In this document: positions 1 to 50,394 of the stretch, one piece after another
How the letters are laid out: every line of letters begins with the position of its first letter
Numbering within the stretch: position 1 is the first letter of the stretch
Origin: an uncultured Roseobacter sp.
Lineage (GTDB): Bacteria; Pseudomonadota; Alphaproteobacteria; Rhodobacterales; Rhodobacteraceae
NCBI GenBank assembly: GCA_913054455.1
Contig: CAJXIL010000007.1
Span: 1 to 50,394, forward strand
DNA length: 50,394 nt
Direction of reading: 5' to 3'
The notes under the pieces: model-generated
Told to the model about the DNA's origin: nothing
The model's database searches: none
What the model saw: only the letters and a program-made list of their open reading frames with translations
Program-made: the position numbers and the translations under genes

Positions 1-152
1 CCGCCATACTTCTTCTTCCAGCGGTAATAGGTTTGTTCAGTCACACCGATCTGTCTGATCGCGTCTATCCGAGGTATGCCTTGCCCCATCAATGCTTCAA
101 CCTGTCGTAACTTCACGACAATCTCTTCAGGCTTGGGTCTCTTAATCGCCAT
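1..152 (-). CDS. IS3-family transposase OrfA, 5' part
   Basis: Minus-strand reading from the ATG at 152 gives MAIKRPKPEEIVVKLRQVEA followed by a helix-turn-helix (about residues 20-45, ending TEQTYYRWKKKYGG). This is the typical N-terminus of IS3-family OrfA proteins, which bind the element's ends and regulate the OrfAB transposase. The frame is open to the window edge, so the gene is truncated here only by the window. The start is supported by GGAGG at 162-158, about five bases before the ATG on the minus strand. It may be intact outside the window. Confidence 0.75.
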   Translation of the reverse strand, partial: MAIKRPKPEEIVVKLRQVEALMGQGIPRIDAIRQIGVTEQTYYRWKKKYG

Positions 153-209
153 CTATGGTCCTCCGATGTCCCAATTATAGGGGCGGACCACTTCTTGGGG
201 GGAGGCACA
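1..209 (-). mobile_element. IS3-family insertion sequence, left end (partial)
   Basis: The outer end reads TGTGCCTCCCCCC on the minus strand starting at 209. This TG-initiated terminal sequence lies about 57 bases upstream of an IS3-type orfA start at 152. Only the left end is inside the window; the rest, including orfB (DDE integrase), would lie to the left of base 1. It abuts a remnant of a different IS at 210, so it probably inserted into that element. The family call rests on orfA and the TG terminus; the exact group is not determined. Confidence 0.65.
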
Positions 210-277
210 GCAGGATAAGTCCCTCCGGGGAAAGGGGAAGTCCGAACCTCATCCGATTTGTGCAACAAAGCCCCGCT
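210..277. mobile_element. Remnant of IS5-type element (right end)
   Basis: Bases 233-275 contain AAAGGGGAAGTC and then CCGATTTGTGCAACAAAGCC. I recognise this as the 3' end and terminal repeat style (GGCTTTGTTGCACAAATC on the other strand) of IS5-family elements common in Rhodobacteraceae. Only about 68 bases remain, because the IS3 end begins immediately to the left at 209. The exact right boundary is uncertain (about 275-280). Confidence 0.4.
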
Positions 278-525
278 CAGTACCCGGCGATCATCAACAC
301 GGGGCTTGCCGTGTGGTTTCGGGAATTGGGGCTTTAGACGTGCCATCTGCACATCGCCCAACCAGAAAAGGCCAGACATGTCACAGTTCGTTTCTCGAAT
401 GGGGAAGCATTTCCTCTGGCAGAAACAATTGGGTCCTGGGCTGAATGTGCCCATGGTCGTTCACAATGGTAGCGAGCAAGTGGTTGATGATTGGTACAGC
501 AAAGATAGCCGGTACCTGAATCAGG
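278..525. other. Non-coding spacer, possibly more IS debris
   Basis: No convincing gene. Plus-strand bases 278-337 read QYPAIINTGLAVWFRELG and then stop. This faintly resembles the Y...N-R-G-S-L-x-x-W N-terminus of IS5 transposases, so it may be a decayed second copy. The open frames that cross this stretch have no family signature. The LysR gene ends at 526 on the opposite strand. Confidence 0.3.
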
Positions 526-1413
526 TCACTCCTGACGCATGGGAGATGATTGCTCAACAATCCAGTCCAGAAACACCTGACACCCGTAGCTTACCGGACC
601 CGCTGGGCATGTGGCGTAGATCGCGTGATCCGTGCGCAGTTTCAGCGGCAATGAGGGTACGAGGCGCCCGTCATCCAGATAGGGGGCGGCGAATAGCCCT
701 GACACCAATGCATGCCCAAGGCCGTTTGCGGCCATTTCAAGGGCAGCAATACTTTGGTCTACGTTGAGCGCAGCGCCCTGGGTCGGGGGAGACAATTTTT
801 CCTGAAGGAAAAACTGATGCCAAGTGTCGGCGACACCGATGATCTCGATCAAGGGAGCGTCTTTCAAGGCCAAGAGCGTCTTGCCCTGCGGGAGGCGTAG
901 GGCAGGGTGGCAGACCGGAACAACGGGGTCCCGGCTTATGAGTATCGAGCGCAGTCCGGGCCAGTCACCATCTCCAAACCGGATTTCAACATCCAGTTGG
1001 TCCGATTGGACCGCGCTGGCCCAGGTGCCCATATGCAATTGTAAATTCACCTCTGGGAAGCGAGCGCGAAAACCCGGCAATTTCTTCAGCAACCAAAGCT
1101 GAGCAAAGGTCGGTAGGCAGCGTATCCGCACTGGGCGGCTGTCTCTGGCGCCAAAAACATCCCGCGTGCCCAGCCGAAGGGTTTCGAAGGATTTAATCAC
1201 CCAAGGCAGGTAAAGCTGCCCCATTGTGGTCAATTCCATCGGGCGTTTTTTGCGCGAAAACAACTGGTAGCCCAGGTGCTCTTCCAGCGACCTTACCTGA
1301 TGGCTGATCGCGGCAGGAGTCAGGTAGAGTTCATCCCCGGCGCTGGCAAAGTTGCCATTTCGCGAGGCTGCCTCAAAGGCACGCAACCACTGTAAAGGGG
1401 GGATATCACTCAT
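526..1413 (-). CDS. LysR-family transcriptional regulator (GcvA-like)
   Basis: A 295-residue LysR-type regulator. The N-terminal winged HTH (about residues 4-62) carries the typical LRAFEAASRNGNFASAGDEL and AAISHQVRSLEEHLG. The rest is a periplasmic-binding-protein-like effector domain with GcvA-like features (CLPTFAQLWLLKKLPGF; EIRFGDGDWPG). It is divergent from the GMC oxidoreductase gene with a 108-base spacer, so it most likely controls that two-gene operon. I chose the ATG at 1413 because GGTGGA lies just upstream; a GTG three codons earlier (1422) is in frame but sits inside this putative ribosome site. The inducer is unknown. The gene borders IS debris on its 3' side. Confidence 0.9.
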   Translation of the reverse strand: MSDIPPLQWLRAFEAASRNGNFASAGDELYLTPAAISHQVRSLEEHLGYQLFSRKKRPMELTTMGQLYLPWVIKSFETLRLGTRDVFGARDSRPVRIRCLPTFAQLWLLKKLPGFRARFPEVNLQLHMGTWASAVQSDQLDVEIRFGDGDWPGLRSILISRDPVVPVCHPALRLPQGKTLLALKDAPLIEIIGVADTWHQFFLQEKLSPPTQGAALNVDQSIAALEMAANGLGHALVSGLFAAPYLDDGRLVPSLPLKLRTDHAIYATCPAGPVSYGCQVFLDWIVEQSSPMRQE

Positions 1414-1521
1414 GCTGTCCACCCATAGTGCAAATTTTTCTTCGGTTACATCAAAAAATTATTTGTTTAATGAATGCCAGTTCTCCGTGTCAGAAACTTT
1501 GTCAAAACTGCGGGGGATAGC
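1414..1521. promoter_or_regulatory. Divergent LysR / GMC promoter region
   Basis: AT-rich spacer between the two divergent starts. It contains the inverted repeat ATTA-TTTGTT-TAAT at 1458-1471, a plausible binding site for the LysR regulator. No perfect T-N11-A box or clear -10/-35 pair was identified. A ribosome site CGGGGGAT (1511-1518) precedes the GMC start at 1522. Confidence 0.4.
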
Positions 1522-3132
1522 ATGGAGCAATTCGACTACATTATCGTTGGCGCGGGCTCAGCAGGCTGCGTATTGGCTGAACGGTTGAGCGCAAATGGCA
1601 CGTCTCGGGTTCTTGTGCTGGAAAGCGGCCCCTCTGACCGTTCGCCCTGGATTCACATGCCTGCGGGGTATGGCAAGCTGTTCTATAATGCGCAGCTGAA
1701 CTACGGCTTTCAGACCGAAGCTCAGCCAGCCCTTGCCAATCGTCAAGACTACGTCCCACGCGGGCGGGTGGTCGGAGGGTCCGGTGCGATCAATGCCATG
1801 GTCTATTGCCGCGGGTTGCCGCATGATTTTGACGATTGGGAACGTGCGGGGGCAACCGGATGGGGCTGGGAAACTGCGCAAGATACGTTTGACAGAATTG
1901 AAACGCAGGTTGCCCCGGATGGCACAACAACAGGCGCAGGACCTCTGCACGTAAGTGATGTGCGTGACCAAATTCATCCGTTGAATAAGAACTTCTTCAC
2001 CGCTCTGGAGGAGTGCCAGCTACCCCAAACCGAAAACATAAATGACCCAGAAGGCGAGGGCGGGACAGTCTATCGTATCAACACGCGAAACGGGCGCCGC
2101 TGGTCTGCATCACAGGCCTTTCTTACGCCTGCACTTGGGCGCAGAAATCTTGAACTGCGCACCCGTGCCACTGTGCAGAAAGTCGTGATCGAAGAAGGTC
2201 GCGCCACAGGTGTGGATGTTCTTTGGAAAGGGAAGATACACCGTATTGCCGCTGGGCAGGTCATCCTTTCCAGCGGCACCGTCCATAGCCCAGCGATACT
2301 GCAGCGCTCCGGTGTCGGTCCTGGTGGGCTTCTGGCGCAGCATGGCATTGAGATTGTGAAGGAAAACTCAAATGTAGGTGGAAACCTGCAGGACCACCTC
2401 GGTGTGAATTATTACTTCAAATCCAGCGAACCCTCGCTCAACAACATTCTGACTCCTTGGTATGGTAAAGTCATGGTTGGGATACAGTATTTGCTGACCC
2501 GCAAGGGGCCGCTGTCGCTGTCGGTGAACCAATGCGGTGGGTTTTTCCGCTCGACCCCAGACCTGTCATTTCCGGATCAGCAGCTTTACTTTAACCCGAT
2601 AACCTACACGACGTCTAAAGTTGGCAAGCGGAGTGTGATCAATCCTGATCCCTTCCCCGGATTCATTTTGGGAATGCAGCCTAGTCGGCCCACGAGCCGT
2701 GGGCGTATCGACATTTCCGGTGCAGGCGTGGACGCCTTGCCCCGTATCCAAACCAACGCGCTGACAACGGTTGAGGATGAAACGCGCGTCGTCGCTGGTG
2801 GTCGCCTTTGCGCCCAGATAATGAAAGCGCCAATCATGCAGAAACTGGTGACTGAGCCGATGTATGCCGACCTGCGAACACTGACCGACGAAGGGATCCT
2901 AGAGGATTTCCGTGCCCGTTGTGGGTCTGTATTCCATCCGGTGTCCACCTGCCGGATGGGGACGGAGGAAACCCGTTCAGTGACGGATCCCAACCTCAAG
3001 GTACACGGGGTGAGCAATCTGCGTGTGGTGGATGCCTCGGTCTTCCCAAACATCACATCGGGCAACACCAACGCCCCGACCATGATGCTGGCCTACAGGG
3101 CCGCTGAAATGATCCTAGGCACAGGAAGCTGA
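1522..3132 (+). CDS. GMC-family FAD oxidoreductase (choline dehydrogenase-like)
   Basis: A 536-residue flavoprotein of the glucose-methanol-choline family, which oxidises alcohols to aldehydes or ketones. The FAD-binding dinucleotide motif GAGSAG is at residues 10-15. [18 protein letters not shown] is the GMC signature 1 region. The C-terminal active site has HPVSTCRMG (catalytic His) and [10 protein letters not shown] (the paired Asn/His position is Asn). I placed the start at the ATG at 1522, which follows CGGGGGAT and puts [12 protein letters not shown] at the expected N-terminus; upstream in-frame ATGs (e.g. 1474) would add an unneeded extension. One base separates it from the enolase-superfamily gene, so the two form an operon. 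The substrate is unknown; pairing with an acid-sugar-type enzyme suggests a sugar or polyol rather than choline. Confidence 0.88.
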
Positions 3133-3133
3133 T

Positions 3134-4240
3134 ATGAAAATCATGAAACTTGAAACCTTTGCCAATGAATTTGTTGGCTTTGTCCGCCTAACAGGGGAGG
3201 ACGGCAGCCAGGGCTGGGGGCAGGTTTCAACCTATAACTCAGACATCACGGCACAGGTTTTGCACCGCCAGATTGCCCCATGGGCCTTGGGGCGAGATAC
3301 CGATGATCTGGAACGCTTGATGGGTGAGATCCCGGAGCGGGAGCATAAGTTTCCTGGTTCGTATCTGCGTCGTGCCATGGCGGGCCTGGACACTGCCGTG
3401 TGGGACTGGCGTGGAAAGCAGGCGGGCAAGCCTGTGACCGAACTGCTTGGTGGTTCAGCAGGCAAAATCCGTGCTTATGGCAGCTCTATGGTGCGCGACA
3501 TCTCACCGGAGGACGAAGCCGCCCGTTTGGCGCGTCTGCGGGATGAGAAGGGCTTTGATGCCTTCAAATTTCGGATTGCTCGTGAAAATGGTCATGACCA
3601 GGACGAATGGCCTGGCCGCACTGAGGCCATTGTGCCCGCTGTGCGTGCGGCTGTTGGGGGTGATGTTGCCCTTTTGGTCGATGCCAATTCAGGCTACTCG
3701 GCGGCAAAAGCCATTGAAGTGGGCAAGATGCTGGAACAAAACGGCGTCGAGCATTTTGAAGAGCCTTGCCCCTATTGGCTGATGGACGAAACTAAGAAGG
3801 TATCGGACACTTTGACCCTGGACGTAACGGGGGGGGAACAGGACTGCGATCTGCAACACTGGAAGCGTATGATTGACATGCGGGCCGTGGATATCATCCA
3901 GCCGGACATACTCTATCTTGGGGGGATGCATCGCACTAAAATGGTGGCTGAAATGGGTGCCCAGGCAGGCCTGCCCTGCACGCCGCATTGCGCCAATCTG
4001 TCGATGGTGACTTTGTTTACCATGCACCTGCTTCGTGCGATCCCCAACGCGGGTAAGTACCTCGAATTTTCGATCGAAGGGGACAATGTTTATCCATGGC
4101 AGCGCGATCTTTTTGTGGAGTGCCCTTATGGTATTGATGCTGGCCATGCCACTGTCACCGACGCGCCCGGCTGGGGGGTTGAAATCAATCCAGAATGGCT
4201 GGCGAAATCCAGCTATCAGGCCAGCGAGGTCTCCGCATGA
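3134..4240 (+). CDS. Mandelate racemase/muconate lactonizing enzyme family protein
   Basis: A 368-residue enolase-superfamily enzyme. The N-terminal capping domain is followed by a (beta/alpha)7-beta barrel. Metal ligands are visible as D183 (VDANSGY), E209 or E210 (FEEPCP) and E235 (GGEQD). An Asp-His dyad is visible as D258 (QPDILYLGG) and H285 (TPHCANLS), as in the mandelate racemase subgroup. The usual second catalytic Lys of the KxK motif is Arg here (K145-F-R147), so only the His-Asp pair would act as general base. Expected chemistry is dehydration or epimerisation of a sugar acid, or lactone cycloisomerisation; the substrate cannot be read from the sequence. It is co-transcribed with the GMC oxidoreductase, and AGGAAG lies upstream of the start. 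Confidence 0.85.
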
Positions 4241-4546
4241 ACGAGGAGGGTTTTGCAAAGGGGCATTCGAAATGGCGCGGCTTTGGACCTTTTGGGCAGG
4301 CCTGCGACCTGTGTGGCGTTTGAAACCGGACGAGGGTGCAGCGATCTAGCTGAAATGGGTCTTGGCAGAGGTGATGGCCGTCAACTTGCCAGATCCCAAA
4401 TTGTTGCTCGCGGAGTGAAGCTCTGGCACCGAGCGCTTCCGCGGGTTTGCAACCATCCTTTCACGCCCTCGGTGGCATTGCCCATTTCCGACATCGCCTG
4501 GCAGATTTCGGCAACTGCCCTGCGCATCTCGATACGGGCTTGGTGC
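4241..4546. other. 306-base stretch without a confident gene
   Basis: A 28-codon frame starts with an ATGA overlap on the previous stop (4237-4323, [20 protein letters not shown]...). It could be the remains of a third operon gene that has lost its 3' part. On the minus strand a 48-codon frame (4381-4527, MRRAVAEICQAMSEMGNATE...) sits directly downstream of the kinase stop. Neither resembles a known family. No terminator with a T-run was seen. This may be a rearrangement joint between the GMC operon and the kinase cassette. Confidence 0.3.
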
Positions 4547-6517
4547 TTACGCGCTCAAAGAATGCAGGCCATGTCCGGCGTCGGGCAGCACAATGCGGAA
4601 ACAGGCTCCACCGTCTTGATTGGTAGCAGAAATCGAGCCCGCCATATCGCGGATAGTGCCAAAGCTGATCGAAAGCCCAAGGCCGGTCCCTTTTCCGGGG
4701 CCTTTGGTGGTAAAGAAGGGCTCAAACAGCTTGTCCAGAACATCTTCGGGAATGCCGCCGCCGGTATCGCGGACTTCGATGACATGGCCTTGATCCGTGG
4801 CAAACTCAGCGCTGATAGAGATCTGTCCCTCTCCGGCTTCGCCGGCCTCGATCGCATCACGGGCATTGCTGATCAAATTAAGAAGAACCTGCTCGAAGAT
4901 GACCTTTTCGCCGACCACGGTCGCCTCTGTTTCGGGGATTGCCAGTTTCAATGCGATATCCAGGGTGTGCAGCTGTGTGCGGGCTAGGGCTGACATCTCT
5001 TGCAGACTGTCGCGTAGATCAAAGGGATGGTTCACGCCTTCAGCTTTGCGGCCAAAGATCCGCATGTGATTGATAATCTGCGAGGCCCGTTCGGTCTGTT
5101 CGCCGATGCGGATCAATTTGCCACGCAGATAGTCGATCTCTGCCTTATCCCTGTCGATACGTTTAACGCAGGTCGTAGATGCCATGCGGATCACACCAAG
5201 AGGCTGATTCAGCTCATGGGCGACGCCTGTGGCCATTTCACCCAGGGTTGCCAGTTTGGAGGCATGGATCAACTGGTGTTCTGACTGGCGCAGATCGGTA
5301 ATATCCTTGGCTGACAATACTGTCCCTATCCCGTCAACATAGGACTGCACGGTCAGAAGAATTCGGTCGGGATTCCGCCGCACTTCTCGTGGGATGCCGT
5401 GGCCACGCTGGATCTGGTCATCCACCCAGGTGGCAGGGTCCTCGACGCCGGGGAAGGCCGATTGCTCCAGGCCGGTTTCCAGAAAGCTGCGCAAACAAAA
5501 ATCACTGGGCAAATCGGCGAGAATGTCTTTGTTGAAGGATCGGAAAGCTGCATTCAGGAACAGAACCTGTCCGTCTTCTGTGAAAATGGCCACCTGTTCT
5601 TCGACCTGATCAAAGGCAGAGATCAACTGCTGTTGTTCCCGCCCGGCCTGCTCGATCGCTTGCATCGCGTGCTGGAACACCACAGTCGCGCGTGCCATGT
5701 CCCCGATTTCATCGGTGCGGTCGGTGTCGGGAACGTCGATGGTGGCGCTGCGCTGAGAGATGTCGCGCAAACAGCCAACAAGAACTTCGACGCGTGCGCG
5801 TTTGGCCAAAAGCTCGTCCTGCTGATCCTGAAGGATGCGACGGTCGCGGGCCAGGGTCTTTGACATATGATTGAAACACTTTGCGGTGTCGGCCAACTCG
5901 TCGCGTCCCTTGACCTCGATCTGGCTCTGCAGATTGCCGTGGGCAACATCCAGAGCGCCCTGACGCAGCCATTGGAGTTGTTGGGTTAGGAGGGTGCCGA
6001 GGCCAAAGCCAAAGACCGCCACCAAGGACATGCCGATGACGGCAATCAATATGTTCCAAAATAGGGCCTGTGCCAACTCCTTCTCTACGGCCAGGGTCGA
6101 AAGACCGAGCTCTAGGGTGCCAAAGGTGCTCCCCTCGACTTCGATTGGCAGATCGATATCGATCAGGTGATCACTGCGCGCGTCGTCAAAGCTGGCATCG
6201 CGAACAAAGGGCGCCGCAAGAGCGGTTTCGACGCCCCCTTGAGAGAGCACTACGCCTGACGGGTGTTTGACACGTAGATAGGTCAGCTCTTCGCTGGAAA
6301 CCGCGGTTTCGATCGTTGCATCCAGGGTCGCCAGGTCGGTTGCAATCACAGCATCAGCCACGGTGTTGGCAAAAACACGCGCGGTGGCCTCTGCCCGCTG
6401 GTAAAGCTGCGTGGTGGCAGAACCGCCCAGAGCGAACTGGTTGATCGCAATCAGGACGGCCATGACCGTCAGTTCGATCAGGGCAATTCCAAGAACCGTT
6501 TTCAGCCGGAAGGACAT
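4547..6517 (-). CDS. Membrane sensor histidine kinase (HAMP-PAS-HisKA)
   Basis: A 656-residue inner-membrane kinase. TM1 is about residues 7-29, followed by a periplasmic loop of about 120 residues and TM2 about 153-177. A HAMP follows (about 178-232), then a second HAMP-like segment (RTDEIGDMARATVVFQ, about 267-282), a PAS domain (about 300-410), HisKA with phospho-acceptor H434 (GVAHELNQPLG), and an HATPase with N box (NLISNARDAIEAG), G1 (DTGGGIP) and G2 (KGTGLGLSIS). The HNQPLG-type H box is that of NtrB/DctB-like kinases. It overlaps the upstream binding-protein gene by 16 bases, so the two are translationally coupled and probably form one sensor. It has no receiver or output domain; its targets are presumably the two receivers encoded upstream. 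Confidence 0.92.
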   Translation of the reverse strand: MSFRLKTVLGIALIELTVMAVLIAINQFALGGSATTQLYQRAEATARVFANTVADAVIATDLATLDATIETAVSSEELTYLRVKHPSGVVLSQGGVETALAAPFVRDASFDDARSDHLIDIDLPIEVEGSTFGTLELGLSTLAVEKELAQALFWNILIAVIGMSLVAVFGFGLGTLLTQQLQWLRQGALDVAHGNLQSQIEVKGRDELADTAKCFNHMSKTLARDRRILQDQQDELLAKRARVEVLVGCLRDISQRSATIDVPDTDRTDEIGDMARATVVFQHAMQAIEQAGREQQQLISAFDQVEEQVAIFTEDGQVLFLNAAFRSFNKDILADLPSDFCLRSFLETGLEQSAFPGVEDPATWVDDQIQRGHGIPREVRRNPDRILLTVQSYVDGIGTVLSAKDITDLRQSEHQLIHASKLATLGEMATGVAHELNQPLGVIRMASTTCVKRIDRDKAEIDYLRGKLIRIGEQTERASQIINHMRIFGRKAEGVNHPFDLRDSLQEMSALARTQLHTLDIALKLAIPETEATVVGEKVIFEQVLLNLISNARDAIEAGEAGEGQISISAEFATDQGHVIEVRDTGGGIPEDVLDKLFEPFFTTKGPGKGTGLGLSISFGTIRDMAGSISATNQDGGACFRIVLPDAGHGLHSLSA

Positions 6518-7374
6518 GCGATCTCTCCATCATGTTTGATCCCTGTTTCATCACGGGCCATGCCGAGGGCGCGCACATCGTCCCAATCAGCGTCGTTCGC
6601 CGCGACAAATCCCGCCATGCCAATGCCTTGAACCAGCTCCGGATGGGTTGTGGCCATGTTCAAAAGCGCTGCCTGGATCTTTTGGGTCTGGTCTGGAGCG
6701 ATACCTTCATGGACCGCGATAGCATGAGGGGTGAAGCCTTCGGTTTCATATATGACGCGCAGCTGGGCCCGTACATCTGGATCCAGTGCATTCCAGGTGC
6801 GGGTCACCCCACCGCCTGCGGCCATCAGCCCCGCAGCCACAGCCCTATACACGCTGTCGTGTGATTTGACGTAGGAGGGTGAAAAGCTCACGTTGACCCG
6901 CTGCAGTGAGGCTCGGTTCAGGATACTGGCGCCAAAGGCACCGGGCGACGGGAAGGCGATGTTTTGGCCATCCAGACTAGCGATTTCACTGAACTCGGAA
7001 TCTACCCGCGCCACCATCACCCCTTTCAGGCGTTTGCCCTCTTGATGGGCGATGGCTCGATAGGAGGCTTCGGTGGAGAAGATCGCGTAGTGCATCGGGT
7101 TCATGTAAGCAAGGTCAAAGGCGCCCACGGCCAGGCAGGCCTCGAAGGTTGGAATGTCCTTTGTGGTGCGAAAGCGGAAGGTGGTTCCGGTCTGTTGGCC
7201 CAGTTCGGCCAGAAAGGGGCCCCACATACGGGCGAGGCGGCTGGCGGATTGTTGGGGCACAATACCAAAGGTTACTTCTTCCCCGTCAGAGACTTCCCCG
7301 GCGATTTCCCCGGCCTCGGCCGGGGCGGTGAAGGCCACGCAGAGCGCTGCAATCGAAGCTTTAAGCGCTTTCAT
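6502..7374 (-). CDS. PhnD/TtrS-like periplasmic binding protein (sensor partner)
   Basis: A 290-residue protein with a Sec signal peptide (about residues 1-21, cleaved near AEA/G). Its domain is of the phosphate/phosphonate-binding PhnD family, with FGIVPQQSASRLARMWGPF, TFEACLAVGAFDLAYMNP and IAFPSPGAFGASIL. No ABC permease or ATPase gene is nearby. Its start overlaps the receiver gene (ATGA, 7371-7374) and its end overlaps the kinase gene, so it is most likely a periplasmic ligand detector that signals to the kinase, as the PhnD-like domain does in TtrS-type tetrathionate sensors. The ligand is unknown. Confidence 0.85.
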   Translation of the reverse strand: MKALKASIAALCVAFTAPAEAGEIAGEVSDGEEVTFGIVPQQSASRLARMWGPFLAELGQQTGTTFRFRTTKDIPTFEACLAVGAFDLAYMNPMHYAIFSTEASYRAIAHQEGKRLKGVMVARVDSEFSEIASLDGQNIAFPSPGAFGASILNRASLQRVNVSFSPSYVKSHDSVYRAVAAGLMAAGGGVTRTWNALDPDVRAQLRVIYETEGFTPHAIAVHEGIAPDQTQKIQAALLNMATTHPELVQGIGMAGFVAANDADWDDVRALGMARDETGIKHDGEIACPSG

Positions 7375-7901
7375 GCGACACCTCCGCTGGACTGAAGGTT
7401 GGCGGCATGCACGTCTTGGGTGATACGCTGCACCTTCTTCAGCAAATTCTCGCCGGTTTCGGCCAAGGCTGAGGGGGCCACTTGGGGGCCTGCCTTTTGC
7501 GCTCCGACACGTACGGCTTCAATCAGCTTCTCAGGATCAAGTGGCTTTGACAGGAAATCAACCGCGCCTGTCTGTTGGGTGGATTGCAGGGCAGAAGGAT
7601 CGCCGCTCAGCACGACAAAACTTAGCGCGCGTTCCTGGAAACGGGCCTTGGCCCGTGACATCAGCTGAAATCCGTTGGAGGTGTCTCCCGACGGGTCCAC
7701 GAAATGCACGTCCGTCACCACAACAGCGATGTGGGGGTACCATTCCAACACCTCCAGGGCCATGTCGACGCTGTCGGCAATGATGGCGCTCCACCCTTCG
7801 AGATCGACAATATCCTGCAGCTCTTCTAGGGCGTCTCTGTCATCGTCCACAACAAGAACGGTCAGGGTAGGGGTGGCGTCGTTTTGTGTACTCAAAGTCA
7901 T
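7371..7901 (-). CDS. Stand-alone response regulator receiver (extended)
   Basis: A 176-residue single REC domain with acidic pocket DDD (residues 19-21), phospho-acceptor D64 (VVVTDVHF), a Ser in the conserved Ser/Thr position (LSGD) and Lys in LSKPLD. The C-terminal 45 residues (about 132-176) form a hydrophilic tail with no DNA-binding or enzymatic domain. The HFVDPSGDTSNG insertion after D64 lengthens the loop compared with CheY. I chose the ATG at 7901 because GGAG lies six bases upstream; a longer frame to 7964 has no such site. It is coupled by ATGA overlap to the binding-protein gene. Confidence 0.87.
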   Translation of the reverse strand: MTLSTQNDATPTLTVLVVDDDRDALEELQDIVDLEGWSAIIADSVDMALEVLEWYPHIAVVVTDVHFVDPSGDTSNGFQLMSRAKARFQERALSFVVLSGDPSALQSTQQTGAVDFLSKPLDPEKLIEAVRVGAQKAGPQVAPSALAETGENLLKKVQRITQDVHAANLQSSGGVA

Positions 7902-7949
7902 CTTTAACTCCATCCATGTAAACGTCTCCGTCTCACTATGAGTTAAGTA

Positions 7950-7983
7950 TGCAATTGCACACAATGCCTATAATTGCATTATA
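7950..7983 (-). promoter_or_regulatory. Candidate promoter and repeats before the receiver-sensor operon
   Basis: On the minus strand TATAAT (7983-7978) is a perfect -10 hexamer. AATTGCA occurs twice on the plus strand, at 7953 and 7972, 19 bases apart. The first copy lies in the palindrome TGCAATTGCA (7950-7959). This suggests a regulator site next to an internal promoter about 50-80 bases before the start at 7901. No good -35 was found. A small hairpin TACCC-GAAA-GGGTA (8005-8018) lies between the two receiver genes. Confidence 0.35.
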
Positions 7984-8062
7984 TCCCTATGAAATTATTG
8001 GATATACCCGAAAGGGTAGAGGGCCTGCTCCAATGGGTACTCCCCCATACCAACGGCAAGAC

Positions 8063-8416
8063 CTAAACCGCGTTATTGATTGCTTCGACCAGCTCGTCTG
8101 TATCGATGGGTTTGGCAAAGCAGGCCACCGCGCCCAGGGCCATGGCGTCTTCGCGAGACGATTCCGCGCCATGTCCGCTGACCACAAACATCGCACCCTG
8201 ATAGCCGTCTTGGTTGAGCTGACGGAGCAATTCAAGCCCGCCGATGTTTGGCATTTTTAGGTCAGTGACCACTGCGTCAAAAGACATCTTGGCACATTGT
8301 GCAAGCGCGTCGGGCACCGACTCCGCGACAGATACATCCAGATCTTCAAGCTCCAGGGCCTCCTGGAGTTCCTCCCGCAGAAGGGGCTCATCGTCAACAA
8401 TCAGAACGTGGGTCAT
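8063..8416 (-). CDS. CheY-like response regulator
   Basis: A 117-residue minimal receiver: DD at residues 8-9, phospho-acceptor D52 (VVTDLKMP), Ser in the Thr/Ser position (VVSGHG) and the conserved Lys in FAKPID. It has no output domain. The start at 8416 is preceded by GGAG six bases upstream; the ATG two codons earlier (8422) abuts that site and is less likely. It lies 161 bases upstream of the second receiver gene on the same strand, so it belongs to the same sensory locus but may have its own promoter. The 8417-8662 stretch upstream holds no gene that I can see. Confidence 0.87.
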   Translation of the reverse strand: MTHVLIVDDEPLLREELQEALELEDLDVSVAESVPDALAQCAKMSFDAVVTDLKMPNIGGLELLRQLNQDGYQGAMFVVSGHGAESSREDAMALGAVACFAKPIDTDELVEAINNAV

Positions 8417-8662
8417 AGACATCTCCAATATTACCAACACAACTCCTAGCATGCAGCAGAGCAGGGCAGGTAGGTCTTTGGGACAGACCCAGTGCAAAAT
8501 CGGTTAGCCCCCCTGTTTGAAGCGGGAAGCAAACCCTTAAGGTCAGCACTGGTTCATCATAGTCTCTATCGGTTTTGTGTCCCTCCTATGTCCCGCAAGA
8601 GCGAAACGAGGCTGTCATTTTTGTTGCTGATGAGCGCCTCCAGGGGCGAAATATCTGTGGCG

Positions 8663-9391
8663 TCAGATGTCAAAGTTGGTGGGAAGCACCACCATATCGC
8701 GGATCGTGACGTTACGCCTGCGGCTGAGGGCAAAGATCAAGGCGTCGGCGACTTCGGAGGGGTCGATCAACGATCCGTTCTCCTTGGCTTTTCGCAGGTT
8801 TTCCTCTGGCCAGTCGGCAAGAAGCGCTGACACCACTGGCCCGGGTGAGACCTGGCCGACACGGATCCCATGTTCGCGCAATTGGCGACGCATGGTCTGA
8901 ACGAAGCAGGTCACCGCCCATTTGGAGCCTGAGTAAACAGGCTCCCATGGGATAGCCGAATGGCCTGCGACCGAGCAGGTCACCCAGATGTCGCCTGTCC
9001 CGCGTGATTTCATATGGGGGATCATCCCATGGACGTTTTTCATCACCGCATTGATGTTCAGGTTCAACATCCGGTCGATGGTGTCCGGATCGGTTTCATC
9101 CAGATCACCGCCGATGTAAGTGCCAGCGTTGCAGTGCAGGATGTCGATATGATCCACCTTTTCCAAGATTTCGGGAACCATCGCCTTGCAGCTTTCGGGG
9201 TCCAGCAGATCGGTCACTTGCACGATGGCCCCTTCGCCCAAGCGCGATGCCTGTTCCGCTAAGGCCGCTTCGTCACGATCCACCATGACAACTTGAGCCC
9301 CTTCGGCTAGCAGGGCTTCGGTGGCGGCAAGTCCGATGCCAGAAGCGGCCCCGGTGATAGCCGCGATTTTTCCATGGAGTGTCTCGGCCAT
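8663..9391 (-). CDS. rbtD: Ribitol 2-dehydrogenase-like SDR
   Basis: A 242-residue short-chain dehydrogenase with NAD-binding TGAASGIG (residues 14-21), CNAG and the catalytic S...Y-x-x-x-K set (SVAGHSAIPWEPVYSGSKWA). Several blocks match ribitol 2-dehydrogenase of Klebsiella as I remember it: NAGTYIGG, LNINA, WEPVYSGSKWAV, PGPVVSALLADWP and NVTIRDMVVLP. It would oxidise ribitol to D-ribulose, or a related polyol, in the cytoplasm. AGGAGG sits seven bases before the start. It is the last gene of the minus arm of the polyol locus, 32 bases after the second SDR gene. The exact substrate within polyols is inferred. Confidence 0.82.
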   Translation of the reverse strand: MAETLHGKIAAITGAASGIGLAATEALLAEGAQVVMVDRDEAALAEQASRLGEGAIVQVTDLLDPESCKAMVPEILEKVDHIDILHCNAGTYIGGDLDETDPDTIDRMLNLNINAVMKNVHGMIPHMKSRGTGDIWVTCSVAGHSAIPWEPVYSGSKWAVTCFVQTMRRQLREHGIRVGQVSPGPVVSALLADWPEENLRKAKENGSLIDPSEVADALIFALSRRRNVTIRDMVVLPTNFDI

Positions 9392-9423
9392 AGCGGGCCT
9401 CCTTGTCGTTCAGGTTGGATGGG

Positions 9424-10155
9424 TCAGACGGAGAGAAAGCCGCCGTCAATTGGAAGAATGGCGCCAGTGACCATGGGGGCGTCGTCGCCCAGAAGCATGA
9501 CAATGGATCGGGCAACATCCTCGACCTCGGCGAACCGGCCAATAGGGTGGCGCACCATCATCGGATCTTTCTTGGCTGGATCCGACCAGGCAGCGGCGGC
9601 CAATTCGGTCATGGTAACGGTAGGTGCGACGGCGTTCACTCGGATCCCGTGCGCGCCTAGCTCTTTGGCCATGACGCGTGTGGCGCCTTCTAGCCCGGCC
9701 TTGGAGGCCGCATAGCACATATGTTCCTCAAATCCGCGGTGCCCGGCGATGGAGGTGACGTTTAGGATCGCCCCACCTCCACCAGCGGCAACGCGGGCGC
9801 GTGCAAACTCCTGGGCGCAGATTAGAGCGGCCCGCAGGTTGATGCCCATGACGGCTTCGTAGCCTTCATCTGTCATCTCCAGCACCGTCTCCAGCACGTT
9901 GGTTCCGGCGCAGTTGATCAGGAAATCACAGGTACCGGCGTCTTTCATAGCGGCGCGGGCGGCACTGTTGTCCATCAGGTCGACGGTGATTGAGCTGCAA
10001 CCGGTTTCCTCGGCCAAGCTGTCCAGATCGTCCTGGGTGCGCGCCATGGCAATGACCTTTGCGCCACGCTTTGCCATTTCGATGGTGCAGGCACGGCCGA
10101 TGCCTTTTCCTGCCCCAGTGATGATGACGCTTTTACCTTTGAATTGGGATGTCAT
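9424..10155 (-). CDS. SDR oxidoreductase, L-xylulose reductase-like
   Basis: A 243-residue classical SDR with TGAGKGIG cofactor motif (about residues 14-21), NCAG, and catalytic Ser/Tyr/Lys (NVTSIAGHRG ... CYAASK). It resembles dicarbonyl/L-xylulose reductases: ARTQDDLDSL, NLRAAL, VMAKELGAHGIRVNAV, PTVTMTELAAAAWSDP and the C-terminal DGGF. It probably interconverts a ketose and a polyol (for example L-xylulose/xylitol, or D-tagatose/D-altritol or galactitol). The start overlaps the KbaZ/GatZ stop by four bases, which couples the two in one operon. Substrate assignment is an inference from context. Confidence 0.78.
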   Translation of the reverse strand: MTSQFKGKSVIITGAGKGIGRACTIEMAKRGAKVIAMARTQDDLDSLAEETGCSSITVDLMDNSAARAAMKDAGTCDFLINCAGTNVLETVLEMTDEGYEAVMGINLRAALICAQEFARARVAAGGGGAILNVTSIAGHRGFEEHMCYAASKAGLEGATRVMAKELGAHGIRVNAVAPTVTMTELAAAAWSDPAKKDPMMVRHPIGRFAEVEDVARSIVMLLGDDAPMVTGAILPIDGGFLSV

Positions 10156-11453
10156 GGGGCTAGCTCCTTAAACTCCGATGTGACCGCTCCTGGGGTGCAG
10201 GCAGCGTGATAGGTGCTGAGGCTTTCCCTGATGCGTTCAATCAGAATGCTTTCGGGTTCTAGGGCTTTGCCCGCAGCATGGGAGGCGCCGGGCATGTGTT
10301 GCCACATCAGCGGCAATGGAACGATCTGGCCCTGCAGCGCCTCCAGCAGATGGGCGACGGCCGCCTGTGCTTTGGGTCTGGCCCAATAATAGCGGATACG
10401 ATCTGACAGGGAGTAGTGGCGCATCAGCCGCTGTTGTGCTGGGCGCCCGGTGTAGTGACGTGCCCAGTTTTCTGGGGCGGCCTGCATCACGCGTTCCATG
10501 GTGCGCGCCAGTGGGCGGTCGCCGTAATCTGGTAAAAGGTCACTGGCGATCAGGTCGAGCGCATATAGGGCCTCGCGCAATACAAATGTCAGTTCAGGTC
10601 CAACTTTGAGGATCGGGAAACCGTCACGGACCAGTTCGGACAGGGGCTTTTCGCCCTGATAGTCGGTCGAATGTGCTTCAAATACGAGGCCCTCGAGGCA
10701 GCCCAGAGCATTTGTTAGCGGCTTTGCCTTTGCGGCGTCATAGACAACAATGTTGTGGTTGCCGAATTCCACTCCCGGCTGCACCACCAGCCCAACGATC
10801 CGGTCAAGCATCTGTGACAGGCCCTCTTCTTTGAACACCTTTTGATGGGTCCGAAAGGTGGCCTGGGCGGCACTGGCACTGGTGGGGACGATCTCGCCCA
10901 GAGCGTGGTCTGCCCCCCCGGGAGGCGGTACCTCTGTCCCAATAATGTAAAGGGGCGCAGTGTCCCCGGTAGCGCGCGCGGTCGCTTCGGCGCTCAGCGC
11001 CAGTTGGGCCGCGCGTCTTGCAGTTGTTTCATCGTTGAGCGCCGCAGGTTCTTCGGCACAGCCCATAGAGGCATCCAGATGTAGCTTTGAAAAACCCGCT
11101 CGTACATAGGCAGAGACCATCTCGCAGGCTTGCCCCATTGCCTCATCGGCGGGCAGGTTTCGCCATGGGTTGGGCCCAAGGTGATCACCACCAAGAAGGA
11201 TCTGCTCAGAAGGGCAGCGCTCTTGTTGTGCCAGATCGTAGACCAGATCCGCAAAATCGGCAGGCGTCATGCCGGTGTAGCCCCCCAAGTGATTGACCTG
11301 ATTGCAAGTCGCTTCGATCAAAACGGGGCTCGCTGTATCGCGTCCGTGTTGCAAAGCTGCGCGCAGGACCAGCGGATGGGCCGAGCAGATTGATGTCATG
11401 CCCCAGGGTGTTCCCGCGCGGTGCAATTTGGCGAGGTCGGTCAGGTGGAGCAT
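10152..11453 (-). CDS. GatZ/KbaZ-family protein (tagatose-6-P 4-epimerase or aldolase subunit)
   Basis: A 433-residue member of the GatZ/KbaZ family (PF08013 type). Recognisable blocks are GIP-less TPWGMTSICSAHPLVL, IEATCNQVNHLGGYTGMTP, LLGGDHLGPNPWRN, KLHLDASM and VGPELTFVLREALYAL. In enterobacteria these are non-catalytic partners of tagatose-bisphosphate aldolase. In Agrobacterium, as I recall, a stand-alone member was shown to be D-tagatose 6-phosphate 4-epimerase. No GatY/KbaY aldolase gene is present here and a PfkB kinase lies directly upstream (13-base overlap), so the epimerase role (tagatose-6-P to fructose-6-P) fits better. This is inference. Confidence 0.8.
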   Translation of the reverse strand: MLHLTDLAKLHRAGTPWGMTSICSAHPLVLRAALQHGRDTASPVLIEATCNQVNHLGGYTGMTPADFADLVYDLAQQERCPSEQILLGGDHLGPNPWRNLPADEAMGQACEMVSAYVRAGFSKLHLDASMGCAEEPAALNDETTARRAAQLALSAEATARATGDTAPLYIIGTEVPPPGGADHALGEIVPTSASAAQATFRTHQKVFKEEGLSQMLDRIVGLVVQPGVEFGNHNIVVYDAAKAKPLTNALGCLEGLVFEAHSTDYQGEKPLSELVRDGFPILKVGPELTFVLREALYALDLIASDLLPDYGDRPLARTMERVMQAAPENWARHYTGRPAQQRLMRHYSLSDRIRYYWARPKAQAAVAHLLEALQGQIVPLPLMWQHMPGASHAAGKALEPESILIERIRESLSTYHAACTPGAVTSEFKELAP

Positions 11454-12430
11454 GTGACCCGCTCCGTTCCGGCCATGAAGGCATCCAGCTCCCCTTGTGT
11501 GCCAGCACCTTCCATTGGGCCGCGTCTGGTCACGTTTCGGGCTCCCGCCGCATTGGCATAGATCAGCGCTTGATCAACGGGCATTCCTAGTCGACGGGTC
11601 GCCACATAGGCCCCGCCAAAGCAATCGCCTGCGCCGGTTGGGTCAATTTCCTCAACCACAAATGCCGGTGCGTGCGTGGCATCGCCTGCAACTTGATATG
11701 CGGTTGATCCTTGGGCACCACGTTTGGTCACAATTTCTGATATCCCAAGGGAGAACAGATGTTTGATTGCCTGTTCCTCACCGTTTTGCTGCGGCATCTC
11801 GGCGGCAAGGAAGAGTTCTTCGCCCGACGGCAATAGCAGGTCTGTCATCGCCAGCATGGCAGAGACCCGAGCGGCTGTTTCGCGGTCCGACTGCAATTCC
11901 TTACGCATATTCGGATCAAACGAGACGGTTCCACCGCGTGCCCTAACCCTTTGTGCGGCGCACTCAACCATAGACCAGAGCGCCGGGACCCCAAGCAATG
12001 TGCCCCCGACATGGAGATGTCCGGCACGGGACACCACAGCATCAACCGCATCTGTCCAGGCTAGGCGTCCGGCTGCGGAGGTCCACAGATTGAACACGAA
12101 GTCGCGGGTCCCATCAGGGCGATACCGCACGAAGGCGGTGCCGGTTGGCAGGTCCGGATCGATGTTGACGCCTGAAACATCGACACCCTCGCGTGTCATT
12201 CGATCAATGTTGAGCTGGCCAAATGCGTCGTCGCCAACCGCTCCAATCATGGCAGCAGATCCGCCGATACGACTGCACTGCACAATGAAGCTGGTTGGCG
12301 CGCCGCTGGGAAAGGGGCCGAGCATTGGGATCGGCTCTGCAAATCCTGACCCAACAGTTGTTGCGACGACCTCCGCAAGGATCTCTCCGATACAAATCGT
12401 TGGTCCCAGCCTGTCAGGTGCAAGTGCCAT
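11441..12430 (-). CDS. PfkB-family sugar kinase (tagatose/ketose kinase-like)
   Basis: A 329-residue ribokinase-fold kinase. It shows PfkB signature 1-like GGSAAMIGAVGDDAFG and signature 2 DPTGAGDCFGGAYVA, with the catalytic Asp in GAGD and the anion hole just before it. It uses ATP to phosphorylate a ketose at C1 or C6. AAGGATAGGCC precedes the ATG. The gene lies 10 bases after the SorC regulator gene and overlaps the GatZ/KbaZ gene by 13 bases, so its product (for example D-tagatose-6-P) probably feeds that enzyme. An unusual insertion of about 20 residues (FAEPIPMLGPFPSGAPTSFI) covers the substrate-lid region. Confidence 0.85.
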   Translation of the reverse strand: MALAPDRLGPTICIGEILAEVVATTVGSGFAEPIPMLGPFPSGAPTSFIVQCSRIGGSAAMIGAVGDDAFGQLNIDRMTREGVDVSGVNIDPDLPTGTAFVRYRPDGTRDFVFNLWTSAAGRLAWTDAVDAVVSRAGHLHVGGTLLGVPALWSMVECAAQRVRARGGTVSFDPNMRKELQSDRETAARVSAMLAMTDLLLPSGEELFLAAEMPQQNGEEQAIKHLFSLGISEIVTKRGAQGSTAYQVAGDATHAPAFVVEEIDPTGAGDCFGGAYVATRRLGMPVDQALIYANAAGARNVTRRGPMEGAGTQGELDAFMAGTERVTCST

Positions 12431-12440
12431 GGCCTATCCT

Positions 12441-13451
12441 TTACCCTGCCGCCGCGCTCTGATTGGCGACCGATTTGAGCAGCAGACGTGCCGTTGTATC
12501 GTCGGTGACGAGCGTATCGACGAGACCGCGTTGGCATGCCGCCTTGAGGATCTCAACCTTATGAGGGCCTGCGGCGGCCATGATCTTCTCAGGGACTTCG
12601 ATGACCTCCTCCAGAGGCATCCCCACAGTTCGGTTGTCGACCTGTGCCGAAACCGAACGGCCATCCCGGTCCAGAAATTTGCCCAAAACATCACCGATTG
12701 CGCCCGCGTCAATCAAGGCTTCAGGGGTCAGCCCCTGAGGCAACCCATGTTCAACCAGAAAGGACTTTTCCGAGACGTTTGAGCAGGTGAGCAGCACCGC
12801 ATCCAGTGAGGAAAATTTCTCAAAGTGCTCTTTGAGCGCGTATTGCGACAGGAAGACCTCGCGGTCGATTCCTTCGGACAGGTAGATCGGTGCTGTCAGC
12901 ACGGAATAGTGTGCGCCAAGCACATTGGCAAAGCCCGAGGCGATCCCAAAGGAATTGAGCGTGGAGCCCTTCGCCGTGCCGCCAAGGATCGAAACCACCT
13001 CAAGATCTGGGTGAGATTGCCGTGGCAGCTTTCGAATTGCGGAATCCAGGGTCAACCCCCATGAAACGCCCAGAGATTTCCAGTCACCCGCCGCCAGACG
13101 TTCTGTCAAAAGAGCAGCAAGGGCGGCACCGACAGATTTGTGATAATCATAGTCTGCTTCATTTGAAGGGCTGACGATTGCACGTTTCAGACCGAGACAG
13201 GTTTTCAGCTCTTCTTGCAATTCGATGCGCGGCAGAAAGGGGGACTCGATTTGAATCTTCACAAAGCCGAGGGATTTTGCCCGCTGAATTGCCTGATTTA
13301 CCCGCAAACGCGTGACATCGAGCAGGCGGGCAATTTCAGCCTGGGTCATTTCGTTCACATAATAATGCCAACAGATTTCTGTTACGAAAGCATCGCTTTC
13401 TTCAATTGGTTCGCGGGCCAAGCCGATGTCCTTCCTTGCATTGTGGTGCAT
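12441..13451 (-). CDS. SorC-family sugar-responsive transcriptional regulator
   Basis: About 336 residues. An N-terminal HTH (EMTQAEIARLLDVTRLRVNQ) is followed by a SorC sugar-binding domain (SLGVSWGLTLDSAIRKLP, VVSILGGTAKGS, VLTAPIYL, GDVLGKFLDRDG, AAAGPHKVEILKAAC). These regulators bind a phosphorylated sugar and control polyol operons in Rhodobacter (SmoC type). It heads the minus arm of the polyol locus and is divergent from the ABC importer. The ATG at 13451 is preferred over the ATG at 13511, because the upstream one falls inside a set of four repeated motifs (13488-13550) that look like operators; neither has a clear ribosome site. Confidence 0.86.
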   Translation of the reverse strand: MHHNARKDIGLAREPIEESDAFVTEICWHYYVNEMTQAEIARLLDVTRLRVNQAIQRAKSLGFVKIQIESPFLPRIELQEELKTCLGLKRAIVSPSNEADYDYHKSVGAALAALLTERLAAGDWKSLGVSWGLTLDSAIRKLPRQSHPDLEVVSILGGTAKGSTLNSFGIASGFANVLGAHYSVLTAPIYLSEGIDREVFLSQYALKEHFEKFSSLDAVLLTCSNVSEKSFLVEHGLPQGLTPEALIDAGAIGDVLGKFLDRDGRSVSAQVDNRTVGMPLEEVIEVPEKIMAAAGPHKVEILKAACQRGLVDTLVTDDTTARLLLKSVANQSAAAG

Positions 13452-13487
13452 TTGCGCGGGTCTGCCACGATGAATTTTGGCAGAATT

Positions 13488-13550
13488 ACATATGTTGGGC
13501 AAGTCATACATCTGAAAAATTACACTTGCATAAAAAATCTACATTTGTAT
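13488..13550. promoter_or_regulatory. Four-copy operator candidate, TACAnnTG repeats
   Basis: Four copies of an 11-base element beginning TACA-n-n-TG start at 13488 (TACATATGTTG), 13507 (TACATCTGAAA), 13521 (TACACTTGCAT) and 13540 (TACATTTGTAT). Successive distances are 19, 14 and 19 bases, i.e. two pairs on near-helical spacing. They lie between the divergent SorC regulator and the importer gene, exactly where a SorC-family tetramer would be expected to bind. Binding is inferred. Confidence 0.6.
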
Positions 13551-13636
13551 CGTTTGCTTGGGAGGTGGCGCGAATCGCACTGCATATTGCGGTCGAAAGC
13601 CTGCGCTGTACTCCGATTTGAAATGGGAGGAATACC

Positions 13637-15076
13637 GTGAGCTTTGCATTAAAACTGGGCGCTTCCGCGCTTGCACTAACAGTGGCCGCCACCGCGTCCT
13701 TCGCTGAAAGCCGTGCTGAATTCTGGAAAAATGCCGCTGAACCCTATCAGGGCGTAACCATCCGGGGTGTGACGGAATCATCGCCACCGTCGCTTTACAT
13801 CCGTGAAGTTCTTGCGCCGGAGTTCGAAGCTCTGACAGGCATTCGAGTTGATGTTGAAACCACATCTTGGGATCAGATGTTCGACAAGGCGATCAAGGAC
13901 ATGGAAGCTGGAACTGGCATCTACGATATGGCCTATATCGAACAGGACATTATCTATTCCTACCTTGCGCGAGGGTTCTTGACCGACCTCACCGGCTATC
14001 TGGCTGATCACCCAGCCCTGAAAGCGCCGAGCTACGACGAAGCCAACTTCACGACATTTGCGGACTATTTCAAAGATGCTGAAGGCAACCTTTATGGCGT
14101 TCCGATGGAGGCCTTCTTGAAGGTCTATCTCTATCGGACCGACTTGTTTGGAGATCCGGATATCCAGTCTGCGTTCAAGGCGCAGACCGGCCGTGATCTC
14201 GTCCCTGCCAAAACCCATGCCGAATATGCTGAAATCGCGCAGTTCTTTACCGACTACGGCAAGGCCAATGATATGGATCTGTGGGGCACGACAGCACAGG
14301 CGCATACCGGGCACGTGGCGTCCTGGTATGAATACTACGAGTCTGTTGCACCAACTTTCGGCGTCTATAATTGGGGCATTGATCCGGACAACAACTATGC
14401 GGCCTCTACCGCAAATGGCGGGGCGATGAATGGCCCGGAAGCCGTCGAAGCGATGACCTGGTGGCTGAGCATGCGCGATATTGCGCCACCAGAAAGCCCT
14501 GCCTCCACATGGACAGAAGTAGGCACAACCTTTGGCGCGGGCCGTGCAGCGCAGGGGCTTGTCTACGGCGAAAACGCCGGGTGGATCGCTGCGGACGCAG
14601 AAAAGTCCCTAGTTGTGGGCAAGGTCGGCGTGGCCTTGCCGCCACTCGCTGATGGTGTACTGGCCGAAGCGGAATCTGGCGACGGCTATATAGGCTACTA
14701 TGATGGCGGCGCGTTCGGTATGCCGCATTCGTCAAAGAACAAGGAAGCGACTGCGCTGTTCCTTCAGTACATTGGCCAGAACGAAGTTCAGCCAAACTGG
14801 GCCGTTGCTGCACCACGCGTGACGAATACAGCGACCTACGAAGACCCTAAGGTTGTTGCCTTCAACGAAGAGCTTGGCGGTTACTATGATTTGATCAAGG
14901 ACAAGGGCTACCTGTTTGCCGGGGCTCCGGCCTATCCGTTCCACGCGCAGGTGCGGGAAGCAACAGCGCCGATTTTCTACCAAATCCTGCTGGGCGATCT
15001 TGCCCCACAAGAAGGTCTTGACCAGATGGCAGCGGCTGCAGAGGCAACGCTTTCTGATCTTGGATACCGCAAGTAA
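13637..15076 (+). CDS. Polyol ABC transporter substrate-binding protein (SmoE-like)
   Basis: A 479-residue family-1 extracellular solute-binding protein. It has a Sec signal peptide (about residues 1-23, ending ASFAES) and then the fold seen in sorbitol/mannitol binding proteins, with TESSPPSLYIREVLAPEFEA, GVPMEAFLKVYLYRTDLF, GYYDGGAFGMPHSS and FAGAPAYPFHAQVREAT. It captures a polyol in the periplasm for the permeases encoded next. The start codon is GTG at 13637 with GGGAGG seven bases upstream. It is the first gene of the plus arm and is followed by a strong stem-loop (15098-15124) that may set its higher expression relative to the permeases. Sorbitol, mannitol and arabinitol are the likeliest ligands from family and context. 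Confidence 0.88.
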   Translation: MSFALKLGASALALTVAATASFAESRAEFWKNAAEPYQGVTIRGVTESSPPSLYIREVLAPEFEALTGIRVDVETTSWDQMFDKAIKDMEAGTGIYDMAYIEQDIIYSYLARGFLTDLTGYLADHPALKAPSYDEANFTTFADYFKDAEGNLYGVPMEAFLKVYLYRTDLFGDPDIQSAFKAQTGRDLVPAKTHAEYAEIAQFFTDYGKANDMDLWGTTAQAHTGHVASWYEYYESVAPTFGVYNWGIDPDNNYAASTANGGAMNGPEAVEAMTWWLSMRDIAPPESPASTWTEVGTTFGAGRAAQGLVYGENAGWIAADAEKSLVVGKVGVALPPLADGVLAEAESGDGYIGYYDGGAFGMPHSSKNKEATALFLQYIGQNEVQPNWAVAAPRVTNTATYEDPKVVAFNEELGGYYDLIKDKGYLFAGAPAYPFHAQVREATAPIFYQILLGDLAPQEGLDQMAAAAEATLSDLGYRK

Positions 15077-15097
15077 CCTCTCTCCCGGTTACGAAAG

Positions 15098-15124
15098 GGG
15101 TCGCCGCACGCGTTGCGGCGGCCC
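15098..15124 (+). other. Intercistronic stem-loop after binding-protein gene
   Basis: Arms GGGTCGCCGCA (15098-15108) and TGCGGCGGCCC (15114-15124) form an 11-bp stem with one G-U pair and a five-base loop. No T-run follows, so it is more likely an mRNA-stabilising or attenuating hairpin than a full terminator. This arrangement is common between binding-protein and permease genes. Confidence 0.65.
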
Positions 15125-15205
15125 ACATTAAACAAACGACAAAACTAGAGAAGCGGCGGTTTGGTGCGAGCATCCTTGCATCAAAACAATGGGGGAACAG
15201 ACTTC

Positions 15206-16081
15206 ATGCAATCCAAGAGACTTGGCTGGATACTGCTGGCACCGACTTTGGTCATTCTTTTCTTTTTCGGCGTGCTGCCCTTTATCTATGTGGTCTATGT
15301 GTCGTTCCATTCCTGGAACCCTTTCGCGGTCAACCCTGAAATGGTTTTCAATGGTGCGGACAACTTCCGAAAGATCGTATTTGATTCGGCCTTCCTGAAT
15401 TCGGTCGGGGTGACGGTGATGTTTGTCTTCTTTGCTGTCTTGTCCGAACTGATCATTGGGTATTTCCTGGCCCAGGCCTTTATGCGCGATTTTCCGGGCA
15501 AGGCGATTTTCCGCACCATCCACACGCTTCCCCTGATCATGGCCCCGATCATCGTGGGATCGGTCTGGAAGCTGATGACCACGCCCTCGATCGGAATCAT
15601 CCCGCATTATCTGGACGAATGGTTTGGTATCTCGATGAACATCGGCACCTCAGCACCTGCCGCCTTTGCCACAATTGTCATCATGGATATCTGGCACTGG
15701 ACGCCGCTGGTTACATTGACGCTGATTGCCGCTCTTGTGTCCTTGCCGCAGGATCCTTTTGAGCAGGCGCAGATCGATGGTGCCGGAAAACGCCAAATAT
15801 TCTGGCACATTACCCTTCCGATGATCGCGCCCGCTGTGGTCGCCACCGTCTTTATCCGTCTGATGGATGCGCTGCGCACTGTAGATGAAGTTTGGATGCT
15901 GACGGGGGGCGGCCCCGGTTCAGCGACCCGGTTTGTCGGGGTGCATATCTTCAAAGAGGTCTTCCCAAAGACGAACTATGGCTACGGATCAACGATTTCC
16001 GTGATCGTTCTGTATCTCACAATCGTGTCGTGCTGGTTGCTTTACGTGACCATGCTGGCGCCACGCAGCAAAAAGGACTGA
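15206..16081 (+). CDS. Polyol ABC transporter permease 1 (SmoF-like)
   Basis: A 291-residue MalF-type inner-membrane permease with about six TM helices (first about residues 7-28). The EAA loop that contacts the ATPase reads DPFEQAQIDGAGKRQIFWHI followed by LPMIAP. I chose the ATG at 15206, preceded by GGGGGAA; an upstream in-frame start at 15161 would add hydrophilic residues not seen in the family. It is separated from the second permease by four bases and belongs with the binding protein and the MalK-type ATPase at 18246. Confidence 0.9.
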   Translation: MQSKRLGWILLAPTLVILFFFGVLPFIYVVYVSFHSWNPFAVNPEMVFNGADNFRKIVFDSAFLNSVGVTVMFVFFAVLSELIIGYFLAQAFMRDFPGKAIFRTIHTLPLIMAPIIVGSVWKLMTTPSIGIIPHYLDEWFGISMNIGTSAPAAFATIVIMDIWHWTPLVTLTLIAALVSLPQDPFEQAQIDGAGKRQIFWHITLPMIAPAVVATVFIRLMDALRTVDEVWMLTGGGPGSATRFVGVHIFKEVFPKTNYGYGSTISVIVLYLTIVSCWLLYVTMLAPRSKKD

Positions 16082-16085
16082 CGCC

Positions 16086-16922
16086 ATGAGAAAGCCAAGC
16101 CCGATCATTGGCCTGATCTTCTGGAGCCTTGTCAGCCTCCTGACCCTGTTCCCGATCTATTGGCTGTTTGTCATTTCGGTAAAACCGGCCGTGCAGCTTT
16201 TCTCTACTCCAGAGTTGATCCTGTCTGATCCCTATTGGGGCAACTACGCCAAAGTCTGGGGCGATCGGCTGTTGCGCAGCTATATGCTGAATTCTGTCAT
16301 CATATCGACCGGCAACGCGGTGATCTGCACTGTGCTTGGCTTCTTTGCTTGCTACGCCCTGTCGCGGTTCAACATGAGCGGCAAGGAGTCGATCTTTTTC
16401 TGGACCATCACAAACCGGATGGCACCGCCAGCGGTGTTCCTGCTGCCGCTCTTTTTGTTGATGACGCAGGTTTACACCGTGGGGGACTGGAAGCTGCTGG
16501 ACACAAGGATCGGCATGATCCTGGTCTATTGCACCTTCAATCTACCTTTTGCGATCTGGACCCTGCGCCCAACTGTGGATGGTATTCCCAAAGAGCTGGA
16601 TGAAGCCGCCTATGTGGATGGGGCAAGTTCATGGCAGGTGATCACTCAGATCGTGTTTCCGCTATGCCGCCCTGGCCTAGCAGTGACACTGATCCTGACC
16701 TGGGTCTTTGCCTGGAATGAATACCTGTTGGCGGCGACGCTGACCAACTTTAACGCCCGCACATTGACAACGGGCCTATCGGAATATGTCACCACCACGG
16801 GCACGGCTTGGGGGGTTATGGCGACCATTTCAGTCTTTACGCTGATCCCGGCGCTGATTGTCTTTGGCCTTGTGCAAAAACACATTGTTGCCGGTCTGAC
16901 CTTTGGTGCGGTGAAAGGATAA
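16086..16922 (+). CDS. Polyol ABC transporter permease 2 (SmoG-like)
   Basis: A 278-residue MalG-type permease with about six TM helices; the first covers about residues 7-31. The EAA motif is DEAAYVDGASSWQVITQIVF followed by PLCRPG. It pairs with permease 1 to form the membrane pore of the importer. AAGGAC lies before the ATG. The gene for a small membrane protein begins three bases after its stop. Confidence 0.9.
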   Translation: MRKPSPIIGLIFWSLVSLLTLFPIYWLFVISVKPAVQLFSTPELILSDPYWGNYAKVWGDRLLRSYMLNSVIISTGNAVICTVLGFFACYALSRFNMSGKESIFFWTITNRMAPPAVFLLPLFLLMTQVYTVGDWKLLDTRIGMILVYCTFNLPFAIWTLRPTVDGIPKELDEAAYVDGASSWQVITQIVFPLCRPGLAVTLILTWVFAWNEYLLAATLTNFNARTLTTGLSEYVTTTGTAWGVMATISVFTLIPALIVFGLVQKHIVAGLTFGAVKG

Positions 16923-16925
16923 GCC

Positions 16926-17177
16926 ATGAGCGATCACCCCGAAGAACCGCTGATTTCGGCCCTTTTGGAAGAGGAAGACGCCCAAAAGAACACCGTCAAG
17001 CCCACTGGATTTTTGCCAATCGAGACCAATTGGTTCGACCGGTTGTTCATATCGGTCGTGATCTGGATTGCGCTGTGCCTGTTTTGGTTTCGCTTCATCG
17101 AGCCCCTGGGGCTGTCGATCTGGATCGCAAATGCCAGTGCCGCTGCTCTGGCCTTCATTATCATCAAGAAAGGCTGA
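16926..17177 (+). CDS. Small two-TM membrane protein of the polyol ABC operon
   Basis: An 83-residue protein: an acidic N-terminal tail (residues 1-39, with EEPLISALLEEEDAQKN), TM1 about 40-58 and TM2 about 61-80, ending KKG. I do not recognise a named family. It lies three bases after permease 2 and three bases before the dehydrogenase gene, with AAGGATAA before its ATG, so it is clearly translated as part of the operon. Small membrane proteins of unknown role also occur in glycerol ABC operons of alphaproteobacteria. By analogy it may assemble or regulate the importer, but nothing in the sequence proves this. Confidence 0.8.
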   Translation: MSDHPEEPLISALLEEEDAQKNTVKPTGFLPIETNWFDRLFISVVIWIALCLFWFRFIEPLGLSIWIANASAAALAFIIIKKG

Positions 17178-17180
17178 GAT

Positions 17181-18233
17181 ATGAAAGCGCTTGTCCTTGA
17201 AAAGAAAGACGACCTCAGCCTACGAGATTTTCCGGAGATCGATCGGGTCGAAGAGCATCTTGGCCCGCGCGATCTGCGCATCAAGCTGCACACGGTGGGG
17301 ATCTGCGGGTCCGACGTGCATTATTACACGCATGGACGCATTGGCCCATTTGTGGTCAACGCGCCGATGATCCTGGGGCACGAGGCTTCGGGCACCGTGA
17401 TCGAAGTTGGCGCAGAGGTCACCACCCTAAAGGAAGGCGACCGGGTCTGCATGGAACCGGGCATCCCTGACCCCAACAGCCGGGCGACCCAATTGGGCCT
17501 TTACAACATTGACCCGGCTGTGCGGTTTTGGGCGACGCCGCCGGTGCATGGCATCCTGCGCCCGACCTGTGTGCATCCCGAAGCCTTTACTTTCAAATTG
17601 CCTGACAATGTGAGCTTCGCTGAGGCGGCCATGGTAGAGCCGCTGGCCGTTGGGGTGCATGCCGCCACTAAGGCGCGGGTAAAGCCCGGTGACAATGCCG
17701 TTGTCATGGGGGCGGGGCCTATTGGGCTTGTGACGGCACTCTCTGCACTCGCAGCCGGCTGTGCCCGTGTCTATGTGACTGATCTTGCCGCAAAGAAGCT
17801 GGAAATTGCAGGCGCGCTTAGCCCTGCGATCATTCCCGTTGATGTGACCAGGCAAAGCCTCACGGATTTGGTGAGCCGCGACACCGATGACTGGGGTGTT
17901 GATGTCGTTTTCGAGGCGACCGGCAGCCCGCACGCAGCCAAAACGGTGTTCGAACCTTTGTGTCCAGGCGGCTGTGTGGTGATGATTGGCGGCCAGCCGG
18001 ACCCTATCCAGTATGATGCAGGGGCGGCAATGATCCGCGAAGCGCGGGTCGAAAACATCTTTCGCTACGCGCATGTGTTTCCGCGCTGTCTTGGCATGCT
18101 CAGCTCTGGCGCAATCGACGTCAAACCGCTCATCACGCGGACATTCAACTTTTCAGACAGTATGCAGGCTTTTGAAATCGCCGCTTCCGCCCCACCGGCG
18201 GATGTGAAGATGCAGATCGAATTGCCGCAATAA
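17181..18233 (+). CDS. Zinc-dependent polyol dehydrogenase (xylitol/sorbitol dehydrogenase-like)
   Basis: A 350-residue medium-chain dehydrogenase. The catalytic zinc site is visible in [17 protein letters not shown] and [12 protein letters not shown], and the Rossmann motif in [13 protein letters not shown]. The segment that carries four structural-zinc cysteines in many relatives ([20 protein letters not shown] here) has none, as in some sorbitol and xylitol dehydrogenases. It oxidises polyols such as xylitol to D-xylulose or sorbitol to fructose with NAD. Gene position between the permeases and the ATPase of the importer links uptake and first oxidation. Its product would be a substrate for the xylulokinase encoded downstream. 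Confidence 0.85.
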
Positions 18234-18245
18234 GGGATCACAAAG

Positions 18246-19307
18246 ATGGCCAACGTAACAATCGACAAAGTGATCAAGCGCTATGGTGCGGCGCAGGTCA
18301 TGCACGGCGTGAGCGTCGATATCGAAGATGGTGAGTTTGTGGTGCTGGTCGGCCCGTCCGGCTGCGGCAAGTCTACCTTACTGCGGATGCTGGCCGGGCT
18401 GGAAGAAATCAGCGATGGCACAATATCCATCGGGGGGCGCGTGGTGAATGACGTGCTGCCAAAAGAACGTGACATTGCGATGGTTTTCCAAAGCTACGCG
18501 CTTTACCCCCACAAAACCGTATACGACAATATCGGCTTCCCCTTGTTGATGGCAAAACGCTCTAAGGCCGAGATCGCTGAAAAGGTCAAAGGGGCCGCCG
18601 AAATTTTGGATCTGACCAAGTATCTTGATCGCTATCCCAAAGAGCTATCTGGCGGTCAGCGACAGCGGGTAGCGATGGGGCGGGCGATTGTGCGTGATCC
18701 GCAGGTCTTTTTGTTTGACGAGCCGTTGTCGAACCTTGACGCAAAGCTGCGCGTGACCATGCGCATTGAGATTAAGGAGCTGCATCAACGTCTTGGAACA
18801 ACCATCGTCTATGTTACGCATGATCAGGTCGAGGCAATGACAATGGCCGACAAGATCGTTGTGATGCGCGATGGGCGGGTCGAACAAATCGGTAGCCCGC
18901 TGGATCTCTACGATAATCCAGTCAACACCTTCGTGGCTGGGTTTATCGGGTCTCCGTCAATGAATTTTGTCCATGGCAAAATCGCATCGGACGGCAGCAG
19001 TCGGGTGTTTCAGTCCGATAGTGGTCTAAAACTGCCGCTGCCACAGACTACGGCGGCGGAGGGCCAAGCGGTTACATATGGCGTGCGTCCTGAATGCGTC
19101 CGGATTGGGGAAGGGGGCGTTGAAATGGAAATCGTTGCCGTGGAACCCACCGGGTCAGAGACGCAGATTTTTGCGCGCTCTGGTAGCGATTTGATTGATG
19201 CGCTTGTTAAAGAACGGATCAGCGCCCGGCCCGGTTCCAAACTGGGTTTCGTGATTGATCCGGAGGATGTGCATCTCTTTGACCGCAAGACAGGGCAACA
19301 CATCTGA
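18246..19307 (+). CDS. ABC transporter ATPase, MalK/UgpC type (SmoK-like)
   Basis: A 353-residue ATPase: Walker A GPSGCGKST, Q-loop FQSYALYPH, signature LSGGQRQRVA, Walker B FLFDEP and switch His (YVTHDQVEAMT), followed by a C-terminal OB/TOBE regulatory domain (about residues 235-353). It powers the two permeases encoded upstream. The stop overlaps the next start by one base (TGATG at 19305-19309), coupling it to the HAD phosphatase gene. Confidence 0.92.
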   Translation: MANVTIDKVIKRYGAAQVMHGVSVDIEDGEFVVLVGPSGCGKSTLLRMLAGLEEISDGTISIGGRVVNDVLPKERDIAMVFQSYALYPHKTVYDNIGFPLLMAKRSKAEIAEKVKGAAEILDLTKYLDRYPKELSGGQRQRVAMGRAIVRDPQVFLFDEPLSNLDAKLRVTMRIEIKELHQRLGTTIVYVTHDQVEAMTMADKIVVMRDGRVEQIGSPLDLYDNPVNTFVAGFIGSPSMNFVHGKIASDGSSRVFQSDSGLKLPLPQTTAAEGQAVTYGVRPECVRIGEGGVEMEIVAVEPTGSETQIFARSGSDLIDALVKERISARPGSKLGFVIDPEDVHLFDRKTGQHI

Positions 19308-20008
19308 TGTCGGCTGTCAGCGGCGTGATTTTTGATCTGGATGGCTGTCTGGTAGATAGCGAGCCGTTGTCTTTGGAGGCGATCGCCTCTGAGATGCGCA
19401 GGCTTGGGATCCCGGATGCCACAGCGCAAGAGATCGGGGACAGGTTTCTTGGCGTTGCGATGCCAGTGATCGCTGACTATGCCTCTGCTCGCCTTGGCGC
19501 GCCAGTTCCCGATAGCTTTGCGCAGCGCGTAGAGACACAATTGCTGACAACCTACCAGACCAAATTGCGCCAAATCTCGGGGGCAACCGAGCTGTTGCTC
19601 AGTCTGAAGGCGCGGGGATGTGCCCTGGGGATTGCCACGGGGGGATCGCTCAAACGTATGGCTGCAACTTTGGAGTTGTCGGGGTTGGCAGGCTGGTTTG
19701 AGGGCACCGCCACGAGCGCGGCAGAAGTGAAACAAGGAAAGCCTGCGCCAGACCTGTTTTTGCTGGCGTTGGAACGGCTCAAGATGCGGCCAGGCGATTG
19801 CATCGTGCTGGAGGATTCCCCTCACGGGGTGCAAGGCGCACGGGCTGCGGGCATTCCCGCCATTGGATTTGTCGGTGGCAGCCACCTGGAGGGAAAGCGA
19901 GACAGCCATGCCAAAATCTTGCGGGAGGCAGGTGCCTCCCATGTCTTTGAACGGCTGGAAGATGTGGCGCGCTATTTGCTGATACAGACAGAAAGTCCCG
20001 CAGAATGA
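19307..20008 (+). CDS. HAD-family sugar phosphatase/phosphoglucomutase-like
   Basis: A 233-residue haloacid-dehalogenase hydrolase. Motif I is FDLDGCLVDSE (nucleophile D10, acid D12), motif II ATGGS, motif III KPAPDLF and motif IV LEDSPHG. The cap is helical (about residues 18-85), as in beta-phosphoglucomutase and sugar-phosphate phosphatases. In a polyol operon it probably removes dead-end sugar phosphates (for example polyol-P or 1-P by-products). It overlaps the next gene by four bases (ATGA). Its substrate is not readable from the sequence. Confidence 0.83.
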   Translation: MSAVSGVIFDLDGCLVDSEPLSLEAIASEMRRLGIPDATAQEIGDRFLGVAMPVIADYASARLGAPVPDSFAQRVETQLLTTYQTKLRQISGATELLLSLKARGCALGIATGGSLKRMAATLELSGLAGWFEGTATSAAEVKQGKPAPDLFLLALERLKMRPGDCIVLEDSPHGVQGARAAGIPAIGFVGGSHLEGKRDSHAKILREAGASHVFERLEDVARYLLIQTESPAE

Positions 20009-21477
20009 GCGGCCTGGCGACACAGATGCAGGAAAGTCTGCCTGCGCAGGTCCAACGCCCGCTGTATGACCGCAAGCGCCTCTCGCCGGGGATCGTTCAT
20101 ATCGGCGTAGGCAATTTTCACCGGGCGCACCAGTCGTGGTATCTGCACCGCCTGATGCAGCAAGGACTAGCGCAGGACTGGGCGATCATCGGGGCCGGTG
20201 TGCGTGCCTACGACAGAGATATGCGCAACTTACTGGCCAAGCAGGACTACTTGAGCACATTGATCCAGATTGACCCCAGGGGCAATTCTGCTGAAATCGT
20301 GGGGTCGATGATCGGCTATGTGGCGGTTGAGGAAGGCAATGGACCATTAATCGCCCAGGTGGCTGAAAAAGAGATCCGTATTGTGTCGCTGACAGTTACC
20401 GAAGGGGGATACTACACTGATCCGGTGTCCAAGAAATTTGACAAGGATCACCCCGAGATCGTGCGGGATGCAGCAGCCCCTGAGACCCCGTCTACAGCTT
20501 TTGGTGCGATTGTCGCGGCGCTCAAAATAAGGCGGGATCAGGGGCTTGGCCCTTTCACGCTGCAAAGCTGCGACAACTTGCAAGGTAACGGCACTGTTCT
20601 GCGTCAAGCCGTTGTCTCTTTGGCACGGCTCAGTGACCCCGGGCTTGCAGACTGGATCGACACAAATTGCAGTTTTCCAAATTCAATGGTCGATTGCATT
20701 GTTCCGGCAACAGGCCCCAAAGAGTTTGGTTTGGCCAACGAACTGGGGCTGGAGGATACTGCTCCCGTCTGCCACGAAAATTTTCGCCAATGGGTGATCG
20801 AGGATGACTTTTGCGCGGGTCGCCCGGATTGGGACAAGGTTGGGGCCACATTCTCGCAGGATGTACATGGTTTCGAGATCCAGAAAATTCGCGTTCTGAA
20901 TGGTGGGCATCAGATCATTGCCGCCACAGCCGAGCTCCTGGGTATCGAAACAGTGGCGCAGGCAATGGCCGATGAAACAGTCCGTGAGTTCTTTTTCAAG
21001 GTTGAACGGGACGAAGTCCTGCCCTGTGTCCGAGCTGTGCCCGGCATGTCACCGCAGGACTATCTGGATCTGACCGCGCGCCGGTTTGCCAACCCGGCCA
21101 TGAGGGACACCATTAGACGCATCGCCTTTGACGGATCCTCGCGGCACCCTGGGTTCATCCTGCCGACTTTGCGCGATGCGCTTGCCTCGGGGGCACCAGT
21201 TGATGGGCTGGCCCTTGTTGAGGCGACATGGGCACGGATGTGTCTGGGCCTGCGTGAAGACGGCAGTAGGGTTGCTGCCAATGACCCTGTTTGGCCCCAA
21301 CTCAGTGCGCGTGCCAAAGCGGCCCGCGACACGCCAAAACGGTGGCTTGAGATGCGGGAGGTCTACGGTGATCTTGGTGACGTTGCGCAATTTGCCAACA
21401 CCTTTGAAAGGTGGCTGCATAGGCTCTACAAGGATGGCGTAGAGGCCACTGTCGGCCAATATCTGAAAGGCACCTAA
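20005..21477 (+). CDS. mtlK: Mannitol 2-dehydrogenase family polyol dehydrogenase
   Basis: A 490-residue polyol-specific long-chain dehydrogenase. The N-terminal NAD domain has HIGVGNFHRAHQSWY and the catalytic domain has QKIRVLNGGHQ, in which Lys, Asn and His are spaced as in the Pseudomonas fluorescens mannitol dehydrogenase active site. SCDNLQGNG supplies another conserved Asn. It oxidises D-mannitol to D-fructose, and family members also take D-arabinitol to D-xylulose. With xylulokinase directly downstream (no gap) and a xylitol-type dehydrogenase in the operon, D-arabinitol is a serious alternative substrate. The gene symbol follows the Rhodobacter polyol operon and is tentative. Confidence 0.85.
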   Translation: MSGLATQMQESLPAQVQRPLYDRKRLSPGIVHIGVGNFHRAHQSWYLHRLMQQGLAQDWAIIGAGVRAYDRDMRNLLAKQDYLSTLIQIDPRGNSAEIVGSMIGYVAVEEGNGPLIAQVAEKEIRIVSLTVTEGGYYTDPVSKKFDKDHPEIVRDAAAPETPSTAFGAIVAALKIRRDQGLGPFTLQSCDNLQGNGTVLRQAVVSLARLSDPGLADWIDTNCSFPNSMVDCIVPATGPKEFGLANELGLEDTAPVCHENFRQWVIEDDFCAGRPDWDKVGATFSQDVHGFEIQKIRVLNGGHQIIAATAELLGIETVAQAMADETVREFFFKVERDEVLPCVRAVPGMSPQDYLDLTARRFANPAMRDTIRRIAFDGSSRHPGFILPTLRDALASGAPVDGLALVEATWARMCLGLREDGSRVAANDPVWPQLSARAKAARDTPKRWLEMREVYGDLGDVAQFANTFERWLHRLYKDGVEATVGQYLKGT

Positions 21478-22929
21478 ATGACGTTTCTCGGAATTGACCT
21501 TGGAACATCAGGTTTGCGCGCGTTGCTTGTCACGGAAGAGGGCCAACCAATCGGGTCGACCCAGCAGTACTACACCGCAACCCATCCTCAGCATGGTTGG
21601 TCCGAGCAGGATCCGGCGGATTGGATTGTAGCCCTGGACGCTGCAATCCGCGAGATGCGCGAGACTTTTCCGGAATTTTCCGATTTGCGCGGCATAGGTG
21701 TTGCCGGCCATATGCATGGGGCGACCCTTTTGGGTAAGGCGGGTGAGGTCTTGCGGCCCTGCATTCTTTGGAATGACTCACGTTCCCATGCGGAAGCAGG
21801 GGAGCTGGATGCAACAGATGGTGTGCGCGATCTGTCAGGGAATATTGTCTTTCCGGGGTTCACCGCCCCAAAACTCAAATGGGTTCGCAACAACGAGCCT
21901 GAAGTCTTTAATGCCATAGACAAGGTTTTGTTGCCTGCAGCCTATCTCAATTTTTACCTCACTGGCGACTATGTTGCGGATATGTCCGACAGCGCGGGAA
22001 CATCTTGGTTGGATGTGGGCAAGCGACAATGGTCGGACTTTCTATTGGAGGCCAGCTACATGCGGCGCGAGCAGATGCCGCGCCTTGTCGAAGGTTCGGA
22101 TGCGGCAGGCACCCTGCGCAAGGAACTGGCGCAAGAATGGGGCCTGAAGGGCACAGTCGTTGTGGCGGGAGGTGCCGGTGACAACGCAGCGGCGGCCTGT
22201 GGGATCGGTGCATTGAATGAGGGTCAGGGGTTTGTTTCACTTGGGACCTCAGGGGTTCTGTTGGCCGCGCGTGACGGCTACCACCCCGCGCCTGAAACCG
22301 CCGTCCACACCTTTTGCCATGCCATACCAGGGCGCTGGTATCAGATGGGGGTGATGCTATCTGCGGCAGACAGTCTCAACTGGTTCGCGCGTATTTCTGG
22401 TCAAACACCTTCCGAATTGACCGCTGCAGTCGGCGACAGCCTGAATGGGCCTGGGGATGTACGTTTCCTGCCCTACCTGTCTGGAGAACGCACCCCCCAC
22501 AATGATGCCGAAATCCGGGGAGGCTTTACCGGGCTTTCTGCTGGTACAACCCGCGAGGATATGACCCGAGCCGTGCTGCAGGGCGTGGCCTTCGGGCTAC
22601 GAGACAGCTATGATGCCCTAGCCAGAACCGAGGCGAAATTGGACAAGATCATTGCCATAGGTGGGGGGAGCGCCTCGTATTATTGGCTAAAACTCATTTC
22701 GACATTGTTTGGCGTGCCGCTGCAACTGCCGGTCTCAGGAGAGTTCGGCGCTGCCCTTGGCGGCGCCCGCCTGGGGATGATCGCAGCCACCGGTGTTTCA
22801 CCGGAGAGCGCCATTACATCCCCACAGATCCAGAACGAAGTGCACCCTGACGAGGGGGTGCGCAGTTCATTTGAAGAGGCTTACCAGAGTTTTCGCGTGG
22901 CCTATCCGGGATTAAAGAAAATCCAGTGA
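21478..22929 (+). CDS. xylB: Xylulokinase
   Basis: A 483-residue FGGY carbohydrate kinase. Phosphate-1 motif is GIDLGTSGLRALL, with GVAGHMHGATLL, ILWNDSRS (substrate site), the catalytic-Asp motif GGAGDNAAAACGIG, and the C-terminal adenosine motif AIGGGSASYYWLKLI. It phosphorylates D-xylulose, the product expected from the upstream dehydrogenases, to xylulose-5-P for the pentose phosphate pathway. It is the last gene of the plus arm. No strong terminator was found in the 99 bases before the next promoter. Confidence 0.9.
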   Translation: MTFLGIDLGTSGLRALLVTEEGQPIGSTQQYYTATHPQHGWSEQDPADWIVALDAAIREMRETFPEFSDLRGIGVAGHMHGATLLGKAGEVLRPCILWNDSRSHAEAGELDATDGVRDLSGNIVFPGFTAPKLKWVRNNEPEVFNAIDKVLLPAAYLNFYLTGDYVADMSDSAGTSWLDVGKRQWSDFLLEASYMRREQMPRLVEGSDAAGTLRKELAQEWGLKGTVVVAGGAGDNAAAACGIGALNEGQGFVSLGTSGVLLAARDGYHPAPETAVHTFCHAIPGRWYQMGVMLSAADSLNWFARISGQTPSELTAAVGDSLNGPGDVRFLPYLSGERTPHNDAEIRGGFTGLSAGTTREDMTRAVLQGVAFGLRDSYDALARTEAKLDKIIAIGGGSASYYWLKLISTLFGVPLQLPVSGEFGAALGGARLGMIAATGVSPESAITSPQIQNEVHPDEGVRSSFEEAYQSFRVAYPGLKKIQ

Positions 22930-23028
22930 CCAACCTGACCCTCGTGGGAAGGGCCAGCAATTAGGGCGGCCAAGATGACCATGGCCTGTCTTGCATGTGG
23001 CGCCCGCCGACGTTTTTTCCTTCTTAAG

Positions 23029-23056
23029 TGATCCAAAAATTGCGCCGACCCGTAGA
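23029..23056 (+). promoter_or_regulatory. ECF sigma (RpoE) promoter of rpoE-chrR
   Basis: TGATCC (23029-23034), 16 bases, then CGTAGA (23051-23056). The -35 agrees with the TGATCC of known Rhodobacter RpoE promoters, and the same TGATCC/N16/CGTA form recurs three more times in the following 3.6 kb. This suggests autoregulation. Six bases after the -10 lies ATGATGG (23063), so transcription would begin at or next to that ATG. Confidence 0.72.
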
Positions 23057-23062
23057 TTGGGT

Positions 23063-23692
23063 ATGATGGAAACAGTTTTAGAACATCCCCTTGCAGGCCC
23101 CGCGCATACAGGCCCGCCCCAAACAGGACGTGCCGTGCAGGTTCAAGCTCCGCAAATGTCCCAGGCAACTGTCTGGTTGGTCGCAGTCCGTGACCAGCGC
23201 GATAAGGATGCTTTTGGTGATCTGTTTGATTTCTTTGCACCTCGATTAAAAGGTTTCATCATGCGATCGGGCACGGGCGCGGCGCAGGCTGAAGAGATCG
23301 TTCAGGATGTGATGCTGACGGTGTGGCGCAAGGCGGCGATGTTTGATCCCCATCGGGCGCAGGCCTCGGCTTGGATTTATCAAATCGCGCGAAATCGGCA
23401 GATCGATATTATCCGCAAAGAAAGCCGTCCCATACCTGATGAGTTGGCGCAGGATCCCGAAGCTGAACCAGATGCAAGTCAAATCCTGGCGTTTGACCAA
23501 GAGGCGGATCAGCTGAAAACTGCCTTGGATTTGCTTCAGCCTGATCAGAAAGAGATGATCGAGAAAGCCTATATGGGTGATCTCACACATCAGGAAATCA
23601 GTGTTCAAACCGGACTGCCACTTGGCACTGTGAAATCGCGAATTCGCCTCGGCCTTAACCGTTTGCGCAAAGAATTGAAGGGGTTGCGATAA
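23063..23692 (+). CDS. rpoE: ECF sigma factor RpoE (ChrR-controlled, singlet-oxygen type)
   Basis: A sigma-70 family ECF factor. Region 2 is DAFGDLFDFFAPRLKGFIMR plus AEEIVQDVMLTVWRKA and RQIDIIRKE; region 4 is LLQPDQKEMIEKAYMGDLTHQEIS and GTVKSRIRLGLNRLRKEL. It is followed at once by a ChrR-type anti-sigma gene, the pair that in Rhodobacter sphaeroides controls the response to singlet oxygen. The start is uncertain. The ATG at 23063 lies at the predicted transcript start (a leaderless mRNA, 209 residues). A GTG at 23135 has AGGA six bases upstream and gives 185 residues, closer to usual length. The longer frame to 22991 would include the promoter and is rejected. Confidence 0.88.
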   Translation: MMETVLEHPLAGPAHTGPPQTGRAVQVQAPQMSQATVWLVAVRDQRDKDAFGDLFDFFAPRLKGFIMRSGTGAAQAEEIVQDVMLTVWRKAAMFDPHRAQASAWIYQIARNRQIDIIRKESRPIPDELAQDPEAEPDASQILAFDQEADQLKTALDLLQPDQKEMIEKAYMGDLTHQEISVQTGLPLGTVKSRIRLGLNRLRKELKGLR

Positions 23693-24328
23693 ATGTCTGC
23701 AATCACACACCATATTCCAGAAGATATGATGGCAGCCTATGCCTCTGGCACTCTGCCGCACCCCTTTGCAATGGTTGTTGCTGCTCATATCTCGCTTTGT
23801 TCGGAGTGTCGGGCGGCTTTGGGGGCTTATCACGCTGTTGGCGGCGCATTGCTGGAAAAGACCGCCAATATTGCTGTCACCAATAGTTTGAAATCCAATG
23901 TGATGGCTATGCTGGATACGCCGAGCCAACCCACACCGGTCTATGATGCTCAGGGTGTTTTTCCGGGGCCGGTAATGGAGGCGCTGCAAGGCAGATCGCC
24001 GCGTTGGAAGACGCTGGGCATGGGCGTGAAACAGAGTATCCTATCTGAAACAGACAGTGGATCTGTGCGCCTGCTTTACATCCCGGCAGGGCAAGCGGTT
24101 CCGGATCATAGCCACAATGGGCTGGAACTCACGCTGGTTCTGCAGGGGAGTTTCAGTGATGAAACCGGCCGCTTTGGAGTTGGGGATGTGGAGATCGGCG
24201 ACGAGGATCTGGAACATACCCCAATTGCAGATGCGGGCGATGCTTGCATTTGCTTGGCGGCGACGGACGCACCATTGCGATTTAACGCCTTCATGCCGCG
24301 CCTGTTGCAACCTTTTTTCCGCATCTAG
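23693..24328 (+). CDS. chrR: ChrR-family zinc anti-sigma factor
   Basis: A 211-residue two-domain anti-sigma factor. The N-terminal zinc anti-sigma domain keeps His6/7, H32, C36 and C39 (HISLCSEC), which hold zinc and the sigma factor. The C-terminal cupin domain keeps H139, H141, E145 and H175 (PDHSHNGLE; DLEHTP), offset by two from the residues that matter in R. sphaeroides ChrR. The full set of ligands argues that it senses singlet oxygen or organic peroxide and releases RpoE. Its start is directly after the rpoE stop, and a terminator follows. Confidence 0.92.
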   Translation: MSAITHHIPEDMMAAYASGTLPHPFAMVVAAHISLCSECRAALGAYHAVGGALLEKTANIAVTNSLKSNVMAMLDTPSQPTPVYDAQGVFPGPVMEALQGRSPRWKTLGMGVKQSILSETDSGSVRLLYIPAGQAVPDHSHNGLELTLVLQGSFSDETGRFGVGDVEIGDEDLEHTPIADAGDACICLAATDAPLRFNAFMPRLLQPFFRI

Positions 24329-24351
24329 GCACGATGGCAATAGCCCAGTTC

Positions 24352-24380
24352 AAAAGCCCGCTTGTAGCGGGCTTTTCTAT
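24352..24380 (+). terminator. Rho-independent terminator of rpoE-chrR
   Basis: A perfect 10-bp stem AAAAGCCCGC/GCGGGCTTTT (24352-24361, 24367-24376) with five-base loop TTGTA, followed by CTATTT. It lies 24 bases after the chrR stop. Confidence 0.88.
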
Positions 24381-24417
24381 TTAACACGCTGTATTTAATA
24401 ACATATTTGTGAGGTTG

Positions 24418-24445
24418 AGATCCGCCGGGCCTGACGGTTCGTACC
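24418..24445 (+). promoter_or_regulatory. Candidate RpoE promoter of the fasciclin gene
   Basis: AGATCC (24418-24423), 16 bases, then CGTACC (24440-24445). It has one mismatch from TGATCC in the -35, but exact spacing and the invariant CGTA. The predicted start leaves a leader of about 50 bases before the fasciclin ATG. Confidence 0.58.
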
Positions 24446-24502
24446 CTTAGTACGATCCAGAAGAAACAGAAAACAGACCCTATACCTGCTTGGAGAGAGA
24501 TC

Positions 24503-25018
24503 ATGAAAACCACATTCAAAACCACCCTTTCTGCCCTGGCCCTGGTAGCATCTGCCAGCGTCACACAGGCCAATACAATCGTAGAGATCGCAGCCGGGGA
24601 CGAGCGTTTCTCGACCTTAGTGGCGGCGGTTGGCGCGGCAGGGCTGGCGGATGCCCTGTCTGGACCGGGGCCCTTTACGGTCTACGCACCGACCAACCAG
24701 GCGTTTGCTGCCTTGCCGGAGGGCACTGTAGAGACGCTGCTGAAACCAGAAAACAAAGACCAGCTGACCAATGTGCTGTTGTATCATGTGGATGATCGCA
24801 AACTGTCTGCGGATATGATCCCTGTGGGCTCGAACTACTTCAAGCCCCTGCTAACAAACGAGCGTCTTTGCATAACGGCTGGGGAAGACGGGGTGAGCAT
24901 TGCTGATGGGACCGGGCAATCTGCCAATGTGGTGATCGCTGATATCCAGGCTGAGAACGGCGTGATCCATGTGATCGACAAGGTCTTGCTGCCAGGAAGT
25001 CGGCCAGCCTGCCACTAA
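24503..25018 (+). CDS. Secreted fasciclin-domain protein
   Basis: 171 residues. A Sec signal peptide (about residues 1-23, ending TQA) is followed by one fasciclin (FAS1) domain with H1-like FTVYAPTNQAFAALPEG, the central LLYHV and the C-terminal GVIHVIDKVLLP. Such proteins sit in the periplasm or on the cell surface and mediate adhesion, or have unknown redox or pigment links. Two cysteines (CITAG and the C-terminal PACH) could form a disulfide. GGAGAGAG precedes the ATG. The preceding promoter matches the RpoE form, so it is probably induced with the singlet-oxygen response. It converges with the SDR gene across a hairpin. Confidence 0.9.
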   Translation: MKTTFKTTLSALALVASASVTQANTIVEIAAGDERFSTLVAAVGAAGLADALSGPGPFTVYAPTNQAFAALPEGTVETLLKPENKDQLTNVLLYHVDDRKLSADMIPVGSNYFKPLLTNERLCITAGEDGVSIADGTGQSANVVIADIQAENGVIHVIDKVLLPGSRPACH

Positions 25019-25027
25019 TCGCAAATA

Positions 25028-25052
25028 CAGGCTCCGTTAATCGCGGGGCCTG
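25028..25052. terminator. Candidate bidirectional terminator
   Basis: Stem CAGGCTCC (25028-25035)/GGGGCCTG (25045-25052), eight pairs with one G-U, and a nine-base loop. It lies between the convergent fasciclin and SDR stops. There is no long T-run on either side, so efficiency is uncertain. Confidence 0.5.
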
Positions 25053-25053
25053 C

Positions 25054-25779
25054 TTATCGAAAACGATAGACCAGCCAGTCAGGCAAAAGCGCCAAGCCCT
25101 TAATGGCCCAAGAAAAAGGACGCGGGAAATCGGTCCGAAAGCGGCGTTTCTCCATGGCTCTGAGCACATGATCAGCGGCCGTTTCAGCCGACATCAGCTG
25201 GGGCATTGCAAAATCGTTCTTGTCCGTCAGGCGTGTTTTGATGAAGCCTGGATTGACTATACGCACGGTAACGCCGGTGCCTCTCAAGTCGTGTCGCATG
25301 GTTTCAGCTAGGCTGATCAGCGCAGCCTTGCTGGCGGCGTATCCAACTGCTGCCGGCAATCCGTGATATCCAGCCAGTGAGCCGACCAGGGTGATACTGC
25401 CCGCACCTTTGGCGATGAACTGAGGTAAGACATGCCCCAGAACCCGCAGAGCGCCAGCATAGTTCACATCCATCATCGCCAGGGCTTCGGCGCTGTCAAA
25501 ATCCTGGCTCCGCATCGGAACATAGGCTCCGGCATTATAGATAACCCCGTCGATTTGATCCAAGTCTTTGGCAGCTGCCGCGACTGAGCCGTCATCTGTC
25601 ACATCCATGGCCAATGGCGTAGCCGCGCCAAGGGCCCAGCTGAGTTGTTGCAATCGATCCTGTGATCTGGCGGACAAAACGACATGGGCCTCGGCCCCCA
25701 CCAAACCCCTGGCAATCTCCCGCCCCAGGCCTTCGCTGGCGCCGATCAACCAAAAGGTCTGGCCTTTCAGCGCGCTCAA
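25054..25779 (-). CDS. Short-chain dehydrogenase of the RpoE/lipid cluster
   Basis: A 241-residue SDR. The cofactor motif is GASEGLGR (in the variable TGxxxGxG position), with NAGAY and the catalytic Ser/Tyr/Lys set (TLVGSLAGYHG ... YAASK). The C-terminus has a hydrophobic patch (WAIKGLALLPDWLVYRF) suggesting membrane contact. It begins with TTG at 25779, overlapping the DUF1365 stop in TTGA, so its translation depends on the upstream gene. SDRs accompany DUF1365 and CFA-like genes in many proteobacterial clusters; a role in lipid oxidation or reduction is inferred. Confidence 0.85.
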   Translation of the reverse strand: MSALKGQTFWLIGASEGLGREIARGLVGAEAHVVLSARSQDRLQQLSWALGAATPLAMDVTDDGSVAAAAKDLDQIDGVIYNAGAYVPMRSQDFDSAEALAMMDVNYAGALRVLGHVLPQFIAKGAGSITLVGSLAGYHGLPAAVGYAASKAALISLAETMRHDLRGTGVTVRIVNPGFIKTRLTDKNDFAMPQLMSAETAADHVLRAMEKRRFRTDFPRPFSWAIKGLALLPDWLVYRFR

Positions 25780-26543
25780 GAGCCCACCCGTGAGGCTGTG
25801 GAGTCCGTGACTAGCGGCTTAGGGGGCTTTGGTTTGCGCATGAATGGTGCCCCTTTGATCCAGAGTTTCAACGCCTGCCAATAGATCAGTGCCACAACCC
25901 GAATGGCGCCCAAGGGTCGGCGCAGAGCCACCTTGGCCAAATTCGCTGTGGTGGCAGGGCGGCGCAACCCATTTAGTGTCGCCAACACGCCCTGATCGCC
26001 ATTCTCATAAGAAATGCGGATGTTAAAGGCACGCTCGGTCATTTCAAAGTTGAAGCGATAGAGGCCCTTTACCTGCTGAAACGGAGAGACATGCATCATT
26101 TTCTCGGCTTCAATTTGATCAGATCGCTGGATCGGACGAAATCCTTCATTGGCACAAAAATAGCAGTGTCGATGGCCAAAGGTATTGTTCACCTCGGCAA
26201 TGAAGGCACGTGGTGATCCGTCAATCACAGCAATCCAAAAGCTCACAGGATTGAAATGAAACCACAAAAAACTGGGTTGGGTCAGAAGTAGCAGCTGCGC
26301 CCGATCAGCTGGAAATCCGCGCTGAAGCAGCTCTTTGCGAAACCATTCGACGCCATTACCCTGACCCCGTGGCCCACCGTGGTGACTGTCTTTGAGCGAG
26401 AACAGGTTAAAGCGGTTGCGCGACAGGAGGGGCGCCGCGCCTTCCGTTAGATCGGTCAATACGTAATCAACACCATAACGAAAGGCGTTTTTCAGACTGC
26501 CGCGGCGGGCGTGGTAGGTTTGGGCTGAGACAAGTTCAATCAT
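25776..26543 (-). CDS. DUF1365 family protein
   Basis: A 255-residue DUF1365 protein: the family start IELVSAQTYHARRGSLKNAF, then VDYVLTDL, QPSFLWFHFNPVSFWIA, EVNNTFGHRHCYF and FHVSPF-like KMMHVSPFQQVKGLY. The family co-occurs with FAD amine-oxidase-like and CFA-synthase-like genes and is thought to act on membrane fatty acids; some of these clusters make methylated furan fatty acids. The start at 26543 matches family N-termini and lies six bases after a predicted RpoE -10 element, so the mRNA is probably leaderless. The open frame to 26684 would run through both divergent promoters and is rejected. Confidence 0.88.
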   Translation of the reverse strand: MIELVSAQTYHARRGSLKNAFRYGVDYVLTDLTEGAAPLLSRNRFNLFSLKDSHHGGPRGQGNGVEWFRKELLQRGFPADRAQLLLLTQPSFLWFHFNPVSFWIAVIDGSPRAFIAEVNNTFGHRHCYFCANEGFRPIQRSDQIEAEKMMHVSPFQQVKGLYRFNFEMTERAFNIRISYENGDQGVLATLNGLRRPATTANLAKVALRRPLGAIRVVALIYWQALKLWIKGAPFMRKPKPPKPLVTDSTASRVGS

Positions 26544-26549
26544 ACCTAA

Positions 26550-26577
26550 GTTACGCAAAGGGTTGGCGGCTGGATCA
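26550..26577 (-). promoter_or_regulatory. RpoE promoter of the DUF1365-SDR operon
   Basis: Read on the minus strand: TGATCC (26577-26572), 16 bases, CGTAAC (26555-26550), then TTAGGT and ATG at 26543. It is the same form and the same -10-to-ATG distance as at rpoE itself. Confidence 0.7.
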
Positions 26578-26606
26578 CTGCGTGGCCATTTTTTGTTTGG
26601 CAAGAG

Positions 26607-26634
26607 TGATCCGTGTCTTTGGTCCACGCGTAAT
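26607..26634 (+). promoter_or_regulatory. RpoE promoter of the FAD-oxidoreductase/CFA operon
   Basis: TGATCC (26607-26612), 16 bases, CGTAAT (26629-26634). It is back to back with the minus-strand copy. The leader of about 26 bases carries GAGGA before the ATG at 26667. Confidence 0.72.
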
Positions 26635-26666
26635 GTCTTCATAATCTGGTACAAAACGAGGACAGC

Positions 26667-28016
26667 ATGCTTGATCAAACCCAAGGCCCGCGCCGCAAGG
26701 TCGCGATCATCGGAGGCGGCGTTTCTGGACTATCCGCAGCCTACTACCTGGCAGCCAAATCCGACGTGACTCTGTATGAAGCCGCGCCGAGGTTGGGGGG
26801 GCATGCGCGTACTGTTCTGGCAGGTAAAGATGGCAATCAGCCGGTGGATACAGGCTTTATCGTCTTTAACTATGCGACTTACCCCTATCTAACGCGGTTG
26901 TTCCGGGAACTGGATGTTCCTGTGATCAAAAGCGAGATGAGTTTTTGCGCCAGCATTGACGGTGGTGAAATCGAGTATGGGCTGAGCAGTCTTTCTGCGC
27001 TGAGCGCACAGAAGAGTAACCTGATCAGGCCGCAATTCTATAAGATGATTGCAGATATCATTCGCTTCGGCAAAGAGGCAGAGGCCGCAGCAACAGACGA
27101 CAGCAAGACCATTGGTGAACTGGTGGAGGAGCTGAAACTTGGGGCGTGGTTTCGCGATTACTACCTGCTGCCGATGTGCGGGGCGATCTGGTCTACTCCG
27201 GTGACCGATGTGGACGGTTTCCCGGCAAAGTCGCTGATTTCATTTTTCCGCAACCACGCTTTGCTGGCTGGAACTGGGAAACACCAGTGGTGGACCGTCA
27301 ATGGCGGCAGCATTGAGTATGTGCGCCGGTTGGAAACCGCTCTTGTTGCGCGCGGCTGCACCCTTCACACAGGTGCTCCGATTGAACAGGTGACCAGAAG
27401 CAAGAGAGGTGTTTCCCTGTTGGTTCAGGGTCAAGGTAAGCAAGACTTTGATGAAGTGGTTTTTGCTTGCCACTCGGATCAGGCACTGAAAATCCTTGGA
27501 CAGAATGCGACCGATGCGGAAACCGCGGCATTGGGGGCAATCCGCTACCAATCCAATACAGCCGTACTACATTGTGACGAAGGGCAAATGCCCAAGCGCC
27601 GCAGCTGCTGGTCTAGCTGGGCTTATCGTAGCCAGGATGGCGGGGTCGGCGTGACCTATTGGATGAACCGCCTGCAAAACATTCCTGAAAGCGACCCGCT
27701 GTTTGTGACGCTCAACCCGACCAGAGAGATCCCTGCGACCAAGATCTATGATAAGGTCGAGTTTGCCCACCCGGTCTTTGACCAAGGGGCGCTGCAGGCC
27801 CAGCGTGAACTGCGGGCCATGCAGGGCCAAAACCACACATGGTTCGCAGGCGCCTACAATCGCCACGGCTTTCACGAAGACGGAATTGCCAGCGCGATGC
27901 GGATTGTCCGCATGATGAACGCCTCTACCTCTATGACCGCAAAAGGATCCCAGCATGACATTGACGAACAATGCGATGAAAACGCAATTCCTGGAAACCT
28001 GCGCGCAACTGCGTGA
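26667..28016 (+). CDS. FAD-dependent amine-oxidase-like desaturase/oxidoreductase
   Basis: A 449-residue flavoprotein. The Rossmann motif is IIGGGVSGLSAAYYL (about residues 14-28), followed by YEAAPRLGGHA and TGFIVFNYATYPYL. C-terminal FAD contacts are in TWFAGAYNRHGFHEDGIASA. It belongs to the amine-oxidase-like group found beside DUF1365 and CFA-like genes. In R. sphaeroides an RpoE-controlled cluster with such genes makes furan fatty acids, and a FAD-type desaturase (UfaD) acts on methylated lipid chains; I infer but cannot prove this is the counterpart. The last 21 codons (62 bases) overlap the next gene, giving a hydrophilic tail beyond the usual domain end. GAGGA precedes the ATG. Confidence 0.87.
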   Translation: MLDQTQGPRRKVAIIGGGVSGLSAAYYLAAKSDVTLYEAAPRLGGHARTVLAGKDGNQPVDTGFIVFNYATYPYLTRLFRELDVPVIKSEMSFCASIDGGEIEYGLSSLSALSAQKSNLIRPQFYKMIADIIRFGKEAEAAATDDSKTIGELVEELKLGAWFRDYYLLPMCGAIWSTPVTDVDGFPAKSLISFFRNHALLAGTGKHQWWTVNGGSIEYVRRLETALVARGCTLHTGAPIEQVTRSKRGVSLLVQGQGKQDFDEVVFACHSDQALKILGQNATDAETAALGAIRYQSNTAVLHCDEGQMPKRRSCWSSWAYRSQDGGVGVTYWMNRLQNIPESDPLFVTLNPTREIPATKIYDKVEFAHPVFDQGALQAQRELRAMQGQNHTWFAGAYNRHGFHEDGIASAMRIVRMMNASTSMTAKGSQHDIDEQCDENAIPGNLRATA

Positions 28017-29112
28017 GGGACGCCTTACCCTGCGCACCCCAGATGGGGCGCGTTATCAGTTTGGCGATCACGGTCCAGAAGCAGAAATGGAAATTCGTGA
28101 TTGGGCAGCGGTCTCTGCTATGGCGGCCCACGGACAGGTCGGACTGGGCGAGGCCTATGTCCAGGGGCTTTGGGACACGCCTTCGATCGAGGGGCTGATG
28201 TCGCTTGCCATGGTGAACCGTGAACATATGGGCAGCTATGATCAAGCCAGCGCCTTCAACCGCGCAAAATTCCGTATTGTTGACCGTGTCCTGCGGGCGA
28301 ATTCCAAACGCGGATCGCGCAAGAATATTCGCGCCCATTATGATGTGGGGAACGAGTTTTATCAGCTCTGGCTCGATGAGGGCATGACATATTCTTCCGG
28401 CATCTTTGGCGATACAGGCGATGATCTTGCCCAGGCCCAGACCCGCAAGAACGAACGGGTCCTATCCCGGCTCAACCAAGGAGAGCGGGTGCTGGAAATC
28501 GGCTGCGGCTGGGGCGGTTTTGCCGAACAGGCCTGCGCCGAGGGGCGCGATGTGACAGGCGTCACCATTTCGCGCAATCAACATGCCTATGCGGATTGTC
28601 GGCTGGATGGGCGCGCTGATATTCAGTTGCGCGACTACCGCGATGTGCAGGGGCAATTCGACAATATCGTCTCCATAGAGATGATCGAAGCCGTTGGAGA
28701 AAAGTACTGGCCGAGCTATTTTTCCGCGCTCAAGCAAAACCTGTCGGCGGGTGGCCGGGTGATGCTGCAGGCCATCACAGTTCCCGACAGTTTCTTTGAA
28801 ACCTACCGGACCTCCTCTGATTACATCCGGCAGTACGTGTTCCCTGGTGGCATGCTCTTGTCCGATCAAGTGATCGCGAACCAGGCCAAGGGGGCAGGAT
28901 TGCAGGTGAAAAACAGTTTTGCCTTTGGAGAGGATTACGGAAAGACCTGCAGGATTTGGGCCCAACGTTTGGTGGCGCAGAAACGTAAAATCAAAGATCA
29001 GGGCTACGATGAAGGGTTCTTCCGCAACTGGCAGTACTATCTGGAGATCTGTGCAGCCTCCTTTGCGATTGGACATACCAATGTTGTCCAAGTCGAGCTG
29101 GCCCATGCGTAG
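27955..29112 (+). CDS. Cyclopropane-fatty-acid synthase-like SAM methyltransferase
   Basis: A 385-residue CFA-family enzyme that methylates unsaturated phospholipid acyl chains at the membrane. An N-terminal lipid-contact domain precedes the SAM-binding motif VLEIGCGWGGFAE. The family blocks AHYDVGNEFYQLWLDEGMTYS, IEMIEAVGEKYWP and YIRQYVFPGGMLLS are all present. In the RpoE regulon of R. sphaeroides, CFA-like enzymes make either cyclopropane or methylated (furan precursor) fatty acids. Co-location with the FAD enzyme and DUF1365 favours the latter. The start follows AAAGGA by seven bases and lies 62 bases inside the upstream gene. Confidence 0.9.
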   Translation: MTLTNNAMKTQFLETCAQLREGRLTLRTPDGARYQFGDHGPEAEMEIRDWAAVSAMAAHGQVGLGEAYVQGLWDTPSIEGLMSLAMVNREHMGSYDQASAFNRAKFRIVDRVLRANSKRGSRKNIRAHYDVGNEFYQLWLDEGMTYSSGIFGDTGDDLAQAQTRKNERVLSRLNQGERVLEIGCGWGGFAEQACAEGRDVTGVTISRNQHAYADCRLDGRADIQLRDYRDVQGQFDNIVSIEMIEAVGEKYWPSYFSALKQNLSAGGRVMLQAITVPDSFFETYRTSSDYIRQYVFPGGMLLSDQVIANQAKGAGLQVKNSFAFGEDYGKTCRIWAQRLVAQKRKIKDQGYDEGFFRNWQYYLEICAASFAIGHTNVVQVELAHA

Positions 29113-29599
29113 CCTGTTGCTTTGGACTTGCCTGTGCCTGGCGCCTGTCATTGCAGGCGCCTCGCAGCCAAGTAACCTGCCTCACGGGGCGGAACAACGC
29201 GGCGAAGCAGCGTTCAGTTTTCTAGGGTTTCAGATCTACAAGGCGCGCCTGTTTACCCTGGGCGGTCAGCCGTTGGATTGGTCGCAGGATTTTGGCCTTG
29301 AACTCACCTATCAGCGCCGGTTGAGCCAATCTGATTTGGTGGAGGCAACGCTGCGAGAAATGGCTCGGGTGGGGAATGCTCTGCCAATTCGGGGCCAATT
29401 GGAGAAATGCTACCAGCCTGTTGCGCCCGGAGACAGTTATCTGGCGGTCAGTGACGGGCCAGATCGGTTGACTTTTTGGCGCAATGGAGTGGCAGTCTGC
29501 ACTCTGGCCCAAGACGACATCAAAACCCGCTTTATGGAGATTTTTCTGGGTGAAGACAGCCGGTCAGCGCGGTTCACGCGGGCACTCTTAGGCCAATGA
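29105..29599 (+). CDS. Periplasmic chalcone-isomerase-like protein
   Basis: A 164-residue protein. A signal peptide (about residues 1-19, MRSLLLWTCLCLAPVIAGA) precedes a chalcone-isomerase-like (Chalcone_3 type) domain with FSFLGFQIYKARLF, FGLELTYQRRLSQSDLVEAT, YLAVSDGPDRLTFWRNG and the C-terminal FMEIFLGEDSRSARFTRALL. These domains bind fatty acids or lipids; no catalytic role is established. I start it at the ATG at 29105, eight bases inside the CFA gene, because it places the signal peptide correctly; the frame open from 28919 is antisense noise. It is coupled to the MFS gene by ATGA overlap. Confidence 0.8.
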   Translation: MRSLLLWTCLCLAPVIAGASQPSNLPHGAEQRGEAAFSFLGFQIYKARLFTLGGQPLDWSQDFGLELTYQRRLSQSDLVEATLREMARVGNALPIRGQLEKCYQPVAPGDSYLAVSDGPDRLTFWRNGVAVCTLAQDDIKTRFMEIFLGEDSRSARFTRALLGQ

Positions 29600-30825
29600 T
29601 GCATTATCCAAGGGTCAGCCTCTATGCCCTGGTGCTGGCCAGTGCAGGGATCCCATTGTACATTCATCTACCGCAGTTTGCGGCGACCGATCTGGGGCTC
29701 GGGCTTGGCACTTTAGGGAGCGTTCTGCTGGCGATCCGTGCCTTTGATCTGGTGCAGGATCCCCTGATTGGCTGGGCGGTGGACCGTTGGCCACAACGCC
29801 AATCCAGCTTTGGCTGGGCTGCTGCCCTCGGCCTGGCGGTGGGGTTCCCGCTGTTGTTTGGTTTGCAGCAGGGGCCCTATGTGTTGGTGAAAATGGTCTT
29901 GGTCCTGATCCTGTTGTTCTCAGCCTATAGTTTGGGGATGATCCTGCTCTATGGGCGCAGTGCAACGCTGAGCGTCTCACTGAAGCCACGTGATCTGATG
30001 ACGCTCGCCGCTTTTCGCGAAAGTGGCATGCTGATCGGCGTGATCTTGGCCGCCATTGCTCCAGCGCTGCTGGTTGGGCTGGGCGCAGAGGGGCAGGGCT
30101 ATGCGGCCTTTGGTCTTTTCTTAGGAGGCCTCGCCGTGATTGCCGCTTTATTGACCAGGCCGATCTGGAGGCGCCAGGCCGTGGTGGGACAGCCTCTTGG
30201 GTTAGCCAGTCTGTGGCAATCCGGAGCGACAAATTTGCTGGTCCTGGCAGTGCTAAATAGTCTGCCGGTGGCGCTGACCTCCACCCTGTTTTTGTTCTTT
30301 GTCCAAGACTACCTGGCTCTGCCAAAACTGGCGGGCCCGCTCTTGGTGCTGTTCTTTTTGTCGGCGGGGCTTAGCGTGCCGCTGTGGACCCTGCTGAGCC
30401 GTAGGATCGGTATTAAGCCGACGCTGTTAATTGCCATGCCTTTGGCGCTTACCAGCTTTGTTGGCGCCGCGTTCCTGGAGCCAGGGGATGCGGTGGGTTT
30501 CTCCCTGATCTGTCTGGCCTCGGGAGCGGCACTTGGCGCGGATATGCTGCTATTGCCCGCCCTGTTCAGTATTACCTTGACCAAAGCTGGCCTCAGCGCG
30601 GGTGCCGCCTTTGGGATCTGGTCATTCGCCGGGAAACTCGCCTTGGCCCTGGCGGCTGCAATCGCTTTGCCCCTGCTGGAGGCGCGAGGGTTCACCCCTG
30701 GAATGCCCAATACCGAAGCCGCGCTTGCGGCGCTTGTCACCGCCTATGCCATCCTTCCCTGTGTCCTGAAAACTGTGGCCTTTTGCTATGCGCTGAGGCT
30801 GCCTACCGAAAGTCCCACGTCATGA
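29596..30825 (+). CDS. MFS transporter (GPH/MelB-like) of the lipid cluster
   Basis: A 409-residue major facilitator with about 12 TM helices. The sequence after TM2 (AFDLVQDPLIGWAVDRWPQR) matches the GPH-type motif A variant D-P-x-x-G-x-x-x-D-R. The substrate is unknown; this carrier regularly sits beside DUF3833, CFA-like and chalcone-isomerase-like genes in proteobacteria, which points to lipid traffic. It overlaps its neighbours by four bases on both sides. Confidence 0.87.
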   Translation: MMHYPRVSLYALVLASAGIPLYIHLPQFAATDLGLGLGTLGSVLLAIRAFDLVQDPLIGWAVDRWPQRQSSFGWAAALGLAVGFPLLFGLQQGPYVLVKMVLVLILLFSAYSLGMILLYGRSATLSVSLKPRDLMTLAAFRESGMLIGVILAAIAPALLVGLGAEGQGYAAFGLFLGGLAVIAALLTRPIWRRQAVVGQPLGLASLWQSGATNLLVLAVLNSLPVALTSTLFLFFVQDYLALPKLAGPLLVLFFLSAGLSVPLWTLLSRRIGIKPTLLIAMPLALTSFVGAAFLEPGDAVGFSLICLASGAALGADMLLLPALFSITLTKAGLSAGAAFGIWSFAGKLALALAAAIALPLLEARGFTPGMPNTEAALAALVTAYAILPCVLKTVAFCYALRLPTESPTS

Positions 30826-31367
30826 AATTGCTCGCTGCCTGTCTCGTGATCTTGCTCATCGCTGTCATTGCAAAAACCTATTTGTTTAGTTTCCGCTTTC
30901 AGTCCCCGCGGGACTATGCGCAAACCGGACCACAATTTGACCTCAAGACACATCTCTCCGGGGAGATCCTCTCAGAAGGTCTTATCTTTGGGCCAAATGG
31001 CAAAATGACCAATAGTTTCACCGCTAAGATGGTTGGCTCTTGGCAGGGGGATACAGGCACCCTGACCGAAGAGTTCACCTATTCAAACGGCAAAACCCAA
31101 AGCCGGAAATGGTATTTGACCCTTGGACCCAATAACACTTTTACGGCAAAGGCTGATGATTTAGCCGGCGAAGGGCAGGGAGTTGTCTCAGGGTCGACCG
31201 TTCGCTTGAGCTATGAAATCATCCTCCCTGAGGAGTCTGGTGGGCATACCCTCCAGGCCACAGATTGGATGTACCTGACTGCAGATGGCGCGATCATGAA
31301 CAAATCCGAGATGCGCAAATTCGGCCTGAAAGTTGCAGAGCTCATCGCGACAATGCGGCCGATGTGA
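30822..31367 (+). CDS. DUF3833 family protein
   Basis: 181 residues. An N-terminal membrane anchor or signal (residues 1-18) is followed by a DUF3833 domain with FDLKTHLSGEILSEGLIFGP, WYLTLGPNNTFTAKADDLAG, LQATDWMYLTADGAIMNKSE and MRKFGLKVAELIATM. The function of the family is unknown; the barrel-like beta pattern and typical location beside CFA-like genes suggest a periplasmic lipid-binding role. I chose the ATG at 30822, overlapping the MFS stop (ATGA). It closes the operon, and no clear terminator was found in the following 137 bases. Confidence 0.85.
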   Translation: MKLLAACLVILLIAVIAKTYLFSFRFQSPRDYAQTGPQFDLKTHLSGEILSEGLIFGPNGKMTNSFTAKMVGSWQGDTGTLTEEFTYSNGKTQSRKWYLTLGPNNTFTAKADDLAGEGQGVVSGSTVRLSYEIILPEESGGHTLQATDWMYLTADGAIMNKSEMRKFGLKVAELIATMRPM

Positions 31368-31505
31368 ACATCCAGCTCACTTGGCAGACAAGATAGCTTG
31401 TGATTTGCGGCCTCTCTACGGCAGCTAGATAGCGGAGCATTTGACCTGCTTGCCCCATCAGAGTAAGCCTGAGGCAATTCAGGATGATAGGAGCTATGCG
31501 ACCCG

Positions 31506-32381
31506 ATGCAGGTCATTTTTCATTGCGGCGCACATGGAACCGAAGAAGATCGCCTCCTCAAGACGTTGCTCCGCAACAAAGATCGTTTTCGCCTTCACGG
31601 AACCGTAGTGCCGGGACCTGGAAAATATCGCTACCTGCTCAAGGATTGCATCTCTGCATTACAAGACGGGCAGGCCACGGCTGAAGCTCGAGATGTCCTA
31701 TGGGATGCCATCCTGGAAGAGGAGCAGGCAGACAGGGTTTTGCTGTCCAACGCCAATTTCTTTGGCTCCCAACGACAGTCCATCGACGGGAGCCAGTTTT
31801 ACCCGGAAGCCGAAGAGCGGCTCTTGGCTTTGCAGCAACTGTTTGCACAGGATCAACTGGAGCTGTTCATCGGACTGCGAAACCCGGCGACCATGTTGCC
31901 CGGGCTTCTAGAAAACGCACATCCAGACCGCAAAACTCGAGTACTGAGTGAACTTGACCCCTATAGGCTTCGCTGGTCGGATCTGCTGGCGCGCCTGCGG
32001 CGAGCTGTGCCTGAGGTGCCTCTCAATGTTTGGTGTTTTGAAGATATGCCACTGATTTGGGCGCAGATCATTCGCGATATGTCTGGACTGGAGATGAACG
32101 AGCGTCTCGATGGGGGCATGGATTTACTCGCAGCCATCATGAGCCGCGAAGGGATGCGCCGACTGCGCCAGTACCTGGCACAGCACCCAGAGATGTCAGA
32201 GATGCACCGACGCCGTGTTTTTGCGGCCTTTCTGGACAAATATGTCCGCGATGACGAGCTGGAAGAGGAGGTTGACCTCCCCGGTTGGAGCGACGCGACT
32301 GTCGAGACTGTGACCCGGCTCTACGAAGAGGATATGGAGACTGTGCAGCGCATACCTGGTGTGACCATGATTGCGCCTTAG
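31506..32381 (+). CDS. Conserved hypothetical, sulfotransferase-like P-loop protein
   Basis: A 291-residue cytoplasmic protein with no signal or TM. The N-terminus VIFHCGAHGTEEDRLLKTLL resembles the 5'-phosphosulfate-binding loop of PAPS sulfotransferases (H-x-G-A-H-K-T-G-T-T), but Lys and the second Gly-Thr are replaced. IGLRNPATMLPGL mirrors the 3'-phosphate motif R-x-P. It may therefore be a degenerate or altered sulfotransferase-fold protein. It stands alone, 138 bases after the DUF3833 gene and convergent with luxI. The function is unknown. Confidence 0.72.
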   Translation: MQVIFHCGAHGTEEDRLLKTLLRNKDRFRLHGTVVPGPGKYRYLLKDCISALQDGQATAEARDVLWDAILEEEQADRVLLSNANFFGSQRQSIDGSQFYPEAEERLLALQQLFAQDQLELFIGLRNPATMLPGLLENAHPDRKTRVLSELDPYRLRWSDLLARLRRAVPEVPLNVWCFEDMPLIWAQIIRDMSGLEMNERLDGGMDLLAAIMSREGMRRLRQYLAQHPEMSEMHRRRVFAAFLDKYVRDDELEEEVDLPGWSDATVETVTRLYEEDMETVQRIPGVTMIAP

Positions 32382-32426
32382 GTCGAAACCGTTAGCCCAG
32401 ATCTGGATCTGTGGCTTGATGCAAGG

Positions 32427-32463
32427 CTGATATGGAATGCCACGTTAGAGCGTTCCATATCAG
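32427..32463. repeat. Long inverted repeat between convergent genes
   Basis: Arms CTGATATGGAATGC (32427-32440) and GCGTTCCATATCAG (32450-32463) pair over 14 bases with one G-U and a nine-base loop. It lies between the sulfotransferase-like gene and luxI, which converge, so it may terminate or protect both transcripts. A second short palindrome, CAGATC-TG-GATCTG, lies just before it (32399-32412). Confidence 0.6.
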
Positions 32464-32477
32464 GATCTGGAGCCATA

Positions 32478-33080
32478 TCAGGCAGCGTGGCTGCGAACGT
32501 TTTCGGCATCCACGGTCAGATGATAGGCTTGGCATGTTTCGCCACCAACTTCGAGACGGGGTCCCGCTGGAGAAATTGTTAACCCGGTGCGGCGCATCAG
32601 CAGACCAGCGGTAACGGAGGTGAGGCAGATATAGGCCTTAATGTTCCACGTCTCTGCCAGTCGGGCCAGGGTCAATCCGATTTCAGCTCTAATGCGCAGG
32701 CGGTCGCGGCTGCTCAGCGTGTCAGTTACAAAAACCCTGCTGACTTCCCATATGCCGGGATCCTGCGGCGCTGCTTCGTTAAGAATGTTCTTTGGCATAT
32801 CTGGCAACAGGCCCAGCTGGGCATCGCGCAGCATGTAGCTTGCGTTGAAGTTGTGGGCGGTTGTGGGGGTCACACGCAGCCCGCCATAGACGGTTAGCCC
32901 GTCGTGAATGACGCTATAGATGCTTTCCGGAGTGTCATACTGGTCGAACTCGAGCCCACGCGTGTTTGGCAGTTTCCAGCCGCGGGTCTCAATGAAGTGG
33001 TGATACCTGGCGCGTAGGAGCGCGGTGAACAACGTTCCGGTTTGCCCCAAGTTGTCAAAGGTGATTTCTGTCGATTGCAT
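32478..33080 (-). CDS. Acyl-homoserine-lactone synthase (LuxI family)
   Basis: A 200-residue autoinducer synthase that joins an acyl group to SAM-derived homoserine lactone. The family's near-invariant residues are present: R25, F29, W35 (RARYHHFIETRGW), E44/D46/D49 (EFDQYDTP), R69 (GGLRVTP), E112 and R115 (WEVSRVFV). The C-terminal half is the variable acyl-carrier-facing region. No LuxR gene lies nearby. The next gene upstream on the same strand is a hybrid kinase with a multi-TM sensor, 132 bases away. Acyl chain length cannot be judged. Confidence 0.9.
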   Translation of the reverse strand: MQSTEITFDNLGQTGTLFTALLRARYHHFIETRGWKLPNTRGLEFDQYDTPESIYSVIHDGLTVYGGLRVTPTTAHNFNASYMLRDAQLGLLPDMPKNILNEAAPQDPGIWEVSRVFVTDTLSSRDRLRIRAEIGLTLARLAETWNIKAYICLTSVTAGLLMRRTGLTISPAGPRLEVGGETCQAYHLTVDAENVRSHAA

Positions 33081-33156
33081 TGGGGCGTCTACCCGCTTGT
33101 TTGTTTGAACCGATCAAGACAGAGCCTTGAGGGATTCGATTGAGTTTAAATCAACT

Positions 33157-33174
33157 TTTACAGGCAATCGTAAA
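33157..33174. promoter_or_regulatory. Dyad upstream of luxI
   Basis: TTTAC (33157-33161) and GTAAA (33170-33174) form an 18-base dyad about 80 bases before the luxI start, in an AT-rich spacer. It could be a regulator site; it does not match the classical 20-base lux box closely. Confidence 0.3.
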
Positions 33175-33211
33175 TTTTACATTAACTTAACAGAGCTTAC
33201 TTCGCGGCGGT

Positions 33212-35011
33212 TTACTGTGCTGAACGCGCTGGCGGTGTGTCTGGCTGTGAGATCCAAGGGGTCTCTTGGCTGGTTGCAGCAACTTTACGGATCTCAGACA
33301 AGAGGACCGCTTTTTTCACGGGCTTGGCGATATAGCTCTGTGCGCCAAGTGCCATAAAGCGCTCCCGGTCTTCGGGTGCGGCGTTGGCGGTCAACATGAC
33401 CACAGGCGTCGCGCCGATCTGTCCCCCCCGGCGGGCCATCTCTACCAGAGTTTCTTCACCATCCATGACTGGCATCTTCATGTCCAGTAAAACCAGATCT
33501 ACTGGGCGCTGTTCCAGACACTCGAGTGCCTTTGCACCATCTTCGGCCTCGATGATTTCGACATTACTCTTCTTCAAAAAGGAGCGGACGACCATACGAT
33601 TTGACTGGGTGTCATCGACCAGCAAAATGGATTTGATGCCAAGGTCGAAGTCGTTGCCCTGCGGGAGGGCGTGAACAGTGCTTTGAAATGGTGCCGATGC
33701 GGGCAGGGCGGTTTCGGGCTGGCTGAGGACTTTGATCTGACAGGTGAATGTGAAACAGCTGCCCAACATGGGAATGGTGCTGACGGAAATATCACCGCCC
33801 ATCATTTTTGCGAACCGTCGCGCAATGGCGAGCCCTAGGCCCGTCCCCGGAACTGTCGGGGCATTCTTATCCTCAACCCGATAGAACTCGGTGAAGAGAT
33901 GCGGCACCTGATCTGCAGCGATACCGCGTCCGGTATCCGAAACCTGGATGGTCAAGACAGAGGGGGCTACAGCGGTGTCAGCCGCCACATGGACTTTGAC
34001 CTGCCCTGTTTCCGTAAATTTGACCGCATTGGATACCAGGTTTCCGATTACCTGCCTGAGCCGGAGGGAGTCGAACTCGGCATAGGGGGGAACACTGTCC
34101 GCAAAGCTAAGATCAAACTGCAGCCCTTTTTGTTCCGCATGCGCTCGAAACATCTCCACTGCACTGGTGACTTCATCCTGCGGTATCGCCGGGACAGGGT
34201 TGGCCTCTATATGGCCGGATTCCACTTTGGCGTGGTCAAGAATATCATTCAGAATCCCGGTGAGAGCCTGAGAAGATTTTTGCAATAACTGGCTGCGCTC
34301 CCTCCGGGTTTGAGGGTCAGCATCTTCCTCGTCCATGAGTTCAGCCATGCCACAAATGGCGTTCAGGGGGGTACGGATCTCATGGCTCATGGAGGCCAGA
34401 AAACGGCTCTTAGCGCGGCTTCCGGCCTCAGCGGCGCTTAAGGCATCGCGTAGTCGATCGGTCATTTGATTGAGCGACCACATGCTATGTGCCAAGTATC
34501 CCGCTCCGAGTACCAGTATGACCACGGCGATGCCGATCTCAACTGGGGTGGCAAAGGAGTGCAGGAAGCTGACTATCATAAAGGCAACCGCGCAAATGAT
34601 GGGCATCGCGGTCACCAGGCCAAAGAGCATCCATTCCGCACGGGCAACCACACTGTGATTAAGCGCGATCACCAAGAGCATTGTGCCCGCCAGTTTTGGA
34701 AAGGCATCGGGCTGCAAAAAGAGCAGGAGGGGGATACTGTTGAAAAGCAAGATGCCAAAGAAGGCAGATGTAATGAACAGCGCCACCCCCGCCATGGTGA
34801 CTTTGCGTTCCAGCGAGCGGTATACAAAGAGGCCGACCAGTTCGATGAAGGCGATCCCGAAGTAGAGTAGAGCCACGGTTTGAAGCGGAAGATAGTAAAG
34901 CGACAGGAAGGCAACGACTGTGATTGAGGCAAAGCGAGAGGGCAGGTCTTCGCGGACCAGCCTGTTCTGAGCCGACACCGAAGCCTTAAGGTCTGGTGAT
35001 AAAATCAACAT
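33212..35011 (-). CDS. Hybrid sensor histidine kinase with multi-TM sensor
   Basis: 599 residues. The N-terminal region has about six TM helices (about residues 26-178) and hardly any periplasmic loop. It is followed directly by HisKA (H210 in FLASMSHEIRTPLNA), an HATPase (NLVSNAVKF, DTGRGI, GTGLGLAIARRF) and a receiver (DD at 466-467, D510 in LVLLDMKMPVMDG, Lys in IAKPV). No HAMP or PAS domain is present. This layout, a helix-bundle sensor plus kinase plus receiver, is like CqsS of Vibrio. Lying next to luxI, it may detect a lipid-like signal. The ATG at 35011 has AAGGA eight bases upstream; ATG 35017 and TTG 35074 are alternatives. A separate phosphotransferase would be needed to pass the signal on. 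Confidence 0.87.
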   Translation of the reverse strand: MLILSPDLKASVSAQNRLVREDLPSRFASITVVAFLSLYYLPLQTVALLYFGIAFIELVGLFVYRSLERKVTMAGVALFITSAFFGILLFNSIPLLLFLQPDAFPKLAGTMLLVIALNHSVVARAEWMLFGLVTAMPIICAVAFMIVSFLHSFATPVEIGIAVVILVLGAGYLAHSMWSLNQMTDRLRDALSAAEAGSRAKSRFLASMSHEIRTPLNAICGMAELMDEEDADPQTRRERSQLLQKSSQALTGILNDILDHAKVESGHIEANPVPAIPQDEVTSAVEMFRAHAEQKGLQFDLSFADSVPPYAEFDSLRLRQVIGNLVSNAVKFTETGQVKVHVAADTAVAPSVLTIQVSDTGRGIAADQVPHLFTEFYRVEDKNAPTVPGTGLGLAIARRFAKMMGGDISVSTIPMLGSCFTFTCQIKVLSQPETALPASAPFQSTVHALPQGNDFDLGIKSILLVDDTQSNRMVVRSFLKKSNVEIIEAEDGAKALECLEQRPVDLVLLDMKMPVMDGEETLVEMARRGGQIGATPVVMLTANAAPEDRERFMALGAQSYIAKPVKKAVLLSEIRKVAATSQETPWISQPDTPPARSAQ

Positions 35012-35074
35012 TCGCATTATCCTTGCGGCGTCCTTCACATCGTTCCTTGTTGGCAAACCAAACGCCGATAACAA

Positions 35075-35460
35075 CCATTCTCCACTTTTGAACTTAGACA
35101 GTTCCTCAATTTTCGCTCAGCCTACCGCATAAAAGTATGTGGTCCCTTAACCCTGGTGATCCCGCCGAAGGGGAGAACACGAGAGGGTCGCAATTTCACG
35201 TTAAGTAAGTGTTGCCCGTTGGGTGCCTACTGATCAAGCCCGTCAATCGTTCTGCAGTGCGCTCTTAGGGGGCTAAGCCCACATTTTAGCTTTAAAATTG
35301 TTTTAACTCGCGGGGCAATGACGCTGGGTAAGGACTCAGTTTAACAAAATTGTCGAAAAGCATTGACATGCACTTGCATGTTTGTAGGTCTCGCCGTAGA
35401 TAATTCCCCCAAACGCCTCGCCAGCCCCGATTCAGGGCAAGCCCAGCACGAACCTGAATC
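35075..35460. other. 386-base intergenic region
   Basis: No gene. It separates the divergent hybrid kinase and TonB-dependent receptor genes and must hold both promoters. The palindrome at 35366-35381 is annotated separately. An AT-rich segment around 35286-35360 (TTTAAAATTGTTTTAAC and GTTTAACAAAATTG) carries loosely inverted elements. A GGGGGCTAAGCCC hairpin lies near 35269-35281. Confidence 0.5.
35366..35402 (+). promoter_or_regulatory. Palindromic operator over receptor promoter
   Basis: ACATGCA-CT-TGCATGT (35366-35381) is a perfect 7-2-7 palindrome. It covers a possible -35 TTGCAT (35374-35379), with TAGATA (35397-35402) 17 bases downstream as -10. A repressor bound here would block the first TonB-dependent receptor gene. 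The binder is unknown; the MarR protein encoded just past the receptor is one candidate, an iron regulator another. Confidence 0.5.
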
Positions 35461-35472
35461 TTGGGGAATATT

Positions 35473-37443
35473 ATGGCTACTAAAACCGCCGCGCTCCGCG
35501 CCCGTCTTTTGTGTGGGACCGCTCTGTCTGTTTTTATCGCGCTACCTGTCGGTGCACAGGATCTGGAGGAAGAGGTTTTCTCCCTGGATCCGATTTTTGT
35601 CCGTCAGCAAGACGAAAGGGGCAATGCCGCTGACCGGGCCTCTTCGGTCTACGTCGCGGATGCAGAACTGGAGCGCTCTCGTATGGGGGACGTGAAGGAT
35701 CTCTTTGCCGGGATCGCCAGCGTTTCTGTCGGTGGAGCTATTCCGTTGGCACAAAAGATCTTTGTGAATGGGGTGGATATGTTGAACCTCGCGATCCAGG
35801 TGGATGGCGTGTCGCAAAACAACCGCGTATTCCACCATGTAAGCGCCAATGCCTTTGATCCCGGCCTGATGAAATCTGTGCGGGTCGATCCTGGTGTCGC
35901 GCCAGCGGATGCCGGGCCGCGTGCCATGGCTGGTCGTGTGGTGATGGAGACCGTCGATGCCGAGGATATCCTTACCGAAGGTCAGAGCATCGGAGGGGTC
36001 GCCCGTCTGAGCTACTCAGACAATGGCGACACAGCGCAGGGATCCTTGACCCTGGCAGGAGAAAGCAACGGTTTCGAGATCCTCGCCTATGGCAAACGTG
36101 CCACCGGTGATAATTACAAAGACGGTAGCGGTGCCGAAATGACCGGCACCGCAGCGAACTTAACTACGGGTCTGCTGAAACTGGCCTATGAATCCCTGCA
36201 GGGACATCGCGTTGAGTTCTCAGCACAACAGATCGAAGACAACGAGACCCGCAATATGCGGCCAAACTTTGGGCCCAGCGGTAGCGGTGAGTACGCGTAC
36301 CTGACCACGCGCAGCAACGTCTCGCTGCGCTATGAAAACGTGAACAATACGGGGCTCTGGGATCCCTCGGCCATACTTGGCTATTCAGTTACAGATATTG
36401 ACCGACCAGACGACGCCTACGGCAGCTCAACCTATTCGACGTCGCGTACCTATTCGGTTGTCCTGCAGAACGAATTCCATCTCTCGCAAAGCAATACAAT
36501 CACTGCCGGTGTGGATTTCCAGAACCGGGAAACGTCAATTGAGGGCAGCTGGGTTGTCCCTGATAAGGCCCGCGAAAAGTCTGATAACATTGGTATCTTT
36601 GCGCAGGCTCGCCTCGAGCCGACAAGCCGGCTGAGCCTCTCTGCTGGGGCACGCTATGATTGGCAGGATTTCACCGGTTATCAGTGGCTCAGCACCGATG
36701 CGGTTCATAACTCTTCCCATAGCGGCGCCAGCGGCAACCTGTCTTTGGCCTATGATCTGACCGATGATTTTTCGGTTCGGGCAGGGTATTCGAATGTGTT
36801 TGGCGGCATTGATCTGGGCGACAGCTTTGAGTTTTGGCTCACCCGCGACTATTCTGGTCTGCGCGCCTCTCGGGCTCAAAACATCATTATCGGGGCAGAC
36901 TGGACGCCTGGTGCCTGGACGGTCAGCGGAGAAGTGTTTCAGACCGAATTTGACGATGCGCGGGATGGCACGACCACGGTCGATTTCAAAAGTCAGGGCG
37001 TAAACCTGGGGGCGACCTACGGTTGGGCGAGTGGTTTTGCCCGCCTGACATATTCCTACAGCGAAGCCGAACTGAATGGCGCGCCCTCCAGCAACTTTGA
37101 TCTGCGGGATTTTGGCGCTCCGCTCGGGCATATTATCGCGTTGGAGGTGCAACAAGAGCTGCAGCAATACAACATGCTGGTTGGCGGCAGCCTACAGGCA
37201 GCGGCGTCCTATGACACGCAGGGCTCTTATGCCGGACAAGCCATCCCAGGCTATCAGGTGGTCAATCTCTTTGCGGAGTATTCTCCCCCGTCCTTGAATG
37301 GGGTGACCATTCGCGGCAGCATCAACAACCTGTTTAATGAACACTATGCGGACAGGGCAACATATGGCGGCGAGTTTGCAGGCTTCAATACAATGAACGA
37401 GCCTGGCCGAACCCTGCTAATCGAGGCGGTTGCCAGATTCTAA
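35473..37443 (+). CDS. TonB-dependent outer-membrane receptor 1 (iron/heme/siderophore)
   Basis: 656 residues. A signal peptide (about residues 1-29, ending VGAQ) is followed by a plug domain (about 50-160) with KIFVNGVDMLNLAIQVDGV, FHHVSANAFDPGLMKSVRVD and GPRAMAGRVVMET, then a 22-strand barrel ending in the outer-membrane C-terminal Phe (LIEAVARF). It takes up an iron chelate or heme at the cost of TonB energy. TonB/ExbBD are not encoded in the window. The ATG at 35473 follows GGGGAA; the in-frame TTG at 35461 is less likely. It is paralogous to the receptor at 41969. It converges with the MarR gene with only four bases between stops. Confidence 0.9.
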   Translation: MATKTAALRARLLCGTALSVFIALPVGAQDLEEEVFSLDPIFVRQQDERGNAADRASSVYVADAELERSRMGDVKDLFAGIASVSVGGAIPLAQKIFVNGVDMLNLAIQVDGVSQNNRVFHHVSANAFDPGLMKSVRVDPGVAPADAGPRAMAGRVVMETVDAEDILTEGQSIGGVARLSYSDNGDTAQGSLTLAGESNGFEILAYGKRATGDNYKDGSGAEMTGTAANLTTGLLKLAYESLQGHRVEFSAQQIEDNETRNMRPNFGPSGSGEYAYLTTRSNVSLRYENVNNTGLWDPSAILGYSVTDIDRPDDAYGSSTYSTSRTYSVVLQNEFHLSQSNTITAGVDFQNRETSIEGSWVVPDKAREKSDNIGIFAQARLEPTSRLSLSAGARYDWQDFTGYQWLSTDAVHNSSHSGASGNLSLAYDLTDDFSVRAGYSNVFGGIDLGDSFEFWLTRDYSGLRASRAQNIIIGADWTPGAWTVSGEVFQTEFDDARDGTTTVDFKSQGVNLGATYGWASGFARLTYSYSEAELNGAPSSNFDLRDFGAPLGHIIALEVQQELQQYNMLVGGSLQAAASYDTQGSYAGQAIPGYQVVNLFAEYSPPSLNGVTIRGSINNLFNEHYADRATYGGEFAGFNTMNEPGRTLLIEAVARF

Positions 37444-37447
37444 AGAC

Positions 37448-37957
37448 TTAGCCCTGAGGCCCCGTTTTCTGGGCGCCTCCGGGCAGAAGTTTGATCAAGA
37501 GACGGGACAGCTGGTAAGCTTCGTCGGTTGTCATATGGGGGCCGATCTCGGCCTGCATGGCGTCCCAATAGACCGGCCAGATCTTCGCGTGCAACCCCTT
37601 GCCCTTATCGGTTAGAAACAGGATCTGCTTGCGCCGTCCATCGCTAATGAACTCACGGCGTAGCAGGCCTTTTTGCTCCATCCGGGAAATATGGCGCGAC
37701 AGCGCATATTGGGCGACAAAGAGTTTGTCCTCGAGCGCGGCCATGGGCTGGCCATCTTTGCCCGCCAATTCGACCTCAAGCAGGATCTCATACCAGATTG
37801 GATCGTTGATCCCGCAGGCCTTCAGCGCCTTGGCGATACGCGGCAGGAATTTGCGCTGGGCACGCATGATATTGAACCACACGCGATTGTAGGAAACCAC
37901 AGGGGTACTGTCGGCAAAAAAATCTGCGTCGCTGGAGTGCTCATCTCTGGCTGTCAT
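37448..37957 (-). CDS. MarR-family winged-helix regulator
   Basis: A 169-residue MarR protein. The winged HTH is in about residues 55-125: AALEDKLFVAQYALSRHISRMEQKGLL is the recognition helix region, followed by RREFISDGRRKQILFLTDKG as the wing. Such dimers repress operons and respond to small ligands. It is convergent with receptor 1 and divergent (300 bases) from the ABC importer, so it may control either. No operator could be assigned with confidence in 37958-38257. Confidence 0.87.
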   Translation of the reverse strand: MTARDEHSSDADFFADSTPVVSYNRVWFNIMRAQRKFLPRIAKALKACGINDPIWYEILLEVELAGKDGQPMAALEDKLFVAQYALSRHISRMEQKGLLRREFISDGRRKQILFLTDKGKGLHAKIWPVYWDAMQAEIGPHMTTDEAYQLSRLLIKLLPGGAQKTGPQG

Positions 37958-38257
37958 GGGGGGAGCCTATCTGATTTTTCCCTGCCCATTCTAGTCGGCG
38001 GTAAGATATGAACGCAACATCCTGGACAGTAAGAAAGTAATTTAAAGCCATAATGTTAGCAGGCTGCTGGACCATCTGGGCCCTCGAGCCAAGCATCGTG
38101 GGGAAAAGCGATCTTTCCTCCAGTGTGTGTTTGTTCAACGGGCCGTGACTGCTCCGATACAGAAGCGCTGGACAGGGCACGTACAATTGCATAGTGACGG
38201 GACCAAATCCCCGCAGAGCCAGCTTCGGTCAGCCATGCAATATTGATGGAGAAATCA
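37958..38257. other. 300-base divergent promoter region
   Basis: No gene between the MarR and binding-protein starts. It should hold both promoters. A ribosome site GGAG precedes the importer ATG at 38258. No exact copy of the ACATGCA palindrome is present. Confidence 0.45.
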
Positions 38258-39157
38258 ATGTTGAAATCGCTGACGCTTATTGCGGCCCTGGTCTGTGGTT
38301 CCGCATCTTTTGCACAAACCGTTGAGGTTCGCACCTTCAGAGGGCTGCAAAACACAGAGGCAAAACCTGAAAAGGTTGCTGTTTTTGATCTGGCCGCTCT
38401 GGATACGCTTGTCGCCTTGGGTGTAAAACCGGCAGGTGTCATTGGTAATCTCTATGTGGATTATCTGGATGAGGGGGTCGCGGGCGCAGAGATCGTGGGC
38501 TCCTTGTTTGAGCCCGACTTTGAGAGCATCTATGCGCTGGAGCCGGATCTGATCCTGGTTGGGGGGCGCTCCTCCGATCAGGCAGAGGCCCTTGCAGATT
38601 TTGCACCGACCCTGGACATGACCATCTACGGCGACGACCTGGTGCAAGTCGCGCTGCAGCGCCTGGAAGACTATGGTCTTCTGTTTGGCAAGGAGGCCGA
38701 GGCGTCAGCCCTGCGTGACAGTTTCCAGGCCAAGCTTGAGAAGACCAGATCTTTGGCCCGTGGCAAGGGCACAGCGCTGCTGATCATGACCAATGGTCCC
38801 AAAATATCGGCCTTTGGTGCCATGGGGCGTTTTGGCTGGCTGCATTCAAAGCTGGAGGTGCCTCAGGCCGCAGAGGGCTTGGGGGAGAATTCTCATGGGG
38901 AGGCGATCTCGTCTGAATTTATCCGTGATGCCAACCCTGATTACCTCTTCGTGGTTGACCGGCTATCAGCAATCGGACAGGGCGGCGAGGATGCCAAGGC
39001 AACACTCGACAACGATCTGGTGCGCCAAACCTCTGCCTGGAAAAATGGCCATGTGATCTATCTGGATGCCGCTAGCCTGTATATCTCCGGGGGCGGCATT
39101 CAGTCGATGAACCGGGTTCTGGATCAACTGATCGCGGCCTATGAGGGCAATGGATAA
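38258..39157 (+). CDS. Iron-siderophore ABC transporter binding protein (FatB/CeuE-like)
   Basis: A 299-residue class III periplasmic binding protein. A signal peptide (about residues 1-19, ending SFAQ) is followed by VAVFDLAALDTLVALGV, YALEPDLILVGGRSS and the C-terminal lobe with RLSAIGQGGEDAKATLDNDL. It resembles binding proteins for catecholate or anguibactin-type siderophores (FatB, CeuE, YclQ). It lacks a lipobox Cys, so it is soluble in the periplasm. GGAG lies six bases before the ATG. The permease gene follows after three bases. Confidence 0.86.
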   Translation: MLKSLTLIAALVCGSASFAQTVEVRTFRGLQNTEAKPEKVAVFDLAALDTLVALGVKPAGVIGNLYVDYLDEGVAGAEIVGSLFEPDFESIYALEPDLILVGGRSSDQAEALADFAPTLDMTIYGDDLVQVALQRLEDYGLLFGKEAEASALRDSFQAKLEKTRSLARGKGTALLIMTNGPKISAFGAMGRFGWLHSKLEVPQAAEGLGENSHGEAISSEFIRDANPDYLFVVDRLSAIGQGGEDAKATLDNDLVRQTSAWKNGHVIYLDAASLYISGGGIQSMNRVLDQLIAAYEGNG

Positions 39158-39160
39158 GCC

Positions 39161-40117
39161 ATGCCACGTCTCTGGCTTCTGACCTGTCTGGGGTTAATCC
39201 TAGGGCTTTCTGTGGTCTCGGTCTTTGTCGGGGTCATCGAGCTATCCCCCCTTGCCTTGTTCCTGGACCCAGAGGCCTTGCACCTGCTGGCTGTGAGCCG
39301 GTTGCCACGCACGGCTGCTGCGGTTTTGACCGGATGCTCCATGGCTGTGAGCGGCCAGATCATGCAGATTCTCGTACGCAACAAATTTGTCGAACCCATC
39401 AGCGCAGGCACCGGACAAGCGGCGGCGCTGGGGATATTACTGTCCGTATTGCTGTTCCCTGCGGCAGGGCTGGCAATCAAGATGAGCCTAGCGGCGACAA
39501 CCGCGCTGCTGGGCACCTTGGGATTTTTGGCACTGGTGCAGCGGCTCCCCCCGACCGAGCCCCTGTTGGTGCCACTTGTGGGGTTGGTCTATGGCGGCAT
39601 TCTGGGCGCTGTGATGGTGTTTATCGCCTATCAGGCGGATCTGCTTCAATATGTTGATGTCTGGATGCTGGGCGAGTTTTCCGGCGTCATGCGAGGACGG
39701 TATGAGCTGCTTTGGATTGCCGGGATCGCCGCTTTTGTCAGCTATCTGATCGCCGATCAATTTGCCGTATTGGGATTGGGCCGCGACATGAGCCTGAGCC
39801 TAGGGCTCAATCATCGTCAGGTGATGGCGCTGGGGTTGCTCTGTGTCTCGGTGGTCTCGGCGCTGACCGTGGTCACAGTGGGCATGTTGCCCTTTATTGG
39901 CCTAGTGGTTCCCAACCTGATCAGTCGCCGGCTGGGCGACAACCTGCGTGTGACCCTACCGGTGACGGCATTGCTGGGCGGTGTCTTTGTCTTGGCCTGT
40001 GACATCCTGGCCCGCGTGATACGCCACCCCTATGAGGTGCCAGTTGGAACGGTTTTTGGAGTTCTGGGAACCCTTGCCTTTTTGTGGCTGGTCTATGCGA
40101 GGCCACGTCATGCTTAG
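39161..40117 (+). CDS. FecCD-type siderophore ABC permease 1 (FatD-like)
   Basis: A 318-residue BtuC/FecCD-family permease with about nine to ten TM helices. Family marks are LPRTAAAVLTGCSMAVSGQI, FVEPISAGTGQAAALG, MLPFIGLVVPNLISRRLGDN (the ATPase-contact region) and the C-terminal RHPYEVPVGTVFGVLG. It pairs with the second permease as a FatD/FatC-type heterodimer. Its stop overlaps the next start by eight bases. Confidence 0.88.
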   Translation: MPRLWLLTCLGLILGLSVVSVFVGVIELSPLALFLDPEALHLLAVSRLPRTAAAVLTGCSMAVSGQIMQILVRNKFVEPISAGTGQAAALGILLSVLLFPAAGLAIKMSLAATTALLGTLGFLALVQRLPPTEPLLVPLVGLVYGGILGAVMVFIAYQADLLQYVDVWMLGEFSGVMRGRYELLWIAGIAAFVSYLIADQFAVLGLGRDMSLSLGLNHRQVMALGLLCVSVVSALTVVTVGMLPFIGLVVPNLISRRLGDNLRVTLPVTALLGGVFVLACDILARVIRHPYEVPVGTVFGVLGTLAFLWLVYARPRHA

Positions 40118-41054
40118 GCGGCGCTTTTTCTGGCTTCTCCTGGTTCTCCTGGTTGTCTCGGTGTTGTTTTTGACCCTGGGGGCCAAGGGAAGTTGGGGCT
40201 TTACCCTCTGGTTTCGTGGTCAAAAACTTGCCAGTCTGCTGTTGATCGGCGGAGCGATCTCTACCGCGACGATCCTGTTTCAGACCATCACACATAACCG
40301 TATCCTGACCCCTTCGATCATGGGGTTTGACGCGCTGTTTCTCCTGATCCTTACCATGATGGTCTTTGGGTTAGGGGCGGGGGGCTATACGCAACTGTCC
40401 AAGGTCTGGTTGTTTTTCTTGAACCTTGGGGTGTTGACGCTTGCCTCTGTGGGGCTGTTTGCACTGCTGCTGAAAGATCAGAGCAGTGATTTGATGCGCA
40501 TGGTTTTGACCGGCATTATTTTGGGGGTGATGTTTCGCTCTCTGTCATCGCTGATCCAGCGGCTGATTGATCCCAGTGAATTTGCCGTATTGCAGTCGGC
40601 GTCTTTTGCACGGTTCAACCGGGTTGACGCGGATCTGTTGCTGCTGAGCGCAGGCTTGGTCCTGGTGACCTGGATCTGCCTGTGGATCATGCGCCATCGG
40701 TTAGACATCCTCGCGCTGGGAGAGGTACTGCCCGTTAGCCTTGGGGCCGATCCCAAACGCGGCCAGCTTGTGGTTTTGATGTTTATTTCAATTTTGGTCT
40801 CGGTCTCTACCGCTTTGGTGGGGCCAGTGGCCTTTTTGGGCCTGCTGGTCAGCAGCCTGACCTATCGTTTGATCCCAAGTTGGCATCACGGCCATATCCT
40901 GCCTGCTGCGGTTTTGATTGGCGGCATAACTCTGGTGGGAGGGCAGCTGGTGTTAGAGCGTATCCTGAAGTTGGAAACGCCGCTTGCTGTGGTGGTGGAA
41001 TGCCTTGGTGGGCTGGTCTTCTTGTTCTTGATACTGCGAAAGGGCAGCACATGA
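40110..41054 (+). CDS. FecCD-type siderophore ABC permease 2 (FatC-like)
   Basis: A 314-residue BtuC/FecCD permease, clearly diverged from permease 1. It shows ISTATILFQTITHNRILTPS, GFDALFLLI and ALVGPVAFLGLLVSSLTYRL. GAGG lies eight bases before the chosen ATG at 40110 (MLRRRFFWLLL); the ATG at 40095 is a weaker option. The stop overlaps the ATPase start in ATGA. Confidence 0.87.
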   Translation: MLRRRFFWLLLVLLVVSVLFLTLGAKGSWGFTLWFRGQKLASLLLIGGAISTATILFQTITHNRILTPSIMGFDALFLLILTMMVFGLGAGGYTQLSKVWLFFLNLGVLTLASVGLFALLLKDQSSDLMRMVLTGIILGVMFRSLSSLIQRLIDPSEFAVLQSASFARFNRVDADLLLLSAGLVLVTWICLWIMRHRLDILALGEVLPVSLGADPKRGQLVVLMFISILVSVSTALVGPVAFLGLLVSSLTYRLIPSWHHGHILPAAVLIGGITLVGGQLVLERILKLETPLAVVVECLGGLVFLFLILRKGST

Positions 41055-41803
41055 TCCGTATTCGCAACCTTAGCCATCAGATTGCTGGTCATGACATTCT
41101 GCGGAATGTGGATCTCGACATTTCCAAGGGCGGGCTAACGGCGCTTGTGGGGCCAAACGGCGCTGGCAAATCGACGCTCTTATCTCTGGTGGCCCGGCTC
41201 GCCGCGACGCAATCAGGGGGGATCGAGATAAACGGTCTGGACCTGAAAAAGATCAGCCATGGCGATCTGGCGCAGCTATTGGCGATCCTGCCACAGGTTC
41301 TGACCAGCACCCATCGGATCAGTGTTCAGGATCTGGTGGGATTTGGCCGCTATCCCTATAGCCATGGCCGACTGACCCCAAAGGATCGGCAAGTGATTGA
41401 ACAAGTGCTGGCGAGTTTTGAGCTCGAGGGCATTCGCCATCGGTTTCTTGACACCCTGTCCGGGGGGCAAAGGCAGCGTGCCTACACAGCCATGGCCTGG
41501 GCACAGGACACAGAATATCTGCTGCTAGATGAGCCTCTGAACAACCTGGATATCGCCGCCTCGCGCAGTCTGATGGCGCGGCTCAAACGGCTGGCAGAGC
41601 AAGAGCGCCGCACAATTGTCATTGTCTTGCATGATATCAACTATGCGGCGGGCTATGCGGACCACATTGTTGCCATGAAGGCCGGAGAGATTGTCGAGGC
41701 AGGGGCGCCGGAGGCGATTGTCACGGAGGCGTTTCTTAGCCGTGTCTTTGACACTGAGGCCCAGGTGACCCATGTCGCGGGTCGGCCTCTCGTTGTTGTA
41801 TAA
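41051..41803 (+). CDS. Siderophore ABC transporter ATPase (FatE/CeuD-like)
   Basis: A 250-residue FepC-type ATPase: Walker A GPNGAGKST, Q-loop ILPQ, signature LSGGQRQRAYTAMAWAQDT, Walker B YLLLDEP and switch His (VLHDINYAAGYAD). It completes a four-gene importer with the two permeases and the binding protein. The open frame begins far upstream at 40880, but family comparison and the ATGA overlap fix the start at 41051. The 165-base gap to the second receptor holds no clear terminator, so read-through is possible. Confidence 0.9.
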   Translation: MIRIRNLSHQIAGHDILRNVDLDISKGGLTALVGPNGAGKSTLLSLVARLAATQSGGIEINGLDLKKISHGDLAQLLAILPQVLTSTHRISVQDLVGFGRYPYSHGRLTPKDRQVIEQVLASFELEGIRHRFLDTLSGGQRQRAYTAMAWAQDTEYLLLDEPLNNLDIAASRSLMARLKRLAEQERRTIVIVLHDINYAAGYADHIVAMKAGEIVEAGAPEAIVTEAFLSRVFDTEAQVTHVAGRPLVVV

Positions 41804-41968
41804 TCCCCTTCAGGGACTGTGCCCAGGGCGCTGTAGTGTGGCATTTTTCATTTTCTTCCAAAAGAAAGAACAGCTTCACCTTGAAGATCCAGAGCCGCTA
41901 CCTTAGCAGCCTATCGTAGCCAATCCTGCGCGGATGTAGCCATTGACCCCACCCTTTAGGAGGCGAAA

Positions 41969-43927
41969 ATGGCCGCTAAAAAACTATCCGTATTATTGTT
42001 GATGAGCACGGCACTTGTGCCAGGGTTGGCATCCGCCGAAGAAATCCTTCTTGATCCCATCAATGTCAGTGGTGAAACCGAGGAGCAGCACGGCACGCTC
42101 TCTGTGTCTGGTGAGGCCCTGGAGGACCTTGCGCCAAAAGAAATGGGCAGGCTGTTTGCAGGTGAATCCTCGGTCATTAGTTCGGTAATTCCCACCGGCA
42201 ACAAGACCTATGTCAATGGTCTGGACAGTTCGATGATGAACGTCACTGTTGATGGAACCCTGCAGTCTGACGGTGTTTTCCACCATGCCACAACGGGTAT
42301 GTTCAATCCGGCGCTGTTCAAGGCCGCCACCGTCAAGCCAGGGGTCGTCGCTGCGGACGATGGGCCACGGGCCAATGCTGGTTCCATTTCCTATGAAACC
42401 AAAGACGCCGCAGACCTGCTTGAGGTAGGGGACAACTTTGGCGGTCTGGCTGGCATGTCCTTTGACAGCAACAGCAAGACCTTTCGCAGCAACCTCGCCC
42501 TGTTTGGCCGTCAGGGTGGCTTTGAATACTTGGTCTATGGCGATCGGGCGACAGGGGATAACTACAAAGATGGCTCTGGGACTACCTACCGTGGTTCTGC
42601 TGCGGACCTGACCTCTTTCCTGGGAAAAATTGCCTATCAATGGGACAATGGCTACCGCATGGAGTTTTCGGGTTCCGAAAGCAGCGATGATGGCTGGCGC
42701 CAGGCACGGCCAAATTTTGGCGATCTGACAGGGGCTGTGTTCCCGCTGTTTGATACCGAGGTGAAGCAGAGCAACTACGCCCTGTCCTTGAAGAATGAAA
42801 ATGCTGCGGGGGGCTTTTCTCCTGAATTTCACCTTGGCTTTTCCTCTAGCTTCCTCAATCAGGGGAACCCGAACGACCCGAGCTACACCAGAGCGCTCTG
42901 GGGCGGTGAAGTGGAGACCTGGAACGGCAAGGTCCAGAATGAATTCCTCTTTGGCAAACACAGCCTGACAGCGGGTATCGATTTCTTTAACCAAGAAGGA
43001 ACCGGCGGTGCCATTTCGGGGACCTATACTGATCCGCTCACACTGAGCGGCTCCTTTGGCCCCTATACCGAGAAAACCCGCAACGTTGGGATCTTTGCCC
43101 AGATGCGATCAGAGTTCAGCGATGTCTTTTCGATGTCTTATGGTCTGCGGGCGGATCATCAGAGTTTCACCGGCTGGGATGGCACCAAGATCTCGGATGA
43201 GGGTATCTCCTACAACATCGCCGGCAGCTATGCTGTCAGCAATGCGGTGACGCTGGAGGCAGCCTATTCTCAGGTCTGGGGCGGCTATGAACTGGGGGAG
43301 ACTGGGATTATCAACTACAGTTTTCCTTGGGTGAATTACCAAGGCATGCGGGCGCAAGAGACCGAAAACATGCGGATCGGCGTGACGATCAATACGGGCA
43401 ACTGGGACGCGCGCTTTGCGCTGTTCCGCACCGATGCAGAAAATGTGCGCGCCCGTAACAGTGCCGATCAGGCGCAGGCCAGCAATATCGTCAGCGAGGG
43501 GATTGATGCATCGCTAGGCTATAGCTTTGCAACGGGGTATCTGCGCGGAACCTATACCTATGCGGATGTCACCGAAGATGGTCAGACATCGAGCACCACC
43601 AACTATTATTCTGCGCAACCGGTTGGTCATATCCTGGCGCTGCAGGGGGCCTTTGATGTGGCGACAGACTGGAAAGTTGGGGGCACCGCCGAAGCTGCCC
43701 TGTCGCTGGATCTCGCCGCGAGCACGCTTCCAGCCTATGAGGTGGTCAATCTCTTTGCAGAGTATAAACCTTCAAAGGTTGAGGGGCTTACGGTGCGTGC
43801 AGAGATCAACAACCTGTTTGACAGCTACTATGTCTCGCGGGCGACCCAGGGCAGCGACAACAGCAGAGTCTTGCCGTTCAGCGAACCCGGCCGTAGCTTC
43901 GCGCTCTATGCGACGCTGGCCTTTTGA
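41969..43927 (+). CDS. TonB-dependent outer-membrane receptor 2 (paralogue)
   Basis: 652 residues. A signal peptide (about residues 1-23, ending ASAE) precedes a plug with KTYVNGLDSSMMNVTVDGTL, GVFHHATTGMFNPALFKAAT and DGPRANAGSISYETKDA, then a barrel ending ALYATLAF. It shares with receptor 1 the blocks VFHH, RATGDNYKDGSG, ARPNFG/MRPNFG, NLFAEY and NNLF, so the two arose by duplication. Overall they differ much in the loops, which suggests different iron ligands. AGGAGG lies six bases upstream of the ATG. A strong terminator follows. Confidence 0.9.
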   Translation: MAAKKLSVLLLMSTALVPGLASAEEILLDPINVSGETEEQHGTLSVSGEALEDLAPKEMGRLFAGESSVISSVIPTGNKTYVNGLDSSMMNVTVDGTLQSDGVFHHATTGMFNPALFKAATVKPGVVAADDGPRANAGSISYETKDAADLLEVGDNFGGLAGMSFDSNSKTFRSNLALFGRQGGFEYLVYGDRATGDNYKDGSGTTYRGSAADLTSFLGKIAYQWDNGYRMEFSGSESSDDGWRQARPNFGDLTGAVFPLFDTEVKQSNYALSLKNENAAGGFSPEFHLGFSSSFLNQGNPNDPSYTRALWGGEVETWNGKVQNEFLFGKHSLTAGIDFFNQEGTGGAISGTYTDPLTLSGSFGPYTEKTRNVGIFAQMRSEFSDVFSMSYGLRADHQSFTGWDGTKISDEGISYNIAGSYAVSNAVTLEAAYSQVWGGYELGETGIINYSFPWVNYQGMRAQETENMRIGVTINTGNWDARFALFRTDAENVRARNSADQAQASNIVSEGIDASLGYSFATGYLRGTYTYADVTEDGQTSSTTNYYSAQPVGHILALQGAFDVATDWKVGGTAEAALSLDLAASTLPAYEVVNLFAEYKPSKVEGLTVRAEINNLFDSYYVSRATQGSDNSRVLPFSEPGRSFALYATLAF

Positions 43928-43954
43928 TCCAGAGATCATAAGTGAGAACGCGGC

Positions 43955-43985
43955 GGCCCCAACATGTGTTGGGGCCATCTTTTTA
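43955..43985 (+). terminator. Rho-independent terminator after receptor 2
   Basis: Stem GGCCCCAACA (43955-43964)/TGTTGGGGCC (43967-43976), perfect, followed by ATCTTTTT. It ends the iron-uptake island. Confidence 0.9.
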
Positions 43986-44134
43986 TTTCAAAAACAATCG
44001 TTGGGGGCGGGCTCTGATGAAGGCGCAGAGTTTCAAAGGCCCAGTGTCAGCCCTTCTCTTGCCCTTGTCACGATATTTATCTGAGCATTCCTGTGAGCTG
44101 TGATGCGCCTTGTAGGCGGATTGGGGGTTGAGGT

Positions 44135-44755
44135 TTACGCAAAGGCGTAGTCGCCGCCTTTTTCCAGCGCCCGCTGATAGGCCGGGCGGGACTGAATACT
44201 GGCCACAAAATCTGCCAGCCTTGGCAAAGTCTTTGCCTGGCCCTGCCGCATTGCGATTTCAGCCGGGAAGCTCAGCATGATGTCTGCTGCAGACAGATCA
44301 TCCAGCACAAAATGGCCAGAGGGCCGCAGTATTTGCTCCATATAGGCAAAATGGCTCTGCAGTTGCTGGGTGATGCGCGGCGCCAGCGGCGCGCCGGCCT
44401 CGCCCAGTTTGCCAACATAGAGCTGCAACAGGATGGGCGTCATGGCAGAGCCTTCGGCAAAATGCATCAGTTCCAGATGGCTGATATGGGCATCGGTGTC
44501 GCGGGCTGGCAGCAGATGCGGCCCATGGTTGGCGCAGAGATATTCAACAATTGCCCCACTTTCTGTGATCACCCGCCCGTCCACCTCGATCATCGGGGAC
44601 TTCCCCAATGGGTGTTTGGCGATCAGGGACGGAGGCGCCAAATTTGTCACCGCATCGCGTTGATGGTGAACTATTTCATAGGGCAGGCCCAGCTCCTCCA
44701 GCAGCCAGAGGATGCGCTGTGAGCGAGAATTGTTGAGGTGATGTACGGTATACAT
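44135..44755 (-). CDS. Glutathione S-transferase
   Basis: A 206-residue cytoplasmic GST. The thioredoxin-like N-domain has MYTVHHLNNSRSQRILWLLE (Ser in the catalytic region), KSPMIEVDG and the Glu-Ser glutathione-binding motif ITESGAIVEYL. An all-helical C-domain includes LSAADIMLSFP. AGGAGG lies six bases before the ATG at 44755, which excludes the longer frame to 44830. It is transcribed like the urease genes but separated from ureG by about 100 bases. The substrate is unknown; a detoxification role is assumed from the family. Confidence 0.88.
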   Translation of the reverse strand: MYTVHHLNNSRSQRILWLLEELGLPYEIVHHQRDAVTNLAPPSLIAKHPLGKSPMIEVDGRVITESGAIVEYLCANHGPHLLPARDTDAHISHLELMHFAEGSAMTPILLQLYVGKLGEAGAPLAPRITQQLQSHFAYMEQILRPSGHFVLDDLSAADIMLSFPAEIAMRQGQAKTLPRLADFVASIQSRPAYQRALEKGGDYAFA

Positions 44756-44856
44756 GAAGGCCTCCTGACCCGGTCTTTCCCTGTCTTCGCACCGAGGGTG
44801 TCGCCCTTTGCTGCGAAGCGCCAGAGTCACGTTGGGTCACGGAGGAGGTGGCATCC

Positions 44857-45480
44857 TCAGCTCGTCGAGGGCAGGCCACCAATCTTGCGGATTTCGGCCC
44901 AGACCTCATCCACTCCGACGCGGGCTTTGAGGTTGGTGAAATAGGTTGGCAGGCCTTTGCGCATACGCGCGGCATCCTGCTCCATCACGTCCAGGCTCGC
45001 GCCCACATGGGGAGCTAGGTCGGTTTTATTGATCACCAAAATATCCGAACGCGTCACGGCAGGGCCGCCCTTGCGGGGGATTTCTTCGCCCGCAGCCACA
45101 TCGATCACATAGATGGTCAGATCAGCCAGCTCAGGACTGAAGGTGGCAGACAGATTGTCACCGCCGCTTTCGATCAGAACGATTTCGACCTCAGGGTGAC
45201 GGTCTGCCATTTCCGCCACCGCCGCCAGATTGATCGAGGCATCTTCGCGGATTGCCGTATGGGGGCAGCCGCCGGTTTCAACCCCGATGATCCGGTCCGA
45301 GGGCAAGACCTGCATGCGCACCAGGGCCTCGGCGTCTTCCTGGGTGTAGATGTCATTGGTGATAACACCGATGGAATGCTTGTCCCGCAGGGTTTCGGCC
45401 AGGGCGGCAGTCAGTGTCGTCTTGCCGGCACCGACCGGGCCGCCGATGCCAATACGAAGGGGGCCATTGGGGCTACTCAT
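44857..45480 (-). CDS. ureG: Urease accessory GTPase UreG
   Basis: A 207-residue SIMIBI GTPase. The P-loop is [12 protein letters not shown], with [18 protein letters not shown] (metal-binding Cys-Pro-His), the Walker B-like [20 protein letters not shown] and the base motif [11 protein letters not shown]. With UreD, UreE and UreF it loads nickel into urease. The start overlaps the ureF stop by four bases. Confidence 0.96.
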
Positions 45481-46160
45481 GTGCGAAAAATCCTTGAGCG
45501 TTGTGTTTCGTGTTTCATTGCGGCGATATCTGCCAGAAAGGCGGTGGCGGAAAGCTGGCTCAGATCGCCAGAAGCTGTCTCGGCGGCGATCTTGGGCAGG
45601 TGGGTGCTGAGGCGCTGTAGGATCTGTTGTCCCTCGGTCTGGCCGACGGGCAGCAAGCGCTGGCCTGCTGCGATCAGGTTGGAGACAAAGGCCTGAAGAT
45701 ACATCACCTGTGTCAGATCCAGTGGCAGGTTTTGCGCGGCTGCAGCCGCTCCCAATGCCACTGGGTAGGTCAGGCCGGTGAGCCTGCCCCCCCAGATCGT
45801 TTCAGTCACCAGACCAAAGCTCTGGCCTTGCTGGCTGGTTTCAAACAGCCGTTCCTTACTGGCAGCAAAGGCGCGGGCGCTGGCGTCGACCCCTGCCAGA
45901 TCCTGCCCGCTTTTGGCGTGCCAGGCCGCTGCCAGAAACAGCGCATCTGAACGCCCGGCGCCAAGTTCCAGAACCTCGACGAGCCAGTCCTCTAGACTGG
46001 TGCCATCGGTGACCCAAGCCTGATCGGCTGCGGCCTCCAGCCCGTGGCTATAGGCAAAGGCGCCAACCGGATAGCTGGGGGTCAGCCATTGGCTTAACGT
46101 CAGGATCTGGGTGTTTGTGGCGGTGCTAATGGCTGTGGCCATGGGTGCGTCCGTGGCCAT
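45477..46160 (-). CDS. ureF: Urease accessory protein UreF
   Basis: A 227-residue all-helical protein that couples UreG to the urease-UreD complex. Family blocks: [23 protein letters not shown] and the C-terminal [11 protein letters not shown]-like [12 protein letters not shown]. The start is uncertain: 46160 (preceded by GGCGGGG) or 46142. Either lies inside ureE, overlapping its His-rich tail by 35 or 17 bases. Confidence 0.93.
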
Positions 46161-46563
46161 AGGCCCCGCCTTCCGGTGTAAAGGGGGCCTCTACCTCCCG
46201 CAGAGTTGCACCAAGTTTTTGCAACATATCACGCAGGACATGGTCCGTCTGGATCAACAGGCGGTCCTGTTCCACCTGGCAGGGGGTGTGGCGATTTCCG
46301 ATATGCCAGGCGAGCCGGGGCAGATCGCCTGTCACCTCCAAGAGGGTCTCGCTGGCGGGGATCACATCAATCAGTCGGCCATCTGACAGTTTGAAGGCAT
46401 CGCCTTTCCCCACAGAGGAGGTCTGCGCCAGATCCACCAGGAACTGCGTTCCTCCACTGGTGGTCAGAACTTTGCGCCGTAGGAAGCGCGCGTCATAGGT
46501 GAGAGTGACCTCATCGTCGCCATGATGGCTGTGGATCACTTCGCGGGCAGTTGGTAGCTCCAT
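46126..46563 (-). CDS. ureE: Urease nickel metallochaperone UreE
   Basis: A 145-residue UreE. The N-terminal domain has TYDARFLRRKVLTTSGG and the C-terminal metal domain has LAWHIGNRHTPCQVEQDRLL with the conserved nickel-binding His. It ends in a His-rich tail (HGRTHGHSH), which should hold extra nickel. The tail's coding region is shared with the start of ureF. Confidence 0.94.
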   Translation of the reverse strand: MELPTAREVIHSHHGDDEVTLTYDARFLRRKVLTTSGGTQFLVDLAQTSSVGKGDAFKLSDGRLIDVIPASETLLEVTGDLPRLAWHIGNRHTPCQVEQDRLLIQTDHVLRDMLQKLGATLREVEAPFTPEGGAYGHGRTHGHSH

Positions 46564-46573
46564 TTTGGGCTCC

Positions 46574-48316
46574 TCAGAACATAAAATAGCGTTGCGCCAT
46601 GGGCAGGACTTCGGCGGGTTGGCAGGTCAGCAACTCGCCATCGGCACGCACCTCATAGGTTTCGGGGTTCACTTCCATCACCGGAGTGGCATCGTTCAGG
46701 AGTAGATCCTTTTTGCCGATATTGCGGGTGTTCCTTACTGCCAGTGTCTGTTTTGCCAGCCCCAGGGTGTCGCCGATCCCAGCCTGCTGCGCCGCTTCGG
46801 AGACAAAGGTCACAGCGGAGTTTTCAACTGATCGGCCAAAGGCGCCAAACATCGGGCGCGAGTAGACCGGCTGCGGCGTCGGGATCGAAGCATTGGGGTC
46901 CCCCATCTGGGCCATCACGATAGAGCCACCCAGCAGGACCATCTCGGGTTTGACGCCAAAGAAAGCCGGATCCCAGAGCACCAGATCGGCGCGTTTGCCC
47001 TCGGCCAGACTGCCGATCTCATGGCTCAAGCCATGGGCGATGGCGGGGTTGATGGTGTACTTTGCAATGTAACGGCGCACCCGGTAGTTGTCGTTGTCGC
47101 CGCTTTCCTCGGCTAAACGGCCACGCTGTTTTTTCATTTTGTCGGCTGTTTGCCAGGTGCGGATTAGCACCTCGCCGACGCGCCCCATGGCCTGGCTGTC
47201 AGAGGCAATAATGCTGAAGGCACCCATGTCATGCAGAATATCTTCGGCGGCAATCGTCTCGCGGCGGATGCGACTTTCGGCAAAGGCGACGTCCTCTGGG
47301 ATGGATTTGTCCAGATGGTGACAGACCATCAACATGTCCAGATGCTCTTCCAGGGTGTTCACGGTAAAGGGGCGGGTGGGGTTGGTCGATGAGGGGAGGA
47401 CATGGTCTTCGCCGCAGATCTTGATGATATCCGGTGCGTGGCCGCCACCTGCGCCTTCGGTGTGGAAGGCATGGATCGTACGGCCCTTGATGGCTCCGAC
47501 CGTGTGTTCGACAAAGCCGCTCTCATTCAAGGTGTCGGTGTGGATCATCACCTGAACATCCATGGCGTCTGCCACGGAGAGGCAGCAGTCGATCGCCGCG
47601 GGCGTAGAGCCCCAGTCCTCATGCAGTTTCAGCGCGCAGGCGCCCGCCAGAACCTGTTCCTCCAGAGCGGCGGGCAGCGAGGCGTTGCCCTTGCCGGCAA
47701 AGGCGAGGTTCATGGGAAAGGCATCTGCGGCCTGCAACATGCGGCCGAGGTGCCAGGCACCGGGCGTACAGGTGGTGGCCAATGTCCCATGGGCCGGCCC
47801 GGTGCCTCCGCCCAGCATGGTGGTGAGGCCAGAATGCAGGGCGTCTTCGATCTGTTGCGGGCAGATGAAATGGATATGGCTGTCAAATCCCCCGGCCGTC
47901 AGGATGCGGCCCTCGCCTGCGATCACCTCGGTGCCGGGGCCAACGATCACATCAACGCCGGGCTGGGTATCTGGATTGCCTGCTTTGCCGATCTTGGCAA
48001 TGCGCCCGTCCCGCAGGCCCACGTCGGCCTTGTAAATGCCAGAGTGATCGACAATCAGCGCATTGGTGATCACCGTATCCACCGCGCCTGCGGCCCGTGT
48101 CGCCTGTGATTGACCCATGCCATCGCGGATCACTTTGCCGCCGCCAAATTTGACCTCTTCACCATAGAGTGGCGCATTGGCCGATCCAGCCGCGCGCTCG
48201 GCGGTCAGGTCGCGCTCGACCTCAATGATCAGATCGGTATCGGCCAGGCGTAGCCTGTCACCGGTGGTGGGGCCAAACATGGCGGCGTAATCGGCACGGG
48301 AAATCTGGGTGGGCAT
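46574..48316 (-). CDS. ureC: Urease alpha subunit UreC
   Basis: A 580-residue catalytic subunit. All active-site features are present: HIHF (two nickel-binding His), ALKLHEDWG (Lys to be carbamylated), [32 protein letters not shown] (catalytic flap His) and ASDSQAMGR (nickel-binding Asp). It hydrolyses urea to ammonia and carbamate in the cytoplasm. It is about ten residues longer than usual at the internal [14 protein letters not shown] region or nearby. Seventy-seven bases separate it from ureB, the widest gap in the operon. Confidence 0.97.
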
Positions 48317-48393
48317 GATCGCGAAACCTCAGCGTAGCATATTCGTATCAGGTCAACGGCGCGGCGGCGTGACCCAGCGACATCAAGGGAGCC

Positions 48394-48699
48394 TCAGAGC
48401 GCGCCCATGACCTTTTGATTGAAGCCATAGACATGGCGGTTGCCGGAAATAGGCACCAACTGCACCTCGCGGCGTTGCCCAGGCTCAAACCGCACGGCAG
48501 TGCCAGCTGCAATGTCCAAGCGGTAGCCATGCGCCACCTCGCGGGTGAAGTCCAGCGCCGGGTTGGCCTCGGCAAAATGATAGTGAGAGCCAACCTGTAC
48601 CGGGCGATCCCCGGTATTGGCCACCATCAGGGTAATCTGCGCGGCCCCGGCATTCAGGGTCAGTTCGCCTGCAGCAGGGATCAGCTCTCCGGGGATCAT
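48394..48699 (-). CDS. ureB: Urease beta subunit UreB
   Basis: A 101-residue structural subunit of the urease trimer. It shows the family start [18 protein letters not shown], then [15 protein letters not shown] and [11 protein letters not shown]. Its start overlaps the stop of the small membrane protein gene (ATGA, 48696-48699). Confidence 0.96.
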
Positions 48700-48860
48700 G
48701 TGCGCTTCTTCCAGGCGATATAGCCGCCAACGACCACCAGCGACACAAGCGCAGCGAGGCCCAGCATGTCTTCGGGATGGGTATGAATATCCGTGGACCC
48801 ATGGGCTAGGGCAGGGGAGGCGGTAAGGCTCGCAAATAGGCCAAGAGAGAGGTTCTTCAT
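48696..48860 (-). CDS. Small signal-peptide/TM protein inside the urease operon
   Basis: A 54-residue gene between ureA and ureB. The protein has an N-terminal signal peptide (about residues 1-19, ending PALA), a short periplasmic segment with three His (H20, H26, H28: [12 protein letters not shown]), one TM helix (about 33-50) and a basic end (WKKRT). A start at 48860 has ATTTCACCG upstream, no strong ribosome site. Its stop overlaps the ureB start in ATGA, so the two are coupled. I do not recognise a named family. The His-rich periplasmic end hints at nickel handling, which is inference. Confidence 0.75.
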
Positions 48861-48889
48861 CGGTGAAATCCTTTATGAAGGGGCAGCGT

Positions 48890-49192
48890 TTAGCGGATGG
48901 GATTGTGGACGGTCACCAGTTTGGTGCCGTCCGGAAACGTGGCTTCGACCTGGACGTCATGGATCATCTCGGCGATGCCTTCCATGCACTGATCGCGGCT
49001 GATGACTTCGGCCCCGACCTCCATCATGTCCGCGACTGAGCGCCCATCGCGGGCACCTTCGACCACGGCGTCAGTAATCAGGGCGATGGCCTCGGGGTGG
49101 TTGAGCTTGACGCCCCGCGCCAGGCGTTTGCGGGCCACCTCGGCGGCCATGGCAATCAGCAATTTGTCTTTTTCTCGGGGAGTGAGGTTCAT
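48890..49192 (-). CDS. ureA: Urease gamma subunit UreA
   Basis: A 100-residue gamma subunit: [60 protein letters not shown] and the end LVTVHNPIR, all typical. It starts two bases after the ureD stop region and is followed by the 54-residue gene. Confidence 0.97.
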
Positions 49193-49193
49193 G

Positions 49194-50156
49194 TCAGATC
49201 ATCCAGCATCGGGGAAGGGTGTCGCGGGTTAAGCGGTTGAGAATAGGCAGCAGGCTGCGGCGCAGATCATGGGCGTCTGTGGCCAAAATGCGCAGCACCA
49301 ACAGGTCCTCGCCGATCAATGAGGCCCCAGCCTGATCGGGCAGCATGGCGCGTAGTTGTGCCAGCTGTCCCGGCGCATCCGGGGCGATATAGATCAATGA
49401 GACCAGCGCGCGGGCCCCAGCCGCCACATGGGGGCGGTCGAGCTGGGCCTGCATATCACCGTTAAAGCGCATGGCGTCGCGGTACAGGACCCGCCCATCG
49501 CGGCGCAGCAAGATCTGATCCTGAAACAGCCCCTGTGTGACCACTTCGCCCATGGCTTTGCGGCCAAAGACAAGCGGTTCGACCACCAACGCGCTGGCCT
49601 CTGGCGCCAGATCGACTTTTAGACTGCGCCGCAGGGCACAGCTTTGAAACAATATGGTTTCTTGCGGCAGCCAGTTCACATGCCCTGCCGCTGCTACGGT
49701 CAGCTTGGTCTGCAATTTGCCCACCTCGCCGGGTTGGGCCCGGTAGGCGCGCTCTGCCGTCTGACTGGTGAGGGTGAGGCTGGCCCCTGCGCCGACCTCT
49801 GCCGCAATCTGCATGTCATCGCCACCAGTGATGCCACCGGCCGTATTGATCAGAACCGCCTCTAACGCGTCGGTCTTGGACCGGGGGAACAGGCATCTAT
49901 AAGAGCCGGACTGACGCAGTCCCTGCAGTGCGGTGCCTCGGGAGGTCTGTTTGACCGAGAGCTTAACTGTCCCCACCGCGCGGGGCTGCACAGGAGCCTT
50001 CGCGGCGGGCCGCACGGGCAAGACAGAAAGTGCCTTTTGCTGCGATATGTTGGCGGTCAATGTGATGGCAGGGTCCTCATCCAGGGGCAGCCGCCGCCAA
50101 AGGAGGGCTGCAATTTCGTTGCCACTTTTTTCGGCAAACCAGCCCCACAGCTCCAC
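49194..50156 (-). CDS. ureD: Urease accessory protein UreD
   Basis: About 320 residues. The family core is [45 protein letters not shown] and the C-terminal [13 protein letters not shown]. UreD (UreH) is the scaffold that binds apo-urease for UreF/UreG action. The start is uncertain: GTG at 50156 has no good ribosome site and the first 40 or so residues look poorly conserved; a downstream GTG or TTG near codons 45-50 could be the true start. It is the first gene of the operon. Confidence 0.9.
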
Positions 50157-50394
50157 AAAAACCCGTAAAATTCAGGTTTTGAAAACATCTTTGCCTATTT
50201 TTTGGCGTGCAACGGGCGGGACTGCGTAATTTTTGGGCAAGTTGCGGCATCAGCGCGGAAAACCTGGCGAGGTTTGTTGCGCGGTTTGCTGCAATGCAGA
50301 ACCACTATAGGGGCCTGATGGGAGAGGATGATTTCCAAAGGGTGTGTGACGACCAGACGAATTGCAGCTCTGAATGGCCGCCACACGGGTGCAA
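50157..50394. other. Upstream region of the urease operon
   Basis: 238 bases to the window edge. It should hold the urease promoter. One open minus frame (50195-50386) has no family feature and I do not accept it. No NtrC/sigma-54 site was found with confidence. Confidence 0.4.

Follow-up and report, generated by a model that had tools for sequence, protein, structure and literature searches.

A σE-ChrR regulon of an uncultured Roseobacter sp. with predicted leaderless rpoE and DUF1365 mRNAs

Which genes are controlled by the RpoE-ChrR pair encoded in the present stretch of DNA, and at which codon does translation of its sigma factor begin? The original prediction had read four matched promoters within one block of the window (the whole analysed stretch of 50,394 nucleotides) as a singlet-oxygen regulon in which a fasciclin protein is added to the lipid genes already known. 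All four sites are indeed present at the positions given there, each with exactly 16 nucleotides between hexamer and CGTA. TGATCC-N16-CGTA precedes rpoE, the DUF1365 gene and the FAD-oxidoreductase operon, while AGATCC-N16-CGTA precedes the fasciclin gene. The locus comprises the following features:

23029..23054, plus strand: predicted σE promoter of rpoE-chrR, TGATCC-N16-CGTA; at most one mismatch in 63 of 65 rpoE-chrR loci, own included
23063..23692, plus strand: rpoE, long reading (209 aa) from the predicted leaderless start, an in-frame ATG 8 nt after CGTA; Sigma70_r2 and r4
23135..23692, plus strand: rpoE, short reading (185 aa) from an internal GTG with AGGA 6 nt upstream; near the start of 2q1z_A
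23693..24328, plus strand: chrR, zinc anti-sigma factor with cupin domain (Cupin_7; 2z2s, 2q1z)
24355..24373, plus strand: terminator-like hairpin, 7-bp stem followed by a T run, between chrR and the fasciclin gene; sequence read by eye
24418..24443, plus strand: predicted σE promoter of the fasciclin gene, AGATCC-N16-CGTA; motif match, first hexamer variable in chrR-linked fasciclin genes
24503..25018, plus strand: fasciclin-domain protein, 171 aa (PF02469, 1.5e-30)
25054..25779, minus strand: short-chain dehydrogenase (SDR), overlapping DUF1365 (PF00106)
25776..26543, minus strand: DUF1365 protein, predicted leaderless, ATG 8 nt after CGTA (PF07103 from residue 5)
26552..26577, minus strand: predicted σE promoter of the DUF1365-SDR unit, TGATCC-N16-CGTA; motif match, conserved in relatives
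26607..26632, plus strand: predicted σE promoter of the FAD-oxidoreductase operon, TGATCC-N16-CGTA; 30 distinct sites in relatives
26667..28016, plus strand: FAD-dependent amine-oxidase-type oxidoreductase (PF01593)
27955..29112, plus strand: cyclopropane-fatty-acid-synthase-type methyltransferase (PF02353)
29105..29599, plus strand: ORF of the FAD-oxidoreductase operon, from an ATG overlapping the previous stop; open frame
29596..30825, plus strand: MFS transporter (PF13347)
30822..31367, plus strand: DUF3833 protein, from the first ATG (PF12915 on the longer ORF 30783-31367)

The chrR ATG overlaps the rpoE stop codon (TAAATG). A hairpin scan returned a shorter version of the hairpin at 24355..24373, its 5 matches not exceeding those in shuffles (3.9). 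For the longer ORF 28919-29599 the Pfam search gave no match.

The form WGATCC-N16-CGTA occurs five times in the window compared to 0.08 expected occurrences, and none of 100 shuffles reaches five. As the fifth match (14255-14280, minus strand) lies within ORF 13637-15076, the original remark that no other intergenic region of the window carries the motif stands. The genome scan which had been proposed with that remark (genome completeness 86%) yields 18 exact TGATCC-N16-CGTA sites, compared to 1 to 11 when the spacer is set to any other length from 10 to 22 (63 over the twelve). Inspection of ORF lists by eye assigns three of them to this block, three to intergenic positions before other genes and 12 to the interior of long ORFs, which is the one observation in favour of the four matches being a coincidence. 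The genome contains 11 AGATCC-N16-CGTA matches; besides the fasciclin site, the window match at 14255 was examined among the other 10. In 109 kb from 30 ChrR loci of the family, own included, 47 matches at N16 are opposed to 7 over the twelve other spacers. At rpoE, 60 of 65 loci (own included) possess the exact site, three have TGATCT and two (L095, L101) are without a site. Sites upstream of the same genes are conserved in relatives. The N16 spacing is not due to chance: conservation at N16 alone already refutes coincidence, a chance origin being ruled out by the window shuffles and the N16-specific counts in relatives, so that we consider it virtually negligible.

Judged by its sequence, the system is the known ECF11 σE-ChrR system. 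According to Pfam, an ECF sigma factor (regions 2 and 4) adjoins a ChrR-type anti-sigma factor, and the nearest solved chains are 2q1z_A and 2z2s_B. As originally claimed, ChrR is ligand-complete, since all eight zinc ligands (His6, His31, Cys35, Cys38, His141, His143, Glu147 and His177, the list being taken from the excerpted text of a review) align to identical residues. The reading as an RpoE-ChrR regulon is thus well supported by the R. sphaeroides promoter form, the complete ChrR ligands and the conservation of the sites in relatives. TGATCC-N16-CGTA before rpoE represents the autoregulatory promoter, and both units containing the core lipid genes, FAD-oxidoreductase/cfa and DUF1365-SDR, are preceded by a σE site. 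The regulon is, however, not confined to one block as had been supposed, because further exact sites are present elsewhere in the genome before folE2, the GPx-DCC1-TspO operon and hemH. A wide conservation of hemH as a target is not supported, as just 3 of 30 loci, counting the present one, possess its site. With regard to rpoHII, the three best RpoH-model matches of this 86% complete genome have no site with at most one mismatch in their loci; one of these lies above the model cut-off, and the third, situated in a 663-aa frame, is probably another sigma factor.

By analogy to R. sphaeroides, ChrR would hold σE until photo-oxidative damage leads to the destruction of ChrR. Freed σE would then transcribe rpoE-chrR and the three other units of the block (fasciclin gene, DUF1365-SDR, FAD-oxidoreductase/cfa) as well as, elsewhere in the genome, folE2, GPx-DCC1-TspO and possibly hemH. 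Singlet oxygen as the presumed inducer is carried over from the same organism. A real regulon answering here to another natural signal, such as organic peroxide, UV-A or metal stress as in Caulobacter, would agree with the other inducers reported for ECF11 systems (excerpt of a review; Caulobacter study by its title), but none of the eight zinc ligands of ChrR is lost, among them Glu147 and His177, which the response is reported to require, and lipid genes such as those found here are linked to ChrR turnover. We regard a different signal as unlikely, albeit worth bearing in mind. The membership of the fasciclin gene may likewise be doubted, as its site could be decayed or a chance match leaving the gene outside the regulon of this strain. 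The first hexamer reads AGATCC, that of the nearest relative MED193 reads AGATCT, and the PWM score of 8.6 barely exceeds the best of 50 shuffles (8.4). Against this, CGTA is part of the best-scoring site in 12 of 12 examined chrR-linked fasciclin genes, own included (10 at -84 to -87), although picking best-scoring sites builds some selection into such CGTA counts. Furthermore, 24 of 40 fasciclin upstream regions score higher than all 50 of their respective shuffles while 16 do not, and the strict TGATCC-N16-CGTA precedes the gene in six loci (L021, L025, L028, L054, L073, L077). Hence the site is conserved in orthologues, with a weak first hexamer in the clade of the window, and its being spurious appears distinctly improbable. 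The idea that fasciclin is an addition to the known regulon has to be corrected, since RSP_1409 (Beta-Ig-H3/fasciclin) is already printed in the RpoE regulon table of R. sphaeroides as strongly induced, with log2 changes of 2.8 and 4.5 (photo-oxidative stress), and an Azospirillum fasciclin protein is under RpoE-ChrR control as cited in the excerpted text of PMC10949492. The literature thus rules it out as a new target.

The distance between promoter and start codon deserves closer consideration. In the window, CGTA is followed by a start codon after 8 nt (ATG 23063) or 80 nt (GTG 23135) at rpoE, 59 nt at the fasciclin gene, 8 nt at DUF1365 and 34 nt at the FAD-oxidoreductase gene, and the base at +8 is an A in all four cases. 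Among the 63 rpoE promoters with at most one mismatch, 56 show an ATG exactly 8 nt after CGTA; 55 of these lead in frame into the sigma core without a stop codon (48 in a cruder longest-ORF test), L113 being the out-of-frame case. In six of the seven promoters without it, an ATG is found at +9 to +11. Sampling 100 genera with one genome each, TGATCC-N16-CGTA-N8-ATG marks rpoE at 55 of 66 ChrR places (E <= 1e-45), while a reversed control pattern matches once in 100 genomes. Eight places of this pattern lie away from chrR; only two begin longer gene-like ORFs, one for a DUF3833 protein (L275) and one for a 241-aa protein (L271) which is TspO-like by eye and without a match in the Pfam search. 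Among 30 distinct strict sites from the Rhodobacter side, 28 have the ATG at +8 (394 genomes, R. sphaeroides not among them, best identity to its ChrR 70%; at least three loci, from G084, G095 and G071, overlap with the first locus set). Outside the family, 15 of 18 distinct strict sites are followed by an ATG at +4 to +13, which is in frame in 12 and at +8 in only four. At DUF1365, just 8 nt separate CGTA and ATG in 13 of 17 relatives, and 11 nt in three; as the domain starts from residue 5, there is no room for a later start.

FAD sites possess an A at +8 in 23 of 30 cases, with ATG in one, and fasciclin sites in 8 of 10, with ATG in none. Since these promoters keep the A but not the TG, the ATG lies outside the promoter consensus, and its being part of it is ruled out. 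The A at +8 in the FAD and fasciclin promoters indicates that transcription most likely starts at this base, which would correspond to 23063, 24452, 26543 and 26641 for the four sites of the window. As it is the first base of the in-frame ATG at rpoE and DUF1365, both mRNAs are probably leaderless. No Shine-Dalgarno-like word precedes the first in-frame ATG in any of 59 distinct rpoE upstream regions. We assign a probability of roughly 0.85 to the main reading, in which an autoregulated ECF11 σE-ChrR regulon with leaderless rpoE and DUF1365 mRNAs would jointly explain these observations. Among the matches listed from the open-licence PMC literature, no title refers to a leaderless ECF11 rpoE.

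Near its core domain, σE additionally retains what seems to be an internal start, in most cases a GTG. The GTG at 23135 lies within about two residues of the position at which the chain of the R. sphaeroides protein (2q1z_A, 184 residues) starts. In 53 of 58 cases a start-type codon occurs 4-10 codons ahead of the core, compared to 17 of 58 in a control stretch. Seven codons before the core, hydrophobic codons are nearly all start-type (0.39 of 0.42), making mere amino-acid conservation unlikely. The segment between the two starts shows 552, 557 and 625 differences at codon positions 1, 2 and 3, respectively (10 loci), indicating little amino-acid constraint, and an N-terminal extension conserved as a peptide is not supported. 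These observations would also suit translation of rpoE from the internal GTG only, with the ATG reflecting a preference in the bases transcribed first and giving no product; the authors describing Bradyrhizobium ecfF took the later start in a comparable case. Yet the ATG does not belong to the promoter consensus, as seen from the FAD and fasciclin sites, and an unread ATG would have no need to share an open frame with the sigma core, as is seen in 55 of 56 cases. We therefore hold exclusive use of the GTG to be rather unlikely, though a serious contender.

With the second in-frame start kept, long and short σE forms may be made. Judging from the leaderless acuR operon, such an arrangement would likely serve to hold translation of the regulator below that of the following gene, here resulting in more anti-sigma than sigma factor. 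As a tentative proposal to which we give slightly less than even odds, the ECF11 sigma factor would be translated from a leaderless mRNA in Rhodobacteraceae, and loosely so in other Alphaproteobacteria, with a second conserved in-frame start about 24 or more codons further on giving two forms in Rhodobacteraceae. If true, ribosome choice between leaderless and internal initiation would set the ratio of both forms, and the sigma/anti-sigma balance could depend on how the translation machinery fares during stress. While the regulon itself adds little, extending a well-studied singlet-oxygen system to another roseobacter, in 55 of 100 genera sampled a stress sigma factor has its start codon where transcription probably begins, amid drifting surrounding sequence, and this positional rule suggests a layer of translational control over a textbook sigma/anti-sigma pair. 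Gene callers may also misplace the RpoE start: one plasmid record has rpoE annotated from a TTG 107 nt after CGTA despite an in-frame ATG at 8 nt.

Compared to R. sphaeroides σE-ChrR (ECF11), promoter form, there TGATCC(N15)GCGTA, and ChrR ligands are common to both systems. The regulon table of that organism contains rpoE-chrR, fasciclin RSP_1409, folE2 RSP_1852 and RSP_1087-1091 (SDR, hypothetical, symporter, two cyclopropane-type proteins). It also contains rpoHII, whereas the three best RpoH-model matches here are without such a site; conversely, the fasciclin gene adjoins chrR and the GPx-DCC1-TspO operon carries a site in the present genome. The rpoE2-chrR system of Shewanella oneidensis shares the promoter form and, according to the excerpted source, has a periplasmic glutathione peroxidase and a ferrochelatase as targets; in the same excerpt, the rpoE2 and pgpD promoters of TGATCC-N16-CGTA form start at a mapped A, and pgpD and hemH2 are under one promoter, whereas GPx and hemH are apart here. 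In Azospirillum brasilense, a role of the likewise RpoE-ChrR-controlled fasciclin protein in flocculation is reported in the excerpt of PMC10949492. Finally, the leaderless acuR-acuI-dddL mRNA of R. sphaeroides begins at the AUG of the regulator without a convincing Shine-Dalgarno site, resembling the situation proposed for rpoE; that operon, however, is a repressor operon whose start was mapped by RACE, while the rpoE start is predicted and accompanied by a second in-frame start.

The original prediction, which took the block for an RpoE-ChrR singlet-oxygen regulon, placed promoters of the form TGATCC or AGATCC, exactly 16 bases and CGTA before four units, and all four were found as stated:

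23029-23054, + strand: site before rpoE
24418-24443, + strand: site before the fasciclin gene
26577-26552, - strand: site before the DUF1365 operon
26607-26632, + strand: site before the FAD-oxidoreductase operon

A scan of the window for WGATCC-N16-CGTA yields five matches versus 0.08 expected, the fifth being located within an ORF. According to Pfam, the block encodes sigma-70 regions 2 and 4, the ChrR cupin, fasciclin, SDR, DUF1365, an amine-oxidase-type FAD oxidoreductase, a CMAS methyltransferase, MFS_2 and DUF3833. Within the FAD-oxidoreductase operon, one ORF is without Pfam match. R. sphaeroides ChrR (2z2s, 2q1z) aligns with the ChrR of the window over nearly the full length, and of the zinc ligands as listed in PMC6852236 8/8 are identical. 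The junction TAAATG marks an overlap of rpoE with chrR, and 3' of chrR stands a hairpin of 7 bp followed by a T run (the terminator scan as a whole did not rise above its own shuffles); a separate promoter is therefore probably required for the fasciclin gene. Just past the lipid operon, an autoinducer synthase (Pfam match) adjoins a hybrid histidine kinase (window 32478-35074).

Scanning the genome (3.88 Mb, 86% complete) for TGATCC-N16-CGTA, as had been proposed, gave 18 matches; placed relative to genes by reading ORF lists by eye, they comprise three in the block, three more that are intergenic and 12 inside long ORFs. Every other spacer of 10 to 22 gives 1 to 11 TGATCC/CGTA matches, and the 12 matches within ORFs alone are more than such a spacer yields on average (63 matches for twelve spacers). 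The further intergenic sites, all exact, precede genes assigned by Pfam:

C2:33162-33187 (locus L002): before the glutathione peroxidase-DCC1-TspO operon
C18:19591-19616 (locus L009): before folE2, a known member of the R. sphaeroides regulon
C86:6978-7003 (locus L016): before hemH (ferrochelatase)

For the 46 genomes out of 100 that showed a match, 30 loci were retrieved, own included; in 11 of them an exact site lies 22 to 43 nt before the glutathione peroxidase gene. For hemH a site is present in 3/30, own included. From these sequences the glutathione peroxidase-DCC1-TspO operon is a supported candidate member of the regulon in this genome, and hemH a weak one. The three best RpoH-model matches, one of which exceeds the cut-off, are without a site even when one mismatch is allowed.

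The sites are kept in relatives. In 30 ChrR loci of the family (109 kb, own included) WGATCC-N16-CGTA occurs 47 times, while twelve other spacers together give 7 matches. Allowing up to one mismatch, rpoE is preceded by a site in 63 of 65 rpoE-chrR loci and lacks one in two; 60 of the sites are exact, the three others reading TGATCT. These 65 loci comprise 35 named records and 30 loci of the genus sample, the own one among them, and contain the near-duplicates L020/L087, L048/L102 and L019/L098. Distinct sites number 17 for DUF1365 units and 30 for FAD units. At chrR-linked fasciclin genes, own included, the best-scoring site ends in CGTA in 12/12, ten of them at -84 to -87, while the first hexamer varies (AGATCC, AGATCT, AAATCC, ACATCC, TGAACC, TGATCC). 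Out of 40 fasciclin upstream regions, 24 outscore every one of their 50 shuffles, that of the window only just, and 16 do not.

Alignment of 105 promoters of relatives on CGTA reveals A, T, G, A and T as the commonest bases at positions 8 to 12 (91, 73, 67, 55 and 69). An A at +8, i.e. 8 nt after CGTA, is present in 23/30 FAD and 8/10 fasciclin promoters, where ATG at this position is rare (1/30) or absent (0/10). At rpoE, in contrast, ATG stands at +8 in 56/63 loci, as at 23063 in the window, and with the sole exception of L113 it is in frame and stop-free up to the sigma core (55; 48 by a cruder longest-ORF test). DUF1365 units of relatives show ATG at +8 in 13/17 and at +11 in three. On the plainest reading of these sequences, σE would begin transcription at the +8 A, and the mRNAs of rpoE and DUF1365 would be leaderless. 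In Shewanella, the starts mapped for rpoE2 and pgpD fall on an A that follows these elements (PMC4336711).

In a sample of 100 genera with one genome each, 56 genomes hold TGATCC-N16-CGTA-N8-ATG, at 68 places in total, and the reversed control pattern turns up once. Of these places 55 are rpoE promoters (55 of 66 ChrR places, E <= 1e-45), 5 lie otherwise near chrR and 8 elsewhere. On the Rhodobacter side, where at least three of the loci come from genomes of the first set, ATG is found at +8 in 28/30 distinct strict sites (28/28 in frame and open); in other alphaproteobacterial families it falls at +4 to +13 in 15/18, most often at +9, and is in frame and open in 12 of these 15. In two relatives, an exact site is followed at +8 by the ATG of a 241-aa ORF without Pfam match (L271) and of a DUF3833 protein (L275), respectively.

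The main rival explanation is that translation begins further on and makes no use of the ATG at the start point, as was chosen for Bradyrhizobium ecfF in such a case (PMC3420878). For DUF1365 there is hardly any space for a later start as the domain begins at residue 5. In rpoE a second candidate start exists, which in the window is

23135, + strand: internal GTG of rpoE, with AGGA upstream

In 53/58 loci the sigma core is preceded, at a distance of 4 to 10 codons, by a start-type codon that is usually GTG, versus 17/58 for a control stretch at a distance of 14 to 20 codons; this second start falls close to the beginning of the R. sphaeroides RpoE chain. On the Rhodobacter side the figures are 26/30 versus 13/30; in other families they are 11/18 versus 10/18, so the second start is not conserved there. 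Between the two starts the frame is kept while the amino acids drift (10 loci), and therefore two translation starts joined by an unconstrained linker would suit the sequences better than a functional peptide. In 51/59 distinct upstream regions, the codon next to the first in-frame rpoE ATG has T as its middle base. On a Qingshengfaniella plasmid (L266, 2989-3555) the annotated RpoE begins at a TTG located 107 nt past CGTA, an in-frame ATG being present only 8 nt past it.

R. sphaeroides has a leaderless operon, acuR-acuI-dddL, whose regulator gene is translated at a far lower level than the genes behind it (PMC3017554). By analogy, a leaderless rpoE with an overlapping chrR behind it could hold the anti-sigma factor above the sigma factor. 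Among the results listed by searches of open-licence literature there was no report of a leaderless, two-start rpoE, and it is this arrangement which we consider worth testing.

The reading of the block as an RpoE-ChrR regulon is supported by the ChrR ligands, by the sites kept in relatives and by the promoter form published for R. sphaeroides, TGATCC(N15)GCGTA (PMC5036791). The proposal that fasciclin is an addition to the known lipid genes, in contrast, does not hold: Table 1 of PMC7074977 lists, besides rpoE, chrR, cfaS, phrA, RSP_1087-1091, rpoHII, folE2 and others, RSP_1409 (Beta-Ig-H3/fasciclin) with log2 changes of 2.8 and 4.5. In Azospirillum, as cited in PMC10949492, a fasciclin gene is controlled by RpoE-ChrR, and the rpoE2 targets of Shewanella, which share this promoter, include glutathione peroxidase and ferrochelatase (PMC4336711). 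Given these published cases, both the regulon and the fasciclin gene as a member of it are of known kinds.
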